NCBI GenBank assembly: GCA_016235545.1 | Contig: JACRKB010000032.1 | Location: forward strand, 1 to 64,000 | Reading direction: 5' to 3' | Source of the DNA: Verrucomicrobiota bacterium | GTDB lineage: Bacteria; Verrucomicrobiota; Verrucomicrobiia; Limisphaerales; SXTU01 | Length of the DNA: 64,000 nucleotides | Shown: piece by piece, positions 1 through 64,000 of the stretch | How positions within the stretch are numbered: position 1 is the first letter of the stretch | Layout: each line of letters opens with the position of its first letter | The notes under the pieces: model-generated | Seen by the model: only the letters and a program-made list of their open reading frames with translations | What the model was told of the DNA's origin: nothing | Database searches by the model: none | Made by a program: the position numbers and the translations under genes

Positions 1-1540
1 GAAGCTCCGTCGAGCCCCATTTGCCGACAGAGGAGGCCGGATCGGAGCGAGAGTTCTGGCTGAGTGCGGTTCCGCCCGAGGTGCTCGCTGCGCTCGCCTC
101 GCTTCGCTCGATATGGGGCTCGACGGGGTCTCGCCCTACCGGGCGGAGCACCACGGGGAGCGCGGGGTGAACTTCCTCCTCAGGCTTGTCGAACTCGCCA
201 CGGCGGAGGATGTGGACAGGCGTGGGCTTGGCAGTGTCGAAGACGGCGTGGATTTGCGGTGGCACGGGGCGGCGGGCGTTGATGGCGGCGATTTCCTTGT
301 CGAGCCGTTCCCACTCGGCCTTGTCGGGCGGCGTGAGCGCTGCGCGAACTTCGTCGGTGGTCAAACGCAGCAGCCGCTCGAAGCGCCCGACGAGGCGGCG
401 CTGTTCCTCGGAGCGATTCTCAAAGGGCGTGCGCGCCGCGATCCGCGCCTCGGCCCGGAGTTCCGCCGGCACGCGCGGCAGGCGGGCTTCGAGCAACTGG
501 TCGCGGTAGAGGTCGCGGATGGCTAGCTGCGCTTTCTTCAGAGCAGCCACCTCGGCATCCAACGCGGCGAGCTGTTTCGCGTGCGTCAGTTGAACGGATT
601 TTGGAAGGTCGGTGATCACGCGGTCCTTGGGGCGCAGCCAGGCTTGCGGATTGAAGGCGGGCGCGAAGTGGGCGAGGAGGCTGAAATAATCGCGCTGGGT
701 GAGCGGCTCGTATTTGTGGTCGTGGCAGCGGGCGCAGTTGAGCGTGAGGCCGAGGAGATTGCCGGCGACGGTCTCGACGGTTTCTTGGAGGAGGATGTGG
801 TGGATGTCAGGGGTGTTCGTCTCGTCGGCATCGGTCGTGTCTGCGGCGATGCGCAGAAATCCCGTGGCGGTGAGCAGCGTCCGCATTACCACGGTTAGGA
901 CATCAGCACCGCGCCAGTCCACAAGCTCGTCACCAGCGAGTTGCTCGATGAGGAAGCGATCAAAGGGTTTGTCCGCGTTGAACGACTCGATGACATAGTC
1001 ACGATAGCGCCACTTGTCGGCAGCGACGGGGACGTTGATGGGATCGTTGTCATGGTCCAGCACATCCACGTAGCCGACGGCGTCAAGCCACCAGCGGGCC
1101 CAACGCTCGCCGAACTGGGGCGTGCTCAGGAGCCGCTCGACGGCGCGGCTCTCGCTTTCCCGCTTTCCCGCTTTCCCACTTTCTCCCGTGGCAGGCGAGT
1201 GGGTGTGAGAGTGAGAGGGTGTGAGGGCGGGAGCGAACGTGTCGGCCTCCTCCGGGCTTGGCGGGAGGCCGGTGAGGTCGAAGGTGAGGCGACGGAGCAG
1301 CACATTGGCGGACGCGGCGGGTGAGAGGCGCAGGCCGGCGGCGTCGAGCCGGGCGACGACGAAGGCGTCCACGGGGTTGCGGATGCGGGAGCCGTCTTTG
1401 ACTGCTGGAATGCTCTGCGGCGAGAGAGGCTGGAATGCCCAGTGGTTGGAAGTGGCCGCGGCGGCGGCGCTGTCGGTCTGGGCTGCGACGCAAAGCAGCG
1501 CGCACGAGGTGAAGCGCACAAGATGTTGCCGGAGTCGCAT
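1..1540 (-). CDS. DUF1549/DUF1553 (PSCyt2/PSD1) domain protein, 3' end beyond the window
   Basis: This gene is missing from the ORF track because it runs off the left edge; I read it by hand on the minus strand from ATG at 1540. After a short leader it has the DUF1549 start (HWAFQPL, then RNPVDAFVVARLDAAGL, LTFDLTGLPPSPEE), then GERWARWWLDAVGY, YRDYVIESFNADKPFDRFL, and a c-type heme-like motif CARCHDHKYEPL near residue 268. DUF1553 would follow beyond position 1. These proteins are typical of Planctomycetes and Verrucomicrobia, are exported and often sit beside DUF1501 partners; their biochemical role is not established. No N-terminal PSCyt1 cytochrome domain is present. Two low-complexity repeat stretches interrupt the family alignment in frame. 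Confidence 0.88.
   Translation of the reverse strand, partial: MRLRQHLVRFTSCALLCVAAQTDSAAAAATSNHWAFQPLSPQSIPAVKDGSRIRNPVDAFVVARLDAAGLRLSPAASANVLLRRLTFDLTGLPPSPEEADTFAPALTPSHSHTHSPATGESGKAGKRESESRAVERLLSTPQFGERWARWWLDAVGYVDVLDHDNDPINVPVAADKWRYRDYVIESFNADKPFDRFLIEQLAGDELVDWRGADVLTVVMRTLLTATGFLRIAADTTDADETNTPDIHHILLQETVETVAGNLLGLTLNCARCHDHKYEPLTQRDYFSLLAHFAPAFNPQAWLRPKDRVITDLPKSVQLTHAKQLAALDAEVAALKKAQLAIRDLYRDQLLEARLPRVPAELRAEARIAARTPFENRSEEQRRLVGRFERLLRLTTDEVRAALTPPDKAEWERLDKEIAAINARRPVPPQIHAVFDTAKPTPVHILRRGEFDKPEEEVHPALPVVLRPVGRDPVEPHIERSEASAASTSGGTALSQNSRSDPASSVGKWGSTEL
7..126. repeat. Element with perfect 14-bp terminal inverted repeats inside the DUF1553 gene
   Basis: CCGTCGAGCCCCAT at 7-20 is perfectly inverted as ATGGGGCTCGACGG at 113-126. 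Read in the gene's frame, the interval encodes low-complexity sequence (PHIERSEASAASTSGG and neighbours) at the linker between the DUF1549 and DUF1553 parts, with no stop codon. Confidence 0.7.
1146..1226. repeat. In-frame low-complexity repeat inside the DUF1549 domain
   Basis: The stretch has three tandem CTTTCCCG units followed by a GTGTGAGAGTGAGAGGGTGTG block. It encodes a His/Ser/Thr and Lys/Glu-rich insert (THSPATGESGKAGKRESES) where DUF1549 proteins normally have a short loop. A related TCACACTCTCACACCC block lies between genes near 7533. Confidence 0.6.
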
Positions 1541-1693
1541 GGTGGCCTGAGTCGCGGGAAGTTTCGCCAGCACAACGGCGAAAGCAACGGGGAGTTTTCC
1601 GGAAGCGCTCCAAAACGGTGGCCATCGGCCTCTGTTGAAGCGACTGCTCAAAACCAGACTTGCCCCGCCGGACCTGCGCGTCCGCGTTCCACT

Positions 1694-2197
1694 TCACTTC
1701 CCGCGCTTCGGAGATTTCTCGGCGGCATCGCGGCAGGCGATGGCTACGGCGGCAAGCTGCGTGAGGAAGGCTTCGCGTTCTCCATCCGGCAGGACGGTCA
1801 GGACACTGGCTTGCAGCTCGATGGCGAGCTGGCGCAGTTGCTTGTAGAGGAGCCTGCCAGCGGGCTTCACGCGGATACGGTAGGCTCGGCGGTCTTTCTC
1901 GTGCGCAAGTCGCTCGATCCAGCCGGCGGCCTCCATCCGCTCGACAAGCGAGGCGATGGTGTTCGGGTCGCTGCTCATCATCTGGGTCAGCTCGCCTTGC
2001 GTGATGCCTTTCGGATCCGCCTCGGTGAGGCAGCGCAGGGCGGTGAACTGGTCGGGCGTCGCCTTCGTGTGCGCGATGCGCCGGCGGAAAGCCTGGTTCA
2101 AGCCATACCAGGCGCGGCGGAGCAGGGGCGGCAGCCGTCGGCGGTCGGGCGAGTCAATCGGGGGGGCGGAACGTTTTGAATTTGGGCGGGCAGGCAT
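1694..2197 (-). CDS. MarR-family transcriptional regulator
   Basis: The protein has 167 residues from the ATG at 2197 (MPARPNSKRSAPP). The longer 297-residue ORF in the track is extended upstream by non-coding sequence. A MarR winged-helix core is visible: TPDQFTALRCL, GITQGELTQMMSSDPNTIASLVERMEAAGWIER, then the wing HEKDRRAYRIRVKPAGRLLYKQL. Such proteins are dimeric DNA-binding repressors, often ligand-responsive and usually controlling themselves and a neighbour. The C-terminal helices (LTVLPDGEREAFLTQLAAVA) would form the dimer interface. It diverges from the PQQ-propeller gene at 2364, and the shared region holds an AATAC-N9-GTATT inverted repeat that could be its operator. The ligand cannot be predicted. 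Confidence 0.87.
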   Translation of the reverse strand: MPARPNSKRSAPPIDSPDRRRLPPLLRRAWYGLNQAFRRRIAHTKATPDQFTALRCLTEADPKGITQGELTQMMSSDPNTIASLVERMEAAGWIERLAHEKDRRAYRIRVKPAGRLLYKQLRQLAIELQASVLTVLPDGEREAFLTQLAAVAIACRDAAEKSPKRGK

Positions 2198-2221
2198 GGG
2201 TCGGAAACTGGGTGTGCGGAT

Positions 2222-2240
2222 AATACGTGTCCGTAGTATT
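2222..2240. promoter_or_regulatory. Candidate MarR operator, AATAC-N9-GTATT
   Basis: An inverted repeat of 5-bp arms lies 25 nt upstream of the MarR start in the divergent intergenic region. On the minus strand it overlaps a TATTAT hexamer that could serve as a -10 box, which fits autorepression. The assignment rests on position and symmetry only. Confidence 0.4.
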
Positions 2241-2363
2241 TGGTTGCACTGCGCCCGGCACTGTGGAAAATCACCGCAACGCTGGGAAGAAAAATAGTTG
2301 CCGCCCGGTGTGTGTTTGCCAACGTAGCCGCCGCTTTTGCCATCGACTTGAACGCTTAAGGCC

Positions 2364-4691
2364 ATGAAACCACTCACCCCCGTCCTCCTCGCCTTGCTCT
2401 GCGCCTGCTCGCCGACGCAGCCCGCCTTCACCGCTCCCGCCGCCGGCCCCGTGAAGGGCTGGCTCGCGTGGCGCGGGCCCAACCAGAATGGCTCCTCCGC
2501 CGAGAAGGGCCTGCCATCCTCGGTTGATCCGAAGAAGCCGCTCTGGACCGCCAGCTTCCCCGGCCAGTCCGCGCCGGTCATCGCCAACGGAAAGCTCTAC
2601 ATCATGGGCTACCTCGGCGAGGGCGCGGAGTTGCAGGAGGGTGTGCGTTGCCTCGACGCCGAGACGGGCAAGCTGATTTGGGAGAAGCGTTACACGGACT
2701 TCCTTTCCGACACGATTTACCTGCGCTACGCGACGAGCAGCCCGGCGGTGGACCCGGAGACGGGCAATGTCTATGCGCTCGGCACGCAGGGGTTGCTCAA
2801 GGCGTTCACGGCAGACGGCAAGGAGCTGTGGGGCTATTCGATGATGGAGCAGTTCGGGCGGCTCACGTTCCCGAACTCGCGCACAGCCTCGCCGCTGATT
2901 GACGGTGAACTCGTCATCGTGCGCGGCATCACCTCGAACTGGGGCAACCAAGGCGCTGCGGGCGACCGGCTTTACGCCTTCGACAAGAAGACCGGCGAAC
3001 TCGTCTGGGCTTGCTGGTCGGGCGAGCGGCCCAAGGACAATTCCTTCTCCCATCCCGTGCTGACGTGGTTCAAAGGCAAGCGCGTCCTCATCACCGCGAC
3101 GGGTGACGGCAACGTGCTCTGCGCGAACGCCCGAACTGGCGAGCCCATCTGGCGCGTGCCGCTCTTCAAGGCGGGCATCAACTCCACCACCGTCGTCCAC
3201 AACAACGACAAGGTCGTCGCCATCTTCGGCACACCCTACGAGCCGGGCCAGATGGTGTGCATGAAGATTCCGCAGGTGGAGCCGACGCACGCGACGAACG
3301 CGCCGGTGGTCGTCGAGCGGCAGGCGGTTGAGCTGTGGCACACGCCTGAGATTTCCACCTCCACGAGCCACCCGATTCTTGTCGGCGACCGCGTGTATGT
3401 CGTGGCGGAGAAGGGCGACCTCTGCTGCGTGGATGTGAACTCCGGGAAGATTCTCTGGCGCGTGAAGCTGGGCATCGAGCAGCGCAACGCCGGCCTTGTC
3501 CACGCGGACGGCAAGCTCTACGTGCCCATGCTCGACGACCCCGCGAGCAAGGGGACAGGCGACAGCGAGACGGGCTCAAGCGGCGCGTTCTACATCATCG
3601 AGCCAAGCGACAAGGAGGGGAAGATTCTCAGCCATGTCGCACTAGAAGGCCGCTGCTTCGGCACCCCTGCGGTCTATGACGGCAAGGTGTATATGCAGAC
3701 CACCAAGAAGCTCTACTGCTTCGGCAAGTCAGGCAGCAACCCCGGCCTGCCGCCTGAGCCTGCCCCTGTCAAGTGGCCGGCAGCCGGCAAGGCAACGCAG
3801 CTCCAAGTCATCCCAAGCGAGGTGCTGCTCAAGCCCGGCCAGACCGCGTCCTTCCGCATCCGGTCGCTCGACGCAAATGGGTTTGTCGTGCAGGACAACA
3901 TCGACCCGAAGAAGGTGAAATGGGCCGGATACATCCCGCCGACGGCGAAGGTGCGCGCGAGCATGAAGGGCGCGTTCAACCCGAGCGGCCAGCTCGTCGC
4001 CGGGCCGGACGTGGTGCCCAGCGCGGGCGCGTTCGAGGGGACGCTGGAGGGAATGAAGGGCTACATCCGCGGCCGCGTGCTTCCGGGCCTGCCCATCAAG
4101 GAAGACTTCGAGGGCTTCGACGTTGCAGTGACGCATGAGACGGAGGAAGGCGTGAAGTTCGCCTATCCGCCGCTGCCGTGGATTGGGCCGCGCTTCAAAT
4201 TCGAGGTGCGCCAGACTGACAACTCGAAGTCACTCGTGAAGACGATTGACAACAAGTTTTTCCAGCGCGCCTACGCATTTCTCGGCGAGCCGAGCTTGAA
4301 GAACTACACAGTGCAGACCGACGTGATGAGCGAGGGCAAGGCGCGCAAGATGTCCGAGGTCGGCCAGGTCAACCAGCGCTACCTCATCGTGCTCAAGGGC
4401 AACGCGCAGGAACTCGAGGTGAACTCAAACCAGGAGCGGCTCAAGGTCGCCGTGCCCTTCAAGTGGAAGGCGAACGAGTGGATGACTCTCAAGTCCCGCG
4501 TGGACGTGAAGCCCGACGGCTCCGGCGTGGTGCGCGCGAAGGCCTGGAAGCGTGGCGAGCCGGAGCCTGCCGCGTGGACCATCGAGGTGCCGCACAAGAT
4601 AGCGCACCAGCAAGGCTGCCCCGGCCTCTACGGCTTCGCCCCGCAGGAGATGCGCGTCTTCATTGACAACGTCAGCGTGACGGCGAACTGA
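2364..4691 (+). CDS. PQQ-like beta-propeller protein with C-terminal LamG-like domain
   Basis: The protein has 775 residues with an N-terminal export signal (MKPLTPVLLALLCACSPT); LLCAC could be a lipobox, making it a lipoprotein. From about residue 35 to 465 it shows PQQ-propeller blades, for example WLAWRGPNQNG, VRCLDAETGKLIWEK, LKAFTADGKELWG, LYAFDKKTGELVWA and LCCVDVNSGKILWRV. Residues 480-575 look like an all-beta linker (LQVIPSEVLLKPGQTASF), and the last 190 residues resemble concanavalin/LamG-type domains. There is no sign of the quinoprotein dehydrogenase active site, so a structural or binding role in the envelope is more likely than catalysis. The next propeller gene starts 41 nt downstream, suggesting an operon. 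Confidence 0.85.
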   Translation: MKPLTPVLLALLCACSPTQPAFTAPAAGPVKGWLAWRGPNQNGSSAEKGLPSSVDPKKPLWTASFPGQSAPVIANGKLYIMGYLGEGAELQEGVRCLDAETGKLIWEKRYTDFLSDTIYLRYATSSPAVDPETGNVYALGTQGLLKAFTADGKELWGYSMMEQFGRLTFPNSRTASPLIDGELVIVRGITSNWGNQGAAGDRLYAFDKKTGELVWACWSGERPKDNSFSHPVLTWFKGKRVLITATGDGNVLCANARTGEPIWRVPLFKAGINSTTVVHNNDKVVAIFGTPYEPGQMVCMKIPQVEPTHATNAPVVVERQAVELWHTPEISTSTSHPILVGDRVYVVAEKGDLCCVDVNSGKILWRVKLGIEQRNAGLVHADGKLYVPMLDDPASKGTGDSETGSSGAFYIIEPSDKEGKILSHVALEGRCFGTPAVYDGKVYMQTTKKLYCFGKSGSNPGLPPEPAPVKWPAAGKATQLQVIPSEVLLKPGQTASFRIRSLDANGFVVQDNIDPKKVKWAGYIPPTAKVRASMKGAFNPSGQLVAGPDVVPSAGAFEGTLEGMKGYIRGRVLPGLPIKEDFEGFDVAVTHETEEGVKFAYPPLPWIGPRFKFEVRQTDNSKSLVKTIDNKFFQRAYAFLGEPSLKNYTVQTDVMSEGKARKMSEVGQVNQRYLIVLKGNAQELEVNSNQERLKVAVPFKWKANEWMTLKSRVDVKPDGSGVVRAKAWKRGEPEPAAWTIEVPHKIAHQQGCPGLYGFAPQEMRVFIDNVSVTAN

Positions 4692-4732
4692 AAACTTTTC
4701 CGACGACAACACCGCTCCAAATCGAAACCAGC

Positions 4733-6319
4733 ATGAAACACCTCTCCATCATCACCGCCGCGCTGCTCACGGGCGGAATCATCTCTCACGCGCAGGACTG
4801 GACCCAGTGGGGCGGCGCGCAGCATCGGAACATGTATTCCCCGGCCAAGGGCCTGCCGGACCGCTTCGATCCGGGCAAGCTCGTCAAGGGCACGGAGAAC
4901 TACGACCCCGCCACGCAGAAGAACGTGAAGTTCACCGTGAAGCTCGGCTCCCAGAGCTACGGCAACCCCACCATCGCCAGCGGCCGCATCTACGTCGGCA
5001 CCAACAACGATGTGCCGCGCGACACGCGCCACCTCGGTGACCGCTCCATTCTCCTGTGCCTTGACGAGAAATCCGGCGCACTCAACTGGCAGCTCGTCGT
5101 CTCCAAGCTCAAGTCCGGCAAGGTCAACGACTGGGAAAGCCTCGGCCTCTTCTCCTCCGCCGTCATCGAGGGCAACCGCCTCTACGTCGTCACCACCCGC
5201 TGCGAGATTCTCTGCCTCGATGTCGAGGGCATGGCCAACGGCAACGACGGCCCTTACAAGGACGAGGCCAAATACGTCGTGCAGGACGTGCTTGGCGCGG
5301 ACGGCAAGGCGGCACCTCCCATCCCGCCCGGCCCGAAGGACGCCGACATCATCTGGCGCTACGACATGATGGATGAGCTGGGTGTCTTCCCGCACAACGC
5401 CTCCAATTGTTCCATCCTCATCATCGGCGACATCCTCTACGTCTCCACCTCCAACGGACAGGACTGGACTCACGTCAACGTCCCCTCCCCGCTTTCGCCC
5501 AGCCTCATCGCGGTCAACAAGAAGACCGGCGAACTCCTCGGCGAGGACGATGCGAAGATTGGTTCCCGGCTTTTCCACGGCCAGTGGAGTTCGCCCTCGA
5601 CCGGAAAGGTCAACGGCAAGGACCTCGTCTTCTTCGGCGGTGGCGAGGGCTTCTGCTACGCCTTCGACGCGATCCCAAGGAAGGAAGCCGACGGTTCGTT
5701 CCTGAAGACAGTCTGGAAATACGACGCCAACCCGCCCGAATACAAGGCCAAGGACGGCAAGCCCATCAAGTATCCCGCCGCCGAAGGCCCGAGCGAAATC
5801 ATCGCCACGCCGGTGTTCTGGAAGAACCGCATCTACGTCGCCACCGGGCAGGACCCCGAGCACGGCGAAGGCGTCGGCCACCTCGTCTGCCTTGATGCCA
5901 CCAAGACCGGCGACATCACCAAGACCGGCGTCCTCTGGGAGTTCAAGGGCATCAACCGCAGCATCTCGACGGTCTCCATCGACCCCGCCACCGGCCTGCT
6001 CTTCGTCGGCGACTTCTCCGGCTTCGTCTATTGCATCGACTCCGAGACGGGCAAGCTGCACTGGAAGTATGACATGAAGGCGCATATGTGGGGCAGCACC
6101 ATGGTCGCCGACGGCAAGGTCTATGTCGGCGACGAGGACGGCGACTTCGTGGTGCTCGCCGCAAAGGGCGGGGCGAAGGCCGAGGTCCTGAGCGAGTGCA
6201 ACCTCGGCGCACCGGTCTATTCCACGCCCGTCATCGCCAACGGCGTCATCTACATCGCCAGCAACTCGCACCTCTTCGGCCTGCACGACGCCGCAAAGGC
6301 GAAGGCACCGAAGCCCTGA
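4733..6319 (+). CDS. Exported PQQ-like beta-propeller protein
   Basis: The protein has 528 residues and begins with a Sec-type signal peptide (MKHLSIITAALLTGGIISHAQ) followed by WTQWGGAQHRN, the usual start of this propeller family. Blade motifs recur: ILLCLDEKSGALNWQ, ILCLDVEGMANG, LIAVNKKTGELLGE, LVCLDATKTGDI and VYCIDSETGKLHWKYD, giving about seven to eight blades over the whole length. It probably acts in the periplasm or at the outer membrane. It lies 41 nt after another propeller gene and 37 nt before an ANL-ligase homologue on the same strand. The substrate or partner cannot be read from sequence; a quinoprotein dehydrogenase is not supported because its catalytic residues are not recognisable. 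Confidence 0.85.
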   Translation: MKHLSIITAALLTGGIISHAQDWTQWGGAQHRNMYSPAKGLPDRFDPGKLVKGTENYDPATQKNVKFTVKLGSQSYGNPTIASGRIYVGTNNDVPRDTRHLGDRSILLCLDEKSGALNWQLVVSKLKSGKVNDWESLGLFSSAVIEGNRLYVVTTRCEILCLDVEGMANGNDGPYKDEAKYVVQDVLGADGKAAPPIPPGPKDADIIWRYDMMDELGVFPHNASNCSILIIGDILYVSTSNGQDWTHVNVPSPLSPSLIAVNKKTGELLGEDDAKIGSRLFHGQWSSPSTGKVNGKDLVFFGGGEGFCYAFDAIPRKEADGSFLKTVWKYDANPPEYKAKDGKPIKYPAAEGPSEIIATPVFWKNRIYVATGQDPEHGEGVGHLVCLDATKTGDITKTGVLWEFKGINRSISTVSIDPATGLLFVGDFSGFVYCIDSETGKLHWKYDMKAHMWGSTMVADGKVYVGDEDGDFVVLAAKGGAKAEVLSECNLGAPVYSTPVIANGVIYIASNSHLFGLHDAAKAKAPKP

Positions 6320-6356
6320 ACAACAATCCACCACAAACAATTCCTGACCTGACCCC

Positions 6357-7439
6357 ATGCCCATCCCCACCGTAGCCCCTGAACTCGTCGCCAAGGCCAA
6401 GGCCGAACTCGACGCCCACCTCCGCGAAATCGTCCAGTGGCATTTCAGCCCCGAGACCGGCTGCCCCTACTGGCTCGATTGGGCCAGCAAGAACTTCGAC
6501 CCTCGCAAGGAAGTCGCGAAGATCGAAGACCTGCTAAAATTCGGGCATTTCGCCGACGAATCCCTGCGCGACCTCCAGCCCGAGGTTTGGGTGCCCGCCG
6601 CGTTCAAGGGCAAGCCGTTCAACATCTTCGAGACCGGCGGCACCACCGGCATGCCCAAGCAGCGCATCGGCTGGAACGACTACAAGGTGGATTACTCCGA
6701 GTTCAGCGAGAAGATTTCCGACGCGCACTTCCCGCGCGGCGGCGCTTGGCTGATGATGGGGCCGACCGGCCCCCGCCGCCTCCGCCTCGCCATCGAGCAC
6801 CTCGCCAACGTGCGCGGCAGCTCCTGCTACTTCATCGACCTCGACCCGCGCTTCGTGAAGAAGCTCATCACCAACAAGCAATTCGACGTGGCCAAGCAAT
6901 ACATGGCCCATGTCGTGGACCAGGCCACCCTCATCCTCAAGCACCGCAAGGTCACCGGCCTCTTCACCACGCCCAAGCTCCTCGAGGCCATCGCCGAGAA
7001 GGTCAACCTCTGGGACGCCGGCATTCGCGGCGTCTTCTGCGGCGGCACCTCCATGAAGCCGCAGGAAGTCCGCTTCATCGTCGAGGAGCTGCTCGAAAAC
7101 CGCATCGGCTTCTACCCGACTTACGGCAACACGCTCATGGGCCTCGCTGCCAGCGTCCCGCTCCAGCCCGAGGACAACTTCAGCGTCACCTACTACGCCC
7201 CGCAGCCCCGCGCAGTCCTGCGCGTCGTGAACCCCGACGCGACCGACGAGACCGTGGCCTACGACACCTGGGGCCGCGCCGAGCTCACCACGCTGACGAA
7301 GGAATTCTTCATGCCGCGCTTCCTTGAGCGCGATGAAGTCATCCGCCGCGCCCCGCGCCCGCCCTACGCGTGGGACGGCGTCGGCGATGTGCGCCCCTTC
7401 GGCGCGATGACCAAGACCATCGTCGAAGGCGTTTACTGA
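6357..7439 (+). CDS. ANL-superfamily (AMP-forming ligase-like) protein, short form
   Basis: The protein has 360 residues. FETGGTTGMPKQRIGW near residue 90 is the Ser/Thr/Gly-rich phosphate-binding loop of adenylate-forming enzymes, and FCGGTSMKP and FYPTYGNTLMG match later nucleotide-site motifs. It resembles the phenylacetate-CoA-ligase/EhpF-like branch. At 360 residues it is shorter than the usual 430-500 and ends soon after GVGDVRPFGAM, so the small C-terminal domain that carries the catalytic lysine in CoA ligases is absent or nearly so. It could adenylate an acid without thioesterification, or be inactive. It is the third gene of an apparent operon with two PQQ propellers. The substrate is unknown. 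Confidence 0.75.
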   Translation: MPIPTVAPELVAKAKAELDAHLREIVQWHFSPETGCPYWLDWASKNFDPRKEVAKIEDLLKFGHFADESLRDLQPEVWVPAAFKGKPFNIFETGGTTGMPKQRIGWNDYKVDYSEFSEKISDAHFPRGGAWLMMGPTGPRRLRLAIEHLANVRGSSCYFIDLDPRFVKKLITNKQFDVAKQYMAHVVDQATLILKHRKVTGLFTTPKLLEAIAEKVNLWDAGIRGVFCGGTSMKPQEVRFIVEELLENRIGFYPTYGNTLMGLAASVPLQPEDNFSVTYYAPQPRAVLRVVNPDATDETVAYDTWGRAELTTLTKEFFMPRFLERDEVIRRAPRPPYAWDGVGDVRPFGAMTKTIVEGVY

Positions 7440-7879
7440 CAAGCCCAGTGGCGGACGAATGTTCTCCCTCTCCCGGCGGGAGAGTGCCGGGGTGAGGGAG
7501 AACGGCCCCGAGATCAGCAGTCGCAGGCTTCCGCTCACACTCTCACACCCGCCCCTCCCCTCAGTGCCGCCACCAATGGCCGGCTCGCGGGGGCTGCGGC
7601 CATGCTAACCCACGGGGTCGCGATCGCGTCGCGCCACCATTGGCAATCGGGCCTACTTCCGCGTCATGCACGCGGGGATTTTAGCACGCCACACGCGCCG
7701 CCCAAACCCAGTTACTCACTCGCCGGCAAAGGCTCTGTGGCCTGTTCAGGTGCTAACCATGCTCCGCTGATCAACGGGAGGATCAAGATTAGGATCAGGA
7801 TTACGAGCAGGAGACTAAAACCACCCCACACTTGACGCTCCCCCTGCCCCGCTTCTACGTTGCGCCCAATCAAAACCCC
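7440..7879. repeat. 440-bp intergenic region with several dispersed repeats
   Basis: No convincing gene is present. It holds a hairpin-forming CTCTCCCGGCGGGAGAG block (about 7465-7500), a CAGTCGCAGGCTTCCG fragment (7516), a TCACACTCTCACACCC block (7533) and a GGATCAGGATTACGAGCAGGA block (about 7790-7812). The last recurs at the HAD/permease junction near 15.7 kb. The first hairpin may also terminate the upstream operon. Confidence 0.6.
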
Positions 7880-9268
7880 ATGAACTCCACCGAGCCAGCC
7901 ATCCGCGAGTTCGCCAACCGCATCACGGCGTTGCTCATCTTCCGCACCGCGCTGCGCTGCGCGACCGTGTGGCTGCTCGGCGTCGGCGTCGCCGTGCTCG
8001 TGGCACGAGTGACGGGCTTGGTGGCGTCGCACTGGCTCATCGGCGGGTTGGCGGGCTTGGTGCCCGTCATCGCGGGAGCAGCGTGGATCGAGTGGCAGCG
8101 CCGCCCACAGCTCGCCACCGTGCGCGCGGCAATGGACCGCCACAACCACTCCGGAGGTCTCCTCATGGCCGCCGCGCAGGCCGATGTCTCCGCGTGGCAG
8201 AACGGCTCAAAGCCGACGCAGCCCACCGTGCGCTGGAACAGCGGCCGGCCCATGACTCTCTTCTGCGCGGCGGCGCTCTTCCTCGGCGCGTCCATGATGA
8301 TGCCGGAACGCTTCATCGTCGGCGCAGCGCAGCGTCCGCTCGACGTGGGCAAGCTGGTCACGGAATTGACCGAGCAAATCACCGCGCTCGAGGAGGAAAA
8401 GATTTTGCCGGAGGACAAGGCGCTTGAACTCAAGAAGGAACTCGCCCGCCTCGGCAAGGAATCCGCCGCGAAGGACCCCGCCAAGACCTGGGAATCCCTC
8501 GACCACCTCAAGCAATCCAACAGCGACCTCGCCAAGCAGGCCGCCGAGGAAGCCATCCAGAAGACCGACGCCATGAAGCAGGCCGAAACCCTCGCCGCCG
8601 CGCTGGGCCTCCTGCCGGACTCCGCGTCCTCGCTGCTGGAGCGCGCCATGCAGGACCTCGCCTCGCTCCTCCAGCAGGCGAAGCTGGAGCAGGGCCTCCT
8701 CGCCGCGAAGCTCCCCGAGGAACTCCTCAAGGCCGCGAAGGAAGGCAAGCTCAACGCCGAGCAGCTCAAAGAATTGATGAAGGCGCTCCAGGCCAACAAG
8801 GACAAGCTGGGCGATGTCCTCAACAAGCTCGCGAACCTCAAGATGATTGACCCCAAGCTCCTCGAAGCCTGCAAGAACGCCGGCCAATGCCCGAACCCTG
8901 CCGGCCTCGCCGCCTTCCTCGCCGAGAACGGCGCGAACCTCGATTCCGTCCTGCTCGTCGTGCAGTCCTTCAGCCAGGGCGGCGTGGGTCGCGGTCGCGG
9001 CGACGCCCCGCTGACGTGGACCGACCCGTCGGACGAGTCGGGCATGAAGTTTAAGGACACCGCGCTGCCGATGGGGCCGCTCAGCGGCCTGAAGGACGCG
9101 CAACTCGTGGGCATCAGCCGCAGCGCGCCCGAGGTGACCGGCGACAAGGAAACCGCCTCAGCCGGTGCCCTCGCCGGAGCCGAAGCCGGCGGCGGCGCGG
9201 CGAACGTCCAACAACTCCTCCCCCGCCACAAAGGCGCGGTGCAACGGTTCTTCAAGCGGGAGAATTAA
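7880..9268 (+). CDS. Membrane-anchored helical protein of unknown function
   Basis: The ATG at 7880 (MNSTEPAIREF) is preferred over the track start at 7832, giving 462 residues. Two hydrophobic segments lie near residues 22-75 (WLLGVGVAVLVA and WLIGGLAGLVPVIAGAAW) and a third near 125 (LFCAAALFLGASMMM). Then come about 200 residues of Ala/Leu/Lys/Glu-rich helix that should form coiled coils (LTEQITALEEEKILPED, ELLKAAKEGKLNAEQLKELMKAL). The C-terminus is Gly/Ala-rich and ends ALAGAEAGGGAANVQQLLPRHKGAVQRFFKREN. The layout recalls the large helical membrane proteins in planctomycete MoxR/DUF58 operons, but no MoxR or DUF58 gene is nearby, so function is left open. Confidence 0.7.
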   Translation: MNSTEPAIREFANRITALLIFRTALRCATVWLLGVGVAVLVARVTGLVASHWLIGGLAGLVPVIAGAAWIEWQRRPQLATVRAAMDRHNHSGGLLMAAAQADVSAWQNGSKPTQPTVRWNSGRPMTLFCAAALFLGASMMMPERFIVGAAQRPLDVGKLVTELTEQITALEEEKILPEDKALELKKELARLGKESAAKDPAKTWESLDHLKQSNSDLAKQAAEEAIQKTDAMKQAETLAAALGLLPDSASSLLERAMQDLASLLQQAKLEQGLLAAKLPEELLKAAKEGKLNAEQLKELMKALQANKDKLGDVLNKLANLKMIDPKLLEACKNAGQCPNPAGLAAFLAENGANLDSVLLVVQSFSQGGVGRGRGDAPLTWTDPSDESGMKFKDTALPMGPLSGLKDAQLVGISRSAPEVTGDKETASAGALAGAEAGGGAANVQQLLPRHKGAVQRFFKREN

Positions 9269-9275
9269 CCTCCCC

Positions 9276-9340
9276 TTCGCAGGCTTAAGCCCGCGCTTCA
9301 GCGTTTTCTCCGACGCGCAGGCTGAAGAGTGCGACTACGA
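9276..9340. repeat. Dispersed CGCAGGCTNAAG...GCGACTAC repeat
   Basis: Two related units, CGCAGGCTTAAGCCCGCG and GCGCAGGCTGAAGAGTGCGACTAC, sit between the helical membrane protein and argS. A relative in inverse orientation (GTAGTCGCAGGCTTTAGCCTGCG) lies near 39144. Confidence 0.55.
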
Positions 9341-9422
9341 CGCCTCCTCCCGCGCTCGACGGAGTCCTTTGCGCTCGACCCTGCTGGCACCGGTGTTTAG
9401 CGTGCGCGCCTTTGCGGAACTC

Positions 9423-11192
9423 ATGTTGCACCTAAAACTTCAGACCAGTCTTCAGGCCGCCGTCCGCGCTGTGCTGCCGGATGCGGATGTCGCCAATGTT
9501 CTCGTGCGCCCGTGCCCGGATGCGCGGCACGGGGATTACCAGTCCAACGCCCTCATCGCGGTCGCCAAGCAGGGCAAGCTGAACCCCCGGCAACTTGCCG
9601 AGCAGGTGCAGGCGCGGCTCGATGTGACCGAGATATGCGATGCGGTGGAAATTTCCGGGCCGGGCTTCCTGAACTTCCGCGTGCGCCCTGCCGCGCTGGC
9701 CGGCGTGCTGCAAGCCGCCGCGCGCGGTGAACATCTCTTCTTCGCCAAGGCAGCGCAGCCGCGCACCGTGGTCATTGATTTCAGCTCGCCGAACGTCGCC
9801 AAGCCGATGCACGTCGGCCACATCCGCTCGACGGGCATTGGCGACTCTTTGCAGCGCGTCTTCCGCCTGCTCGGCCACCGCGTCATCACGGACAATCACA
9901 TCGGCGACTGGGGCACGCAGTTCGGCAAGCTGCTGCTGGGCTGGAAGCAAATCCTCGACCGCGACGCGCTGGCCGCCGACGCGATTGCCGAACTGGAACG
10001 GCTCTACAAGGTCATCAACGCAGAGTGCGACGCGACGCCCGCGCGGCTGGAGGAGGCGAAGCAGGAGCTGGTGAAACTCCAGGCTGGCGACGCGGAGAAC
10101 ATCGCCGTGTGGCAGGAGATGATTCGCGTGTCGCAGGCGCAGTTCGACACGATTTACGGACGGCTCGGCGTGAAGTTCGACCACGCGCTGGGCGAGAGCT
10201 TTTACAATCCGCAGCTCGGCGCGGTGGTGAACGATTTGCTGGCGCGCGGCATCGCCCGCGAGAGCGAGGGTGCGGTGGGTGTGTTCAGCGATGGCTCGCT
10301 GCCGCCGAAGTCGGACCCGTTTCTCGTCAACCGCGACGGCGAGTGGAGTGCGGACCCGGCGCTCGTGCGCAAGAGCGACGGCGGCTTCAACTACATGACC
10401 ACCGATCTCGCGACGGTGGACTACCGGCTCAGGACGTGGTCGCCCGACGAGATTGTGTATGTGGTGGACGACAGGCAGGCGCCGCACTTCCGCAAGTTGT
10501 TCCTCACCTTCGCGCGCTGGCAGCCGGAGGCTGCGGCGAAGGTGAAACTGGTGCACGTGGGGTTCGGCAAGATTCTCGGCGAGGACGGCAAGCCGTTCAA
10601 AACGCGCAGCGGCGACACGGTGAAGCTCGGCGATTTGCTCGACGAGGCAGAGGCGCGGGCGTTGAAAGTCGTGACGGAGAAGAATCCTGATTTGCCCGGC
10701 GCGGAGCGGAATGAGATTGCGCGCATCGTCGGCCTCGGCTCGGTGAAATACGCCGACCTGCTGCCCAACCGGCAGAGCGACTACCAGTTCAGTTGGGACA
10801 AGATGCTGGCGCTGCAAGGCAACACCGCGCCGTATCTGCTGTATGCCCACACACGGGTGCGGAGCATCCTGCGCAAGGGGGCGGAGCTTTCAGCGGTCAG
10901 CGGTCAGCAGCCAGCGGTCAGCTTGAACGCGCCGGATGAGATCGCGGTTGCGAAGCAGCTCTTGAACTTCGGCCTCGTGCTCGAGGCGGTCGCGGAGGAA
11001 TACCGGCCCAACTTCCTGTGCAATTATCTCTACGATCTCGCGGGCCGTTTCGCGCGCTTCTACGAGAGCTGCCCGGTGCTCAAGGCCGAGGGAGCCGAGC
11101 GCGCCACGCGCCTGCTGCTGTGCGAGCTGACGGGCCGCGTGCTCAGGCAGGGATTGGAAGTGCTCGGCATCGAGACGACGGATCAGATGTGA
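9423..11192 (+). CDS. argS: Arginyl-tRNA synthetase
   Basis: This class I synthetase charges tRNA-Arg with arginine in the cytoplasm. The ATG at 9423 (MLHLKLQTSLQAAV) is chosen because the 86 residues before it in the track overlap the upstream gene and a repeat; the product is 589 residues, normal for ArgS. The N-terminal Arg-tRNA-synthetase domain (residues about 1-90, GDYQSNALIAVAK) leads into the catalytic domain with PNVAKPMHVGHIRSTGIGD, the ArgS version of the HIGH motif, and DNHIGDWGTQFGKLL. The DALR anticodon-binding domain is at the C-terminus (LCNYLYDLAGRFARFYESCPVL). Before DALR there is an in-frame insert, LSAVSGQQPAVS, encoded by a dispersed CAGCGGTCAGC repeat. The gene stands alone. 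Confidence 0.96.
   Translation: MLHLKLQTSLQAAVRAVLPDADVANVLVRPCPDARHGDYQSNALIAVAKQGKLNPRQLAEQVQARLDVTEICDAVEISGPGFLNFRVRPAALAGVLQAAARGEHLFFAKAAQPRTVVIDFSSPNVAKPMHVGHIRSTGIGDSLQRVFRLLGHRVITDNHIGDWGTQFGKLLLGWKQILDRDALAADAIAELERLYKVINAECDATPARLEEAKQELVKLQAGDAENIAVWQEMIRVSQAQFDTIYGRLGVKFDHALGESFYNPQLGAVVNDLLARGIARESEGAVGVFSDGSLPPKSDPFLVNRDGEWSADPALVRKSDGGFNYMTTDLATVDYRLRTWSPDEIVYVVDDRQAPHFRKLFLTFARWQPEAAAKVKLVHVGFGKILGEDGKPFKTRSGDTVKLGDLLDEAEARALKVVTEKNPDLPGAERNEIARIVGLGSVKYADLLPNRQSDYQFSWDKMLALQGNTAPYLLYAHTRVRSILRKGAELSAVSGQQPAVSLNAPDEIAVAKQLLNFGLVLEAVAEEYRPNFLCNYLYDLAGRFARFYESCPVLKAEGAERATRLLLCELTGRVLRQGLEVLGIETTDQM
10891..10922. repeat. In-frame CAGCGGTCAGC tandem repeat inside argS
   Basis: CAGCGGTCAGCGGTCAGCAGCCAGCGGTCAGC encodes AVSGQQPAVS between the catalytic and DALR domains. 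The inverse-strand counterpart (CTGACCGCTGACCGCTGAC type) is in the GT39 gene near 19130, also in frame. Confidence 0.75.
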
Positions 11193-11474
11193 GCGGCTTT
11201 CAGCGCGGGCAGGGCCGCCGCGCCGTCGCTCACGTGTTCCGCATCGGGCGCGAGTCAGCTTTTGAACGGTCGCGTAGCGACCCCCTGATGGTAGCCGTGG
11301 GTTTCAAACCACGGATCGGCGTCCGATAGTCATGCGTCGCGTAGCGACGCCGGAACGCCGGCCACGAAAGTGTGTGGAAGGCGGGTGGTTCAAGCGTCGC
11401 TACGCGACGCGGGTTGTCGTTGGCCCGAACCGCGGGTTGAAACCCACGGCTACCTTCAAACTCTCGCTCCTGCT
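11193..11474. repeat. Intergenic inverted-repeat cluster downstream of argS
   Basis: GGTAGCCGTGGGTTTCAAACCACGG (about 11289-11313) is inverted near 11430-11455 as CCGCGGGTTGAAACCCACGGCTACC, and GCGTCGCGTAGCGACGC / GCGTCGCTACGCGACGC palindromes lie between them. No ORF of any quality is present. This is a composite dispersed repeat able to form a large hairpin. Confidence 0.65.
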
Positions 11475-11488
11475 CAAATCATGATTTG
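11475..11488. promoter_or_regulatory. Perfect palindrome CAAATCATGATTTG
   Basis: This 14-bp perfect palindrome lies about 90 nt upstream of the cNMP-binding protein start. An overlapping ATTTGCGAC (11484-11492) is inverted as GTCGCAAAT at 11525-11533. It is a candidate operator or leader structure, but nothing identifies the regulator. Confidence 0.35.
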
Positions 11489-11578
11489 CGACCTTCCGCA
11501 TCGAATGGCGTAGTTTCGGATTGCGTCGCAAATGGCATTCCGGCATTTAACTCGGCAGCACCAAGCAAGGGATACTTC

Positions 11579-12283
11579 ATGGGCGAGCAAGCAGAAGTCG
11601 GTTACAAAATCTGGGCAACGGACGATGTCGTCTATGGCCCGGTGGATATGCCAACGCTTGTGGAGTGGGTGAAGGACGAGCGCGTGGTGACCGACACCTG
11701 GGTCTTCGTGTGTCACGATAACAAATGGAGCGAGGCCGGCAAAATGTCCGAGCTGCGCTCCGTCTTCAACGCGGTCCTGCCCGGCAGCGTCCCTGTCAGC
11801 CACACCCCGCTCGTCGCGGGCATCAAGCCGGGCGCGCTGCGGCGCGTGAAAATCCTCGGCGAGATGACCGACCAGCAGCTCGGGCGCTTCGCGCAGTTCA
11901 TGGAGGTGGAGAACGCCCGGCAGTTTCACACCATCGTGACGCAGGGCGCCGTCGGCGACGCGATGTATCTCATCCTCGAGGGCGAGCTGCGCGTGCGGCA
12001 GTTGGTGGGCGGCAAGGAAACCGTCCTGGTCACGCTCAACGCCGGCGAGTTCTTCGGCGACATCTCCCTCTTCGACCACGGACCGCGCTCGGCGGACGTG
12101 GTGGCGAACAACCCCTCCGTGCTGCTCAAGGTTTCCGCCACCAACTTCCTGCGGCTCGTGCAGGAGGCACCTGAGCTGGCCACGCCGTTCCTCGTCGCCG
12201 TCTGCAAGACCCTCACCGCCCGCATCCGCGCGGACAACAAGCGCCTGCGTGACTCGATCAACATCGGGCGCGCGGCTCGTTGA
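11579..12283 (+). CDS. GYF_2-like plus cyclic-nucleotide-binding domain protein
   Basis: The ATG at 11579 (MGEQAEVGYKIW) is preceded by a plausible AAGGG ribosome-binding site and gives 234 residues. Residues 8-60 (GYKIWATDDVVYGPVDMPTLVEWVKDERV) look like a GYF_2-type domain, which usually binds peptides or acts as a sensor. Residues about 90-215 are a cNMP-binding domain: MYLILEGELRVRQ, then GEFFGDISLFDHGPRSADVVA, close to the phosphate-binding cassette (the canonical R in RSA is kept). There is no DNA-binding helix-turn-helix, so it is unlikely to be a CRP-type regulator. It probably senses a cyclic nucleotide and passes the signal to a protein partner. No operon partner is evident. Confidence 0.8.
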   Translation: MGEQAEVGYKIWATDDVVYGPVDMPTLVEWVKDERVVTDTWVFVCHDNKWSEAGKMSELRSVFNAVLPGSVPVSHTPLVAGIKPGALRRVKILGEMTDQQLGRFAQFMEVENARQFHTIVTQGAVGDAMYLILEGELRVRQLVGGKETVLVTLNAGEFFGDISLFDHGPRSADVVANNPSVLLKVSATNFLRLVQEAPELATPFLVAVCKTLTARIRADNKRLRDSINIGRAAR

Positions 12284-12360
12284 GCGGGCGCGGCGGGCAC
12301 GCCCCACCCCATCACGCGCGAGGCTTGTGCGCTCCTGCTGATTCCGCAAAACTGCGCGCC

Positions 12361-13389
12361 ATGAACCGCCGCAACTTCCTGCAAGCCGCCGCCGTTTCCA
12401 CCGCTGTCCTGCCCGCGCTCGGGGCCGAGCCGCGCCGCATCCGCATCGGCTTCCTCGGGTGCGGCCACTCGCATGGGATTTCAAAGGTGAAGCTCGCCCT
12501 GACCTCGCCCGACTGGGAGTGCGTCGGCATCTTCGAGCCGGACCCGAAGCCCCGCACGGCTGCGGAGAAACTGGGGGCCAAGGCGCTTTCGCAGGAACAA
12601 GTCCTCGCAGCCAGCGAGGTCATCGCCGTGGAGTGCGAGGCGAAGGACCGTTATCAAATGGCGAGAGCCGCACTGCTCGCCGGCAAGCACGTCCACATCG
12701 AGAAGCCCCCGAGCGTGACGCTCGCGGAGTTCCGCGAGCTGCTCGGGCTTGCACAAGACAGGAATGTGCTGATGCAGATGGGCTACATGTGGCGCTTCAA
12801 TCCCGGCATCAACGCCGCTCTCGAAGCCGCGCGGAAAGGCTGGCTCGGCGATGTGTATCTCGTGCGCGGCGTCATCAACACGAACATCTCCGGCGAGTCG
12901 CGCCGCTCCTTCGGCGAGATCGCCGGCGGCACGATGTATGAGCTGGGCTGCCATCTCGTTGACCCGCTCGTGCGACTGCTGGGCAAGCACGCGAAGGTCA
13001 CGCCCATCCTGCGCCACGACGCGAAGGACGCCGACCATCTCGCCGACAACTGCGTTGCCGTCTTCGACTTCAAGCACGCCCTCGGCATCATCAGCAGCGC
13101 GACGATGCAGCCCACTGCCGGGGCACACCGGACGTTTGAGATTCAGGGGACAAACGGCGTCGCCATCGTGCGGCCGCTGGAGCAGCCGGTGTTGACCGTG
13201 GACCTCGCGAAGGAGGCCGGGCCATACAAGAAAGGCTCGCAGGTCATCAGCTTCCCACGCTACGAGCGCTACGCGCCGGAGTTTGCCGAACTGGCCGCGT
13301 GCGTGCGCACCGGCAAGCCTCTGGGCGTCACGCCGGAGGAGGACGCACTGGTGCAGGAAGCTTTGCTGAAGGCCAGCGGAATGCACTGA
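12361..13389 (+). CDS. Gfo/Idh/MocA family oxidoreductase with Tat signal
   Basis: The protein has 342 residues from the ATG at 12361. MNRRNFLQAAAVSTAVLPAL is a twin-arginine-type signal, so export in folded form with bound NAD(P) is expected. The Rossmann fold begins at RIRIGFLGCGHSHG, followed by HVHIEKPPSVTLAEF with the family EKP motif (its lysine is usually the catalytic base) and GYMWRFNPGINAALEAA. The C-terminal half is the GFO_IDH_MocA C domain. PVC bacteria encode many exported paralogues that act on sugars or their derivatives; the exact substrate is not readable. It stands between the cNMP-binding gene and rpmE, with no evident operon. Confidence 0.87.
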   Translation: MNRRNFLQAAAVSTAVLPALGAEPRRIRIGFLGCGHSHGISKVKLALTSPDWECVGIFEPDPKPRTAAEKLGAKALSQEQVLAASEVIAVECEAKDRYQMARAALLAGKHVHIEKPPSVTLAEFRELLGLAQDRNVLMQMGYMWRFNPGINAALEAARKGWLGDVYLVRGVINTNISGESRRSFGEIAGGTMYELGCHLVDPLVRLLGKHAKVTPILRHDAKDADHLADNCVAVFDFKHALGIISSATMQPTAGAHRTFEIQGTNGVAIVRPLEQPVLTVDLAKEAGPYKKGSQVISFPRYERYAPEFAELAACVRTGKPLGVTPEEDALVQEALLKASGMH

Positions 13390-13490
13390 AGCGGGAGCAG
13401 CCGTGAGGGAGGACACTCTTGTCCCCCTGCCCTGATGGGTGAAACCAGAACTCGGGGACAGAAGTGTTCACTGAATTTCCAAAACAGCGC

Positions 13491-13518
13491 TTGCCAAGCC
13501 GCGCATCGTTTGTATTCT
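13491..13518 (+). promoter_or_regulatory. Putative sigma-70-type promoter of rpmE
   Basis: TTGCCA, 16 nt, TATTCT. Transcription would begin close to 13526, only a few bases before the rpmE ATG at 13533, giving a very short leader. Confidence 0.5.
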
Positions 13519-13532
13519 GCGCGCCCTTTGAC

Positions 13533-13787
13533 ATGAAAACGGACATCCATCCGAAATACGAAGCCGCCGAGTTCCGTTGCGCCTGTGGCAACGTGATTGC
13601 CACCCGCTCCACCCGCAAGGCTGTCCTTCTGGGCATCTGCAACGTCTGCCACCCGTTTTACACGGGCCAGCAGAAGTTTGTCGATACCGCTGGACGCGTG
13701 GATAAATTCCAGCAGCGCGCCGCCAAGACTCAGGCCGCCCAGCTTGCGGTGGCCGATGCGGCTGCCGCCAAGAAAAAGAAGAAGTAG
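13533..13787 (+). CDS. rpmE: 50S ribosomal protein bL31
   Basis: The protein has 84 residues from the ATG at 13533 ([20 protein letters not shown]). It shows the bL31 core: HPKY, the CxC pair in FRCACGN, then [28 protein letters not shown]. The cysteines at CAC and NVC make it the zinc-binding (C+) type. The C-terminus is a lysine-rich tail (AAAAKKKKK) longer than in E. coli, probably contacting rRNA. A promoter-like pair precedes it and a strong hairpin terminator follows, so it is likely a single-gene transcript; prfA lies downstream, as in many bacteria. Confidence 0.95.
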
Positions 13788-13801
13788 CTTTCCGCCACGC
13801 C

Positions 13802-13844
13802 ATCGCCCGCCAGGTTCACGCCCGGCGGGCGATTGCTTTTCTTG
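13802..13844 (+). terminator. Rho-independent terminator after rpmE
   Basis: ATCGCCCGCC (13802-13811) pairs perfectly with GGCGGGCGAT (13824-13833), followed by TGCTTTTCTT. It begins 14 nt after the rpmE stop codon. Confidence 0.85.
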
Positions 13845-13941
13845 CGCCGGGTTGACAATTGAGAGTTCAAAGCTGCGCTCTCAGCACCACCTCCGCCCCT
13901 CAACTTTCAAGTCCCCTCTCTGAGCTTCCTCTCAATCTCAC

Positions 13942-15021
13942 ATGGAACTCCGCCCTCATATCGAGAAGTTCAACCGCCGCTTCGCGGAGGTCGAGGCTGC
14001 GTTGAGTGATCCCAAAGTCTTCGACATCCCGGCCCGCGCGCAGGATCTGGGGCGGGAATACGCGAGGCTCAAGGGCCTCGTCGCCACTGGCGCAGTGTAT
14101 CTCAAGGCGCTGCGCGACCTCGATGAGAACCGCGCGCTGCTCGCCGCCGAGCCGCCCGACTCCGAGCTTGCTCTCATGGCCAAGGAGGAAGTCGCGCGGC
14201 TCGAAACGGAAGTCCAGCGTCTTGTCCTGGATGTCCAGCGCGGTGTCCTGCCGCCTGACCCGACTGATTCGCGCAACACCATCGTCGAAATCCGCGCGGG
14301 CGCGGGCGGTGCCGAGTCCGCGCTCTTCGCCGCCGACCTCTACCGGATGTTCACGCGCTACGCCGAGACGCAAGGTTGGAAGATCGATCCGATGGATTCC
14401 AGCCCGTCGGACTTGGGAGGAATGAGGGATGTCACCTTCGGAGTCATCGGGCAGGATGTCTACAAGCGGCTCAAATACGAGAGCGGCGTCCACCGAGTCC
14501 AGCGCGTGCCCGCCACCGAGGCGCAGGGGCGCATCCATACCAGCACCTGCACCGTAGCCGTGCTGCCGGAGGCCGAGGAGGTGGACATTGAGATTCGCCC
14601 CGAGGATCTCGAAATCCAGGTCTGCCGCGCGGGCGGGCACGGCGGGCAGGGCGTGAACACCACTGACTCCGCTGTCCGCATCTTTCACAAGCCCTCCGGC
14701 ACGGAGGTCCGGTGCCAGGACGAGCGTTCACAGCACAAGAACAAGGCCAAGGCGATGAAGGTGCTCCGCTCACGCCTGCTGGACCGAAAGATCGCCGATG
14801 AGAAGGCCAAGTATGAGGCGCAGCGCAGCTCGCAGGTCGGCACCGGCGAGCGCAGTGAGAAAATCCGCACCTATAACTTCCCTCAGAACCGCGTGACCGA
14901 CCACCGGATCGAGCTGACGCTCTACAACCTTGCCAACGTCATCGAGGGGGACCTCGACGGCATCATCGAGCCGCTGATGAATCACGATTTGGACCAGAGG
15001 CTCGCGGCGCTGCCGACGTGA
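13942..15021 (+). CDS. prfA: Peptide chain release factor 1
   Basis: The 359-residue protein recognises UAA and UAG stop codons and triggers peptide release on the ribosome. The peptidyl-tRNA hydrolysis loop GGHGGQGVNTTDSAVRI holds the GGQ motif. RVPATEAQGRIHTST carries PAT in the position that marks RF1 (PxT) rather than RF2 (SPF). The N-terminal helical domain (residues about 1-100), TRYAETQGWKIDPMDSS and the C-terminal RSEKIRTYNFPQNRVTDHRI are all family-typical, and the length is normal. It follows rpmE after a terminator and about 100 nt of spacer, so it probably has its own promoter. Function is near certain. Confidence 0.97.
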   Translation: MELRPHIEKFNRRFAEVEAALSDPKVFDIPARAQDLGREYARLKGLVATGAVYLKALRDLDENRALLAAEPPDSELALMAKEEVARLETEVQRLVLDVQRGVLPPDPTDSRNTIVEIRAGAGGAESALFAADLYRMFTRYAETQGWKIDPMDSSPSDLGGMRDVTFGVIGQDVYKRLKYESGVHRVQRVPATEAQGRIHTSTCTVAVLPEAEEVDIEIRPEDLEIQVCRAGGHGGQGVNTTDSAVRIFHKPSGTEVRCQDERSQHKNKAKAMKVLRSRLLDRKIADEKAKYEAQRSSQVGTGERSEKIRTYNFPQNRVTDHRIELTLYNLANVIEGDLDGIIEPLMNHDLDQRLAALPT

Positions 15022-15096
15022 GCCACTCTGGTCCAAAGTGAGGACTGGATGGCCGGACGCCGACTTTGGACTTTGAACCTTTGGACTCCCTTTCCC

Positions 15097-15693
15097 ATGA
15101 TTAAGGCGCTCATCTTCGATTGCGACGGAACGCTCGCCGACACCATGCCGCTGCACTGGCACGCGTGGCAGGTCATCGCGCAGCGGCACGGCATCCACTT
15201 CACCGAGGAACGCTTCTATTCGCTGGGCGGCGTGCCCTCGCGGGACATTCTCAAGATGCTGCGCGAGGAGCAGGGGTTGAACTACGACCATCACGAGGTC
15301 TCGGTCGAGAAGGAGCACGCGTTCCTGCCCTTCATCCCGGCCGTGCAGCCGATTCACGAGGTCGTCGCCATCGCGCGCGAGCATCACGGCAGGCTGCCGA
15401 TGGCCGTGGCAAGCGGCGGGAGGAAGCGCGTGGTGGAGGAAGTCCTCCTGCATCTGGGGATCCGCCACTGGTTTGCCGCCGTGGTCACGAGCGAGGACGT
15501 GACGCGGCAGAAGCCGGAGCCGGACATTTTCCTGGAAGCCGCGCGCCTGCTGGGGGTGGAGCCGCAGTTCTGCCGGGGTTTCGAGGACACGGATCTGGGG
15601 ATGACTTCCATTCGCTCGGCAGGAATGGACGCGGTGGATGTGCGGGCCTTCGCCAGCCCGCCGGCTCAGACGCGCTTTCCCTCCTCCTCGTAA
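15097..15693 (+). CDS. HAD-family hydrolase (beta-phosphoglucomutase / YqaB-like)
   Basis: The ATG at 15097 (MIKALIFDCDGTLADTMPLHW) gives 198 residues; the track's 16 extra residues come from a TTTGGACTTTGAACC repeat. DCDGTLADT is HAD motif I with the nucleophilic Asp and the acid/base Asp, VASGG is motif II, KPEPDIFLEAA supplies the motif III lysine, and FEDTDLGMTSIRSAGM is motif IV. The helical cap (HWHAWQVIAQRHGIHFTEERF) places it in the beta-phosphoglucomutase/fructose-1-phosphatase branch, so a small phosphosugar is the likely substrate. The stop codon and last residues (RFPSSS) lie in the GGATTAGGATTACGAG-type repeat, so the C-terminus may have been altered by repeat insertion. Confidence 0.85.
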   Translation: MIKALIFDCDGTLADTMPLHWHAWQVIAQRHGIHFTEERFYSLGGVPSRDILKMLREEQGLNYDHHEVSVEKEHAFLPFIPAVQPIHEVVAIAREHHGRLPMAVASGGRKRVVEEVLLHLGIRHWFAAVVTSEDVTRQKPEPDIFLEAARLLGVEPQFCRGFEDTDLGMTSIRSAGMDAVDVRAFASPPAQTRFPSSS

Positions 15694-15770
15694 TTCTGAT
15701 CCTAATCCTGTTCCTCCCTTCCGAACCCAGCGGCAGAGCAGGATTAGGATTACGAGCAGGAAGGAAGGGT
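15684..15770. repeat. Inverted pair of CTCGTAATCCTAATCCTG repeats between convergent genes
   Basis: CTCCTCGTAATTCTGATCCTAATCCTGTTCCTCCCTT is followed, after a short spacer, by the inverse GCAGGATTAGGATTACGAGCAGGAAGGAAGG. The paired arms can form a long hairpin between the HAD gene and the permease gene and may act as a bidirectional terminator. A single copy lies near 7800. Confidence 0.75.
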
Positions 15771-15810
15771 TCGTTCGTGTCTCAATGAACCCGCCTCCGA
15801 ACCTCGGCGG

Positions 15811-17253
15811 CTACACGAGCGGGAAGAGCTTCGCCAGCAGCATCACCACGCCGAGGCCGACCACGCCCATCATGCTCAACATCACGGTGAACGTGCTGAG
15901 GCATTCCTTCTCGGTGAAGCCGCTCACCTTGCAAATCACCCAGAAGCCGCTGTCGTTCATCCACGGTCCCATCTTCGAGCCGCAGCCTATCGCCAGCGCC
16001 ACCCAGACGGGATGGAAGCCCAGCAGTTCCGGCTTGGCCATGCCGCCGAGCATGCCCACTGCCGTGACCATCGCCACGGTGGCGGAGCCTTGCGCGATGC
16101 GCACCACAGCCGTAACCGCCCACGCCAGCGGCAGGATGCCGATGCTGTGGGTCGCCGACAATTCCTGGAGGCGCGGGCCGATGCCGGTCTGCTGGAGGAC
16201 GCCGCCAAACGCGCCGCCCGCCGCGATGATGAGAATGATCAAGCCCGCCTCTTCCAACGCCACACCCACGCCCTTGTCCAGCACTTCGCCGGCCTTCTTC
16301 CCCTGCATCACCACGGTGCCCAGCGCGATAAGCGCCGCGATGCCCAGCGCGGTGGTCGAGTCGCCCAGCACGCGGATCACGTCCATCACCGCCGGACACG
16401 AGGCAAAGAGGTTCGCGTAAAATTCCGCCCCGCGCGCCGTCTCCAGTGGAGTGGCCGCGCTGATGAGCAGCACCGGCAGGAGGATCGGCATCACCGCGAG
16501 CCAAAAAGGTGGGAGAAGTTTCTCGTCCCGGTTCATCAATGTCTCCACATCGGTGAGCGATGACTTGGCGGTGTCGCGCAGCGGGATGTCCAGCCGGCGG
16601 TTGATCCAGCGCGCATAGAGCCAGCCCGAGGTGGCGGTGATGGCGCCCACCACGCATCCGGCGAGGATCATCAGGCCCATGTCCACGTTCAGCTCCTTGG
16701 CCACGAAGAGCGGCCCCGGCGTCGGTGGCACGAGGGAGTGCGTCATCGTCGCGCCCGCGATGATGCACAAGACATAGAGCGTGTAGTCCCGTCCCGTGCG
16801 CATCCGCATCGCCTTGCCCAGGGGAATCAACAGCAGGAAGACCGTCTCGAAGAAGACCGGGATGCCGAGCAGGAAGCCGCTGGAGATCAACGCCAGCGGC
16901 GTGCGCTGCTCGCCCAGGACACGCAGGGTGGAGCGCACGATGCGGTCCGCGCCGCCGCTGTCCAGAATGCATTTCCCAACGATGGAGGCGAACGCGATCA
17001 GCACTCCGATGCGCCCCGCCGTGGCCCCGAACTCGCGGGTGACGCGCTCGATCACGGGCTGGCCAGCCAGCTTCTGGGCGGCCTCGGGTGTCAGTTTCTT
17101 GCTCAGCCCATGCTGGACAACGGCCGCAGCCGGCGTGAGCGCGGCCACGACGAGCGCGCCAAGCACGAGCGCGAGAAACGCGTGCAGGCGCAGCGCGAGA
17201 ATGCCGCCGAGCACCACAACCATGCCGAGCAGAAATATCCAGAGCGGGTCCAT
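15811..17253 (-). CDS. GntP-family gluconate/sugar-acid permease
   Basis: The 480-residue integral membrane protein has about twelve hydrophobic segments, starting at IFLLGMVVVLGGILALRL. Family features include LHAFLALVLGALVVAAL, GKCILDSGGADRIVRSTL, SSGFLLGIPVFFETVFLLLIPL, THSLVPPTPGPLFVAKEL and GCGSKMGPWMNDSGFWVICK. GntP proteins import gluconate or related sugar acids with protons. The nearest gene is a convergent HAD phosphatase, and no gluconate kinase or dehydratase is nearby, so the exact substrate is open. The length matches the family (about 440-480). Its promoter would lie in the repeat-rich region upstream. Confidence 0.92.
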   Translation of the reverse strand: MDPLWIFLLGMVVVLGGILALRLHAFLALVLGALVVAALTPAAAVVQHGLSKKLTPEAAQKLAGQPVIERVTREFGATAGRIGVLIAFASIVGKCILDSGGADRIVRSTLRVLGEQRTPLALISSGFLLGIPVFFETVFLLLIPLGKAMRMRTGRDYTLYVLCIIAGATMTHSLVPPTPGPLFVAKELNVDMGLMILAGCVVGAITATSGWLYARWINRRLDIPLRDTAKSSLTDVETLMNRDEKLLPPFWLAVMPILLPVLLISAATPLETARGAEFYANLFASCPAVMDVIRVLGDSTTALGIAALIALGTVVMQGKKAGEVLDKGVGVALEEAGLIILIIAAGGAFGGVLQQTGIGPRLQELSATHSIGILPLAWAVTAVVRIAQGSATVAMVTAVGMLGGMAKPELLGFHPVWVALAIGCGSKMGPWMNDSGFWVICKVSGFTEKECLSTFTVMLSMMGVVGLGVVMLLAKLFPLV

Positions 17254-17725
17254 AACGAAGTCAGCAAACCGGGTGACGCGCGAAGTGTTCCGATGGGGGA
17301 GGGATGTGTCGAGGCGGGAGTGAGAAGCCAGAAGTCAGAAGTCAGGATGGGGGAGACGCAAGTTGGTTCTCCGCTGTTTTCGGTGGAATGAAAGCCAGCG
17401 GGCGGCGGCACTTCTCCCGGAGGGAGCTTGAAGCTTCGCCGGAGGATGAAGTGGAAGCTGGCGTTGCCCTTCAACGCAGAGACGCAGAGGACGCGAAGGA
17501 ACGCAGAGGGTTTCAACACCAGCAGGGTTCAGCTTTTCGTGCCTTCGCCCAGCCCTTCTCTGCGCAACTCTGCGTCCTCTGCGTCTCTACGTTGAAGGGA
17601 AACGCCCTCATGCAAGGGCATCGTTGTGGCTGATAACCCCGCAATCCATTCCACCGAAAACAGCGGGGAACCCGCAAGTTCGGCACTGCTGCCTTCTGGC
17701 TCCTGGCTTCTGGCTTCAAGGGGCC
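17254..17725. mobile_element. MITE-like element, 25-bp terminal inverted repeats and 7-bp flanking direct repeat
   Basis: GGTTCTCCGCTGTTTTCGGTGGAAT begins at 17365 and returns inverted at 17648-17673 (19 bp perfect at CCGCTGTTTTCGGTGGAAT, 17371-17389 and 17648-17666). GCAAGTT lies directly outside both ends (17358-17364 and 17674-17680) and looks like a target-site duplication. Inside is a second inverted pair, CTTCAACGCAGAGACGCAGAGGACGC (about 17470) and GCGTCCTCTGCGTCTCTACGTTGAAG (about 17572). No transposase ORF is present, so movement would need help in trans. Just outside lie AGAAGTCAGAAGTCAG-type repeats. Nothing else gene-like is visible between the flanking genes. Confidence 0.7.
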
Positions 17726-19648
17726 TCACTGATTCGTGAACAGCTCCCAGTCTCCCACTTGTGCGAGGAGGCGCAGCGGCTTGCCACGCGCGAGCGGACG
17801 GGAGCTGGTGAAGGAGCCCTTGAACCCCACCACCAGCACGCGCCGCTGGCCGGCGAGCAGGTTGCTGAAGATGGAGTCGTCCTTGAGCACGCGGTCGCCG
17901 AAGCGGGCACGGTTGCCGGGAAACTCGAAGGGCATCCGGTGCTCTGGCAGGCCGGACAGCCAGGGCCGCCGCTCCGCGCTGATGACCGGGTGCGCGTAGA
18001 AGGGCAGCCCTTGCGGGATGCGGTGGCGCACGATGATCATGTCGCCCTCGCGGAACTCGCGCTTCAGGGCAAGACCCAGCGGCTTGAGCGTCTGGTTGCT
18101 GCGCAGGTCCGCCTCCACCAGCGGCGTGAGCGCCACCACGGCCAGGAGCGCAAGCGTGGCCAGTCCGCATGCCCAGCGGGTGCAAAGCGTCACCGACCAT
18201 TTGCGGCTCTCCCACACGACGGCCCCGAGCAACATCGTGGCGGCGAGCGGTGTGACCTTCACCCACAGATGATCGTGGACTTTGAAGACGAACCAGCACG
18301 CGATGGGAAAGGCAATGAGCGGGAGCAGCGCGGCGGCAGGAAGCGCACGCCACAGCCAAGCTTGCGGGCCGGCCTCCGACTTGGCGTGTGGCGGCACAGT
18401 CGATGAACCTGCCGGGTCGTGTGCCGGCGCTCCGAAGACGGCTGGCCAACGCAGCGCCACCAGTGCGGCGAGTGCGGGAAACATCGGCAGGATGTAGTGC
18501 ATCAGCTTGGCGCTGTTGACCGAGAAGAGCACGAAGGTGAAGCCCGCCCAGACGCTCAACACCAGCCATGCCTCTTGCGTGCGCGCGTCCATCGACCGCC
18601 AGTGCGCGCGCCGCCAGAGCCAGCCCAGCAGCAGCGTCCACGGCAGGAATCCGACGGCGAGCACGGGCAGGAAAAACCAGAAGGGCTGCGCGCGGTTCTT
18701 CACCGCCGCCTGCACCGCGTGGCCGACGATCTGCCCCTTGACCATGAACTCGAACGAGTTCGGCACAGTTTCCCAGACCATCAGGAACCACGGCAAGGCA
18801 AGCGCCACAAAGAGCGTCACGCCCGCGAGCGTTCCAAACAGCAAGATGCTCAAACGCGCGTCCGCAGTTCCGCTCCGCCACCAGAGCAACCCGCCGAACG
18901 GGACAAGTGTGAAATCTTCGGCCCCGGATTTTGGGATGCGCTTGCAACGCCACCAAAGGAGCGCGCCAAAGGCGACGAGCGGAATCACCAAAGCAATCGG
19001 TCCCTTCGTCAGCGCACCGCCCGCCATCGCAGCCCACGCCGCAAGCTGCCAGCCGAAACTCCTTCGCGCTGCCAGCCCCTGAGCATCCGCCGCCGGATCC
19101 TCCTCGCCTGACTCCTGACTACCGCCCGCTGACTGCTGACCGCTGACCGCTGACTGCTCCTCGATTCCGTCGAGGCTCCGCCAGCTCTGCCAGAAAAAGT
19201 AAATTGCCCACGCGATGAACTGCGTGAGGAAGATGTCCGTCGTCAGCATCCGCGCCATCACCCAGTAGAGGGTGGACGTGCTGAGGAGGAGCACGGCCCA
19301 ACGCGCCGCAGCCGCGCCCGCGATCGAGCGAATGAGGAGGAAGGTGGCCCACGCCGCGCTGAGGCCCGCGAGCGCCAGCGGCAGGCGCACGGCCCATTCG
19401 TTCACGCCGAAGACGGAGAGCGACGCGGCGACGGCCCAGTAGGTGAATGGCGGCTTGTCGAGGTGCGGCACATACCAGATGTGCGGCACGAGCCAGTTGC
19501 CAGTCTCGACCATCTCGCGGGCGATCTCGGCGTAGCGGCCCTCGTCCGGCTCGTTCAGCGAGCGAGTGCCGAGCAGGCCGAGGAAGAGCAGGAGCACGAA
19601 TGGCAGAAACCACCAAGGCGGGCGTTGGTCGGAATCGGCTTGCGGCAC
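17726..19648 (-). CDS. GT39/ArnT-like membrane glycosyltransferase
   Basis: The 640-residue polytopic membrane protein opens with a transmembrane helix (WWFLPFVLLLFLGLLGTRSL), then NEPDEGRYAEIAREMVETGNWLVPHI and DKPPFTYWAVAASLSVFG, the signature of the PMT/ArnT family. The DE pair in the first periplasmic loop is the expected metal and catalytic site. These enzymes move a sugar from a polyprenyl-phosphate donor to lipid A or protein on the periplasmic face. About ten more hydrophobic segments follow and the length is normal. The stretch EEQSAVSGQQSAGGSQESGEEDPAADAQ is encoded by a dispersed CTGACCGCTGAC-type repeat and falls in a loop. No undecaprenyl-sugar synthesis genes are nearby, so donor and acceptor are unknown. 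Confidence 0.88.
   Translation of the reverse strand: MPQADSDQRPPWWFLPFVLLLFLGLLGTRSLNEPDEGRYAEIAREMVETGNWLVPHIWYVPHLDKPPFTYWAVAASLSVFGVNEWAVRLPLALAGLSAAWATFLLIRSIAGAAAARWAVLLLSTSTLYWVMARMLTTDIFLTQFIAWAIYFFWQSWRSLDGIEEQSAVSGQQSAGGSQESGEEDPAADAQGLAARRSFGWQLAAWAAMAGGALTKGPIALVIPLVAFGALLWWRCKRIPKSGAEDFTLVPFGGLLWWRSGTADARLSILLFGTLAGVTLFVALALPWFLMVWETVPNSFEFMVKGQIVGHAVQAAVKNRAQPFWFFLPVLAVGFLPWTLLLGWLWRRAHWRSMDARTQEAWLVLSVWAGFTFVLFSVNSAKLMHYILPMFPALAALVALRWPAVFGAPAHDPAGSSTVPPHAKSEAGPQAWLWRALPAAALLPLIAFPIACWFVFKVHDHLWVKVTPLAATMLLGAVVWESRKWSVTLCTRWACGLATLALLAVVALTPLVEADLRSNQTLKPLGLALKREFREGDMIIVRHRIPQGLPFYAHPVISAERRPWLSGLPEHRMPFEFPGNRARFGDRVLKDDSIFSNLLAGQRRVLVVGFKGSFTSSRPLARGKPLRLLAQVGDWELFTNQ
19103..19160. 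repeat. In-frame CTGACCGCTGACTGCTGAC repeat in the GT39 gene
   Basis: On the plus strand the region reads as degenerate CTGACTCCTGACTACCGCCCGCTGACTGCTGACCGCTGACC. It encodes a Ser/Gln/Glu-rich insert (QSAVSGQQSAGGSQES) in a loop. The same repeat in opposite orientation sits in argS near 10900. Confidence 0.75.
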
Positions 19649-20044
19649 AGCGGAGTTTTAGCGGGTGAAGCGAGGAAGCGGAAGCGGCGAGTTGCGGGAA
19701 GTAGAGGACAGAGCGTGGCTGGGAGAGAATGGAGGACAGAGGAAAGCGTCGTGGCTGCTCGCAATCCTCCATCCTGTCTCAACCAGATTTCCCTGGGAGC
19801 GCAGTCGCATGGGCGCGGAGGGCTCGACCTTTGGGAAGCAGCGCCGAGGGGCGGAGCGCAAGGGGTTGAATCCGGACGCGGCGGGTCACCCAACTAATAG
19901 TGGTTCCGGCATGAAATAACCGTTGTCGGCAGTGTGGGTTTTCCGATAGATTTTGCGGCGTCTCGAAGTCGGGTTGCCGTGCCGTTTCCAAGCGGTTTTT
20001 TCCGGTGGGTTTGCCGTGCTTCGCGACAGCATTTTACAGAACCA
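19649..20044. other. 396-bp divergent intergenic region, GT39 gene / gyrB
   Basis: I see no credible gene here. The part next to the GT39 gene is purine-rich with degenerate AGTAGAGGACAGAG-type repeats. The gyrB promoter must lie in the last 150 bp, but no clear -35/-10 pair stands out. Confidence 0.5.
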
Positions 20045-22503
<2,459 letters not shown>

Positions 22504-22512
22504 AGAAAGAAA

Positions 22513-22548
22513 TTGACGGATGTAGTCACATGTGACCACATTGCAGCC
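22513..22548 (+). promoter_or_regulatory. Antitoxin promoter with perfect palindromic operator GTCACATGTGAC
   Basis: TTGACG (22513-22518), 18 nt, CACATT forms a promoter, and the 12-bp perfect palindrome GTCACATGTGAC (22525-22536) fills the space between the boxes. This is the layout expected for autorepression by an antitoxin or toxin-antitoxin complex. The antitoxin ATG follows at 22549. Confidence 0.65.
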
Positions 22549-22881
22549 ATGAAGACCAAACCACGCCCAACAAAACTCCCCGAACCGAAGTCGCAGACGA
22601 TGGTGCTCAACGACGCCATCGCGATGCCCGAGCTTGGGCTGACGTTCCCCGTCCGCGTCGCCAAAGCCAAGCTCTCGGCCCTGCTGGAGTTGGTCGCTTC
22701 CGGGCAGGATGTGGTCATCACCTCGGATGGTGAGCCCAAAGCCAGACTTGTTGGCATCAAACAACGCGAGCGTGGCAAGGTGTTCCGTGGCATGGGGGAT
22801 TACCTCATGAGCCAGCCCGTCCACGTTGGGCCCACGGCGGATGAAGTCATCCGCGAGGACCGTGACGCGCGGGGCTGGTAA
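22549..22881 (+). CDS. Phd/YefM-type antitoxin
   Basis: The protein has 110 residues from the ATG at 22549 (MKTKPRPTKLPEPK); the track's upstream start would lie inside the promoter. The family core is LTFPVRVAKAKLSALLELVASGQDVVITSDGEPKARLVGIK, the N-terminal dimerisation and DNA-binding fold of Phd/YefM antitoxins. The C-terminal part (MSQPVHVGPTADEVIREDRDARGW) would bind and block the toxin. The toxin gene starts 2 nt after the stop, so the two are surely co-transcribed. The perfect palindrome in the promoter supports autoregulation. The N-terminal 25 residues are unusually long and proline-rich for the family. Confidence 0.87.
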   Translation: MKTKPRPTKLPEPKSQTMVLNDAIAMPELGLTFPVRVAKAKLSALLELVASGQDVVITSDGEPKARLVGIKQRERGKVFRGMGDYLMSQPVHVGPTADEVIREDRDARGW

Positions 22882-22883
22882 CG

Positions 22884-23333
22884 ATGTATCTCGACTCCGC
22901 CATCATCGTGAAGCTGCTTGTCCGCGAACCGGACAGCGGGTGGTTCAACGAGCACCTCGACGGGTTGAAGTTTCAGACATCGGAGCTGGCGCTCACCGAA
23001 GTGCCCGCCGCTCTCTTGGCCAAGGAGCGCGCGGGTCAACTCACCGACCTGAAGCGCGCCGCCGCGCGCGTGCGGTTTGAGGAAATGGTCGAAGACGAGG
23101 CCCTCGTCCTGCTGCCGCTGAATCGCGCCGTCCTCCAGAGGGCCGCCAACATTATCCAAGCCTGTCACCCGCGCGTGCCCTTGCGGACGCTGGATGCCAT
23201 TCACGTTGCGACCTGCGACTTGAGCAACTGCGCCCCGCTGTGCGCCACCGACAACCGGTTGCGCGCCGCCGCGCAGCATCTCGGCCTCCAACTTTTCCCC
23301 GATCGACCCGAAGACGTCACGATCGCCAACTAG
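22884..23333 (+). CDS. vapC: PIN-domain toxin (VapC-like ribonuclease)
   Basis: The 149-residue PIN domain has the acidic quartet in place: MYLDSAIIVKLL (Asp4), LALTEVPAALLA (Glu), RTLDAIHVATC (Asp) and CATDNRLRAAAQHLGL (Asp). VapC toxins are Mg-dependent endoribonucleases that cleave tRNA or rRNA and are neutralised by the antitoxin encoded just upstream (2-nt gap). Length and motif order are normal, so it should be active. The pair lies between gyrB and gyrA, and gyrA starts 9 nt after its stop, so gyrA may be read through from the toxin-antitoxin promoter. Confidence 0.88.
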   Translation: MYLDSAIIVKLLVREPDSGWFNEHLDGLKFQTSELALTEVPAALLAKERAGQLTDLKRAAARVRFEEMVEDEALVLLPLNRAVLQRAANIIQACHPRVPLRTLDAIHVATCDLSNCAPLCATDNRLRAAAQHLGLQLFPDRPEDVTIAN

Positions 23334-23342
23334 CTTTTCCCC

Positions 23343-26015
23343 ATGCCCGACGAAACTCCACCCACTCCCACGCCCGCACAGACCGGCTCCGCCTACACGC
23401 AGGGCGAAAAAATCACCAAGATAAACGTCGCCGACGAGATTAAGAACTCGTTCCTCGACTACTCGATGTCCGTCATCATCTCGCGCGCGTTGCCCGACGT
23501 GCGCGACGGCCTCAAGCCCTCGCAACGCCGCATCCTTTACGCGATGCACGAGCTGTCGCTCTTCCCCGGGCGCAAGCACTACAAGTGCGCCAAGATTTGC
23601 GGCGACACCTCCGGCAACTACCACCCGCACGGCGAGGCGGTGATTTACCCCACGCTCGTCCACATGGCCCAGCCGTGGGTCATGCGCGAGAAGCTCGTGG
23701 ACGGCAAAGGCAACTTCGGCTCCGTCGAGGCCGACCCGCCCGCCGCGATGCGTTACACCGAGGCCCGGCTCACGCACCTGGGCGCGGCGCTGATGCAGGA
23801 CATGGACCGGGACACGGTGGACTTCGTCCCGAACTACGACGAGCGCATGACGGAGCCCACCGTCTTCCCGGCGGCCTTCCCGAACCTGCTCGTCAACGGC
23901 GGCACCGGCATCGCCGTCGGCATGGCCACGAACATGCCGCCGCACAATCTCGGGGAAATTGTGGACGGCATCTGCGCGCAGATTGACGACCCGGCCATCA
24001 CCATCGCGGGCCTGATGAAGTTCATCAAAGGCCCTGACTTCCCGACCGGCGGCTTCATCTGCGGCATCGAGGGCATCAAGAATTATTTCGAGACCGGGCG
24101 CGGCTCCATCAAGCTGCGCGGCAAAATCGGCAGCGAGGAATTGCGCGGCAACCGCGAGCAGCTCGTCATCACGGAAATCCCCTTCAACGTGAACCGCGCT
24201 GCGCTCGAATCGAGCATCGCCGACCTCGTGAACCAGAAAATCATCACGGACATCTCCGCGATGCGCAACGAGTCCGACGAGCACTGCCGCCTCGTCATCG
24301 AGCTCAAGCGCGACGCCCTGCCCAAGGTCGTCATCAACAATCTCTTTCAGCACACCCAGCTCGAGATTTCCTTCAGCGTCAACGCCCTCGCCATCGACCA
24401 CGGCAAGCCCAAGACGCTGAACCTCAAGCAGCTCATCTCCGCCTACATTGACCACCGCCGCGAGGTCATCCTGCGCCGCACCCGCTTCGAGCTGCGCAAG
24501 GCCGAGGACCGCGCCGAGATTCTCGAAGGCCACCTTGTCGCCCTCGCCAACCTCGACGAGTTCATCCACATCATCCGCAGCAGCGACAACAAGGAGGAAG
24601 CCCGCGTCAAACTCCTCGCGTTCGAATGGACGCGCGAGCAGGTCGAGCGCTGGGGCATTCTCATTCGTCGCGAAAACCAGCTCACCGACGGTCGTTACTC
24701 GCTCGCCGAACGCCAGGTGGACGCCATCCTCGAACTCCGCCTCTACCAGCTCACCGGGCTTGAAATTGACAAGGTCGAGGCCGAATACAAAGCCCTCCTC
24801 GAAGTCATCAAGGACCTGATGGACATCCTCGCGAAGGAACCGCGCGTCATGGGCATCATGAAGGCCGAGCTGAAGGCCATTAAGGAAAAGCACGCCACGC
24901 CGCGCCTCAGCCAGATTGTCCCCGACGAAGGCGAGATTGCCATCGAGGACCTCATTGCCAACGAGGGCGTCATCATCACCCTCACCCATGCCGGCCTGCT
25001 CAAGCGCACCGCCGTCTCCGCTTACCGCGCCCAGCGTCGCGGCGGCAAGGGCGTCATCGGCATGACCACGCGCGAAGCCGACACGCCCGAGGAGAGCGAC
25101 TTCATCGAGCACCTCTTCACCGCCAGCACGCACGACTACCTGATGTTCTTCACGAACAGCGGCCGAGTGTATGTCGAGCGCGTCCACGAAATCCCCGACA
25201 TGGGTCGCGCCTCGAAAGGCCGCAGCATTGCGAACCTCCTCGAACTCCAGGCCAACGAGAAAATCGCCGCCCTCATCCGGATCCAGTCCAAGACCGATGC
25301 CAACAAGGCCGACGTGACCTGGCAGCAGCCGGGCGAACTCTTCTTCGCCACGCAGCAGGGCACGGTGAAGAAGACCACCCTCAACGAATATGGGAACGTC
25401 CGCAAAGGTGGCATCATCGCCATCGGCATTGATGCAGCCGACAAGCTCATTGACGTCAAGCTCACGCGCGGCAGCCTCGTGGAGAGCGACGAAGTGAAAG
25501 ACCCCGGCGACGATGTTGTCCTCATCACCCACAGCGGCATGAGCATCCGCTTCAGCGAAGCCGATGTGCGCTCCATGGGCCGGGGCGCAGGCGGCGTCAA
25601 AGGCATCACCTTGGAAGCAGGAGATGAAGTCGTCGCCCTCGCCATCGTCGTGCCCGACGCGACCCTGCTCGTCGCCGGCGAAAATGGCATCGGCAAGCGC
25701 ACCTCCTTCGACGAATATCTCGTGCAATCCGAAAGCGGCGCGCGCAAGCAATCCCGCGGCGGCAAGGGCCGGATCACCATGAAAGTCGGCGACAAGACCG
25801 GCGGCGTGGTCGGCGCGCTCACCGTGCAGGATGCCGACGAAATCATGCTCATCACCGCCGGAGGCCAGATGGTCCGCATCCCCGTGCAGGGCATCCGCGA
25901 GGCGGGCCGCAACACCATGGGAGTGAAGCTCGTCAACCTCGACCCCGGCGACAAGCTCCTTGCCATCGCCCCCGTCATCAGCGAGGAGCGAGGCGAGGAA
26001 GCCCCATCCGCCTGA
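23343..26015 (+). CDS. gyrA: DNA gyrase subunit A
   Basis: This 890-residue subunit cuts and rejoins DNA in the gyrase A2B2 complex. It begins with an acidic, proline-rich leader, then INVADEIKNSFLDYSMSVIISRALPDVRDGLKPSQRRILYAM. The catalytic tyrosine is Tyr138 in MRYTEARLTHLG. The C-terminal propeller carries the GyrA box QRRGGKG (near residue 560), which marks gyrase rather than topoisomerase IV. The quinolone-resistance region reads HPHGEAVIYPTL, where E. coli has HPHGDSAVYDTI: positions equivalent to Ser83 and Asp87 are Ala and Pro. It lies 9 nt after the PIN toxin gene; its usual partner gyrB is upstream of that pair. Confidence 0.97.
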   Translation: MPDETPPTPTPAQTGSAYTQGEKITKINVADEIKNSFLDYSMSVIISRALPDVRDGLKPSQRRILYAMHELSLFPGRKHYKCAKICGDTSGNYHPHGEAVIYPTLVHMAQPWVMREKLVDGKGNFGSVEADPPAAMRYTEARLTHLGAALMQDMDRDTVDFVPNYDERMTEPTVFPAAFPNLLVNGGTGIAVGMATNMPPHNLGEIVDGICAQIDDPAITIAGLMKFIKGPDFPTGGFICGIEGIKNYFETGRGSIKLRGKIGSEELRGNREQLVITEIPFNVNRAALESSIADLVNQKIITDISAMRNESDEHCRLVIELKRDALPKVVINNLFQHTQLEISFSVNALAIDHGKPKTLNLKQLISAYIDHRREVILRRTRFELRKAEDRAEILEGHLVALANLDEFIHIIRSSDNKEEARVKLLAFEWTREQVERWGILIRRENQLTDGRYSLAERQVDAILELRLYQLTGLEIDKVEAEYKALLEVIKDLMDILAKEPRVMGIMKAELKAIKEKHATPRLSQIVPDEGEIAIEDLIANEGVIITLTHAGLLKRTAVSAYRAQRRGGKGVIGMTTREADTPEESDFIEHLFTASTHDYLMFFTNSGRVYVERVHEIPDMGRASKGRSIANLLELQANEKIAALIRIQSKTDANKADVTWQQPGELFFATQQGTVKKTTLNEYGNVRKGGIIAIGIDAADKLIDVKLTRGSLVESDEVKDPGDDVVLITHSGMSIRFSEADVRSMGRGAGGVKGITLEAGDEVVALAIVVPDATLLVAGENGIGKRTSFDEYLVQSESGARKQSRGGKGRITMKVGDKTGGVVGALTVQDADEIMLITAGGQMVRIPVQGIREAGRNTMGVKLVNLDPGDKLLAIAPVISEERGEEAPSA

Positions 26016-26020
26016 GCCTC

Positions 26021-26092
26021 GTGCCGGCGACTTGCAGTCGCCGTCATCTGTGTGCACGACACCCGACGGCGAGTGCAACTCGCCGACGCAGG
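26021..26092. repeat. Palindromic GTGCCGGCGACTTGCAGTCGCCGTC repeat
   Basis: GTGCCGGCGACTTGCAGTCGCCGTC starts 6 nt after the gyrA stop, followed by a degenerate inverted partner (GACGGCGAGTGCAACTCGCCGAC). The first 25 bases recur exactly inside the giant glycosyltransferase gene near 50880-50902, and a diverged copy is in tsaB near 28472. Confidence 0.75.
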
Positions 26093-26158
26093 TTCATGGG
26101 CAGCCGAACGCCCACCTTTTTCATTCTCTCCACTTCGCACCACGACTAGCCTGCTCGC

Positions 26159-26899
26159 GTGTTGCCGGAACGAAAATGGGAAGCTGAACCGCTGCTGCGC
26201 TTCGTCGCGGGCGTGTGCTTCTGCCTCTCCATCGGCACACTGGCGACCAGCGCCATTCTCCCCGCAGCTGCCTTTGCCACGCAGGAGGGAAAGTTCTTTC
26301 TGTTCGTGAGCAACTCCATCGTGCTGCACGGCGGCACATTGCTGCTCGTGGCCATCTTCCTGCGCGAGCACGGCATTGGGTGGCGGGAGGGATTTGGCTT
26401 CAAGAGCGCCGGTCTGCTGCGCACGCTCTCGCTCTCCCTCGCCGGAGTCGTCATCGCGTTGCCGATGGCACTGGCGCTTCAGCAGCTTTCCGCGATGGGC
26501 ATGAAGAGCGTCAGCGTGCAGCCGGAGGTGCAGTTGGTGGTGCAGACCTTGCAGGCGACACAAACCCTGCAACAGCGCGTGTTCTTCGCGTTCGTCGCCA
26601 TCCTTGGCGCGCCGGTGGTCGAGGAAATCATCTTCCGCGGCATCCTCTATCCCGCCCTCAAGCAGCGCGGCTGGCCGCACCTCGCGCTCTGGGGCACGTC
26701 GCTTTTTTTCGCGCTCACGCACGCGAACGTGGCCACCTTCCTGCCGCTGACCTTCCTCGCGATGGTGCTGGTGTTCCTCTACGAGCGCACCGGCAACCTC
26801 CTCGCGCCCATCCTGACCCACAGCCTGTTCAACGCGGCGAACTACTTCGCCCTCGTCTTTCAGTCCGAGCTGAAGGAGTTCTTCAAAGTGCAACCGTGA
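26159..26899 (+). CDS. CPBP-family intramembrane metalloprotease
   Basis: The protein has 246 residues from a GTG at 26159 and about seven hydrophobic segments. The CPBP (CAAX protease and bacteriocin-processing, Abi) motifs are present in order: VVEEIIFRGILYPAL (EExxxR), FFALTHANVATFLP (FxxxH) and LTHSLFNAANYFAL (HxxxN). The glutamate pair and histidines would bind a catalytic metal inside the membrane. Substrates in bacteria are mostly unknown. It overlaps the next gene, thiL, by 4 nt (GTGA), so the two are translationally coupled. No bacteriocin locus is nearby. Confidence 0.88.
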   Translation: MLPERKWEAEPLLRFVAGVCFCLSIGTLATSAILPAAAFATQEGKFFLFVSNSIVLHGGTLLLVAIFLREHGIGWREGFGFKSAGLLRTLSLSLAGVVIALPMALALQQLSAMGMKSVSVQPEVQLVVQTLQATQTLQQRVFFAFVAILGAPVVEEIIFRGILYPALKQRGWPHLALWGTSLFFALTHANVATFLPLTFLAMVLVFLYERTGNLLAPILTHSLFNAANYFALVFQSELKEFFKVQP

Positions 26900-27831
26900 A
26901 GGAGTTCGACCTCATCGCGCGCCTCAAGGCCACGCTCCCCACGCACGAGTCGGTGCTGGCCGGCGCGGGCGACGACTGCGCCGTGCTGGACCTCGGCCTG
27001 CCGCACCATCTCGTGCTCTTCAAAACCGATGCTGTCGTCGAGGGCGTCCACTTCACCATCGACGCGCCTCCGGAAAAAATCGGCCACAAAGCGCTTGCCC
27101 GCTGCCTCAGCGACATCGCCGCGATGGCCGGCACGCCCACGCACGCCGTCGTCACGCTCGCGCTGCCAGAGAAGTTCGACACCGCGCGCATCGAGGCAAT
27201 CTACGCGGGGATGAACGCGCTCGCGCGGAAGCACGGCGTCGCCATCGTCGGCGGCGAGACAACCACCAACCCCGAGCGGCTGCTGCTCTCCATCGCGCTC
27301 CTCGGCACCGTGCCGCGCAGCCGCCAAGTGCTGCGCTCCGGGGCGAAGTCCGGCGACGCCATCTTCGTCACCGGCACGTTGGGCGGCTCGTTGATCGGGC
27401 GGCATCTCGAATTTGAGCCGAGGCTGGCGGAGGCTCGCTGGCTGGCCGAACGCTTCACCGTCCACGCGATGATTGATTTGAGCGACGGCCTTGCGGGTGA
27501 CCTGCGACACATTCTCGAAGCCAGCGAAGTGGGTGCCGACCTGCTGGCGAGCGCCATTCCCATCAGCCGGGCCGCCAAACTTCAGACACGCGAGGAATCC
27601 TCCGCCAAGCCACCGCTGCTTGCCGCACTCACGGACGGCGAGGATTTTGAACTGCTCTTCACCGTCGCCAGCCGGACAGCCGTGCCGCTTCTGGACGCGT
27701 GGAAGGCGCAGTTCCCCGACGTGAAGCTCTCGTGCGTCGGCAAGATCACGTCCGCACCTGGCCTGCGCCTCCGCGACGAGCGCGGACTGCGCGAGTTCAA
27801 CCTGCGCGGCTTTGAACACTTTTCGAGTTGA
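26896..27831 (+). CDS. thiL: Thiamine-monophosphate kinase
   Basis: The enzyme phosphorylates thiamine monophosphate to the active cofactor thiamine diphosphate. Start is the GTG at 26896 (VKEFDLIARLKATLP), which overlaps the protease stop by 4 nt; the long N-terminal extension in the track is another frame of the protease gene. It has 311 residues with the AIRS-type fold: GAGDDCAVL, LFKTDAVVEGVHF, KALARCLSDIAAMAG, IVGGETTTNP, then IDLSDGLAGDL and LTDGEDFELLF. Length and motifs are normal. There are no other thiamine genes in the window. A dispersed repeat separates it from tsaE. Confidence 0.94.
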   Translation: MKEFDLIARLKATLPTHESVLAGAGDDCAVLDLGLPHHLVLFKTDAVVEGVHFTIDAPPEKIGHKALARCLSDIAAMAGTPTHAVVTLALPEKFDTARIEAIYAGMNALARKHGVAIVGGETTTNPERLLLSIALLGTVPRSRQVLRSGAKSGDAIFVTGTLGGSLIGRHLEFEPRLAEARWLAERFTVHAMIDLSDGLAGDLRHILEASEVGADLLASAIPISRAAKLQTREESSAKPPLLAALTDGEDFELLFTVASRTAVPLLDAWKAQFPDVKLSCVGKITSAPGLRLRDERGLREFNLRGFEHFSS

Positions 27832-27972
27832 GCCACAGATGAACACAGGCGAGAAGCTTTGTCAGGAGGGCAGGAAGGCAGGAGGGAAAAGGCGGTCTAT
27901 GGCCTTTGTTTCCTGGCTTCCAGCCCTCCTTATGAACTCTTTTTCTCCTTCATCTGTGTCCATCTGTGGCTG
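27831..27972. repeat. Inverted CCACAGATG repeat between thiL and tsaE
   Basis: AGCCACAGATGAACACAGG begins at the thiL stop codon and returns inverted as TTCATCTGTGTCCATCTGTGGCT just before the tsaE start. The pair can form a long hairpin, possibly a terminator or attenuator. Confidence 0.6.
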
Positions 27973-28431
27973 ATGAAAGTGTGCCTCACCAATTCGCCGG
28001 AAGAGACCGCCGCGCTCGGCGAGGCGTGGGCGAGAGAAACTGCGCATGGCTGGACGTTGGCGCTCTGCGGCGACCTCGGCATGGGCAAGACACAGTTGGT
28101 GAAGGGTCTCGCGCGTGGGCTGGGCATCACGGCGCGCATCGCCTCCCCGACCTTCGCGCTTGTCAACGAGCACACCGGCGGACACCTGCCGCTCTTCCAT
28201 CTCGACCTCTACCGGCTCGACACCCGTGCGCAAATCGCCGGCGCGGGGCTGGACGAATACTTCTTCACCCCGCGCGGCGTGACGGTGGTGGAGTGGGCGG
28301 AGCGGTGGTTCGGCACCGCTCCGAGTTCCGAGTTCCGAGTTCCGAGTTTCTCCGGTCGGCTGCGCTGGGTGAAGCTCACATCTGAAAGCGAGACGACACG
28401 GCGCATCGAGTATGAAGATTTTGGCTCTTGA
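27973..28431 (+). CDS. tsaE: tRNA t6A37 synthesis ATPase TsaE
   Basis: TsaE is the ATPase of the TsaBDE complex that makes N6-threonylcarbamoyladenosine at position 37 of ANN-decoding tRNAs. The ATG at 27973 (MKVCLTNSPEETAALGEAWA) follows the repeat; the 38 residues before it in the track are repeat-derived. It has 152 residues with Walker A GDLGMGKTQLVKGLARGLG, then IASPTFALVNEH, LFHLDLYRL and VVEWAERW. After the family core there is an in-frame insert SSEFRVPSF, encoded by tandem GAGTTCC repeats. Its 3' end overlaps tsaB by 20 nt, and both act in the same complex. Confidence 0.93.
   Translation: MKVCLTNSPEETAALGEAWARETAHGWTLALCGDLGMGKTQLVKGLARGLGITARIASPTFALVNEHTGGHLPLFHLDLYRLDTRAQIAGAGLDEYFFTPRGVTVVEWAERWFGTAPSSEFRVPSFSGRLRWVKLTSESETTRRIEYEDFGS
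28319..28350. repeat. In-frame tandem CCGAGTT repeat inside tsaE
   Basis: CCGAGTTCCGAGTTCCGAGTTCCGAGTTT encodes SEFRVPSF near the C-terminus of TsaE. It is a simple tandem array with an 7-8 nt unit, like the TCAGAAG tandem repeats between genes elsewhere in the window. Confidence 0.65.
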
Positions 28432-29128
28432 GTTCTCCTCCGCCCGGCGCGGCGCGGCGGTCGTCGAGGTCGTGCCGGCGGTTTGCAATCGCCGACTAGA
28501 CGCATCGTCAGCCACAGAAGGGGACAGCACGTCAGCGGCGCGGGGCGGGCGTGTCCTCGGGCTTGCCGTGGCTGAGGGCATCGTGCCGGGGCCGTTCGAG
28601 TTGATTGAGTCGGCCCTGCGATCGGCGGGAGTCGAGCGTGAGCAGGTCGAATGCATCGCGGTTGGGCTGGGGCCGGGATCTTACACGGGCATCCGATCGG
28701 CCATCGCGCTGGCGCAAGGCTGGCAGCTCGCGCTCGGGGTGAAATTGCTGGGCATCAGCACCGCTGAAGTGCTGGCGAGCACGGCGCAGGCAGCGGGTGT
28801 GGCAGGCCGCGTCACCGTGGTGATAGATGCTCTTCGCGAAGAATTTTACTCGGCCAGTTACGAAATCACAGCGGGTGGCTGGCGTGAGACAGCTCCGCTG
28901 CGACTGCTCAAACGCGAAGCCGTCGAGGCGCTGGCGGCAGCTGGCGAGATTCTCCTCAGCCCGGATGGGAAATGCTTGCCTGCTGGAGCCAAGCTGGTTT
29001 TGCCTTCCGCTGCCGAACTCGGGCGGCTGGCTTCCCTGCGCGACGACTTCCAACCAGGCGAAAAGCTGGAGCCGATTTACTTGCGCGAGACGAGCTTCGT
29101 GAAGGCACCTGCACCGAGGTTTTACTGA
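28412..29128 (+). CDS. tsaB: tRNA t6A37 synthesis scaffold protein TsaB
   Basis: TsaB is the ASKHA-fold partner that activates TsaD in t6A modification. The 238-residue protein starts MKILALEFSSARRGAAVVE, then IESALRSAGVEREQVECIAVGLGPGSYTGIRSAIALAQG, the hallmark of the family, and VVIDALREEFYSASYE. The region EVVPAVCNRRLDASSATEGDSTSAARGG near residues 20-47 has no counterpart in the compact family N-terminus and is encoded partly by a diverged copy of the GTGCCGGCGACTTGCAGTCGCC repeat. It overlaps tsaE by 20 nt, so the two are translationally linked. Otherwise it is normal in length. Confidence 0.92.
   Translation: MKILALEFSSARRGAAVVEVVPAVCNRRLDASSATEGDSTSAARGGRVLGLAVAEGIVPGPFELIESALRSAGVEREQVECIAVGLGPGSYTGIRSAIALAQGWQLALGVKLLGISTAEVLASTAQAAGVAGRVTVVIDALREEFYSASYEITAGGWRETAPLRLLKREAVEALAAAGEILLSPDGKCLPAGAKLVLPSAAELGRLASLRDDFQPGEKLEPIYLRETSFVKAPAPRFY
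28472..28497. repeat. Diverged GTGCCGGCGNNTTGCANTCGCCGAC repeat inside tsaB
   Basis: GTGCCGGCGGTTTGCAATCGCCGAC matches the intergenic copy at 26021 except for a few bases and is read in frame as VPAVCNRRL. Confidence 0.6.
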
Positions 29129-29413
29129 ACTGGAGCGCGGACGCCAAAGTCCGCCGGAGCCGACACCATCCGGTTTCAACCCTGACTCCAAAGTCGGACT
29201 CGATCCTTCGGCGAGGAACGCGGCCTTCAGGCCGATGAAATATGCGCAGGCCAACTGGTTGCCGAATGCGCTTTTCCTCCCGAGCCAGCTGCGACGTGAA
29301 CGCCCCGCTCAGTGCGCCTCTTACGGGTCCCCTGCGGTTCCGATTTCGGAACTCGTGGTTGGTTTCCCAAGAAGGCCAGGCTCCAACCAGGCGCGGAGGG
29401 CTGGCACTTCTCT
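29129..29413. other. Intergenic region between convergent genes, hairpin-rich
   Basis: No convincing gene. GCGGACGCCAAAGTCCGC near 29138 is a short perfect hairpin and may help terminate the tsaE-tsaB transcript. The rest has scattered short inverted repeats (for example GGCCTTCAGGCC near 29221). Confidence 0.45.
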
Positions 29414-30574
29414 CTACCTTTTCCTGGGGTTTGTCAGCTCAAAGGTCGCCGCCATGCTGAGATGCTGGGCCTTCCTTCCGGCCTGCTCCGCCTCTGCGTG
29501 GATGGGGATCAAGCCATTCCTGCTGCAATAAATGTTGTCCAGACGCATCCACGCGGGGATATGCGTGTTGCCGGGAAAAGTCGCGCCCACGCCTTGCCCG
29601 CGTTCGTTGAAGGCTTCGATCCAGTTTTCGCGGTAGTGCCGGTAGGCCTGTCCGTGCGTCGGCACGTTGAAATCGCCGCAGACGATGAACGGGACTGAGA
29701 GGGAGCGTGTGGCGGAAACCATTTTTTGCGCGAGATCGAGCTGATGCCGGAAAAACTTTGAGTTCTCCTCGCGGATCTTGTCGCCGTGCCCTCCCTCGCG
29801 CCCCAGCAGCGCGGAGAATGCGCCCAGGCCCTTCATTGCGTTGATCTGGTCGCGAGGTGTCGGCATGTGGACGACGAAGACCAGAAGGGATTGGCCGTGT
29901 GCCTCCACTTCAAACCACGCCGCCACCCGGCGCCGGGTTTCGGCAGGGTCGGGCCACGGCAGCGCGTCGGCGGCGCGGATGGGAAATTTGCTGATGAGCA
30001 TGAACTGGTCCTTCACCACGATGTAGCGGTCGGGATACATCTCCGCGAGCTTGGGCCCACGACCGGCAGCGGTGTCCTGCAACGCGATGATGTCCGCCTT
30101 CTGCAGGTCGGCAAAATCCTTGAAGCCAGTCTCGCTGGCCTGGCCGATGTTGTTGGTGACGATCTTGACGGTCGGACCGATGGGGACCTGCCATCCGTGC
30201 CATCGCAGATCCATGAAGCCAAAAAGCACCACAGGGATGCACAGCGCCTGCGGCAGTAGCAGGCGTGCGTAAAACAGCAGCGACGGAGGCGCGAGCACTG
30301 CCACCGGCAGCAGCCAGCCCCAGGGTGGCAGATACATCCCAGTGCTCAGAAACTGGTGGGTCTCCGCGTGGTATTCGAGTCCGTAGAGGATGGCCAGCAG
30401 CGCCACGCAGTAAATCACCGTCAACGCCGTCAGTGTGAAGCGCGTCCACGTCAGGAGCCGTTGCATCATGGTCACTCCGCTTCCGTGAAGCACGCCGTGC
30501 TCGCGCGGACGGGAGTAGTGCGCATCGGGCTGCGGTTCATCGGTGTTGTCGGGGGGATAGTCACGTGCGGCCAT
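29414..30574 (-). CDS. Membrane-anchored endonuclease/exonuclease/phosphatase (EEP) family protein
   Basis: The ATG at 30574 (MAARDYPPDNTDEPQ) is favoured because the preceding 35 residues look like non-coding sequence; this gives 386 residues. Three hydrophobic segments (TALTVIYCVALLAILYG, WGWLLPVAVLAPPSLLFYARLLL, ALCIPVVLFGFMDL) are followed by the EEP domain: KIVTNNIGQ, DIIALQDTAAG, VVHMPTPRDQ, FIVCGDFNVPTH and a C-terminal HLSMAATFEL, covering the expected Asn, Asp and His positions. The glutamate normally in ALQE is replaced by Asp (ALQDT). Relatives cleave DNA, phospholipids or phosphodiesters. The domain probably faces the periplasm. The substrate is unknown. Confidence 0.82.
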   Translation of the reverse strand: MAARDYPPDNTDEPQPDAHYSRPREHGVLHGSGVTMMQRLLTWTRFTLTALTVIYCVALLAILYGLEYHAETHQFLSTGMYLPPWGWLLPVAVLAPPSLLFYARLLLPQALCIPVVLFGFMDLRWHGWQVPIGPTVKIVTNNIGQASETGFKDFADLQKADIIALQDTAAGRGPKLAEMYPDRYIVVKDQFMLISKFPIRAADALPWPDPAETRRRVAAWFEVEAHGQSLLVFVVHMPTPRDQINAMKGLGAFSALLGREGGHGDKIREENSKFFRHQLDLAQKMVSATRSLSVPFIVCGDFNVPTHGQAYRHYRENWIEAFNERGQGVGATFPGNTHIPAWMRLDNIYCSRNGLIPIHAEAEQAGRKAQHLSMAATFELTNPRKR

Positions 30575-30712
30575 AAGTGTCGTTTCCAATGAACGGCCAA
30601 TCAGCCGTGCCGTCCTGCTTGGTGGCGCAAAGAAGTAGTCGGCGGCAGTGCGGATTGCACGGAAAAAGAAGCGCCTCAAGAGGGACGCTCCGGCCTTTGC
30701 GGTGCGCCACCG

Positions 30713-30916
30713 CTACTCGTTGATCCCGCTGTGTGAAAAATCCCTCTCCTCCGGCAGCCATGTCTCTTCCAGCTCTTCCCATCGGGAAAGTTTGCGAGCT
30801 CCACCGGGGGCGCTGTCATCGGCGATGGGAACTCCGGGTGGCGGGATGCTCAGTGGGAACAATGCGACAGCAGGCGGCGCTTCGGGTGGTGGCGACGATG
30901 ATGGCTGCGTGCTCAT
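30713..30916 (-). CDS. Possible small proline-rich hypothetical protein
   Basis: A 67-residue ORF begins MSTQPSSSPPPEAPPAVALF and ends with a charged, Trp-containing tail WEELEETWLPEERDFSHSG. It lies on the same strand as the EEP-family gene, 138 nt upstream, with no competing ORF of better quality. An AGAAG-like ribosome-binding site precedes the ATG. No family is recognised, and it could be non-coding. Confidence 0.35.
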   Translation of the reverse strand: MSTQPSSSPPPEAPPAVALFPLSIPPPGVPIADDSAPGGARKLSRWEELEETWLPEERDFSHSGINE

Positions 30917-31202
30917 GTCAGCAATTTCTTCTAAGGAACTCCGTGTAAGTTGTTCACGAATCTCATTCGCGCAAGGGGCAATTTTTCGCAGCCCGAATCT
31001 TGGCGGTCTCCCAACGGCCCTTGCTTGTCCCCCGGGCGCAAATCAGGAATTGCGAACCTCTCATTAGCACACGGCTTCAGGGTGTTGGTGCATGAGCACG
31101 ATGGCCAGGCGTTTCAACGGCTTTTGCAAACCGCCCAGCAAGCCATCTGGGGCAGACTGCTGAATTCCTGAGCCGCAAGCCGAATTCGTCGAGGCCAACC
31201 CT
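30917..31202. other. Intergenic region, nothing recognised
   Basis: The sequence is lower in GC than its surroundings and contains no ORF with family resemblance. It probably holds the promoter of the small ORF and EEP gene and the 3' end of the downstream minus-strand gene. Confidence 0.4.
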
Positions 31203-31928
31203 TCAGCCGATCCCTCGCCGCATCGACTCCAAACGGTAGGTTCCCATGATGCACTCGTCCACAGCTCCGCGTTCTTTGAGCAGAGCGGTAGTCAGCGTCG
31301 TGCCGCACGCGGTCCGCAGCCGTTCGGCAGAGGTCCCCTCGATCAAGAGCACCCAAGACGGGACCTCGGTAGCATTGTTACGCGCCTGCTGCTCCACGGT
31401 TTTTATCCCGGAGCCCGCCGCATCCGTGACGCCCAGGTGCGCACTCAGGACGCCGACGCAGCCCAAAAGCGCGGGGAACGCCTCGGCCAGCAAAAACCAC
31501 TGCAAGGATTCAGCGCGGGCCTCGGCAACAGACAAGCGCAGCGTGGCGATCATGCCGCCATGGCCCATGCCCTGCGAGCCGGCCACGCGGCACAAGCCCC
31601 TCGACACGTTGCGAAAATACGGAAGAGCTTGTTTTGTCCAAGGCGTCGGAGCATTGAGCCGGGCAAGATACGCCTCGCCGACAAGAACCTGAAACGTGTC
31701 CACCTCGTAGAGGTTGAAGTAGTCTTGGCCATCACCCTCAACGCGGAGGTAGCGCCGGCCGCGCCGGAAGCCGGGGATGGCGAGGCGCTCGGGCATGTGC
31801 TCCCGATCATGCCATTGGTAAAAGGTCTCCAGGCCCTCGGGAGCGAGGTCGTGCCAGATGGCGACGAAGGCATCACCCGCCAGTCCGTTTGCCTGCTGCG
31901 CGTTCATCGGTGTCATAAGAGGCGTCAA
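31203..31928 (-). CDS. Predicted dimeric alpha/beta-barrel (EthD-like) protein
   Basis: The protein has 241 residues. The first half, FVAIWHDLAPEGLETFYQWHDREHMPERLAIPGFRRGRRYL, resembles EthD/DUF4286-like ferredoxin-fold proteins (W-H...EH-M-ER-L-IPGF-R-RY), followed by YFNLYEVDTFQVLVGEAYLARLNAPTPWT. The second half (GMGHGGMIATLRLSVAEA and WVLLIEGTSAERLRTA) looks like a weaker copy of the same fold. Such proteins act as small monooxygenases or lyases, or only dimerise. There are three possible start codons within seven residues; the first is used. The neighbour on the same strand is an esterase, with about 160 nt between. No specific function is claimed. Confidence 0.65.
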   Translation of the reverse strand: MTPLMTPMNAQQANGLAGDAFVAIWHDLAPEGLETFYQWHDREHMPERLAIPGFRRGRRYLRVEGDGQDYFNLYEVDTFQVLVGEAYLARLNAPTPWTKQALPYFRNVSRGLCRVAGSQGMGHGGMIATLRLSVAEARAESLQWFLLAEAFPALLGCVGVLSAHLGVTDAAGSGIKTVEQQARNNATEVPSWVLLIEGTSAERLRTACGTTLTTALLKERGAVDECIMGTYRLESMRRGIG

Positions 31929-32003
31929 CCCGTGTAGGAATTTGCTTTCTGGCTGCGGCGCAGCTCCGTCGCAGAAGGTCGCCCTTCCCCGATGCAGTGT
32001 GGG

Positions 32004-33092
32004 TTACGGTTTGGGTTGCCTCGATCGCATGAACTCGGCGATCTGCTCGATGGCTTCCCGGGACTCCGGAAGCCCCCGAATCTGGAACACGTGGACCATG
32101 CCCGGCCAGACTTCGAACCTCACAGGGATCCCGTCCGAACGAGCCTTCTTTGCCACTCGGACACTGTCGTCACGGAGCATTTCGTGCTCGCCGACCTGAA
32201 TGAGCAACGGCGGGATGCCGCGGTAGTCGCCAAAAACAGGAGAAGCCAGTGGGTTGCGGGGATCGATCTTGGCCAAGTAGCGGTCCCGGAACTCGGGCAT
32301 GGTTCGCGCACTGATAATGGGGTCATGAACGGTTTTCAGGGACTCGCTCGCCAGCGTGAAGTCCGTGGCCGCCGACAGAGCGATTCCTCCCGCCGGGAGC
32401 GGCCGCTTCCGGTCTCGCAGTGCCAGCAGCGTTGCCAAAGTCAGGTTGCCGCCCGCCGAATCCCCGGCGATGAATGTGGCCTTGGCGGGACTGGGGCCGG
32501 ACGGCCCGTTCCCGATCAACCAATCGTGAGCGGCGATACAATCCTCAAGCCCGGCGGGGAAGGGATGCTCCGGCGCGAGCCGGTAGTCGGGCAGGAGAAC
32601 GGCACACTTGGCCGCCACCGAGATGTCGGCCGCCAGCGCAAGATAGTTTCCTCCCGACCCCGAGACCCAGCCGCCGCCGTGCAGATAGAGGAGCCGCAGA
32701 TCGGGGTTCGCGCCGGGCGCCAGAACCCATTCACACGGAATCTCCCCGACCTTCGAGCGAATGAGCCTGACGCCGTTGATGGTGGGCTCGCGGCGGGCGC
32801 CCATGCCAGCACGCAAGCCTTTGAGATCGAAGTCGGCTGCGCCGAAGGGCGGATTCTTGCGCCGACTTTCAAGGTATGCGACGCCTTCGGGAGAGACCAC
32901 CCGCTGCTTGTCTGCCGACCCTTCCGACGACGACGGAATGCTGCCCTTGTCCTTCTTGGAACTTGCAGCAAAAACTGTCTGAGCTGGGACTTGCTGAAGA
33001 GCCACCTGCGGCTCTGGCAGGTTGTCGGCCGCTACAGACGCGCCGACAGCTACCACGAAGAGGAGCAGCGCGGTGCAAGAACAGCGTTTCAT
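32004..33092 (-). CDS. Exported HSL-family alpha/beta hydrolase (esterase)
   Basis: The ATG at 33092 (MKRCSCTALLLFVVAVGASVAAD) gives a clear signal peptide and 362 residues. The HSL (hormone-sensitive lipase) signature is present: LYLHGGGWVSG forms the oxyanion hole and FIAGDSAGGNLTLATLL the nucleophile elbow. The acid position lies in GEHEMLRDDS (Glu where many members have Asp) and the catalytic His is in WPGMVHVFQI. Family members hydrolyse short-chain esters of fatty or aromatic acids. The region after the signal peptide is Ser/Lys-rich. A tannase/feruloyl-esterase homologue lies 2 kb upstream on the same strand, so both may serve polymer or ester degradation in the periplasm. Confidence 0.88.
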   Translation of the reverse strand: MKRCSCTALLLFVVAVGASVAADNLPEPQVALQQVPAQTVFAASSKKDKGSIPSSSEGSADKQRVVSPEGVAYLESRRKNPPFGAADFDLKGLRAGMGARREPTINGVRLIRSKVGEIPCEWVLAPGANPDLRLLYLHGGGWVSGSGGNYLALAADISVAAKCAVLLPDYRLAPEHPFPAGLEDCIAAHDWLIGNGPSGPSPAKATFIAGDSAGGNLTLATLLALRDRKRPLPAGGIALSAATDFTLASESLKTVHDPIISARTMPEFRDRYLAKIDPRNPLASPVFGDYRGIPPLLIQVGEHEMLRDDSVRVAKKARSDGIPVRFEVWPGMVHVFQIRGLPESREAIEQIAEFMRSRQPKP

Positions 33093-33332
33093 CACAAGGC
33101 TCCATTTTGGTGATGAGCGGGGTGATGCTCGCATAATTGACAGAAATTTGGTTTTGGAATTCGGAGCGGGTCTTGAACCATTGGAGTTGCTATCAGCCTA
33201 CTTCTCCCCGTTGTCCTGCGCGTGGAGCGCGACGAGTGAGAGCACGAAGGACAAGGCGAAAGGGAAGGGTTTCACGCACGAGAATTTGCCAGCTTGAGGC
33301 GGAGTGACAATGCGAAAGTCCATCCCCGATTT

Positions 33333-34682
33333 TCATTCCCGCTTCCGCAAGCAATACAGCTTCGTCAGCGTCCGGATGAGCAGGCGGTCGCCGGCGATGG
33401 CCGGGGTGGCCATGCACATTTCATCGAGGGGGTTCTTGTGGAGCAGTTGGTATTCGGGGCCGGCGGCGAAGACGTAAGTGTCGCCATCTTCGCTCAGCGC
33501 GAAGATCTTTCCGTTCGCCGCCCACGGTGACGCGGTGAAGGCGGTGTTGCCCCCGGGGCGGATGCGTTGCTTGTCGTAAACCGGTCCGCCGGTGCGCGCG
33601 TCGTGGCAGCTCAGGAATCCAAAGTCGAACAGCACATAGAAGTGGTCTCCATAGATGAGCGGCGAAGGATTGTAGGGCGCGGCGACCGGCTGCGACCATG
33701 CGATGAACGCGTTGCTCGTCTCGCCTGGCTTGAGGCTGATGTCGCCGGACGCGCCAGGTTTGATGGCGAACACGGGCCGGGTCTTGTCGCCCACGTAACC
33801 GGAACAGACGTAGAGCAGGCCGAATTTCGAGAACGGGGTGGGGATGACAATCGTGGACATGCCGCCAAGCTCCCAGAGCAGTTTGCCGTCGAGGTCGTGG
33901 GAGCGGACGCGTTTGGTCCCGCAGGTGATGAGTTCGGTGCGCAACTCGTTCTGCCAGACATAGGGCGTGGCCCAGTTGCTTTTCTCGTCGCGTTCCACGC
34001 GCCACAGTTGGCGTCCGGTCTTCGCGTCTAGTGCGACGGCGAAAGATTTTTCGTCGTTGTCATTCACGATGAACACGAGGCCGCCATGGACCACGGGCGA
34101 GGCAGCCGAGCCCCAGCCGTAACGCGTCTTAACCGGCGGCCAGTTGGTCTGCCAGAGTTTCTTGCCGGCCATGTCGTAGCAGAACAGACCCACGTTGCCG
34201 AAATAGGCATAGACGCGCTCGCCATCGGTGATGGGCGTTTCGGAGGCGTAGCTGTTCTTGACGTGCAGCCGATTCAGCGGGGCGGCGCGGTGCGCCTCCT
34301 GGCGCCACAGTTCACGCCCGGATTTGAGGTCATGACAGAGGGTCAGCCAGCGATGCGCCGCCGTGGGAATCTCTTTGCGCTCACCACCGAAATAGAGGCC
34401 CTTCTTGGGCGGCTCGACTTCACCTTCGCTTGTCACCGTTGTCACGAACACGCGATCGCCCCAGACGATGGGCGCGGACCAGCCGCGTCCGGGCACCTCG
34501 ATCTTCCACGCGACGTTCTCGTTCGTGCTCCAGCGGTCGGGCAGGTCCGGGTTGTCAGCCACGCCCAGGGCACCGGGTCCTCGGAACTGGGGCCAGTTGC
34601 TGACAGCGGCACAAACAGACGCGGCGGATAAAACGAGCTGGAGCCCAATAATGACTCGGCAGACATGGCGCGGGAAACTCAT
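33333..34682 (-). CDS. Exported PQQ-like beta-propeller protein
   Basis: The ATG at 34682 (MSFPRHVCRVIIGLQLVLSAASVCAA) supplies the signal peptide and gives 449 residues; the longer start in the track is unlikely. NWPQFRGPGALGVADNPDLPDRWS is the family opening, and blades recur in LTLCHDLKSGRELWRQE, LFCYDMAGKKLWQTNW, AVALDAKTGRQLWRVE, VRSHDLDGKLLWELG and FLSCHDARTGGPVYDKQ. This is the third propeller of this kind in the window; it differs from the other two in lacking a C-terminal LamG-like part. A periplasmic binding or assembly role is likely, but the partner is unknown. It sits between the esterase and the tannase-family gene. Confidence 0.85.
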   Translation of the reverse strand: MSFPRHVCRVIIGLQLVLSAASVCAAVSNWPQFRGPGALGVADNPDLPDRWSTNENVAWKIEVPGRGWSAPIVWGDRVFVTTVTSEGEVEPPKKGLYFGGERKEIPTAAHRWLTLCHDLKSGRELWRQEAHRAAPLNRLHVKNSYASETPITDGERVYAYFGNVGLFCYDMAGKKLWQTNWPPVKTRYGWGSAASPVVHGGLVFIVNDNDEKSFAVALDAKTGRQLWRVERDEKSNWATPYVWQNELRTELITCGTKRVRSHDLDGKLLWELGGMSTIVIPTPFSKFGLLYVCSGYVGDKTRPVFAIKPGASGDISLKPGETSNAFIAWSQPVAAPYNPSPLIYGDHFYVLFDFGFLSCHDARTGGPVYDKQRIRPGGNTAFTASPWAANGKIFALSEDGDTYVFAAGPEYQLLHKNPLDEMCMATPAIAGDRLLIRTLTKLYCLRKRE

Positions 34683-35224
34683 GAGCGCAGTCTTGTGAGG
34701 GCACGGCTTGTCAGCAAGCAAAAGAGCCGACGCAAACCTCCGAAAAGATTGATTCACTTGATCCGCTTCAGTGCTGCCCTCAGCCACGCTTGAACCGCGA
34801 AGCGTCCGAATGGCGCGGCCGCCCGCCGCATCGCGGGCGGATGCTCATTCACCACAACCGCTCCGGCCGCACGGCACAGCCGCTCGCCTCCTCCCCCGCA
34901 CACGAGGCCGGATGCGGTTCACGTCGGGAGCCTGAGGCGTGATGTTGCTCATCAGGAACTTCCCCCCACCGCGTCCGTTTGATGCCATTTCGGAATGAGA
35001 TTCGGTGGAATGGCAATGAACCACGACGTGCGCTGACTCCCTCCCCCTTCCTCGGAGGAAGGGAGAAGGCGCGCGTCGTGGCATCCTGTTTGCATTCCAC
35101 CGACCGGCATTGGGAATTGGTATGATTCCACCGGGTTTCGGCAGCGCTCAGCCAGTCATCTTCGGCCCGTCTGTCGCAGATATGGCCAGCCGCGCCGACT
35201 TTCCAGAGAGGGACGAGCCACGCG
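34683..35224. repeat. 542-bp intergenic region with a CGGTGGAAT-bounded repeat element
   Basis: CGGTGGAAT at 35003-35011 and ATTCCACCG at 35125-35133 bound a 131-bp element, with another ATTCCACCG at 35095. CGGTGGAAT is also the inner end of the MITE-like terminal repeat near 17.4 kb. The core CTCGGAGGAAGGGAGAAGGCGCG...GCATTGGGAATTG (35051-35119) matches, at roughly 85 percent by eye, a stretch lying in frame inside the giant glycosyltransferase (about 52950-53019). The short ORFs called here are repeat-derived; I see no gene. Confidence 0.65.
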
Positions 35225-36781
35225 TTACCTGCGTGGAGGGGTGCTGATGAAGTTCTCCGCGTCGTCCGGGTTACCGCTGCCCTTGTATTTCGCCACGTGC
35301 GGAAACGGGAAGAGTGGACGGGTGCGAATGACCTTGCCGCTCGCGTCGCGCTTCTCTGCCATGAGCTTCTCCGGTGCCTGGCCTTCCTCGACCCAGCGGA
35401 GGATGGCTTCATTCAAGCCAGTGGGGGTTGCGCCCGCGCCGCGGAAGCCGTGGTCCACGCCGGGCACAAGGAACAGCCGGGCGAACTCGGCGGTCTTCGC
35501 TTCGCCACCCATGCGTTGCTGCAACCGCCGGTAGTAATCAATGCTGCCCGCCGCCGGAATCAGCTGGTCGGCAAGCCCGTGGTAGATGATGACCTTGCTG
35601 CCGCGGTCACGGAAGCGGGTGAGATCGGGGTCGTCGGTGCCGATCACCGCGCCGTATTGCTCCACGGACTTGGTCCAGAGCTGCTCAAAGCCCGCGTGGT
35701 TCAGCGTGGTCCAATCCCACTTGGCATCTTGCGCCAGAAAGTAGATCCAGTAGTCGAGCGAGATGCTAAACGGCCTGCCCTTGAGCGGCGAGCCCGTGGT
35801 GCCGGCATATGCGAACATGTCCGCACCGCGTTCCAAGCCATGCCACATGAAGCTGCCATCACGCCGGCGCGGGCCTTGCCAAATCTTGCGGATCACCTCG
35901 GCGTCGGGGGCTGTGAACGTCTCCCCGCCCACCTTGGTGCCCACCAGTGCCTGCGGGTCGTAGGCGCAACGAAGCGGATCGTCGATGACCCCGTCCTTCA
36001 CGCCGTCATCCGTGTCGCTGGCGGCGATGGCAGCGGCGGTGGCAGCGTCCAGTTTTGCCTTCGACACGAAGTTCGACGTGGAGAGCATGACCACCTCGGG
36101 CCAGAGGCCCGCGGGCACGAAGCGCTGCCAGTTGATCGCGGGGCAGGCGGAGAGAATGCCATCGTAGTCCTCAGGGAAGCGTTGCGCCTCCATCAGGCCC
36201 TGACGTCCGCCTGTCGAGCCGCCGACGAAATACGAGTAGCGCGGAGCCTTGCCGTAAAACGCCTTGGTGACCGCCTTGCCCACCACGGTCATCTCGTGGA
36301 TGCCGAGATAGGCGTTGTCAATGATGCCCTGCCAGTTCTGCCGCCCGGTCGCGTCGAGCGCGAAACTCCCGCTGCCCCCCTCGTGCCCGGTGTCCGTCGC
36401 CCCGGCCGAAAAGCCCCGGGCCACCGGGCCGCGCACGCTGCCGGGGTTCCCCCCGACGAAGCCGCCGCCGCCCGTGCCTTGAAAGCGCCCGTTCCAGTTC
36501 GTCAACGGCAGCCCGACCCAGACCTTGATGCGGTTGGTCGCCGGTGGATGCGTGACGATGGCGGTCACGAGACAGGTGTTGAGCTTCTCATCCACCACCA
36601 CCGACTCGATCGTGGTGTTCGGCAGCAACAGCCGCTTGAGGGCTTCCGGGGCGCATACCGGTGCCAGCCCCGGATACAGCCGTGATTCTGCGGCGGGCGC
36701 AGCCGTCAGAGCGTTCGCGACCAAGAGCACGGACAGGAGTCGGCGGATTCGAAGGCAAGTCAGGCAGCGTGGGAGGTTCAT
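35225..36781 (-). CDS. Tannase/feruloyl esterase family protein
   Basis: The 518-residue secreted protein has a signal peptide near residues 10-30 (LSVLLVANALTAAPAAES). Family features: RIKVWVGLPLTNWNGRFQGTGGGGFVGG, the nucleophile elbow YFVGGSTGGRQGLMEAQ, the calcium-binding loop DTDDGVKDGVIDDPLRCAYD, the acid in GLADQLIPAAGSI and the histidine in VPGVDHGFRG. Members hydrolyse gallate or ferulate esters, or mono(2-hydroxyethyl) terephthalate. Oddly, the two cysteines that normally join the catalytic Ser and His (GCSxGG and HC) are both Gly here (GGSTGG and HG), so the usual CS-D-HC disulfide is lost as a pair. The substrate is open. The gene is divergent from a histidine kinase. Confidence 0.88.
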   Translation of the reverse strand: MNLPRCLTCLRIRRLLSVLLVANALTAAPAAESRLYPGLAPVCAPEALKRLLLPNTTIESVVVDEKLNTCLVTAIVTHPPATNRIKVWVGLPLTNWNGRFQGTGGGGFVGGNPGSVRGPVARGFSAGATDTGHEGGSGSFALDATGRQNWQGIIDNAYLGIHEMTVVGKAVTKAFYGKAPRYSYFVGGSTGGRQGLMEAQRFPEDYDGILSACPAINWQRFVPAGLWPEVVMLSTSNFVSKAKLDAATAAAIAASDTDDGVKDGVIDDPLRCAYDPQALVGTKVGGETFTAPDAEVIRKIWQGPRRRDGSFMWHGLERGADMFAYAGTTGSPLKGRPFSISLDYWIYFLAQDAKWDWTTLNHAGFEQLWTKSVEQYGAVIGTDDPDLTRFRDRGSKVIIYHGLADQLIPAAGSIDYYRRLQQRMGGEAKTAEFARLFLVPGVDHGFRGAGATPTGLNEAILRWVEEGQAPEKLMAEKRDASGKVIRTRPLFPFPHVAKYKGSGNPDDAENFISTPPRR

Positions 36782-37014
36782 AGTTCAGAGGCGTGTTACT
36801 GGAACTTGAGCGCGATGACAACTGCCGTGTTGCTGGTGTTGCTGGAGCAGTCCGCACACGGCGTCAATCGAGTGACAGTGGGCGGAGACTTACTCACTCC
36901 GCGCTCTCTTGGCCGCAATTGCTTCTCTTTGCGTTTTTTGCGGCCATTCCATTTCAGAGTTCGGGCTAAAGAAGCGCGCTTGTTTGCCGATGATCCCCGG
37001 GCGACGCGCACTGC

Positions 37015-38982
37015 ATGTCTCACGCCCCACAAGCCCCACTTGCGCGCCCGCCTGACGGCGGCGCTTCCGTCCCGGCTTCGGAGCCGACACAGGGCGGTGC
37101 GCCCTTCCGTTCCACGGAGGCGTTCTACCATGTGATGGTGGACAACCTGCCGCACTTCGTGTTCCGCAAGGATCCGCAGGGCCACTTCACCTACGCCAAC
37201 CAGCTCCTGTGCGAAAACCTCGGAAGAGACCTGGAAGAACTGCTCGGCAAGACGGACTACGACCTGTTTCCGCCGGAATTGGCGAAGAGATACCAGGACG
37301 GCGACCAGCGCGTCATGGGCTCGGGCCAGAAACTTCAGGCCACAGAGGAATACCGCCTGCCCGATGGCACCCAGCGCTTCATCGAATCCATCAAAGTGCC
37401 ACTCTTCGACCCCTATGGGCGCGTCGTGGGTGTGCAAGGCGTCTTCTGGGATGTCACCGAGCACAAGCAAGCCGAGGAGTCCATCCGCGAGCAGGCCGAA
37501 CTGCTCAATCTCGCCGGAGACGCCATCATTGTGCGCGATTCCCGGGGCCACACAGCCTTCTGGAACCGGGGTGCCGAGCGCCTCTACGGCTGTAGCGCCA
37601 CCGAGGCCAAGGGCCAGCCCACAGCCGCACTCACCGGCGGGGATGCGGACAAGCTCATGGAGATCGAACTCAGTCTCCAGACCCGCGGCGAGTGGAGCGG
37701 GGAGCTTAAACAGAAGTCCCGCTCCGGCACCGAGCTGACCGTGATGAGCCGCTGGACGCTCGTGCGCGACGCGCAGGGCCAGCCCAAGTCCGCACTCATC
37801 ATCAACACCGACCTCACCGAGCGCAAACGCCTCGAAGCGCAATTCCTCCGCGCACAACGCATGGAAGGCGTCGGCACCCTGGCCAGCGGACTCGCGCATG
37901 ACCTCAACAACATCCTAGCCCCCATCATCATCGCCGTCCCCCTGCTGCGCTGCAAACTCACCGAGGGCGAAGCCAACGAGATCGTCACCACCATCGAGAG
38001 CAGCGCCCAACGCGGAGCCAGCATCATCCGCCAGCTCCTCACCTTTGGCCGAGGCGTCGAAGGCGAGCGCATCCCAGTCACCGTCCGCTACCTCATCCAG
38101 GACACCATGAAGATCGCCCGCGAGACCTTCCCGCGGAGCATCCGCCTGCGCGCCCTCCTCCCCGACGACCTCTGGTCCGTCCTGGGCGACCCCACCCAGA
38201 TTCATCAAGTCCTCCTCAACCTCGCCGTCAACGCCCGGGACGCCATGCCCGCCGGCGGGGAACTCTGCTTCGTCGCGCAGAACCTCGTGCTGGACGAGCA
38301 ATACGCCGCGATGAACATCAAGGCAAAACCCCTCCCCCATGTCCTCATCCGCGTGCAAGACACCGGCTCCGGCATCCCCCGCGAGTTGCGCGACAAGATT
38401 TTCGACCCCTTCTTCACCACCAAAGAGGTGGGCAAAGGCACCGGGCTGGGACTCTCCACAGTCGTTGGCATCGTCAAATCCCACGGCGGTTTCATCGAAC
38501 TCGACACCGAGCTGGGGCGAGGCACCGCCTTCAGCATCTACCTCCCCGCCCTGCCAGACGCGCAGCCCATCGAGGGCATCGTGGACATCCTCCCCTCACC
38601 CAACGGCTCCGGCGAGTCCATTCTCGTCGTGGACGACGAGGAAAGCGTGCGCGACACGACACGCAAGATGCTCGAACGCCACGGCTACCGGGTGCATACG
38701 GCAGGTGAAGGCTCCCAAGCCCTCGCCCTCTTCTCCACGCGCCTGGGAGAAATCAGCCTCGTCATCACCGACGTGGACATGCCCGTGATGGACGGCCTGG
38801 CCCTCGTGCGCGTCCTGCGCAAGATGTCACCCGACCTCCAGATCATCGCCTCCACCGGCCTCAGCACCGACCAACGCATCGGAACCCTGCGTGACCTAGG
38901 CATCCAACAACCCCTCTTCAAGCCCTACACCGCAGATGAACTGCTCCAAGCCGTCCACGCAGCACTGCACAAGGCCGGGTAG
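37015..38982 (+). CDS. Hybrid sensor histidine kinase (PAS-PAS-HisKA-HATPase-REC)
   Basis: The 655-residue protein has no transmembrane segment, so it is a cytoplasmic sensor. Order: PAS about 35-150 (FYHVMVDNLPHFVFRKDPQGHFTYANQ), PAS about 160-270 (LLNLAGDAIIVRDSRGHTAFWNRGAERLYG), HisKA with the phospho-acceptor His295 in ASGLAHDLNNILAPI, HATPase about 350-510 (NLAVNARDAM, DTGSGIP, GKGTGLGLSTVVGI), and a C-terminal receiver (ILVVDDEESV) with Asp586 in VITDVDMPVMDG and a KP pair near the end. The signal is unknown. It is divergent from the tannase-family gene. The domain order is that of many PVC and proteobacterial hybrid kinases. Confidence 0.92.
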   Translation: MSHAPQAPLARPPDGGASVPASEPTQGGAPFRSTEAFYHVMVDNLPHFVFRKDPQGHFTYANQLLCENLGRDLEELLGKTDYDLFPPELAKRYQDGDQRVMGSGQKLQATEEYRLPDGTQRFIESIKVPLFDPYGRVVGVQGVFWDVTEHKQAEESIREQAELLNLAGDAIIVRDSRGHTAFWNRGAERLYGCSATEAKGQPTAALTGGDADKLMEIELSLQTRGEWSGELKQKSRSGTELTVMSRWTLVRDAQGQPKSALIINTDLTERKRLEAQFLRAQRMEGVGTLASGLAHDLNNILAPIIIAVPLLRCKLTEGEANEIVTTIESSAQRGASIIRQLLTFGRGVEGERIPVTVRYLIQDTMKIARETFPRSIRLRALLPDDLWSVLGDPTQIHQVLLNLAVNARDAMPAGGELCFVAQNLVLDEQYAAMNIKAKPLPHVLIRVQDTGSGIPRELRDKIFDPFFTTKEVGKGTGLGLSTVVGIVKSHGGFIELDTELGRGTAFSIYLPALPDAQPIEGIVDILPSPNGSGESILVVDDEESVRDTTRKMLERHGYRVHTAGEGSQALALFSTRLGEISLVITDVDMPVMDGLALVRVLRKMSPDLQIIASTGLSTDQRIGTLRDLGIQQPLFKPYTADELLQAVHAALHKAG

Positions 38983-39408
38983 TGGAAGGACTCAGCAGCA
39001 GGAAAAGAGGAGTCAGCAGCCAGAAGTCAGAAGTCAGAAGTCAGAATGGGGAGTGACGAGGCCCGACACTGTTGCTCTCCTCCCTCGGTCTCCTGTCTTC
39101 TGTATTCTGGCTCCTTTCTTCTGACTTCTGGCCTCTCTACCAGTAGTCGCAGGCTTTAGCCTGCGCGCGGTGAGGGGAGAGATGGGACATACGACCCCGA
39201 GTGGCCAAGCCCTGAAAGGGCGGCAAAAAAAATGTTCCGCCCCTTCAGGGCGGCGAGGCTTCGTTCCTTTTACCCAGGGCGTTGCCCTGGGCTGTTATGT
39301 GGAAGGCCTTCAGCCTGTGACTTCGGAACCCGGGATGAGGGATGCAGTTGGAGCTGCCAGCCCTTCATCCCTCATACTTCATCGCTCATACTTCATCCCT
39401 CCCCCCTC
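38983..39408. repeat. 426-bp intergenic region made almost entirely of dispersed repeats
   Basis: From left to right: tandem AGAAGTC units (about 39016-39047), GTAGTCGCAGGCTTTAGCCTGCGCG (39144), CCCTGAAAGGGCGG...CCGCCCCTTCAGGG (about 39210-39253), CCAGGGCGTTGCCCTGG (about 39276), and tandem CATACTTCATCCCTC units running up to the HDOD stop codon. No gene is visible. The hairpins could terminate both convergent genes. Confidence 0.65.
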
Positions 39409-40341
39409 TCACGAGCCAAACGCCTTCAAGTCCGCCTCCGCTGCCTCAAGCTCCTGCTCCGTGTCCAGCTCCAGCCCATGCACAGGGTCGAATTGCAGCA
39501 GCAGCGCCCACTCCGGCAGCTCGTCGTAGGGCGTGGTGATCACTCGCTCGCCCCCGATGCCTTCGCTGGCCATGTGCGCGAGCGCGTCCGCGAAACCCAC
39601 GACGGCTGCGAGGAACCCGTGGTCTCCACCGTCCATTTTCAGCAGGCGCTGGTCCGTCGGGTCGTGATGAAACCACACGGCGGCGCGCACGTGGGGATGG
39701 ACTTGCAGGCAGTGGCAGAGCGCCGCGCCGACCTGGGTGTGGTCGAGGCCGAGGATTTCGCGCTCGGCGATGAAGTGACCTCGCTTGGCCATCCACGCGC
39801 GTTGGAGGATGCCCTCAAATTCCCGGGGGAAGTGGTGTTCGATGAGCAGCTTGCCGGAGTCGTGCAGCAGACCGGCCAGGTATTCCATGCCGCTGGACTG
39901 GCGGAACGCGCGGGCAATCTGGTCGCAGAGCCGGGCGACCAGCAGGCTGTGCAGCCAGAAGCGCTGCCAGTCCACCTTCACGCGCAGATGATTGAAGCGC
40001 TCCATCACGCCCAGCGACGTGGCCAGTCGGCGGATCTCCTGCGTGCCCAGCCGCAGCCCGGCGTCGGGGATGCTGCGCACCACGCCGCGTCCGTAACGCG
40101 ATGTGGAGGCGGCGCGAAGGCAGTTGGCGGCCAGCCCCGGCTCCTTGCTGATGAGGTCCGTGAGTTCATCCATGCCCACGTCATCATCCTGCGCCAGCCG
40201 CGTCAACTTGAGCACGGCGGCGGAGAAGGAGGGAAAACTTCCGCCCGTGGCGAAGACATCGAGCAGCCGGTCCCGCGCCCAGAGCTGCGAGGGGCGGGAG
40301 ACTTGGAGGTAGGAGGCGAGTGAGAGGGCAGGCGGTGGCAT
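39409..40341 (-). CDS. HDOD-domain protein
   Basis: The ATG at 40341 (MPPPALSLASYLQVSRPSQLW) gives 310 residues; the 25 residues before it in the track come from TACTTCAT-type repeats. The HDOD fold covers about residues 30-225: FPSFSAAVLKLTRLAQDDDVGMDELTDLISKEPGLAANCLRAAS, then LAGLLHDSGKLLIEHHFP and LGLDHTQVGAALCHCL. HDOD proteins are signal-output adaptors in two-component and chemotaxis or motility networks and generally lack proven catalysis. It is the last of four signalling genes on this strand, separated from the third by 113 nt of repeat. The acidic C-terminal tail ends ELEAAEADLKAFGS. Confidence 0.87.
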   Translation of the reverse strand: MPPPALSLASYLQVSRPSQLWARDRLLDVFATGGSFPSFSAAVLKLTRLAQDDDVGMDELTDLISKEPGLAANCLRAASTSRYGRGVVRSIPDAGLRLGTQEIRRLATSLGVMERFNHLRVKVDWQRFWLHSLLVARLCDQIARAFRQSSGMEYLAGLLHDSGKLLIEHHFPREFEGILQRAWMAKRGHFIAEREILGLDHTQVGAALCHCLQVHPHVRAAVWFHHDPTDQRLLKMDGGDHGFLAAVVGFADALAHMASEGIGGERVITTPYDELPEWALLLQFDPVHGLELDTEQELEAAEADLKAFGS

Positions 40342-40454
40342 GACGGGGGGAAGTATGAGGTATGAAGTATGAATGATGAAGGATGAACGGTGAGTGTTCA
40401 GCAACGCCGCATTCATCCTTCATACTTCATACTTCATAATTTTCCCGATTTGCA
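40342..40454. repeat. Inverted ATACTTCAT tandem repeat between two signalling genes
   Basis: ATGAGGTATGAAGTATGAATGATGAAGGATGA faces CATCCTTCATACTTCATACTTCAT across an 18-20 nt loop. It belongs to the same tandem family as the copy at 39355-39405 and may act as an attenuator between the genes. Confidence 0.65.
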
Positions 40455-41588
40455 TCACGCCTCGACATAGATGGGTTCCTTCACGCCGGAGAGCGCGGCG
40501 AAGTTGCGCAGCCGTTCCAGCAGGCTGGGTGTGATACGGTTCCCGGCGGCGAGGATGAGCAAGCCCCCGGTCGTGGTGACATCCGAGACGAGCACATGGC
40601 CGGGCTTCAATTCTTTGAAGGTGATGCTCGCGGTCGGCTTTGCTGCGCCCGCGCCCAGCACGGCGGCGACGGCATCCAGCATCTCCGGGTCGTAGCGTCC
40701 GGCGCGCGTGCGCAACTGCGCGATGGAATCGAGGCGGGAGTTGCCACGGGCTTCCAGTTGCGCCATGTCCACGAGCACTTTCAAAAGGCGCGCGCCGTCG
40801 GGAATCTGCTTGCCCCCCGGAGCGTCCAGAGGGAAGCCCGCGCCGTCAAAATGCTTGCTCTGGAACAACACAATCCGCGCGACCGGCTCCAGTCTCGGTA
40901 TGTGCGCGAGCAAGTTGCTCCCCGCCTCCGGCACGCGGCGCACCATCGTCTCCTCCGCCGCCGAGAGCGCCGATCCAAGGCGCGCACGCACGGCCACTTC
41001 CGCCGGGAGCGTGACCTGACCGAGGCCGTGGAGCATGGCGGCCATCTCAAGTTCCCAGACATTGGGCAGCTTCAATGCCTCTGCCACGGCGCGCATCTGC
41101 TCGCGAAGCACCTGCCCGCGCCCGAATGTCTCCGGGTCCAGCAATGAGAGGATTTCGGTGAGCGCGCGCACGCTGCCGTTGAGCGTGTGCTCCAGCAGCT
41201 CGCGCTCGGCGGTGATGAGACGGTGCTGCTCCAGCGCGGCGGTCAGCGTGGTGGCGAGCCGGTCCGGCGGGCAAGGCTTGGTGAGGAAGCGGAAGATGTT
41301 TCCCTCGTTCACGGCATCCATTGCGGTCTGCTGGTCGGCGTTGCCGGTGAGCATCACGCGCACTGTGTCTGGCCAGCGCTGCCTCACGCGTTGCAAGAGT
41401 TGGAGGCCGGTCAGCCCCGGCATCCTCATGTCCGAGACGATGACGGCAAAGGGGCCGCCCTTCTCCAGCAACGCGAGCGCCGGCTCGCCGCCCTCGGCAG
41501 TCTCGATTTGGAACTGGCGGCGCAGGCCGCGCTGAAAGCCGGCCAGGACATTCGCCTCGTCATCCACGCATAGGATTTTTTCAGTCAC
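40455..41588 (-). CDS. Response regulator with degenerate HD-GYP domain
   Basis: Start is the GTG at 41588 (VTEKILCVDDEANVLAGFQRGL), which overlaps the upstream stop by 4 nt (GTGA), giving 377 residues. The receiver (1-125) has IVSDMRMPGLTG with the phospho-acceptor Asp and FRFLTKPCPPD. The second half follows the RpfG/HD-GYP layout, but key residues are changed: the HD motif reads LHGLGQV instead of LLHDIGK, a later histidine is lost (RVPEAG), and GYP reads FDGAGFP. It therefore probably cannot cleave cyclic di-GMP and may act as a binding or scaffold protein. A C-terminal 60-residue segment (LKPGHVLVSDVTTTGGLLIL) is of a type seen after such domains. It is coupled to the REC-HDOD gene. Confidence 0.87.
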   Translation of the reverse strand: MTEKILCVDDEANVLAGFQRGLRRQFQIETAEGGEPALALLEKGGPFAVIVSDMRMPGLTGLQLLQRVRQRWPDTVRVMLTGNADQQTAMDAVNEGNIFRFLTKPCPPDRLATTLTAALEQHRLITAERELLEHTLNGSVRALTEILSLLDPETFGRGQVLREQMRAVAEALKLPNVWELEMAAMLHGLGQVTLPAEVAVRARLGSALSAAEETMVRRVPEAGSNLLAHIPRLEPVARIVLFQSKHFDGAGFPLDAPGGKQIPDGARLLKVLVDMAQLEARGNSRLDSIAQLRTRAGRYDPEMLDAVAAVLGAGAAKPTASITFKELKPGHVLVSDVTTTGGLLILAAGNRITPSLLERLRNFAALSGVKEPIYVEA

Positions 41589-42799
41589 AAGCCTCCTCCC
41601 GCTTGCACGCTTGCACGGCAGCCCTCCTGCCACGGGCCCACGCGCCCGGCCTTGCCCACGCGGACCAGGTAGTCGCTGTCAAACTCCGGGCGCCGGCCCG
41701 CCACGGCTTCCTTGTCCAGCTCGTAGGCCAGCACGTTCGCGGCGTGGACCGCCGTGAGCGGGCTGAAGGCGTTCTCGAGCGTGCGGCCCGGATGATGATG
41801 ATAGGAGACGCACTCCACGACAGGCACCGGGAGGCCCCACAGTCCGAGCAAGTAGCCGCCCACATCCGCGTGATTGCAGCCAAACACGCCGTGCTCCGCC
41901 GCAGTGAAGGAGAGGCCGCCGTCCTGCGCCAGGCGCATCGCCCGCTCATACTGCGCGCTGAAGTTCGCAGCCAGCACGAGCTTGCCGGCGTCATGCAGAA
42001 GCCCGCCGATGAACGCCTCGTCCACCAGCTTCACGTCCGCATTCTCCATGCGCGCGATGTGTTTGGCGCAGGCGGCGGTGATGAGGCTGTGGTTGCGCAG
42101 CGCGACGAGGGAGATGCCGCCCAGGTCCGTGCTCTCGTATTGCGAGAACGTGTGGAGCGAGAGCACGAGCGCCTTGATGGTGTCCAAACCCAGGTAGTTG
42201 ACCGCGTCGGATGCGTTGGCCACCCGTCGGCGCAGGCCGAAGAAGGCGGAGTTCACCAGCTTGAGCACTTGCGCGGACATGCCCACGTCCTGCGCGATGA
42301 TTTCGCCGACACGTGCGAGCGAAGCGTCTGCGGATTGCAACTCCTCGACCACCCGCAGGTAGATGACGGGAAGGCTCGGAAGCCGGCTCATCTGCGAGAC
42401 GAGGGATTTGACCTGCTCGTTGTCCAGCGAATCGCCCAGCGCGACCGCACGCTGCACCGTGGCCTTGAGCACCTCGGGTTCACAGGGCTTGTGCAGATAC
42501 TGGTGCGTGGAGCCGACGGCCTTGAGCACAAGGTCATGGTCCGCGTGGCCGGAAAGGATGATGCGGACTGTCTTGGGGAAACGCTTCATCACCTCGGTGA
42601 GGAGCTGCGCGCCGTTCATGCCGGGCATGCGCATGTCGGAGATGACCACGTCCACCGGCACGGAGGCCAGCCGCTCCAGCGCGAGCGCGCCCGATTCGAC
42701 AAACTCCATGTCCCACTCGTTGCGCATGGGCCGCAGCATCCGCTGCAAGCCCTGGAGGACCATTGACTCGTCATCCACGAAGAGCACGCGCTTCTTCAT
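41585..42799 (-). CDS. Response regulator with HDOD output domain
   Basis: The 404-residue protein has a receiver domain (KKRVLFVDDESMVLQGLQRML; phospho-acceptor in VVISDMRMPGMNG; conserved KP in YLHKPCEPE) followed by HDOD from about residue 135 (MSRLPSLPVIYLRVVEELQSADASLARVGEIIAQDVGMSAQVLKLVNSAFFGL, GGLLHDAGKLVLAANF). It overlaps the kinase gene upstream (ATGA, 4 nt) and the next regulator downstream (GTGA, 4 nt), so the three are translationally coupled. It is presumably phosphorylated by the preceding hybrid kinase. REC-HDOD proteins control motility or cyclic-nucleotide signalling in several bacteria; the target here is unknown. Confidence 0.93.
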   Translation of the reverse strand: MKKRVLFVDDESMVLQGLQRMLRPMRNEWDMEFVESGALALERLASVPVDVVISDMRMPGMNGAQLLTEVMKRFPKTVRIILSGHADHDLVLKAVGSTHQYLHKPCEPEVLKATVQRAVALGDSLDNEQVKSLVSQMSRLPSLPVIYLRVVEELQSADASLARVGEIIAQDVGMSAQVLKLVNSAFFGLRRRVANASDAVNYLGLDTIKALVLSLHTFSQYESTDLGGISLVALRNHSLITAACAKHIARMENADVKLVDEAFIGGLLHDAGKLVLAANFSAQYERAMRLAQDGGLSFTAAEHGVFGCNHADVGGYLLGLWGLPVPVVECVSYHHHPGRTLENAFSPLTAVHAANVLAYELDKEAVAGRRPEFDSDYLVRVGKAGRVGPWQEGCRASVQAGGGL

Positions 42800-45363
42800 G
42801 CCGGCCTCACTTCCCCGGTGCCCGGCGCCAGCGGCAGGCGCACGATGAAGGTGGTCCCCTTGCCCATCTCGGTCTCGAAGGTGATCGTCCCGCCGTGCTT
42901 GTCCACGACCACGGAGCGTGCGATGGCCAGCCCCTGCCCCGTGCCCTTGCCCACTTCCTTGGTGGTGAAGAACGGGTCGAAGACCTTGCCTCGCGCGTGT
43001 TCAGGTATTCCCGTGCCGCTGTCGCCAATGCGCAGCACGGCCCAGTCGCCCTCGCGGCGGGTGCGGACCGTGATGAGGCCCTTGCCCCCGGAACTGCCGA
43101 GCGTGCCGGCAATGGCATGTGCGGCGTTGACTATGATGTTGAGCACGACCTGGTTGAACTCGCCCGGCAGGCACGGCACCGGCGGCAATGAAGTGTCGAA
43201 GTCAGTTTCCATGTCAGCGAGGTATTTCCATTCGTTGCGCGCGACGGTGATCGTGCTCTCGATGGCGCGGTTCAAATCCACCGGTGTCTTGTCCTCCGAG
43301 CCGGGATGCGAGAAGTCCTTCATCGCCCGGACAATGCTCGACACGCGCTCGACACCCGCCAGCGACTCGCCAATCGCGCGGGGGATTTCGCCTTGCAGGT
43401 AGCCCACGTCCGCCGTCTCCACTGCCTCCTCGGCGGCGGTGATGATCGTCGGCGTGGGGCCGCCGTTCTTCGCAGCGGCGAGCAGGTTGCCGTGCGCGTC
43501 CAGCAGCGCCCCGAGATCGCGGAATGCATCCTGCAAGAAACGCAGGTTGTCGCCGATATACTGCGTGGGCGTGTTGATCTCGTGCGCGATGCCGGCGGCG
43601 AGCTGGCCGATGGATTCGAGCTTCTGCGCGTGGCGCAGTTGCGTCTCCAGCGCACGCCGCTGAGTCACATCCACGGCCAGCAGGATGTAGTTGAGGCGGT
43701 TCTCCACGTCCGGCTTGCTGGGCGTGACGCTCAAGTTCAGGAAGACGTCCTGATTTGGGGAATGCACGACGCGGAAGTTGTCCAATTCGAGGTGGCGGTC
43801 CGTATGCACCGATTCGCTGATGACGCCCATGAGCCTTTCCCAATCCCAGGGAATCGGCAGCGCATGGAATGGCTGCCCTATCACCGCCGCGGCTGGAAGG
43901 CCGAAGGTTTGCGCTGCCGCCTCGTTCCAACGCGCCACGCGGCCCGCCACGTCCACGCCGATGAGCACGGCGGAAATCGAGGCGAAGAGCTTCTCCGTCT
44001 CCGTGTGCATGCGGCGCATCTCCTCCTCCTGCTGCTTGCGCTCTGAGATGTCGAAGATGACGCCGTCAAGCCATCGCACGCTGCCGTCCGTGTCGAAGGC
44101 CGCCTGCCCCTTCTCATGCACCCATCGGACCGTGCCATCGCAGCGCACCAGCCGGTAGTCGGCCACGTAGGGCTGCCGGCGGTTCAGACCGTCCTGAATG
44201 GCCTGCACGATGCCAATGTCGTCCGGATGGATGATGGACTCGAACGTCTGGGTCCGTTCCTTGGTGAACTCCGAACTGGCGTAGCCGGACAACTCCCATA
44301 TCAGGTCGCTGATGAATTCGATGCGCCGCTCCGGCGGCGGCGTGCAGCGATAAACCGCGCCGGGAATATTTGAAATGAGCGAGCGGAGACGCTCATCGTT
44401 CTCGTGCGCAGCCGCCTCGACGCTCTTGCGCGCCGTCACATCACGCGCCACCAGGACGAGCTTCTCCACATCGCCACGTTCGCTGCGGATGGCGGAGCCG
44501 GTGGACTCGATCGTGCGCCACGAACCGTTCTTGTGCCGCATCCGGTATTCCACCTGGTTGTAGCCGCCTGATGCGACGGCCTCGCTCGTCGCGGCGGCCA
44601 CGCGCTCCCGGTCGTCGGGGTGGACCTGTTCGAGTGAATCGGTGCTGTTGATGTCGGATTGCGTGTAGCCCAGGACAGACCTGTAGGACGGGCTGTTGTA
44701 AAGCCGGTGGCCGTTCACATCCACGACGGAGATGAGGTCGGCGGCATTGTCGGTGATGAGCCGCAGCAACTCCTCGCTCTGCCGCAACTGCGCCTCGGAC
44801 TTGCGCCGCTCTTCCAGCTCCCACTTCACCTTGTCGAGCGCCTTGCGCGCGGCCTCGGTGCGCTCGAAGACAACGCTCTCCAGATTGGCCAGGTGGCCTT
44901 GCGCCTCGATGAAATGCTGCCACTTGGAAGTCATCGCGTTCGCAAGTTGCAGCACCTCCAGCATCTCAAAGGGTTTCTTGAGGATGATGAGCGAGTCCGT
45001 GTGGCCGAACGTCGCCAGCACCTTGGCCATCGCCGCGTCAGCCGCGCCGCTGCAAAGCACGATCTGCAATTCCGGCGAGATGTGCCACAGACGCCGCATC
45101 GTTTGATAGCCGTCCAGGCCGGGCATATACATGTCCACAAACGCCATCGCAAATGGCTGGCCGGAATTCTCCGCCACACGCGCATGCACCTCCGCCTCCT
45201 CGCCCGTGTTCGCGCTGCTCACTTGATACGGCTCTGCGGCCGGCACATGCCCCTTGGTTGCCGAAGCCGGGATGGAAAGAATCCGGCGCATGACGGAGTG
45301 GACCTGCGGGTCGTCATCCACGATCAGCACACGGCGGTTCTTTTCTGTCGGCAGGGCGCTCAT
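42796..45363 (-). CDS. Hybrid histidine kinase (REC-PAS-PAS-PAS-HisKA-HATPase)
   Basis: The ATG at 45363 (MSALPTEKNRRVLIVDDDPQVHSV) lies 13 nt after the stop of the giant gene and gives 855 residues. An N-terminal receiver (FAMAFVDMYMPGLDGYQ) is followed by three PAS domains (LITDNAADLISVVDVNGHRLYN; LISNIPGAVYRC; LFASISAVLIGVDVAGRVARWN), then HisKA with the phospho-acceptor in LAAGIAHEINTPTQYIGDNL, and HATPase (NIIVNAAHAIAG, GDSGTGIPEHARGKVF, GKGTGQGLAIARSVV). It is soluble. The REC-first order suggests it is controlled by another kinase. Overlap with the REC-HDOD gene (4 nt) makes that protein its likely phosphorylation partner. The signal is not identifiable. Confidence 0.92.
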   Translation of the reverse strand: MSALPTEKNRRVLIVDDDPQVHSVMRRILSIPASATKGHVPAAEPYQVSSANTGEEAEVHARVAENSGQPFAMAFVDMYMPGLDGYQTMRRLWHISPELQIVLCSGAADAAMAKVLATFGHTDSLIILKKPFEMLEVLQLANAMTSKWQHFIEAQGHLANLESVVFERTEAARKALDKVKWELEERRKSEAQLRQSEELLRLITDNAADLISVVDVNGHRLYNSPSYRSVLGYTQSDINSTDSLEQVHPDDRERVAAATSEAVASGGYNQVEYRMRHKNGSWRTIESTGSAIRSERGDVEKLVLVARDVTARKSVEAAAHENDERLRSLISNIPGAVYRCTPPPERRIEFISDLIWELSGYASSEFTKERTQTFESIIHPDDIGIVQAIQDGLNRRQPYVADYRLVRCDGTVRWVHEKGQAAFDTDGSVRWLDGVIFDISERKQQEEEMRRMHTETEKLFASISAVLIGVDVAGRVARWNEAAAQTFGLPAAAVIGQPFHALPIPWDWERLMGVISESVHTDRHLELDNFRVVHSPNQDVFLNLSVTPSKPDVENRLNYILLAVDVTQRRALETQLRHAQKLESIGQLAAGIAHEINTPTQYIGDNLRFLQDAFRDLGALLDAHGNLLAAAKNGGPTPTIITAAEEAVETADVGYLQGEIPRAIGESLAGVERVSSIVRAMKDFSHPGSEDKTPVDLNRAIESTITVARNEWKYLADMETDFDTSLPPVPCLPGEFNQVVLNIIVNAAHAIAGTLGSSGGKGLITVRTRREGDWAVLRIGDSGTGIPEHARGKVFDPFFTTKEVGKGTGQGLAIARSVVVDKHGGTITFETEMGKGTTFIVRLPLAPGTGEVRPA

Positions 45364-45376
45364 CGGAACGGTTTGC

Positions 45377-48300
45377 TCATGCGGCGACAGGTTGACCGGC
45401 CTCCTCCATGGCCTCCGACAGCACGCGCGCGGCGGTGGGCAGATGTGGACGAAGCGCCTCGAGGCGTTCGTTGATGGTCGCCAGCAATTCACCCGCGCTG
45501 AACGAAATCAGCCGGCGATACCAACGAACGAATTCCCGGCTCACCGCAGCTTCCCCGGCGGCAAAGGACGCGGTCTCGGTTCCCTCCACCAACTCCAGCA
45601 GCAGGCGCGCCGACTCGTGGATGGCATTTCCCCTCTGCGAGCTGCGGCGGAGCAGCGCCAGCGCCTCGCTGCTCTGCTGCGACAGCATCAACGCCTCCGC
45701 CCGCTGCACGAGCACACCGTTGTGTTCGGGGAAATGAGCAACGGCCTCGCCAGTCCAGTCAGCCGCGAACTCGATGAACTCGGGCCGGCTCAAGGCAAGC
45801 TGCCCGCCCAGCAGCCACACATGCGGCTCTTGCGCCGCGTCGCCAACCATCGCGTGCAACGTTTGCAGCGCGTCCACCACGCGACCGCGCTCGCCCAGCC
45901 ACCGTGCGAAATCAAATCGCGCCGCCCGCGCTCCGGCATCCTCCGCAAGCGCGGCCAGAAACGCCTTCTCTGTCTCGGCGTGTTGCCCCGCGCCCCACCG
46001 GCACAGCGCGAGCACATGGTGCGGCCCGGCCTTGCGGATGTCGCGGTTCACTGGCGAGAGCGTCGGCTCATCGCGCTTCGCGAGACACTGATGCATCTGC
46101 CCGGCCCCATCAGAGAACTGCTTCAGCTCCAGCGCCGCCAGGCCGGCCATGAAATGAATCGAGGCCGTCAGCCCGCCTTGCTGCGCAAGCGGTGATTCGA
46201 CCACGCGCAGCACCTCGGCGAACTCCTTCGCCGTGTGAAGGTGGCAGACATATTGGGTCAGCAATGCTTCGCGCAACTCGGGCACAACGTCTTTCTTCGG
46301 CAGCCCCGCGAGCTGACTGAAGGCTGAACGGTAGTGTTCCAACCCTTCTCGCAACTGCCCGGAGCGCACCAGCTCCAGGCCCATGTTCATCAGCAGCATC
46401 GGTTCGCCCGGCAGTTCCTCGATGGCCCGTCGCAGCAGCCGTAGATTTCGCTCTATCTTGTTCCGGTCCGCGATGACCTCCGCGCTGTAGCCGTGGTGCC
46501 GCAAGGTTGCCGTGCCCAGGCGCGTCTCCATTCCCCATGCCTCGCACTTCACGAGGATGCTTGGGAACACCTGCTCATGGACGCGCCCGTAGAAGAACAG
46601 GCCCGGCGCGTTGCGCCACAGGCGCGGCACGTAGCACTGCCCGTCCTCTTCTTGCCCGACGTTTTGCAAACGCAGCCGCACGGCCAGAACGTCGGCCGCT
46701 GCCATGTCCGCCCGCAACTTCGCGTGCTCGCAGGCCGGCAGCTCCTCGTCCGCATCGAGGAACATCACCCAGTCCCCGGTCGCGTGCGCAAGCGCCGCAT
46801 TGCGCGCCGCGCTGAAGTCGTCCTCCCACGGATGCGAATACACCTCCGCCCCGCGCATCTTCGCGATTTCCACCGTGCTGTCGGTCGAGCCGGTGTCCAC
46901 CACGATGAGCTGGTCCGCCAGGCCCCGCACAGAATCGAGGCACTGGCCAAGAAACTTTTCCTCGTTCTTGGCGATGACGAAAATGGTCAGGCGCGGCTGC
47001 CCGGCCTTTGCGGGCAGCGCGGGCCAGCGGACGTTCGAGACGCGTCCGCGCGACTGCAGAGCCTTGTGAAATCTCTTCGCGGCCCGCCAATGCGGGACAA
47101 GCTGGCGCGCGCGCGCCGCACACTCGCGCGCCATCGCCACATCGCCGGCAGCCTGCGCCGTCTCCGCAAGCAACAGCCACGCCTCGGGGTGGAACGGGCG
47201 CGCCTCCAGCGCCATCAGCGTCTCAGTCCACGCGGCGAAGTGTTGACCCCGCTGCAATGCCGCGCGCGCCACCGTCAAGTCACCGACCCGGCCCACCGGC
47301 GGCAGCTTGAGCTGAAACGTCGGCAGGCTTCCACTGGCGGTGTCACCACCCCGCGCCACGTCCGTGATGAACGGCGCGGGCGCGGGCGCCGGAGCGGCGC
47401 GCTGCCCTTCACCCGCGAAAGCCAGCAGCAGTTTCTCCCACTCGTCCCACTCGCGCTCGCGCGGAAAGTCCTTCGCCGTCGCCAGCCCGCCTTGCACCAG
47501 GCGCTCGCGCAGAGAGCGGTCGCGCATCAGCTTTTCCACCGCCTCCGCGATGGCCTCGGGCGAGCCCACCGGCACGAGCAGGCAGTTCACGCCTTCGCGG
47601 CAATACTCCCGCGCGCCTGGCGTGTCCGTGCAGACCACGGCTGCGCCGGCGGCCATCGCCTCTTGCGGCGGGCGCGGGCAGGAGTCGTAGTGGGACGCGT
47701 AGATGAGAATGTCCGCCGTGCCGAAGAGGAATGTCTTGAGTTCATCCGCCGGCGCGACGTGAAACTCGCAGGGAAACTTCGCAAAAATCTCCGGCCCGGT
47801 GCCGGAGATGCGGACAGCGGTGAAGTGCGGGCAGCGCTTCGCCAGCAGCGTCAGCGCGTCGTGGATTTCCTGAATGCCCTTGAACGTGAGCGGCTCCTCC
47901 CGCGTGCCACGCGAGTCCGGCCCAACTATGAGGAGGCGCAGCTTCGAGCCTGGCAAGGCGCGCGACAGCGGGCGGAAAACCGTCTGGTCCGTGCAGACCG
48001 GGAGAATCGCGTCGGCCTTCCGGCCCGTCGTGCGCTCGACCGCGCGGGCGAGGTTGTGAGAATTCGCCACGAAACGCACGCCCGGTGCCTGATACGACAG
48101 GCCCGACAGCTCGCGCAGCAGCCGATGCTGCTCCGTGTCCGGCAGCGTCGCATCGGCGAAGACATACTGGTCGCCCTGTGCGTAATAGACCTTCACCGGC
48201 GCGGTGACTGCCTTCAGCTCGTGTGTGTTCGTGAAGTAGGTGCTCACCACCACGTCGCTGGGCGGAACGGACGTCGCCATCCCCTGCCCTTCCGGCACGC

Positions 48301-51300
48301 GCACCACTCGCACCTGAAACTGAAACCAATCCGGCTTCTCCGTGCGCGTGACGATGGTCACGTCGTGACCCTTGCGCCGCAGCTCCTCCGCCTGCCGCAG
48401 CAGCGTCTGGTTGCCGCCAGTCACGCCGAGAATGCTCTCGATGAGATAGGTCACGCGCAGCGTGCGGTCCGGTGTGGCTGCGGCTTCACGGGGCGGCGAG
48501 GCCGGCACGGCACTGCCTTGAGCAGCGCGCAACGCACTTTCCTCCACCCTCTCATCAGCACCGGGCTTCAGCCCGGTGGAGTGCGCGGGCGAGGCAGCAG
48601 CCGTTTCAACGGCTTCTGCCCTGTCATTTCCGCCCCCGCACAGCACCGCCAGATTCTCCTTCGCAATCGCGTTGTCCGGCTCCAACTCCAGTGCGCGCGC
48701 GATGACGAGCCGTGCCGTCTCCCTGTCGCCCGCGTGCTGAAGGCAGAACGCCAGGCCCAGCAGCGTGTCCACGCAGTCGGGTGACTGTTGCAAAATGCGT
48801 CCGAAAACCTTCGCCGCATCCGCCCAGCGGCCAGCCTCGCGGTTCAGCCGCGCGAGCAGGCGCAGCGCGTCGAGATTCTCCGGCTCCAACTCCAGCGCAC
48901 GCGCCAGCGCCGCTTCGAACTCCTCGACGCGGCCAAGCTGCACGGCCGTCGTGGCCAGCTTCAAGTGCGCAGCCGCGCTCCGTGGCTTGTGCCGGACCGC
49001 CAGCACAAATTCCACTCGGGCCGGCTCCAGTTCGCCAAGCTGGAACAGCACGCTGCCCAACGCTTCGCGCAGCTCGCCAGACTCCGGCAGCAGCGCAACC
49101 GCCTGGCGAAGCGCATCCCGTGCGCCGGGCAGGTTGCCTTGGCTGAAGTGCGTTTCGGCGCGGGCAATGTGTTCACTCACAAACACAGCCGGACGCTGCG
49201 CCTCCGCCTCCGGTGCGACGCGTGCCCACACCTGCGACGCCCACTCGTGCGACGCGGCGTCGTAAGTCTTCGGATGGTTCAGCACGATGCGCGCGCGCAG
49301 CTCCGCATCGCGCTTCGCCGCCGTGGTCAGCATGCTGCCGGCCTTGATGCGATAGCGGAACAACGGCTCGGCAATCTTCCGCGCCTTGAATCCTCGCTCC
49401 GCAGCGCCAATCCAAAAATCCCAATCCTCGTAGCCCCAGACCAGGTTCGGATTGTAGCCTCCCACCGCATCGAAGACCTCACGCCGGTAGAGCGAGCAAT
49501 AGTTGAGCTGGTTGAGCGTCGCCAGTTTCGCGAGGGAGAACTCGCCAGTCTGAAATACGCCGTCGGCATCCCCGAAGCGCAGCAGGTCGGTGAAGACGAT
49601 GTGCGTGTCCGGGTTGGCTTCGAGCACCGCGACCGTCTTTGCGAGGAAGTCCGGCGCGAGCCCATCGTCGGCGTCGAGCGGGAGAATGTGTTTGCCCAGT
49701 GCGAGGGCGATGCCGTTGTTGCGCGCCATCGCAAGGCCTTGGTTTGGCTGGTTGAGCAGGTGGATTCGGTGCGATGGATTTTCGCGAATCAGCCGCTCTG
49801 CGACCGCGCTGGTGTCATCGGGGCTGCCGTCGTTGACGATGATGATTTCCCACTCGGCGTGAGTTTGAGCGAGCACGCTGGCCACGGCCTCGGGCAGCAG
49901 GTGCGCCTGCTTGAAGCACGGGATGACGACGGACACGAGCGGCGGGCAGGCCGACTTCGCGACGAGGAGCAGCTCGACTTCCTGATGGCAGGCGTTCGGG
50001 GTGAAGCCGTCGTAAGCGGCCACGTTCACTCGCTGGCCCTCGGCGAAGAGCCGCGCCAGCGTGGCGGGCGAAAGCTCGTTGCGCGCGCCGGCACGGTTGT
50101 TGAAGTCCGCTTGGACCTTGTTGACCGGCGCGCAGAACGTGAGCGACTGCGGCACGCAGAGCAGCAGCGGATGCGACTCGCGGAAACGCGGCGCGCTCTC
50201 GGCGAGGCGGGCTTCGAGCGTGTTGGGATTATTGAAGTCGAGCGACTCCAGCAGCGGGCGCAGGTCTGCCAGCCGGTAGAGCGAGCTGGAGACTTCAAGC
50301 GGATATGCGAAGTCGCAGTCCGCACCGGGCCACGCGAAGGCGAGCGTGGCCGCGCCGGGTTCAGCGAATGTCGGCAGTGCCTGCGCACGGTTGAGCGGAT
50401 AGCAATAGGTCGTGTTCCGGCCCAGCCGCAGGGAATGGCCCACCGCGCGCGGCTCGATGGCGAGCTGGGCGCTGAGTTCAGCGAGCGTGAAATCGCGGAC
50501 GAACAAGTTGTCGTCCACGAGGAAGAGAACTTGGTCCGCACCGGCAATGGATTGAAGCAGGTCGGTCTTGAAGCGCTGCTCGGCGATGAACTCGGCGGCG
50601 GGATACTCACGGGTGAGCGCGGCGTATTGGACACGGTGCGCGGTGTCGCTGGCACAGTGAAGGACACGCAGCTTCGCGCGCCCGGCGTCGCGGCAATGGC
50701 GATAGAACGAGCGGATGGTGGCGTCGAGCTGGAGCGCGCGGTCCTTCGAGAAGATGACGGCGGTGATGGCGGCTGGCTCCAGCGGCTGTGCCGACGACTT
50801 GCAGTCGCCGGCGGTTGGAGCAACCGCAACTGGACTTGGTGCGTTGCAGCAGCCACTGGTAGCGGGGGATGCGACAGACGGCGACTGCAAGTCGCCGGCA
50901 CGGGTGCGGGCGTGAGCGAGGCGGAGATACAACTCCTCCCAGCGGTCCACGACGGAATCCCACGTCAGCTTCTCCTTCCACTCGCGGTGTCCGGCTTCGG
51001 CGAGCTGGACGCGAAGGCTCTCGTTGTCGAGCAGGTGCGAGGCTTGCGCGGCCATGTCGTCGGGCGCGCAGACCACGCCGCCCTGCCACTCGCGGACGTT
51101 GCCGCAGTCGGTGGAGACAAACGGCAGGCGCGCGGCCTTCGCTTCGATGATGACCAACGGAGACGCCTCGACGTGCGAGCCGAACAGGAACACGTCGGCA
51201 CTGCGGAACGCGGCCACAACATCTTCGCGCGGCACACCGGTGAGGAAGCGCACGTTCAGGCCGGCGGCCTGCGCACGCAGCGCGGCGAGCGTGCCGCCGT

Positions 51301-54300
51301 CGTGGCCGATGAAGACCATCGTGAAGTCCGGCCGGGCCATGCGGCGGACGGTTTCGAGGACGCGCTCCTGGCCTTTGCCCGGCATGAAGTTCGCCACGCA
51401 CAGGCCGAAGTGGCGCGTGGTGAGGCGATACTTCTCCCGGAAGTTCACGGCCAGCGGGCGCGTGAACTCGTCGGTGTCCGTGCCGTTCGGGATGACGAGG
51501 CCGTTCTTCAAGCCGAGGCGTTCGCCGAACGCGAAGTCCTGGTAGGTCGCCGAGTGATAGACCGCCGCGTCGTAGAGCGGCAGCACCGCCGGCAGGAAGT
51601 CCTGAAAGTAGGCGCGAAACTGCGGCCAGCGCAGCGTGCCCGCGTCGGCGAGCGCCGAGTAGCCGCACGGCGCAAGGACGTTGGCGCGGCGCGGGCGAAG
51701 CTCTTGAAGCAGCGGCATGGCGAGGTCGGTGGCCCATTGCTGCGCGGCGTAATTCATCATCACGTCGCAGTTGAACTCGCGGAGGAACTGCTGGTAACGG
51801 GCGAACTCGCCGTTCACGCCTTCGGCCAGTTTGCCGCTGACGGCGAACTCAACGATGCCGACGCCGTTCAACTCGCGGAACGCGCGGTCCGGCAACTTTG
51901 TCGTCGCCACCGTCACGCGATGGCCACGGCGCGCGAGCCGCTCGGAGAGCTGCTGGACGACCAGCTCCGCACCGCCGGTGTGCGGGGCGTAGAACTCGAC
52001 GGTGTGCAGGAGGTTGAGGCGCGTTGAGCCGCCGGCCCGGCGCGGGGTGCGCGCTTCCGGCGTCGTGGCGCGGGAGGCGACCTGGCCGGCCTGGTAGTCG
52101 GCGCGGATGATGGCGGCGAGTTCCTCCTGCTGCTGCGCGCGCGTGCTGCCGACGCTGGCGGGATGCAGCCGAATGCGGTGCAGGACTTCGGGCAAGTTCG
52201 CCAGCTCGAAGCCGGCGAGCAGCGCGCGGGCGAAGAAGTCGTAGTCGTCCACGGAGCGGAACGCCTCGCGATACGGGCCGACCTGCTCGAAGACGGCGCG
52301 ACGAATTAGCGCGGCGCTGTTCACCATCGAGTTCAGCTTGCCGAAGGTCGCACGAATGCGGGCTGGCTCGTGCTCCAGCGGCGGGCAGCCTAGGGATTTG
52401 CCGGTGTCGTCGAAGTATTCCGCGAAGCAACCAATGGCGGCGATGTCAGCGTGCGTCTCCAGGTGGGCCACGAGCTTCGCGAGCTTGTCCGGCAACGACA
52501 GGTCATCGCTGTCGTGGTTGAGCAAATAGCGCGAGCCGGGGTGCGCGGCCATGACAGCCTCGTTGCGCGCGGCGACCTCGCCGCGATGCGACAGGGCCAG
52601 CACGCGGATGCGTGGGTCGCGCTGCGCGTAGTCGCGAGCGATGGCGAGCGTGCGGTCGGTCGAGCCGTCGTCGGCGAGGAGGATTTCAAAGTCACCGAAG
52701 GTCTGGGCCAGCAGCGAGTCGAGTGTGGTCGGCAAGTAGTGCTCGCGGTTGTAGGCGGGGATGAAGATGGAGACGAGCGGCGGGCGTGCGCTGAGGGTGG
52801 TGGCCGTCGCGACTGGTGCGGCGCACACCGCCGCAGTCCGACTCCCGCTCGCTTCCTCGGAGGAGGGGAGAGGGTTGGGGTGAGGGGTGACGTGCGGAGG
52901 CGTTGGCACCTCCCACCCCTCATCCGGCCTGCGGCCACCTTCTCCCCTCCTCCGAGGAAGGGAGAAGGCGCGTCTCGTGGCGTTCGGTTCGCATTCCGCC
53001 GACTGGCATTGGGAATTGCTAATAGTCAGCGCGCCGTGGAGTTGTGTGAACTTTTCCATCCAGATGCTGTGCAGGCGGGTTTCGCTGGCGGAGGCATCCA
53101 CGAGGTTCTCGCGGAGGATGTCGGCCACGGCGGTGGCAAGCTCGCCGGGCGAACGCATCACGACCTTCACGGCGGTGGCGGTGACGTTGCGCGTCATCTG
53201 CCATTCGCCGAGCTGGCAGTGGACTTCGCCGAAGCCGAGCGCGCCGAGGACGCGCTGGTATTTGGCTGGATACCAGCCGTCGTAGTGGACCGCCCAGGCG
53301 GCCTCGTGCGAGCCGAAGAGGTGGCGAAGGACGACTTGTTTTTGAGCGAAGCTGGGCTGCGGCTCCGTGAGCAGACGCGCAGAAGCCTCGGCGTCGGGGG
53401 TCTCGATGGTCAGGCGACCGCCGGGCTTGAGCCAGCGTTGCCAGCGGCAGAGCAGCGCGAGCGCGGTGGGGCGGTCGAAGTGCTCGAAGACGTGGTGCAG
53501 CCGGACTTCGTCCACGCTCGCGGCGGGAAGGTCGAGGCGGATGATGTCGGCGAAAATGTCCGCCGCGACGCTGGTCTGCACGGTGTGCTCGGCGGGCGGG
53601 AAGTCCACGTTCACGTAGCCATCGAAGCGCTGCTCGCCGCAGCCGAGGTGCAGGCGCAGTGGGGCGCCGGGCTGCCAGAGGTGCGCCTGCTGAAGTTGGG
53701 CCAGAAAGCTGCGCTCAGCGGAGCCGCCGCCGGTCGGCTTCCAGCGCGGCTTCGACGCCGGGGCGGGGTGCAGGTCGCGGAGAAATTTTTCAAAAAACGC
53801 CGTGGTGGAATACTCACGCACGGCGCGCTGATGGGCGCGCTCGGCGATGGCGGCGTAGCGCGGATAGTCGGCAAGGATTGCGCGCAGGATGTCTTGAAGG
53901 CGGTCCGGCTCGAAATAGACAAACTCGGTGCCCGGCTCGAAGTAGCGCTCGACGAGATTCCACGGGTCGCGCTGGCAGAGGATGAGCGAGCGGCAGAAGG
54001 CGGCCCCGAAGAGCCGCGACTTGAGCTGCGGTGCCGGCCATGTCTGGTCGGGCGCGGCGGCGAGGAGTTCCGCGCTGCCGGGCAGCGGGAGCTGGGAGAA
54101 GGCCGTGTTCTCGCGCCAGTGCGCGTGTCGCGCGACGTTTTCAATTTGCTGCCGGGTGACGAAGAGCTGGTTGTGAACAAGTGTGACGCGGGAGCGGGCG
54201 ATGAGGGAGAGCTTCTCCTGATAGCTGCAATTGAAGTCTGTCACCGCCGGGTGCCGGAGCTGCGAGACGAAGCGATGGCGGAACGGCGCGAGGTCGCGGA

Positions 54301-54724
54301 TGAGCCTGTCAATGCCGGCGGCATGGACGCCGCCGGTGTAAATGACATCGAACTCCTTCGCGCACGGCGCTGGCGTGTGGCGCTCGTTGAAGGGGAAGAA
54401 CGCGGGCGTCCAGCGGTCGGTCTCTCCCCGGCGGTTGAGCCACTCGGCGGTGAAGGGGCAGAGCGTGAGGACATTCGCGAAGCGCTCGTCGCGGTCGAGG
54501 TGATGGAAGTCGGTGGCAGACTCGGGCACCAGGAACCGGTTCGGCTCCTCGAGTTCGAGATAGACCGCGCGCTCATCGGGTGGAAGCGCGTCGAGCGCCT
54601 TGAAATCGAAGTGGCCGGCGAAGAAAGCAAAATCGCCGGCGGTCTGGCCGGCGAAGCGGGTGAAGTCGAAGTAGCGCGCGGGGTCCTCGGGGTAGGTCCG
54701 CGCATGGTCGGTGATGACACGCAT
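45377..54724 (-). CDS. Giant modular glycosyltransferase/methyltransferase/TPR protein
   Basis: About 3,115 residues. The ATG at 54724 (MRVITDHARTYPEDPARYFDFTRF) is preferred to 54769 because the 15 extra residues fall over a hairpin. Modules, numbered from 54769: CgeB/GT1-like about 1-340; SAM methyltransferase about 365-520 (RLHLGCGEQRFDGYVNVDF); GT2 about 663-900 (VSIFIPAYNREHYLPTTLDS, LLADDGSTDRT); GT4 about 917-1280; GT2-like about 1335-1590 (AVIFSKDRALQLDATI); GT2 about 1609-1865 (IIIVNDGSPDDT); TPRs about 1870-2060; GT4 about 2100-2450; GT2 about 2590-2820 (FVIAKNEEKFLGQCLDS, VVDTGSTDST); TPRs to the end. No signal peptide or transmembrane helix is seen. It follows a STELLO-like gene and flagellin on the same strand, hence a likely flagellin or surface-polymer glycosylation role. 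Three repeat-encoded linkers mark module joins. Confidence 0.9.
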   Translation of the reverse strand: MRVITDHARTYPEDPARYFDFTRFAGQTAGDFAFFAGHFDFKALDALPPDERAVYLELEEPNRFLVPESATDFHHLDRDERFANVLTLCPFTAEWLNRRGETDRWTPAFFPFNERHTPAPCAKEFDVIYTGGVHAAGIDRLIRDLAPFRHRFVSQLRHPAVTDFNCSYQEKLSLIARSRVTLVHNQLFVTRQQIENVARHAHWRENTAFSQLPLPGSAELLAAAPDQTWPAPQLKSRLFGAAFCRSLILCQRDPWNLVERYFEPGTEFVYFEPDRLQDILRAILADYPRYAAIAERAHQRAVREYSTTAFFEKFLRDLHPAPASKPRWKPTGGGSAERSFLAQLQQAHLWQPGAPLRLHLGCGEQRFDGYVNVDFPPAEHTVQTSVAADIFADIIRLDLPAASVDEVRLHHVFEHFDRPTALALLCRWQRWLKPGGRLTIETPDAEASARLLTEPQPSFAQKQVVLRHLFGSHEAAWAVHYDGWYPAKYQRVLGALGFGEVHCQLGEWQMTRNVTATAVKVVMRSPGELATAVADILRENLVDASASETRLHSIWMEKFTQLHGALTISNSQCQSAECEPNATRRAFSLPRRRGEGGRRPDEGWEVPTPPHVTPHPNPLPSSEEASGSRTAAVCAAPVATATTLSARPPLVSIFIPAYNREHYLPTTLDSLLAQTFGDFEILLADDGSTDRTLAIARDYAQRDPRIRVLALSHRGEVAARNEAVMAAHPGSRYLLNHDSDDLSLPDKLAKLVAHLETHADIAAIGCFAEYFDDTGKSLGCPPLEHEPARIRATFGKLNSMVNSAALIRRAVFEQVGPYREAFRSVDDYDFFARALLAGFELANLPEVLHRIRLHPASVGSTRAQQQEELAAIIRADYQAGQVASRATTPEARTPRRAGGSTRLNLLHTVEFYAPHTGGAELVVQQLSERLARRGHRVTVATTKLPDRAFRELNGVGIVEFAVSGKLAEGVNGEFARYQQFLREFNCDVMMNYAAQQWATDLAMPLLQELRPRRANVLAPCGYSALADAGTLRWPQFRAYFQDFLPAVLPLYDAAVYHSATYQDFAFGERLGLKNGLVIPNGTDTDEFTRPLAVNFREKYRLTTRHFGLCVANFMPGKGQERVLETVRRMARPDFTMVFIGHDGGTLAALRAQAAGLNVRFLTGVPREDVVAAFRSADVFLFGSHVEASPLVIIEAKAARLPFVSTDCGNVREWQGGVVCAPDDMAAQASHLLDNESLRVQLAEAGHREWKEKLTWDSVVDRWEELYLRLAHARTRAGDLQSPSVASPATSGCCNAPSPVAVAPTAGDCKSSAQPLEPAAITAVIFSKDRALQLDATIRSFYRHCRDAGRAKLRVLHCASDTAHRVQYAALTREYPAAEFIAEQRFKTDLLQSIAGADQVLFLVDDNLFVRDFTLAELSAQLAIEPRAVGHSLRLGRNTTYCYPLNRAQALPTFAEPGAATLAFAWPGADCDFAYPLEVSSSLYRLADLRPLLESLDFNNPNTLEARLAESAPRFRESHPLLLCVPQSLTFCAPVNKVQADFNNRAGARNELSPATLARLFAEGQRVNVAAYDGFTPNACHQEVELLLVAKSACPPLVSVVIPCFKQAHLLPEAVASVLAQTHAEWEIIIVNDGSPDDTSAVAERLIRENPSHRIHLLNQPNQGLAMARNNGIALALGKHILPLDADDGLAPDFLAKTVAVLEANPDTHIVFTDLLRFGDADGVFQTGEFSLAKLATLNQLNYCSLYRREVFDAVGGYNPNLVWGYEDWDFWIGAAERGFKARKIAEPLFRYRIKAGSMLTTAAKRDAELRARIVLNHPKTYDAASHEWASQVWARVAPEAEAQRPAVFVSEHIARAETHFSQGNLPGARDALRQAVALLPESGELREALGSVLFQLGELEPARVEFVLAVRHKPRSAAAHLKLATTAVQLGRVEEFEAALARALELEPENLDALRLLARLNREAGRWADAAKVFGRILQQSPDCVDTLLGLAFCLQHAGDRETARLVIARALELEPDNAIAKENLAVLCGGGNDRAEAVETAAASPAHSTGLKPGADERVEESALRAAQGSAVPASPPREAAATPDRTLRVTYLIESILGVTGGNQTLLRQAEELRRKGHDVTIVTRTEKPDWFQFQVRVVRVPEGQGMATSVPPSDVVVSTYFTNTHELKAVTAPVKVYYAQGDQYVFADATLPDTEQHRLLRELSGLSYQAPGVRFVANSHNLARAVERTTGRKADAILPVCTDQTVFRPLSRALPGSKLRLLIVGPDSRGTREEPLTFKGIQEIHDALTLLAKRCPHFTAVRISGTGPEIFAKFPCEFHVAPADELKTFLFGTADILIYASHYDSCPRPPQEAMAAGAAVVCTDTPGAREYCREGVNCLLVPVGSPEAIAEAVEKLMRDRSLRERLVQGGLATAKDFPREREWDEWEKLLLAFAGEGQRAAPAPAPAPFITDVARGGDTASGSLPTFQLKLPPVGRVGDLTVARAALQRGQHFAAWTETLMALEARPFHPEAWLLLAETAQAAGDVAMARECAARARQLVPHWRAAKRFHKALQSRGRVSNVRWPALPAKAGQPRLTIFVIAKNEEKFLGQCLDSVRGLADQLIVVDTGSTDSTVEIAKMRGAEVYSHPWEDDFSAARNAALAHATGDWVMFLDADEELPACEHAKLRADMAAADVLAVRLRLQNVGQEEDGQCYVPRLWRNAPGLFFYGRVHEQVFPSILVKCEAWGMETRLGTATLRHHGYSAEVIADRNKIERNLRLLRRAIEELPGEPMLLMNMGLELVRSGQLREGLEHYRSAFSQLAGLPKKDVVPELREALLTQYVCHLHTAKEFAEVLRVVESPLAQQGGLTASIHFMAGLAALELKQFSDGAGQMHQCLAKRDEPTLSPVNRDIRKAGPHHVLALCRWGAGQHAETEKAFLAALAEDAGARAARFDFARWLGERGRVVDALQTLHAMVGDAAQEPHVWLLGGQLALSRPEFIEFAADWTGEAVAHFPEHNGVLVQRAEALMLSQQSSEALALLRRSSQRGNAIHESARLLLELVEGTETASFAAGEAAVSREFVRWYRRLISFSAGELLATINERLEALRPHLPTAARVLSEAMEEAGQPVAA
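48559..48578. repeat. Perfect palindrome CACCGGGCTTCAGCCCGGTG inside the giant gene
   Basis: The arms CACCGGGCT and AGCCCGGTG are perfect complements with a 2-nt loop. The stretch is read in frame as STGLKPGAD between the TPR block and the second GT4 module. The flanking CTCCACCCTCTCATCAG is also repeat-like. Confidence 0.7.
50788..50902. repeat. Inverted pair of GTGCCGGCGACTTGCAGTCGCC repeats inside the giant gene
   Basis: TGCCGACGACTTGCAGTCGCCGGC at one end and GACGGCGACTGCAAGTCGCCGGCAC at the other form an inverted pair of about 25 bp around an 60-70 bp centre. In frame it encodes AGDLQSPSVASPATSGCCNAPS and TAGDCKSSAQP between the first GT4 and the next GT2-like module. The outer 25 bp match the intergenic copy at 26021 exactly. 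Confidence 0.8.
52850..53030. repeat. Mosaic repeat inside the giant gene, copy of the 35.05-kb intergenic element
   Basis: It contains GAGGGTTGGGGTGAGGGG, then CCGAGGAAGGGAGAAGGCGCG and GCATTGGGAATTG. It is read in frame as NSQCQSAECEPNATRRAFSL, then RRRGEGGRRPDEG and PHPNPLPSSEE, the kind of peptide obtained by translating interspersed repeats. It lies between the methyltransferase and the first GT2 module. Confidence 0.8.
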
Positions 54725-54788
54725 AAAGTTTTTCGGGCTGGGTGCGCCAGCCCGGTTGCAATCGCTCAATCCACGGCGGGAAGAGGTT

Positions 54789-55826
54789 TTAGTTGCGCTG
54801 TGCGCGGCGCACGTCGCGCACCCAGGCGAGGCCCAGCTCGAAGACGACGGGCGGGATGTAGGCCTTGCCTTGCAGGCCGAGGTAGAGGCGTTCGAGCTTC
54901 TCGACGATGTCGCCGTCGCCGAGCTTTAGTTCGAGAAGGTCGCGGCAGAACTGCGGTGTGTGCTCCATGCCGAAGACCTCGTCCTTGAGGTTGCGCCACC
55001 GGCTCTGCGGGTTGCGTTCCTGCCAGACGTAGGGCTTGCCGTAATGCACATGGTAGTCAGTCTCCATCATGATGCGCTCGGCGATGTAGGAGGCCCAGAT
55101 GTCGTCGTAGCGGCCCACGCCGACGAGGACCATGAGCAGCGGGGCCAGCTCGGCGACGAAGCCGGTGTTCTGCGTGTTGAACGGCGAGAAAGTGCCGCGC
55201 TCGACGCTCACGCCGGTGTGGAGCAGGTCGGAGAAGTGCTGGACGAGCGGCTGGTTCGTGATGCGGTCCATCGCGTCAATGTCCGGGTCGCCGAGCCACA
55301 GGCCTGCGGCGACGCCGACGCGACGGTTGGTGCAGGGGCGGAGCTGGAACGGCGCGGCGGGCTGGCGCTGCTCGTAGGAGAAGCCGCGATGAAAGACATT
55401 CGGCAAGAGCATCGTGCCGATGTTGAACCAGCCGCCGGGAAGCTGGCAGTTTGATGCGGAGATGCCGGAGTAGGGGGCGTTGAAGACCTTGTCGAAGCTC
55501 GTGAAATAGTCGTCGCCGACCGGGAGGTTGTCGTCGTCAATCGAGATGATGACCTCGGCCTTCTGGCGGATGGCTTCAAGCAACGGGAGGTTGCGCCGCA
55601 TGATTTTGTTCCAGCCGATGATTTCGGAGGACTCGTAGCCGAGGTTCGCCTGGTCCTCGTCGCTGAGATACACGGCGTTGCCGAGGGACTCGACGAAACG
55701 GCGGGTCTCGGCGTGCGGCGTCTTCTTGTCGCCAGCCACGATGATGGACACGTCGGGGCCGAGCTGGCGGTAGCGTTCGAGAACTTTGGGAACGAAAATG
55801 GTGGTGGTGATGAGGGCGGTTTTCAT
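54789..55826 (-). CDS. STELLO-like (DUF288-type) glycosyltransferase
   Basis: The ATG at 55826 (MKTALITTTIFVPKVLERYRQL) gives 345 residues. The pattern KTALITTTIFVPKVLERY, IIVAGDKKTP, VYLSDEDQANLGYESSEIIGWNKIMRRN and the metal-binding VIISIDDDNLPVGDDYF match STELLO/DUF288-type and reversibly-glycosylated-polypeptide-like transferases. The middle part (TGFVAELAPLLMVLVGVGRYDDIWASYIAERIM) contributes the acceptor side. These enzymes use nucleotide-sugar donors. It lies between flagellin (a terminator hairpin intervenes) and the giant glycosyltransferase gene, all on the same strand, so a part in flagellin or surface glycan assembly is inferred. Length is normal for the catalytic domain. Confidence 0.8.
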   Translation of the reverse strand: MKTALITTTIFVPKVLERYRQLGPDVSIIVAGDKKTPHAETRRFVESLGNAVYLSDEDQANLGYESSEIIGWNKIMRRNLPLLEAIRQKAEVIISIDDDNLPVGDDYFTSFDKVFNAPYSGISASNCQLPGGWFNIGTMLLPNVFHRGFSYEQRQPAAPFQLRPCTNRRVGVAAGLWLGDPDIDAMDRITNQPLVQHFSDLLHTGVSVERGTFSPFNTQNTGFVAELAPLLMVLVGVGRYDDIWASYIAERIMMETDYHVHYGKPYVWQERNPQSRWRNLKDEVFGMEHTPQFCRDLLELKLGDGDIVEKLERLYLGLQGKAYIPPVVFELGLAWVRDVRRAQRN

Positions 55827-55857
55827 GCGGGGCGGAGAGGAGTTGACTTGGTGAAAC

Positions 55858-55886
55858 GCGGCCCCGCCCACAGCGGGCGGGGCCGC
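55858..55886 (-). terminator. Terminator hairpin downstream of flagellin
   Basis: GCGGCCCCGCCC and GGGCGGGGCCGC form a perfect 12-bp stem with a 5-nt loop, 27 nt after the flagellin stop. On the transcribed strand only three T residues follow (GTTTCACC), so termination may be partial, allowing some read-through into the glycosyltransferase genes. Confidence 0.65.
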
Positions 55887-55912
55887 GCCAACACCCAACG
55901 AACACAACCAAA

Positions 55913-56716
55913 TTACTGCAACAGCCGGAGCACGCTCTGCGGAAGCTGGTTGGCTTGCGCGAGCATGGCGGTGCCGGACTGGACAAGGATGTTGTAACGG
56001 GCGTAGGCGGTGGATTCGTCAGCGACGTCCACGTCCTTGATGCGCGAGCTGGCGGCGGTGAGGTTCTCGCGGCTGACGGCTACCTGCTCGGCGGTGCTGT
56101 TGAGCCGGGACTGAAACGCGCCGAGGTTGGCACGGTCGCTGGCGAGCTGGGTGATGGCCGTTTTCACGGTGGTCAGCGCGGCAGCGGCTGAAGCAGCGGT
56201 GGCCACCGAGGCGCTGGTCGCGCCCGTGTAGGCGGCGATACCCAGGTTGATGCCGGACATCGAGAAGGTGTTGCCTTCCGAATCCACGGTGACACTCAGC
56301 GAGGCGGACGCGAACAGGCTCACGCCGTTGAAGTCCTTGCTGGCCGAGCTGGTGACGAAGCTGGACAACTGGCTGAACTCCGACTGATAGAGGGACCGGT
56401 CGGTGTCGGTCTTCGTCACATCCTGCGCGAGGATGGAAAGCTCGCTCATGCGGTCGAGGGCACGGCCGATCTTCTGGAGGAAGCCATCCTGCGTCTGCGT
56501 GAACGAGATTGCGTTGCCGAGGTTTGACTTCGCGGCGGCGAGACGGTTGACCTGCGCGTCGAGCTTGAGCGAGACAGCGAGGCCTGCGGCGTCGTCGGCG
56601 GGGTTGGTGATTTTGGAGCCGGAACTGAGACGGTTCAGCGACTTGCCGAGCATGCTCTGGCTCTCCTGAAGGTTCCGGGCAGCGGACTGCGCCTGGATGT
56701 TTGTGTTGATGACCAT
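55913..56716 (-). CDS. fliC: Flagellin
   Basis: The 267-residue filament subunit starts MVINTNIQAQSAARNLQESQSMLGKSLNRLSSGSKITNPADDAAGLAVS, the conserved D0/D1 region, and ends SAYARYNILVQSGTAMLAQANQLPQSVLRLLQ-like (DESTAYARYNILVQSGTAMLAQANQ). The centre is only about 60 residues and rich in Ser/Thr/Ala (SGINLGIAAYTGATSASVATAASAAAA), so the filament surface is small but has many possible O-glycosylation sites. It lies 15 nt after csrA, in one apparent transcript with fliW and csrA. FliW binds the flagellin C-terminal region. A terminator hairpin follows. It is the only flagellin gene in the window. Confidence 0.95.
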   Translation of the reverse strand: MVINTNIQAQSAARNLQESQSMLGKSLNRLSSGSKITNPADDAAGLAVSLKLDAQVNRLAAAKSNLGNAISFTQTQDGFLQKIGRALDRMSELSILAQDVTKTDTDRSLYQSEFSQLSSFVTSSASKDFNGVSLFASASLSVTVDSEGNTFSMSGINLGIAAYTGATSASVATAASAAAALTTVKTAITQLASDRANLGAFQSRLNSTAEQVAVSRENLTAASSRIKDVDVADESTAYARYNILVQSGTAMLAQANQLPQSVLRLLQ

Positions 56717-56731
56717 AGCGGTGATGACTGG

Positions 56732-57022
56732 TTATGTTTTTTGGGTGGGCTCGACCGGTGAAACAGTCACCAGGCGGGATTTTGCCGGAGGGCAAAGGGG
56801 TTCGTTTTGAGGCGAAAGCTTGGGCAGCGGGGCTCGGCCATGCGTGAGCGCGGCCTGGTTGCTCTGCTGGATTTCGAGATATAGTTCCTCGCGGTGGATG
56901 GGAACGTCGGCAGGAGCGGTGATGCCCACCTTCACCGTGTCGCCGTCCACCCGGATGATCTTCACTGTGATGCGGCCATCAATGATGATGCTTTCACCGA
57001 GTTTGCGGGCAAGGACGAGCAT
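56732..57022 (-). CDS. csrA: Carbon storage regulator CsrA, with C-terminal extension
   Basis: CsrA binds GGA-containing hairpins in mRNA leaders and blocks translation, including that of flagellin in many bacteria. The core is intact: MLVLARKLGESIIIDGRITVKIIRVDGDTVKVGITAPADVPIHREELYLEI, with Arg in HREE at the RNA-binding surface. At 96 residues it is longer than usual (about 60-75); the extra part (TLHGRAPLPKLSPQNEPLCPPAKSRLVTVSP-type sequence) is proline-rich and of unknown use. It starts 3 nt after fliW ends and stops 15 nt before flagellin. FliW, CsrA and flagellin form the known feedback switch. Confidence 0.94.
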   Translation of the reverse strand: MLVLARKLGESIIIDGRITVKIIRVDGDTVKVGITAPADVPIHREELYLEIQQSNQAALTHGRAPLPKLSPQNEPLCPPAKSRLVTVSPVEPTQKT

Positions 57023-57025
57023 GGC

Positions 57026-57457
57026 TCAGGCGGTGACGGAGATGGGCTGGCAGACGGGCAGCTCGGCAGCGTTGAGCGGGACGATCTGTTTGCCAATCAA
57101 AGTGCGACGGTTGACCAGCACGGGGCCCTTGAGATTGACCGTGGCGTTGTTCTGGCCGCGCAGAGTGACGAGGTTGAAGACGAGCGCGTCCTCCGGTGCG
57201 CGGAGATCGAGGAACCTCACATCCTCGTCGCTGATCTCAGGCTCGTAGTCTGCCGCGACCGCTGTCGGGGACACGACCACGAAGGCGAGATTCGGCTGGT
57301 CAAGCACCTGCAACCACAGGAAGGGCGCCTCCTCGGGCCGCGACAACAGGACGTAGCGTTTGAACTGCTCGAAGCCGAGCAGGCCCAGTGGAAGTTGGAG
57401 GACGTTCTCGTCACGCACCGGCACCTGATCGATTGTTGATATTTCAGAGGTCTTCAT
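57026..57457 (-). CDS. fliW: Flagellar assembly factor FliW
   Basis: FliW binds CsrA and releases it from flagellin mRNA; free flagellin in turn titrates FliW. The ATG at 57457 (MKTSEISTIDQVPVRDENVLQLP) gives 143 residues. It shows GLLGFEQFKRYVLLSRPEEAPFLWLQVLDQPNLAFVVV, the family core, and VLVNRRTLIGKQIV near the end. The track's 14-residue extension would place the start upstream of the transcription start predicted from a sigma-54 promoter at 57483-57498. It is the first gene of the fliW-csrA-flagellin unit. The length is normal. Confidence 0.93.
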   Translation of the reverse strand: MKTSEISTIDQVPVRDENVLQLPLGLLGFEQFKRYVLLSRPEEAPFLWLQVLDQPNLAFVVVSPTAVAADYEPEISDEDVRFLDLRAPEDALVFNLVTLRGQNNATVNLKGPVLVNRRTLIGKQIVPLNAAELPVCQPISVTA

Positions 57458-57482
57458 AGTCTTGCGTCGTCTGGCCACGTTC

Positions 57483-57498
57483 AGCAGTGCTCGTGCCA
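57483..57498 (-). promoter_or_regulatory. Sigma-54 promoter of fliW-csrA-flagellin
   Basis: On the minus strand the sequence TGGCACGAGCACTGCT matches the consensus TGGCACG-N4-TTGCW with one difference (C for the first T), and has the required GG-N10-GC spacing. Transcription would start near 57472, 15 nt before the fliW ATG. Confidence 0.75.
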
Positions 57499-57790
57499 CG
57501 GGAGAAAATCGGGCTTTGCGTTCGGAAAACCAACGAATCCACGGGATTCGGATCTTGGGCTAGGCAATTTCATCCGCGCGAGGGGTGAAAGTTTCCCTGC
57601 CGTGTGGACATGGCCTCTCGCTTGAAACAATCGGCGGATTTTCTCTTCAGGCCCACCGTGCTGCTGCCGATGACTGGTTGGAACTCGCGCCTCTGCCGCA
57701 GTTCGCAACCGCCTGCGGAGAATGCTCTCCGGCAGGCAGCGAGCACGATGCAGGCGCGGTCTGCGGCGGCGCAGACAACCAACTGGCCAT
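57499..57790. other. Divergent intergenic region between fliW and the CheD-like gene
   Basis: Apart from the sigma-54 promoter at its fliW edge I see no gene. The cheD-side half is GC-rich with short Arg-rich ORFs that look like spurious coding. No GG-N10-GC element faces the CheD-like gene, and no convincing sigma-28 (FliA) sequence was found. Confidence 0.45.
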
Positions 57791-58321
57791 ATGCTTTCAA
57801 CCAGCCGGGCAGGCTACGAGCAGCGCATCATCCCCATCGGCGGGCTCCTGGTCTGCGACAACCCAAAAGTCGTCCTCTGCTCCCACGCCATTGGGATGGG
57901 TGTGGTGCTCGCGGCCTGCGACCCAGTCGCGCGCGTCGGCGGCCTCTTCCATGCCTTGCTGCCGGAGGCGCAGGCGCATCCTTCGCGGGCAAAAGAGAAG
58001 CCCGGCCTCTTTCTGGACGCCGGGCTGGAGGCACTCGAATCAACCATGCGGGCAAGCGGCGCGGTCTCATCCCGGATCCAATACTTCGCCTCCGGAGGCA
58101 CTCAGGTCATGGGCACAAGCGGCAACCTCAACATAGGCCTGCGCAACACTGACACGCTTCACCGCTTGCTGGCAGCCCAGGGAATCACGCTCACCGGTGC
58201 AAACCTCGGTGGCTATTCTTGTCGATCGTTCTATCTCGCCATCGAATCCGGGGCAGCCAGCGTCATGCTCTCCGGCCACCTCCAAGAACTCCCGTTATGT
58301 CCCCCATTGACGACTACCTGA
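57791..58321 (+). CDS. cheD: CheD-like protein, catalytic cysteine not conserved
   Basis: The ATG at 57791 (MLSTSRAGYEQRIIPIGG) gives 176 residues. The family pattern is visible: CDNPKVVLCSHAIGMGVVLAACDPVARVGGLFHALLP, YFASGGTQVMG, NIGLRNTDTLHRLLAAQGITLTGANLGGYSCRSFYLAIESG. CheD deamidates glutamines of chemoreceptors. By hand alignment with Thermotoga CheD, the active histidine (FHALLP) is kept, but the catalytic cysteine of GLGSC falls on Gly (IGMG), and the nearby Thr is also not evident. Other cysteines are close, so misalignment is possible. The gene overlaps the HDOD gene downstream by 25 nt. Confidence 0.78.
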   Translation: MLSTSRAGYEQRIIPIGGLLVCDNPKVVLCSHAIGMGVVLAACDPVARVGGLFHALLPEAQAHPSRAKEKPGLFLDAGLEALESTMRASGAVSSRIQYFASGGTQVMGTSGNLNIGLRNTDTLHRLLAAQGITLTGANLGGYSCRSFYLAIESGAASVMLSGHLQELPLCPPLTTT

Positions 58322-59145
58322 GCCGGGTCAAACACCTGCCGCCCGCCCCGCGCATCCTGCCGGAGCTGCTCCAGCTTCTGCGCCACCCCGACGTGGACGC
58401 CGACCAGGTCGTCAGCCTCATCAAATACGACCCGGCCCTCACCGCCGGCGTGCTCCATCTCGCCAACAGCGCCTACTTCGGCTCCGCCCGCCCGGCGGAA
58501 GATTTGAGCGAGGCCGTGACCCGGCTTGGCTTTCAGCAAGTCTATATCCTGGTCGCCGCCATCAGCGGTGCCCGCAGCCTGGCACCCGCTCAAAAAGGCT
58601 ACGGCATGGGCAGCGGCGACCTCTGGCGGCATTCTGCCACAAGCGCTGTTGCCGCCCAGATCATCGCCAAAGACCTTGGCGACGATATGGACCTGGTTTT
58701 CACCGCCGCCCTCCTGCACGACATCGGCAAGATTGTGCTCTCGGACACATTGGAGTCCACCTACGCAGTCATCGTGCGCGAGACATCGCTCAACCGCTAC
58801 CCGCTCCTGGAGGTCGAGCGGCGCATCCTGGGCTTCGACCATGCGCAAGTGGGCGGCCGCCTGCTGGCCAAGTGGAATTTCCCCGCCAACCTTGTCGCCG
58901 CAGTCGAGCACCACCACCAGCCCGACCAGGCAGGCGAACACACTCGGCTCGCCGCCTACGCCCACATCGGCAACCTCGTCGCCTACGCCATGGGCCAGGG
59001 CTACGGCAACGCTGCTTACGCTCTTGAACCCAGCCCCGCCGCGTTCCAACTACTTGGGCTGGCAGAAGACTCGCTGACGGAATTCATGATGCGCACCTTT
59101 GATCAGATGGGCATCATTGATGCGCTCTTCCGGGTGAAGCCGTGA
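58297..59145 (+). CDS. HDOD-domain protein
   Basis: The ATG at 58297 (MSPIDDYLSRVKHLPPAPRI) gives 282 residues and overlaps the CheD-like gene by 25 nt in another frame. HDOD features: LPPAPRILPELLQLLRHPDVDADQVVSLIKYDPALTAGVLHLANSAYFG, FTAALLHDIGKIVLSDTL, and LGFDHAQVGGRLLAKWNFP, with HHHQPD near the end of the domain. HDOD proteins are non-enzymatic or weakly characterised output modules linked to motility and chemotaxis. This is the fourth HD-type signalling gene in the right third of the window; its pairing with CheD suggests a chemotaxis role. It has no receiver domain, so it would be controlled by binding partners. Confidence 0.9.
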   Translation: MSPIDDYLSRVKHLPPAPRILPELLQLLRHPDVDADQVVSLIKYDPALTAGVLHLANSAYFGSARPAEDLSEAVTRLGFQQVYILVAAISGARSLAPAQKGYGMGSGDLWRHSATSAVAAQIIAKDLGDDMDLVFTAALLHDIGKIVLSDTLESTYAVIVRETSLNRYPLLEVERRILGFDHAQVGGRLLAKWNFPANLVAAVEHHHQPDQAGEHTRLAAYAHIGNLVAYAMGQGYGNAAYALEPSPAAFQLLGLAEDSLTEFMMRTFDQMGIIDALFRVKP

Positions 59146-59197
59146 TGCAGCGCGGTCGACCCGGGCCACACTGAAGCTGAAACTGCGCGCGCCCCTT

Positions 59198-60133
59198 TCA
59201 GCGCAGGTAATCCAAGAGCGACTGGTTCAGGATGCTCCCGCCGGTTTGCAGCGCCGCGCGATACGCGTTCTGAGTTTCGTTCAGGCGCACAAGCGTCTGG
59301 GCCAGATCCGCGTCCGCCTCGCCGGAGATGAGCTTCTCCACGGACAGCGACCGGCTGGCCGCGAGGCTGTCCGTCACCTCCAGCCGCGCCTGCACCGCGC
59401 CATTCTGCGCGATGTGAAAGAGAAAGTTGTCCTCGTCGCGCTGGAGCGCTGGGAGATCCGTGCCGTTCACCGCCGCCGCGTTTCCCGCCAGCAAATTGTT
59501 TTGCAGCGCGATGAGGTGGTTGAAGAAATCCGCCCCGGCCCCGCTGTCGGTGAACAGCCCGCGCGGCCCGGAGCCGCTGGTGTTCGCGCCAGCGACCTGC
59601 GCAGACACCGTCGAGCCCGCCGAAACCTCCGCCGCCGCCACGCTGGCGTTGCCCTGATACGTCACCGCCGTGACCTGGCCGCCGCTGCTCGTGCTCACCG
59701 CGAACGCGGGCTGGTCGTTCCTGGTGCCGGCAAAGACGTAGTCGCCACGGTGCTTCGTGTTCGCAAGCTGCGCCGCCTGCTGGATGAGCTGCGTCACCTC
59801 CGATGCGTAGTTGCGCAAGTCCGCCGGCGACCGCGTGCCATCGGCGAGCACGGCGATTTCGCCGGCCCGGTCCGAGATGCGACGCAGCGCGGACATGGCG
59901 CTGTAACTCACCGTGGCCTGCTCCTTGAGCGCGGCGGTGTTCTTGCGGTGCTGCTCCACCGTGCGCGCCTCGGCCTGCAAATCCAGCACCCGGCGCATCG
60001 CGCCCGGGTCGTCTTCTGGCTGCGAGATGCGCTGGCCGGTGGCGGCCTGCTCCTGCAGGCGGTTCTGCCGGTTTGAGAGCCGGGAGAGCTGGCCCACCAG
60101 GCTTTCGGAGAACATGGTGCCGGTGACGCGCAT
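59198..60133 (-). CDS. flgL: Flagellar hook-filament junction protein FlgL
   Basis: The 311-residue protein starts MRVTGTMFSESLVGQLSRLSNRQNRLQEQAATGQRISQPEDDPGAMRRVLDLQ, typical of FlgL (HAP3). It continues with YVFAGTRNDQPAFAV and ends VRLNETQNAYRAALQTGGSILNQSLLDYL, the flagellin-like C-terminal helix. FlgL joins the hook-associated FlgK to the first flagellin subunits. Its start codon shares one nucleotide with the FlgK stop (TAATG), so the two are translationally coupled. It is the last gene of the flgH-flgI-flgJ-flgN-flgK-flgL run. Confidence 0.93.
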   Translation of the reverse strand: MRVTGTMFSESLVGQLSRLSNRQNRLQEQAATGQRISQPEDDPGAMRRVLDLQAEARTVEQHRKNTAALKEQATVSYSAMSALRRISDRAGEIAVLADGTRSPADLRNYASEVTQLIQQAAQLANTKHRGDYVFAGTRNDQPAFAVSTSSGGQVTAVTYQGNASVAAAEVSAGSTVSAQVAGANTSGSGPRGLFTDSGAGADFFNHLIALQNNLLAGNAAAVNGTDLPALQRDEDNFLFHIAQNGAVQARLEVTDSLAASRSLSVEKLISGEADADLAQTLVRLNETQNAYRAALQTGGSILNQSLLDYLR

Positions 60134-61551
60134 TATCGTTTCATGTTGACCACCACATCCAGCATCTCGTCCACGGTCGAAATCAACTTGGCCGACGCGG
60201 CGAACGCCTTCTGATACTTGACGAGTTCAGTCATTTCCTCATCAAGCGACACTCCGCTCACCGACGCGCGCTGCCGGCCGAGCATTTTACCAACGGCTTC
60301 CTGATCGCTCACCTGCTCGTTCGCCGACGCGAGCGACTGGCCCAGCGCGGCCACAGTCTGCGCGTAGTCCTGCTGCAACGTCTGGTTGCCCAGCGTGGCG
60401 AGCCTTGTCTCAGCCAACTGCGCCAGCGCCAGCGCGACTTGGTTGTCACCTGCCGCGCCCGCGACCCCCGCGGCCTGCACCAGCGCCGGGTTGGCGGTGA
60501 GCGTGGCGTTCACCGAGATCGTCGTGGCGGATGTGCCGCTGAAGAACGCTGCCCCGGTGCTCCCCGTCAGGCCGAAGCCCGCGCCATGCAGCGCGTTGAC
60601 CCGCGTGATGAGTTCGGTCGCCTCTGCGTTCAGCTTGTTCTGCAAGTCGGTCAACGCCCCGTCGCGCGCGTCAATCTCTCCCTGCATCGCACCACCCGTG
60701 AGTGTCAGCGCCGTGCTGCTGGTCGCGGTGCGGACGAGCAGCGCGCCGGTGCCGGGGTCGAAAGCTTCCAGCGTGTCGTTCACCGTCTTGCCCGTCACCA
60801 CGGCGGTGCCGCTGACGGAAAGATTCAAACTGCCGGATGGATCCTCCACGGCATCGACCTTCACGAGCTGCGCGAGCGCTTCAAGTTTCTGCTGGCGCAA
60901 GTCCCGCAGGTCATTCGCCGCGCCCCCGCCGACTTCCGAGTTCAAGATGCTGTCGTTCAACGAGGCGATGCCTGAGAGCAGTCCGTTCGCGGCGGCCACG
61001 TCGTCCTGCAACTGCTCGTTCAGCAGGTTGCGGAGCTGGCTCAACCGCTGGTCCGTCACGTTGAAACGGCTCGCCAGCGACTGCGCCTTTTGCAAGAGCA
61101 CCTGCCGGTCGGCGATGGAAGTCGGGCTTGTCGCCACGCTCTGGAAGGCGTTGAACAAGTCCTGCAACCCATCCGCGAGACCGCGCTGCGCGCCGGCGGC
61201 GGCCGCGCCTTCCGCGCCGCTGGCTTGCCGGTCAATGCCCTGGCCCAGCTCCGCCTGCGCGTATTGCAATGCCTTCTGCTGCGCGAGCCAGTAGCCGCTC
61301 ACGCTCGACTCACCACTGATGCGCTGGTCCAGAAGTCGGTCGCGAATCTGCTCGACCAGAGTGACCTGCGCGCCAGTGCCCACCGGCCCGAGGGGCGTCG
61401 GCAGGGCGCTGCTGGTGCTGAGCCTCACGCGCTGGCGGGCATAGGCGGGGTTGTTGACGTTTGCCAGGTTATGCCCAGCCGTCTCGATGCCCTGCTGCTG
61501 CGCTTGCAGCGAGCGCGTTCCCATTCCGAGTGTGCCAAAAAGTCCGAGCAT
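60133..61551 (-). CDS. flgK: Flagellar hook-associated protein FlgK
   Basis: The 472-residue protein starts MLGLFGTLGMGTRSLQAQQQGIETAGHNLANVNNPAYARQRV, the FlgK (HAP1) opening, with LLDQRISGESSVSGYW. The helical middle and the end DEEMTELVKYQKAFAASAKLISTVDEMLDVVVNM match FlgK. It is shorter than E. coli FlgK (547), the missing part being in the variable middle region. It sits after flgN, its chaperone gene, and is coupled to flgL by a one-nucleotide overlap. It forms the junction between hook and filament, outside the cell. Confidence 0.95.
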   Translation of the reverse strand: MLGLFGTLGMGTRSLQAQQQGIETAGHNLANVNNPAYARQRVRLSTSSALPTPLGPVGTGAQVTLVEQIRDRLLDQRISGESSVSGYWLAQQKALQYAQAELGQGIDRQASGAEGAAAAGAQRGLADGLQDLFNAFQSVATSPTSIADRQVLLQKAQSLASRFNVTDQRLSQLRNLLNEQLQDDVAAANGLLSGIASLNDSILNSEVGGGAANDLRDLRQQKLEALAQLVKVDAVEDPSGSLNLSVSGTAVVTGKTVNDTLEAFDPGTGALLVRTATSSTALTLTGGAMQGEIDARDGALTDLQNKLNAEATELITRVNALHGAGFGLTGSTGAAFFSGTSATTISVNATLTANPALVQAAGVAGAAGDNQVALALAQLAETRLATLGNQTLQQDYAQTVAALGQSLASANEQVSDQEAVGKMLGRQRASVSGVSLDEEMTELVKYQKAFAASAKLISTVDEMLDVVVNMKR

Positions 61552-61651
61552 GAGCGGGGGGAATTATGAAGGAGGAGGGAGGAAGGAGGAACGGAGCGCG
61601 GCCATCGAGGGAGTGCTTGGGAATGGTTTTATGTTCATGGCGACTCCGGCC

Positions 61652-62149
61652 TTAGCCGATGGCGTCGTAGAGCGCCCGCGACGGCAGGGCGGGTGAAGCC
61701 ATCCTGCCGGCGTGGCCGTAGGTGAGCGGCCGGGTCTGTGGCACGAGCGAGCCGATGAGGCTCTGCATCAGCTCCACCGAACGGCTCAGGAGAATGTGGT
61801 TCTGCCGCGCGCGCTGCTGCACTCGGCGGAGCAGGTCGTTGTTCTCATCCACGAGCGCCTGCACCAGCGGGCGAAAGCTCGCGGGCAGACGCGGGATCAA
61901 CTCCATAAACGGGGCCTCATCCCGCAGCCCGAATGTGCGGGCCAACGCCGTCCGGCACTCCTCGCGCAGACGGCGCGCGCCCTGCATCACGCTGCCCTGC
62001 TCTTGGAGGTTCATGACGGTCGGGAGCAGATCGTCGGTCACACGCGCGCAGACCTGTTCCTGCTGCTGGTCAAGCAGTGCAAGCATCCCGCCGTATTGCT
62101 GCAGTTCGTCGCGCAGCGCATCTATGAGGTGTTGAAGTGCGTCAGTCAT
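61652..62149 (-). CDS. flgN: Flagellar export chaperone FlgN
   Basis: The 165-residue all-helical protein (MTDALQHLIDALRDELQQYGGMLALLDQQQEQV) has the FlgN pattern: two long helices, an FMELIPRLPASFRPLVQALVDENNDLLRRVQQRARQNHILLSRSVELMQSLIGSL core and a short disordered tail. FlgN binds the C-termini of FlgK and FlgL and delivers them to the export gate. Its position just before flgK supports the call. Sequence similarity in this family is weak, so the evidence is fold pattern and location together. It overlaps flgJ by 8 nt. Confidence 0.82.
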   Translation of the reverse strand: MTDALQHLIDALRDELQQYGGMLALLDQQQEQVCARVTDDLLPTVMNLQEQGSVMQGARRLREECRTALARTFGLRDEAPFMELIPRLPASFRPLVQALVDENNDLLRRVQQRARQNHILLSRSVELMQSLIGSLVPQTRPLTYGHAGRMASPALPSRALYDAIG

Positions 62150-62489
62150 GAGCGGTGGCTCCGGAAGCCTTCGGAGCGGAGGTGTTCTGTCGGTTGAGGT
62201 CGCGGTTCAAGCCCTTCGCCAGCCCGATTCCGCCCGCCTTCGTGAGGTTGTCCGCCAGTTGGTTCACAACCATGTCCTGATAAATGCCGGCCTGCGCCGA
62301 TTGCCTGGTGAACTCGGACTTGAACACGGGCTTCATGCCCTCGCCCAGAATCTGGCGCAGCAGAATCGCCTCGAACTGCCGGCCCGCCTCCGCGACTTTC
62401 TGCACCTCAGAAAGCCGCGCATTTCCGGCGAGCCTGTCCAGCGGCAGGTGGGTCGCGTTGACGCGCGGTTGGAGGGAAATGGGCTCCAT
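62142..62489 (-). CDS. flgJ: Rod-binding protein FlgJ, N-terminal domain only
   Basis: The 115-residue protein has the rod-binding core VQKVAEAGRQFEAILLRQILGEGMKPVFKSEFTRQSAQAGIYQDMVVNQLADNLTKAGGIGLAKGL, the FlgJ N-terminal domain. The muramidase domain found in E. coli FlgJ is absent, as in many alphaproteobacteria and PVC members, so another lytic enzyme must open the peptidoglycan. It acts as the rod scaffold or cap during assembly. It starts 1 nt after flgI and overlaps flgN by 8 nt, in a tightly packed flagellar operon. Confidence 0.88.
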   Translation of the reverse strand: MEPISLQPRVNATHLPLDRLAGNARLSEVQKVAEAGRQFEAILLRQILGEGMKPVFKSEFTRQSAQAGIYQDMVVNQLADNLTKAGGIGLAKGLNRDLNRQNTSAPKASGATAHD

Positions 62490-62490
62490 A

Positions 62491-63711
62491 TCAGCGGATG
62501 AGCAGCTCGGCCTGCAGGGCGCCGGCCTGTTTCATTGCCTGGAAAATCGCCATCATGTCGCGCGGAGTGACGCCGAGTGCGTTGAGCGCGCTGGCGACCT
62601 TCTCGACTGTTGGGAGCTCCGGCAATGTGACCATGGCGGACTTGTTCTCCGTCACGCTCGTGTCGGTGCGGGTTGTCACCGCCGTCGTGCCCCCCTGCGA
62701 GAGCGGCGTCGGCTGTGAGACATCCTGCGACGATGCGATGTTGATGGTGAGGTTGCCGTGCGAGACGGCACAGTGGGAAATCCGGATGCGCGAGTTAGCG
62801 ACGATCGTGCCGGTGCGCTCGTTGATGACGATGCGTGCCGGCATATCCGGCGTGACTTCGATGACTTCCAGGCGCGCGATGAAGTCCACCGGCACCGACT
62901 CCGTGCCGCGCGGCATCGCGACACGCACAGTGGTCATGTCCATCGCCTGGGCGGAGTTCGTGAAGACCAGGTTGATGGCAGCAGCCACCCGCGCGGCGGA
63001 AGTGAAATCCGGCTGGCGCAGCAGCAAGTCAATCTGGTTGTCACGCACGATGGTCGAGGGAATCTCGCGCTCCACAAGCGCGCCGCCGATGATCTGCGCG
63101 ACGGTGGGGTGATTCTTTTGGACGGTCGCGCCACCCGCCCCGCCCGCCCCGCCAATGAAGCCGCCGACGGAGAGCGCGCCCTGCGCCACGGCATAGACCT
63201 TCCCATCCGCGCCGGTCAGCGGCGTCTGGAGCAGCACGCCGCCCTGCAGTGTCTTGGCATCGCCCATCGAGGAGACATTCACGTCAATGCGCGAGCCAGG
63301 CTTCGCGTAGGCCGGGATCTCTGCGGTGAGCATGACGACAGCGACATTCTTCGAGGAGAGTGTGGCGGCAGGCACGGAGAGGCCGAAGCGCTGAAGCATG
63401 TTCGCAACTGCCTGCCTCGTGTAGATGGGGTCTTTGTCACCCTCGCCTGCGAGGCCGGTGACAAGGCCGAAGCCGACAAGCTGGTTGTCCCGTGCGCCGG
63501 CGATGATCGCGATGTCCTTGAGTCGGGTGCCGGCAGCGGCGGGGAGGACGAGAACGAGCAGCAGTGCAAGCGCGACGAAGGTGTTCCGTGCTCCGTGCTC
63601 CGTGACTCCTGACGGACGTGATCGAACTGCTTCACGCAACACGCAACACCGAGCACGCAGCTCCGTCCGGAAAAGGCCAGACAGACTGAGTTGATGGGAT
63701 GCGCTGCTCAT
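62491..63711 (-). CDS. flgI: Flagellar P-ring protein FlgI
   Basis: The 406-residue protein contains the FlgI core: TRLKDIAIIAGARDNQLVGFGLVTGLAGEGDKD, IDVNVSSMGDAKTLQGGVLLQTPLTGADGKVYAVAQGAL and ATVEKVASALNALGVTPRDMMAIFQAMKQAGALQAELLI-like ending. The P ring anchors the rod in the peptidoglycan, so this is a Gram-negative type basal body. The signal peptide (FVALALLLVLVLPAAAG) lies at residues 46-61, preceded by an odd leader containing LRARCCVLREAVRSRPSGVTEHGARN. That leader is encoded by GCACGGAGCACGG-type repeats; the only ATG upstream of the signal peptide is at 63711, though a TTG nearer to it is possible. FlgH follows upstream in the same operon. Confidence 0.94.
   Translation of the reverse strand: MSSASHQLSLSGLFRTELRARCCVLREAVRSRPSGVTEHGARNTFVALALLLVLVLPAAAGTRLKDIAIIAGARDNQLVGFGLVTGLAGEGDKDPIYTRQAVANMLQRFGLSVPAATLSSKNVAVVMLTAEIPAYAKPGSRIDVNVSSMGDAKTLQGGVLLQTPLTGADGKVYAVAQGALSVGGFIGGAGGAGGATVQKNHPTVAQIIGGALVEREIPSTIVRDNQIDLLLRQPDFTSAARVAAAINLVFTNSAQAMDMTTVRVAMPRGTESVPVDFIARLEVIEVTPDMPARIVINERTGTIVANSRIRISHCAVSHGNLTINIASSQDVSQPTPLSQGGTTAVTTRTDTSVTENKSAMVTLPELPTVEKVASALNALGVTPRDMMAIFQAMKQAGALQAELLIR
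63588..63660. repeat. Tandem CGTGCTC repeat in the flgI leader
   Basis: CCGTGCTCCGTGCTCCGTGACTCCTGAC and CACGCAACACGCAACACCGAGCACGC are short tandem blocks read in frame as LRARCCVLREAV and TEHGARN, ahead of the FlgI signal peptide. Confidence 0.6.
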
Positions 63712-63720
63712 GGTGGCTCC

Positions 63721-64000
63721 TCAGAACGGTGTGACCTTTTCCCAGAACTTCGTGAACCACCCGCGCTTCTGCGAGTCAGACACGGCGCCCTTGCCGATGA
63801 TCTTGATGGTGGCGTCCGCGACGTTGTAGCTGAACACGGTGTTGTTGGCCTGCACGTCGTCGCCGCGCACGGTGCCACGGAGCACGATGTCCTGCTGCTC
63901 GCCGGCGGAGAACGTGTGACGGGTGCCCTCGACGACGAGGTTGCGATTGGGCAGCACGTCTATCACGCGCACGGCGACGCGCGTGGTGATCGTCTCGCTG
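63721..64000 (-). CDS. flgH: Flagellar L-ring protein FlgH, C-terminal part (runs off the window)
   Basis: The frame is open to the right edge; read by hand it gives SETITTRVAVRVIDVLPNRNLVVEGTR before the track's first residues. It continues QDIVLRGTVRGDDVQANNTVFSYNVADATIKIIGKGAVSDSQKRGWFTKFWEKVTPF. The pattern VRVIDVLPNxNLVVEG, LRGTVRxDDVQxNNTVxS and the GWF...W end is that of FlgH, the outer-membrane L ring. The GTG start in the track is internal. It stops 9 nt before flgI starts, in the usual flgH-flgI order. Confidence 0.88.
   Translation of the reverse strand, partial: SETITTRVAVRVIDVLPNRNLVVEGTRHTFSAGEQQDIVLRGTVRGDDVQANNTVFSYNVADATIKIIGKGAVSDSQKRGWFTKFWEKVTPF

Follow-up and report, generated by a model that had tools for sequence, protein, structure and literature searches.

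Two stretches of the window, as we call the 64,000-nucleotide stretch of DNA analysed here, resemble each other, one lying between two genes and the other inside a giant open reading frame (ORF). The question that they raise is whether an inserting element has landed at both places and, at the second, entered a protein gene in frame. The first-pass annotation had proposed such an insertion and regarded the two stretches as a clean pair for testing it.

Two unequal copies in the window

The two stretches are related, well beyond chance. The recurrence of the core in the giant gene, as first annotated, is borne out by an ungapped match of 82% identity over 91 nt; aligned locally, the two copies reach a score of 59.5 while 500 shuffles gave at most 15.5, which disposes of a chance-level match, and the exact 14-mer GGCATTGGGAATTG is found in both copies, at 35106 and 53005. 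The features concerned, in window coordinates, are as follows.

33333-34787, minus strand: PQQ_2 beta-propeller protein, neighbour of the 35-kb copy (Pfam PF13360, E=3.4e-18)
34980-34982, no strand: left flanking TGA, putative target-site duplication of TNA type (matched triplets, 15/22 copies with both ends, permutation p=5e-5)
34983-35122, plus strand: 140-bp short form of a probably MITE-like element (alignment with genome copies; 94-bp internal deletion relative to the 234-bp consensus)
34983-35013, plus strand: left terminal inverted repeat, TGCCATTTCGGAATGAGATTCGGTGGAATGG (sequence)
35039-35069, no strand: inner palindrome CCCTCCCCCTTCCTCGGAGGAAGGGAGAAGG, apparently the long form's two core hairpins fused into one
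35092-35122, minus strand: right terminal inverted repeat, TACCAATTCCCAATGCCGGTCGGTGGAATGC on the minus strand (sequence)
35123-35125, no strand: right flanking TGA, putative target-site duplication (matched triplets)
35225-36781, minus strand: tannase/feruloyl esterase, neighbour of the 35-kb copy (Pfam PF07519, E=2.3e-93)
45377-54769, minus strand: 3130-aa multi-domain glycosyltransferase ORF, carrying the second copy (Pfam, open frame)
52829-53021, plus strand: second copy, long form with the left ~41 bp missing (193 bp, 90% to consensus positions 42-234)

The first copy lies, as annotated, between the PQQ and tannase genes, both neighbours being confirmed by Pfam. An element is indeed present there, but its boundaries are not those of a 131-bp unit at 35003-35133: alignment with the genome copies gives 140 bp, from 34983 to 35122, with terminal inverted repeats of ~31 bp (TACC..CGGTGGAATG) and a TGA on either side. 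The sequence CGGTGGAAT at 35003 falls inside the left terminal repeat and has its true partner at 35094-35102, and ATTCCACCG at 35125-35133 is a third such sequence, outside the element. The second copy in the giant gene is likewise real, but it extends over 193 bp (52829-53021) and not from about 52950 to 53019. The description of the two as a clean pair did not hold up: the 35-kb copy is the internally deleted 140-bp form, the 53-kb copy is the long form truncated at one end, and they have only the right arm in common.

A palindromic family with matched TNA flanks

With the 35-kb stretch as query, the own genome (311 contigs, 5.0 Mb) gave 109 matching pieces at ~45 places, and most of these copies lie between genes. 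The long form measures 234 bp and is a near-complete inverted repeat with paired ends of ~31 bp; its consensus, when folded, gives a single long hairpin (-161.5 kcal/mol), and three of the six reading frames of this consensus are open. Rfam gave only sub-threshold microRNA hairpins, which we take as chance. When the copies are aligned with their flanks, the ends read TACC(A/T)TTC..CGGTGGAATG on the left and the complement on the right, a terminal inverted repeat (TIR) pattern with 27 matches in the own genome and none for the reversed control. Directly outside the ends stand matching triplets, TGA, TCA or TAA, which are identical in 15 of the 22 copies having both ends, a number reached in 5 of 100,000 permutations of the right-hand triplets (p=5e-5); because the T and A of TNA are nearly constant, this rests mainly on one informative base per copy, the middle one, which is equal in 19 of the 22.

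The 140-bp form is represented by the 35-kb copy and at least three others. The 94 bp that it lacks equal the exact spacing of the inner palindromes (consensus 57-87 and 151-181), and we therefore infer a deletion between these palindromes, which may have arisen by recombination or slippage. Many copies, the 53-kb copy among them, have no left ~34-42 bp; such copies were seen in the genomes G000, G002, G008, G009 and G010.

We consider it probable that the element is a non-autonomous, MITE-like DNA transposon. A transposase would have moved the copies in trans, most likely a DDE enzyme duplicating TNA, as in the IS1031 group of the IS5 family, whose TNA target duplication the element has but whose ends (GAACC/GAGCC) it has not. 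Set against a transposon of this kind are the near constancy of the T and A of TNA, the occurrence of the core with different flanks in other species, and the many copies without the left ~35-42 bp, for which simple transposition does not account. The search for a parent also weighs against it. Among 11 genomes of the genus, no autonomous parent with the element's ends was found with the TIR pattern, extra matches being inspected, and scanning PF01609 genes (own genome) and PF13340 genes (genus) for these ends gave nothing. The 11 congeneric assemblies are fragmented, with repeats often at contig ends, and the absence from them of a DDE transposase with TACCAATTC/TACCAATTCCCAATG ends is weak evidence. 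The IS5-type genes found in the genus have other ends: one insertion sequence (IS) starts GAGCCTGTCTG, and G010, which belongs to the window's genus, has an IS1031-like IS starting GAGCCTG where the element's ends are TACC(A/T)TTC-like. G010 also holds, on two contigs (L134 about 1500-1800, L140 about 636), a similar gene fragment, possibly an IS, ~460-490 bp from truncated copies. A public metagenome-assembled genome titled Klebsiella pneumoniae isolate HRSG-E1-bin-52 (L276-L278) has the contigs of G010, and its title looks wrong.

Other repeats were noticed in the same DNA. A second inverted-end element occupies 17365-17672 of the window, with ends that contain CGGTGGAATG and 26-bp arms that are 96% complementary; the own genome has 67 matches to it, in which pieces of the arms and pieces of the interior turn up independently of each other. 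The palindrome GGCGACTTGCAGTCGCC stands at 26026-26042, 50793-50809 and 50880-50896. When one mismatch is permitted it has 95 matches in the own genome, often as facing pairs, while the control has 1. Two of the palindromes fall in the giant glycosyltransferase gene that carries the 53-kb copy, and the peptide GDLQSP, which the palindrome encodes, is also found at two places of the AddA protein of G009.

The inner part of the element has a wider distribution. This ~130-bp core (consensus positions about 53-181) is conserved, in whole or in part, in G004, G005 and G039, where other sequences flank it, and it is more widespread than the element ends. It is made of two hairpins facing each other. 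Across 74 copies their loops are mainly of three types, CCUC/GAGG, CAUC/GAUG and UUGC/GCAA, and 150 cells have changes on both sides. This covariation points to a hairpin kept by compensatory change; arm-to-arm exchange could also give it. The 234-bp query was matched in 34 of 58 relatives, many by the core only, and the core query in 2 of 195 sampled genomes of the phylum, namely the own genome and one weak match. Core-like DNA also turned up in 253 plasmid records, from Rhizobium, Sinorhizobium, Azospirillum and others; in this comparison, made with the core alone, the matches of best coverage are 74% identical over 91% of the core. These plasmid matches may be RIMEs. Because the flanks of the core are not the same in other species, its history may differ from that of the ends.

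Elsewhere in the genus the core is conserved where the ends are lacking; this, and its two facing hairpins with compensatory loop changes, would also suit a REP/REPIN-type unit. In such a unit the palindromic core would be what moves, as single-stranded hairpin DNA handled by a RAYT/TIRYT-like Y1 transposase, and the terminal repeats would be a shell that it once entered. A match to the GGGGWSAS motif of TIRYT repeats (PMC3733652) is present in the core, as GGGGTGAG, but no GTAG or CGTC tag stands beside the core hairpins in the consensus. Y1 transposases are present in the genus, but a Y1/RAYT parent was rejected, the flanks of 16 Y1 hits carrying other inverted repeats and not the core. The own-genome copies, moreover, have matched TNA flanks, which IS200/IS605-type transposition is not known to make. 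We regard movement of the core by a Y1 enzyme as rather unlikely, and continue with the MITE-like transposon as the preferred reading.

Copies inside protein genes

In a gene, the long form together with its 3-bp duplication would add 237 nt, or 79 codons. This length is frame-neutral and the consensus has three open frames out of six, so that a copy landing in a surface linker could be translated as a neutral insert; that the inserts are translated is suggested by their open frames.

The 53-kb copy encodes about residues 583-647 of the 3130-aa ORF, in an interdomain linker. Pfam recognizes a methyltransferase-like stretch before it, at 378-495, and a GT2 domain after it, at 667-830, and the frame runs without a stop from the one through the copy to the other. 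Together with the ~45 copies, the terminal repeats and the TNA flanks, this stop-free ORF upholds the original proposal of one intergenic and one coding copy of an inserting element. The giant ORF might instead be two adjacent genes, with the 53-kb copy between them, open by chance and untranslated; three open consensus frames, and the fact that several other copies fall in spurious long ORFs of this G+C-rich genome, lend this some weight. The stop codon that two genes would need is, however, absent between the methyltransferase-like stretch and the GT2 domain, and the upstream product therefore cannot end before the insert; AddA, moreover, supplies an example of an insert within one conserved protein. 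We hold two genes to be quite improbable here, and read the 53-kb copy as part of a single gene.

Among the relatives searched, none was found to have this glycosyltransferase gene arrangement and lack the insert. As to whether coding copies are younger, a question that had been raised at the outset, the 53-kb copy does not look young: its terminal branch of 0.12 exceeds those of most of its nearest intergenic copies, in a tree where the forks within its closest group are poorly resolved.

A search with the encoded peptide found the element in an AddA-type helicase-nuclease of G000, G009 and G010. Pfam identifies UvrD_C and a weak PDDEXK_1 in this protein, and we call it AddA because of that domain order, UvrD_C and then PDDEXK_1. 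The insert is in frame just before the nuclease motif, between ..VQREVPFTARF..AMGL and EFVIVQGVADLVVF..LLDYKTD. Elsewhere in the order, AddA orthologues match both sides of the insertion site, and the aligned orthologues that lack the element have a short linker or nothing there. All three inserts have in common a one-base deletion and the junction CGAGGGTGCC, which is absent from every other locus fetched; the inserts of these three congeners are therefore most likely derived from one insertion, apparently an old one kept in frame. The length differences among them preserve the frame, and in the copy tree they group with one intergenic own-genome copy (support 89). With and without the insert in relatives, AddA is the clean test of insertion that the 35-kb/53-kb pair is not.

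The same gene, having uninserted orthologues, allows a direct test of selected as against tolerated inserts. In pairwise comparisons the insert has a synonymous divergence of 0.12-0.21, as against 0.57-0.68 for the flanks, and a non-synonymous divergence of 0.12-0.21, as against 0.08-0.09; its dN/dS is about 0.5-1.6. By Fisher tests on a small sample (33-38 synonymous sites), the insert shows less synonymous change than the flanks (p=0.002-0.005) and as much non-synonymous change or more (p=0.42, 0.019 and 0.014). The suggestion that coding copies might be under selection thus meets a first answer from AddA: the frame is kept, purifying selection on the encoded peptide is not seen, and synonymous sites change less than in the flanks. 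We read the low synonymous change as constraint on the DNA palindrome or as gene conversion with other copies. Structure prediction for the C-terminal region of AddA (mean pLDDT 43, lowest within the insert) was too poor to use.

An open frame in three species, frame-preserving length differences and synonymous change below that of the flanks would also be expected if the coding copies were selected functional peptides, serving as linkers or regulatory inserts, and not tolerated junk. We find this very improbable, given that non-synonymous change is not reduced in the insert, that its dN/dS is about 0.5-1.6, and that constraint on the palindrome or gene conversion better explains the reduced synonymous change. 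Tolerated insertion remains the reading that we prefer.

Of the ~45 own-genome copies, two were confirmed as coding, those in the glycosyltransferase and in AddA, and in-frame coding copies in this genome, as judged from their reading frames, number at least two. ORFs open through other own-genome copies, read by eye, were antisense-looking or upstream of the likely start and were not counted, and a GT2 gene apparently preceded by the element (C262) was set aside, the copy being actually upstream of another gene. A single case comes from G024, a genome of another family: an RtcB gene with a short core-derived peptide before YRQWGEG; this gene (L083 1501-1550) possibly holds a second repeat-derived stretch, HPLIPSFSPSGGEGVRRT.

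Relation to known repeats

In-frame palindromic inserts are best known from Rickettsia, and the present element adds a repair-enzyme case common to three species. For annotators, peptides of the type RAFSLPRRRGEGGRRPDEGW..PHPNPLPSSEEG can be regarded as repeat-derived. More broadly, and tentatively, an uncultured lineage other than Rickettsia may have several hairpin families whose members have time and again inserted in frame into protein genes. Their open frames and a frame-neutral length (234+3 nt) would help them spread through coding sequence, and constraint would act on the DNA hairpin and not on the peptide; we think this possible, though on the doubtful side.

Rickettsia palindromic elements (RPE) are ~150-bp palindromic repeats in many copies, some of which have entered unrelated protein genes in frame and are translated there into additional peptides (PMC10969869). 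Like them, the element is a palindromic multi-copy repeat with an in-frame insert in a conserved gene (AddA) that is absent from orthologues. It differs in sequence, host and length, in having TACC-type terminal repeats and matched TNA flanks, and in the share of copies confirmed in genes, 2 of ~45 in the own genome as against nearly half for RPE in Rickettsia conorii.

The IS1031 group of the IS5 family targets TNA with a 3-bp duplication, the site of ISLrh being TGA (PMC12016507). The element is like this group and its possible MITEs in its TNA target, TGA being its commonest flank, but its ends start TACC and not GAACC (ISLrh, PMC12016507) or GAGCC (the IS of G010). RIMEs, the Rhizobium-specific intergenic mosaic elements, are named intergenic repeats of rhizobia (PMC2573895); the possible likeness to them lies in the core-like DNA on plasmids, as compared for the core alone.

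Intragenic GTAG/CGTC REPs are found in genes of replication and repair, among them uvrA of Opitutus terrae and recB of Xanthomonas, possibly in loops or linkers (PMC3733652). The element is likewise a palindromic repeat inside a repair gene, which here too includes the RecBCD type, but unlike them it has no GTAG/CGTC tag, is longer, has terminal repeats and matched TNA flanks, and is not beside Y1 transposases. Judged by its copies and their reading frames, the element appears to behave like RPE and the REPs of repair genes, while differing from them in its sequence, its ends and its TNA flanks.

Follow-up and report, generated by a model that had tools for sequence, protein, structure and literature searches.

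A giant multi-module glycosyltransferase beside flagellin in a Verrucomicrobiota bacterium: a constant C-terminal unit, variable upstream modules and palindromic repeats in the linkers

Flagellin glycans are usually made by sets of separate enzymes. The described systems with which the present locus can be compared include two enzymes of flagellin: GmaR adds GlcNAc to flagellin and has TPRs that are proposed to recognise it (PMC9638930), and the TPRs of FlmG have been shown to bind flagellin (PMC7591256). They also include the Rickettsia palindromic elements, in-frame palindromic insertions in unrelated genes that are read as a recognisable peptide (PMC10969869).

The locus lies in a 64,000-nucleotide stretch of DNA from a Verrucomicrobiota bacterium, all of which was analysed and which is called the window below. 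Its giant multi-module glycosyltransferase (GT) gene occupies 45377..54724 of the minus strand and encodes 3,115 amino acids, counted from the ATG at 54724. The open frame (45377..54769, minus strand) has a TTG start; the ATG is the start chosen by the codon-usage gene caller, which gives this gene the top coding score in the window, with a mean codon score above zero across every module and clearly below zero at all three repeats that it contains. A homologue is found in another genome, G056 (L035). The preliminary description of this DNA had recognised a giant gene of this kind with repeats between its modules, which the open frame, the gene caller, Pfam and the genome-wide repeat families confirm. 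Very long antisense open frames lie opposite it on the plus strand (46493-48784, 48788-52027 and 52451-54988); as rival genes they were rejected on codon score, and they are probably shadows of high GC content. Misassembly was also considered and is unlikely, because the gene lies within its 64-kb contig and the succession of flagellin, RGP-like gene and giant recurs in G056; the genomes compared are draft assemblies, and an individual contig may be in error, but the layout is seen in many of them.

Searches run module by module, each apart, resolve the chain as follows, from N to C terminus and all on the minus strand: a CgeB-like GT (Glyco_trans_1_2, PF13524; aa 1-318, 53771..54724), a methyltransferase (PF08241/PF13489; aa 339-560, 53045..53710), a GT2 (PF00535; aa 650-890, 52055..52777), a GT4 (PF13439 and PF00534; aa 910-1263, 50936..51997), a GT2-like module assigned by sequence and the module map (aa 1319-1570, 50015..50770), a second GT2 (PF00535/PF10111; aa 1596-1850, 49175..49939), a TPR block recognised by TPR models (aa 1860-2030, 48635..49147), a second GT4 (PF13579/PF00534 and the family-wide module map; aa 2097-2432, 47429..48436) and a TPR-GT2-TPR unit that ends the protein (aa 2461-3115, 45380..47344). 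The multi-module design put forward earlier, with about six GT modules, stands; Pfam and comparison with relatives give seven (one of PF13524 type, three GT2, one GT2-like and two GT4), the third GT2 sitting inside the C-terminal unit, together with one methyltransferase and the TPR blocks. The N-terminal GT module is rare, occurring in 2 of 320 genomes of the order, and stands alone as a 313-aa gene, 47% identical, in a Bauldia MAG; for the GT2-like module no homologue was found among the other giants.

The giant is preceded on the same strand by an RGP-like (reversibly glycosylated polypeptide) gene (PF03214; 54789..55871) and, beyond it, by a gene for a flagellin of 267 aa (PF00669/PF00700; 55913..56716); farther upstream are FlgL-like, FlgK and FlgI genes, and the presence of these four flagellar genes places the giant at a flagellar location. 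A run of signalling genes (HDOD, HD and PAS/histidine kinase) follows directly downstream on the same strand (window 39409-45492). The same flagellin/RGP/giant layout is found in G056, which belongs to another family of the order and has its RGP-like homologue at the same place. The contig of G056 ends within its giant, which is 3,734 aa long or longer; identity to the window protein is 68% at the N-terminus and 56% over the C-terminal stretch, and the interior differs, with FkbM and other methyltransferases, a GT11, several GT2 and one GT4. The methyltransferase module of the window giant has a 44-51% identical counterpart there, elsewhere in the chain. The RGP-like gene of G056 (L035:11362-12486) is ~86% identical to copies upstream of the giants in L076 and L078, and this identity to two genomes of another family suggests lateral transfer of glycosylation genes.

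What is constant in these proteins is the C-terminal TPR-GT2-TPR unit of ~650 aa, delimited by its order-wide occurrence, its likeness to GmaR and SunS and its predicted structure. More than 100 genomes of the order carry it at strong E-values, as a rule at the end of long frames; at E<=1e-60 it was absent from all 386 genomes sampled elsewhere in the phylum. A profile built from 40 sequences has GmaR as its best match (5.5e-47), with SunS next among natural enzymes (1.5e-32); these two are the nearest relatives of solved structure. The unit and GmaR have the motifs DTGSTD, FSAARN and DADE in common, and the DXD motif is kept, D197, A198, D199 and E200 being invariant in the 40 sequences. The structure is predicted with a mean pLDDT of 92.2 as a GT-A domain flanked by TPRs, which form a short block on its N-terminal side and a long superhelix on its C-terminal side; Foldseek places ThuS and SunS first, with the TPRs of O-GlcNAc transferase among later matches. 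Sequence and fold alike thus liken the unit to the GmaR/SunS-type GT2 protein glycosyltransferases, while its score against the SunS S-glycosyltransferase equivalog (TIGR04195) is 84.2 bits, below the cut-off of 350. Because it resembles GmaR and SunS, and because GmaR and FlmG act on or bind flagellin, priming of flagellin is, by analogy, the most likely function of the unit.

To follow the unit through the order, 40 further loci were fetched, which with the window and G056 make 42 from 21 families. The protein ends in the C-terminal unit at all 42 (in G056 the contig stops within the unit), and lengths range from 1,577 to 5,118 aa, with variable modules upstream of the unit; the longest giant seen, of 5,118 aa, is L090:222-15578 (G147). 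On profile comparison and predicted fold, every giant studied demonstrably ends in a GmaR/SunS-type GT2 between TPR blocks, and most do so in flagellar clusters. Flagellar genes (flagellin, FlgK, FlgL, FlgI, FlgH, FlgA, FlgJ, FliW and FliS) are, by our own count, present in the fetched stretch at 32 loci and were not found in it at the other 10. The latter could be read as a sign that the giant decorates a target other than flagellin, a surface glycan for example, and lies near flagellin by chance, and the upstream modules do resemble general polysaccharide GTs. The 32 flagellar clusters are spread across many families, however, and the nearest relative of the constant unit is a flagellin O-GlcNAc transferase; a non-flagellin target is accordingly quite improbable.

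We think it likely that the giant is a cytoplasmic assembler of flagellin glycan, with a constant priming unit, exchangeable extension modules and repeats inserted later. The TPRs would hold flagellin prior to export, the C-terminal GT2 would attach the first sugar, and the upstream GT modules, to judge by their families and by the multi-GT enzymes WbdA, WbbB and WsaE, would extend the glycan, which the methyltransferase may modify or cap. The order of modules along the chain need not equal the order in which sugars are added. Recombination at module borders would add, remove and exchange upstream modules, and adjacent genes would fuse or split, so that a species could change its glycan while keeping the priming unit.

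Traces of such events are visible. L093 and L098, from the same genus, are 93.6% identical over their last 1,444 residues, and the parts upstream of these, of 2,102 and 1,464 residues, bear no relation to each other; the boundary is sharp and lies a few residues N-terminal of a GT4 module. L083 and L102 resemble this pair, with a less sharp boundary. L076 has two genes, of 1,213 and 1,779 aa and 50 bp apart, that match a single L078 gene of 2,952 aa at 62-66% identity, except for ~300 differing residues around the join, and the pair fits either fusion or fission. G005 and G006 belong to the window's own genus. In G005 the C-terminal unit stands alone, as a protein of 556 aa directly after flagellin; the matching flagellar site of G006 holds a series of separate genes that encode methyltransferases, a cupin, a DegT aminotransferase and GTs. 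A module of G006 shares 86-92% identity with modules in two other families, and because identities are usually far lower, its lateral exchange is suggested. The exchange in L093/L098 and the fusion or fission in L076/L078 support the construction of giants by modular joining, as read from sequence. The earlier view of one long multi-module glycosyltransferase made from joined modules is borne out also by the occurrence of parts as separate genes in G005, the Bauldia MAG and L076/L078, and the comparison supports widening it from one gene to a family that spans the order. A stronger formulation may be offered tentatively, with something less than even confidence: that the giant is a polymorphic assembly-line enzyme, a constant flagellin-priming unit joined to interchangeable GT and methyltransferase modules, in which recombination at module borders would rewrite the flagellar glycan in one step, by a logic comparable to that of modular polyketide synthases or polymorphic toxins.

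The three palindromic repeats of the window giant are read through as linkers. R3 (52848..52964) is a pair with inverted 28-nt arms that are 93% complementary; R2 (50772..50917) is a pair read as RAGDLQSPS...GDCKSSAQP; R1 (48553..48632) consists of two short palindromes read as AVETAAASPAHSTGLKPGADE. All belong to genome-wide families: in the 5.0-Mb genome the R1 core CACCGGGCTTCAGCCCGGTG has 18 matches and the R3 core CTCCCCTCCTCCGAGGAAG 54 (each with up to one mismatch), the R2 core GGCGACTGCAAGTCGCC has 39, and the reversed control cores have none. As had been proposed, the repeats lie between recognisable modules, at aa about 588-626, 1269-1318 and 2031-2057. Linkers make up ~7% of the giant, and by our own arithmetic the chance that all three would land there is ~4e-4. 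The structure predicted for the TPR-R1-GT4 stretch is poor (mean pLDDT 52.6) and says nothing firm on disorder at the repeat. Among 83 elements sampled by region of the genome, 64 are intergenic and 11 lie in coding positions of other genes, a density that predicts ~0.02 copies for a gene of the giant's length; three are observed (P ~2e-6, a rough value from the 83 sampled elements), and such clustering fits the giant's unusual amount of tolerant linker.

The copies in other genes are instructive. Of 10 genes with R2, 9 have it in one and the same frame, with the peptide RAGDLQSP...GDCKSPA, its hosts including tsaD, gamma-glutamyltranspeptidase, an MFS transporter loop, a glycoside hydrolase and a histidine kinase, and repeats are in-frame also in aminotransferase and kinase genes. 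In its in-frame insertion in unrelated genes, with a conserved peptide, R2 resembles the elements of Rickettsia. R1 reads STGLKPGA in both genes that carry it. MFS orthologues in the genus carry the R2 peptide, a shortened form of it or other residues in its place, a pattern in which gain and erosion look alike. Ordinary genes with R2 in-frame are found at L197:1047-2159, L199:372-2147, L172:1437-2747, L204:351-2174 and L169:556-2598. A GT gene near flagellin in G006 (L126:11362-13177) also contains R2, at a junction of modules at which relatives have one module more.

The preliminary description took the repeats for relics of fusion: neighbouring genes would have lost stops and starts, and their intergenic repeats would have stayed behind as linkers. 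Relatives do hold modules as separate genes, and a two-gene/one-gene pair exists; the sampled repeats are mostly intergenic, those of the giant are confined to joins and have non-coding codon scores, and the R2 copy in L126 sits where homology to L083 skips a module. The same repeats occur in-frame, however, in single-domain enzymes in which no fusion is in question, several joins of the giant are free of repeats, and there is none in the L076 gap or at the L078 join. A homologous long gene without repeats at its joins, named beforehand as evidence that would speak against relics, has largely been found, in G056 and in the other giants, from which such palindromes are absent: a search for exact 13-nt arms, which would miss an R1-like repeat, found one palindrome among about 40 other giants, and that a short one (shorter arms were left uncounted, their chance background being too high). 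Fusion relics are on this evidence an unlikely source of the repeats, and the fusion interpretation as a whole survives in its module-joining part and not in its account of the repeats.

A further possibility is that the repeats drive module shuffling, recombination between dispersed linker copies joining one module to another. The clustering of three repeat families in one modular gene and the place of R2 in L126, where homology switches from one module to the next, would suit it; the clear swap breakpoints (L093/L098 and L083/L102) lack long palindromes, however, as does the homology break with G056 after aa 318, so that this possibility is very unlikely. The repeats most likely are later in-frame insertions of genome-wide elements and not fossils of fusion, one or more of the three of which may nevertheless predate a fusion. 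That insertion into coding sequence occurs in this genome without gene fusion follows from the in-frame copies in ordinary enzymes. Selection would remove insertions inside folded modules, and this would be why repeats persist in linkers and are seen at joins.

Throughout a bacterial order, it seems, single proteins of as many as ~5,100 residues combine a fixed priming unit with extension modules that can be swapped. Should glycan structure prove predictable from module content, these proteins would provide a code from which protein glycans can be read and a natural toolkit for their synthesis. This unrelated lineage, too, has protein-coding palindromes of the Rickettsia kind, and they collect in long modular proteins.

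No giant flagellin GT of this design was found in the literature searched, whose coverage left out most subscription journals; the nearest described systems each match a part of it. GmaR of Listeria monocytogenes (637 aa) has a GT2 of the same type and motifs as the C-terminal unit, TPRs after the GT2 and flagellin as target (PMC9638930), but it has one GT module and an antirepressor domain and no upstream GT array. The peptide S-glycosyltransferases SunS and ThuS, the best Foldseek matches of the C-terminal unit and its next-best natural enzymes by sequence, are short single-module enzymes whose substrate is a bacteriocin peptide. FlmG of Caulobacter is, like the giant, a modular TPR and GT protein, and it glycosylates flagellin in the cytoplasm (PMC7591256), but it has a single GT, a GT-B domain, in 596 aa. 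Several GT modules on one polypeptide, in some cases with a methyltransferase, are found in WbdA, WbbB, WbbM, Klebsiella O7 ORF6 and the S-layer enzyme WsaE (PMC11231755, PMC2943079); unlike the giant, these have two or three GT modules, make polysaccharide or S-layer glycan chains, and are without the constant TPR-GT2-TPR unit and the link to flagellin. The Rickettsia palindromic elements resemble the repeats in being palindromic and inserted in-frame into unrelated genes, where they give a recognisable peptide; the repeats described here differ in sequence and host, and most of their copies are intergenic.
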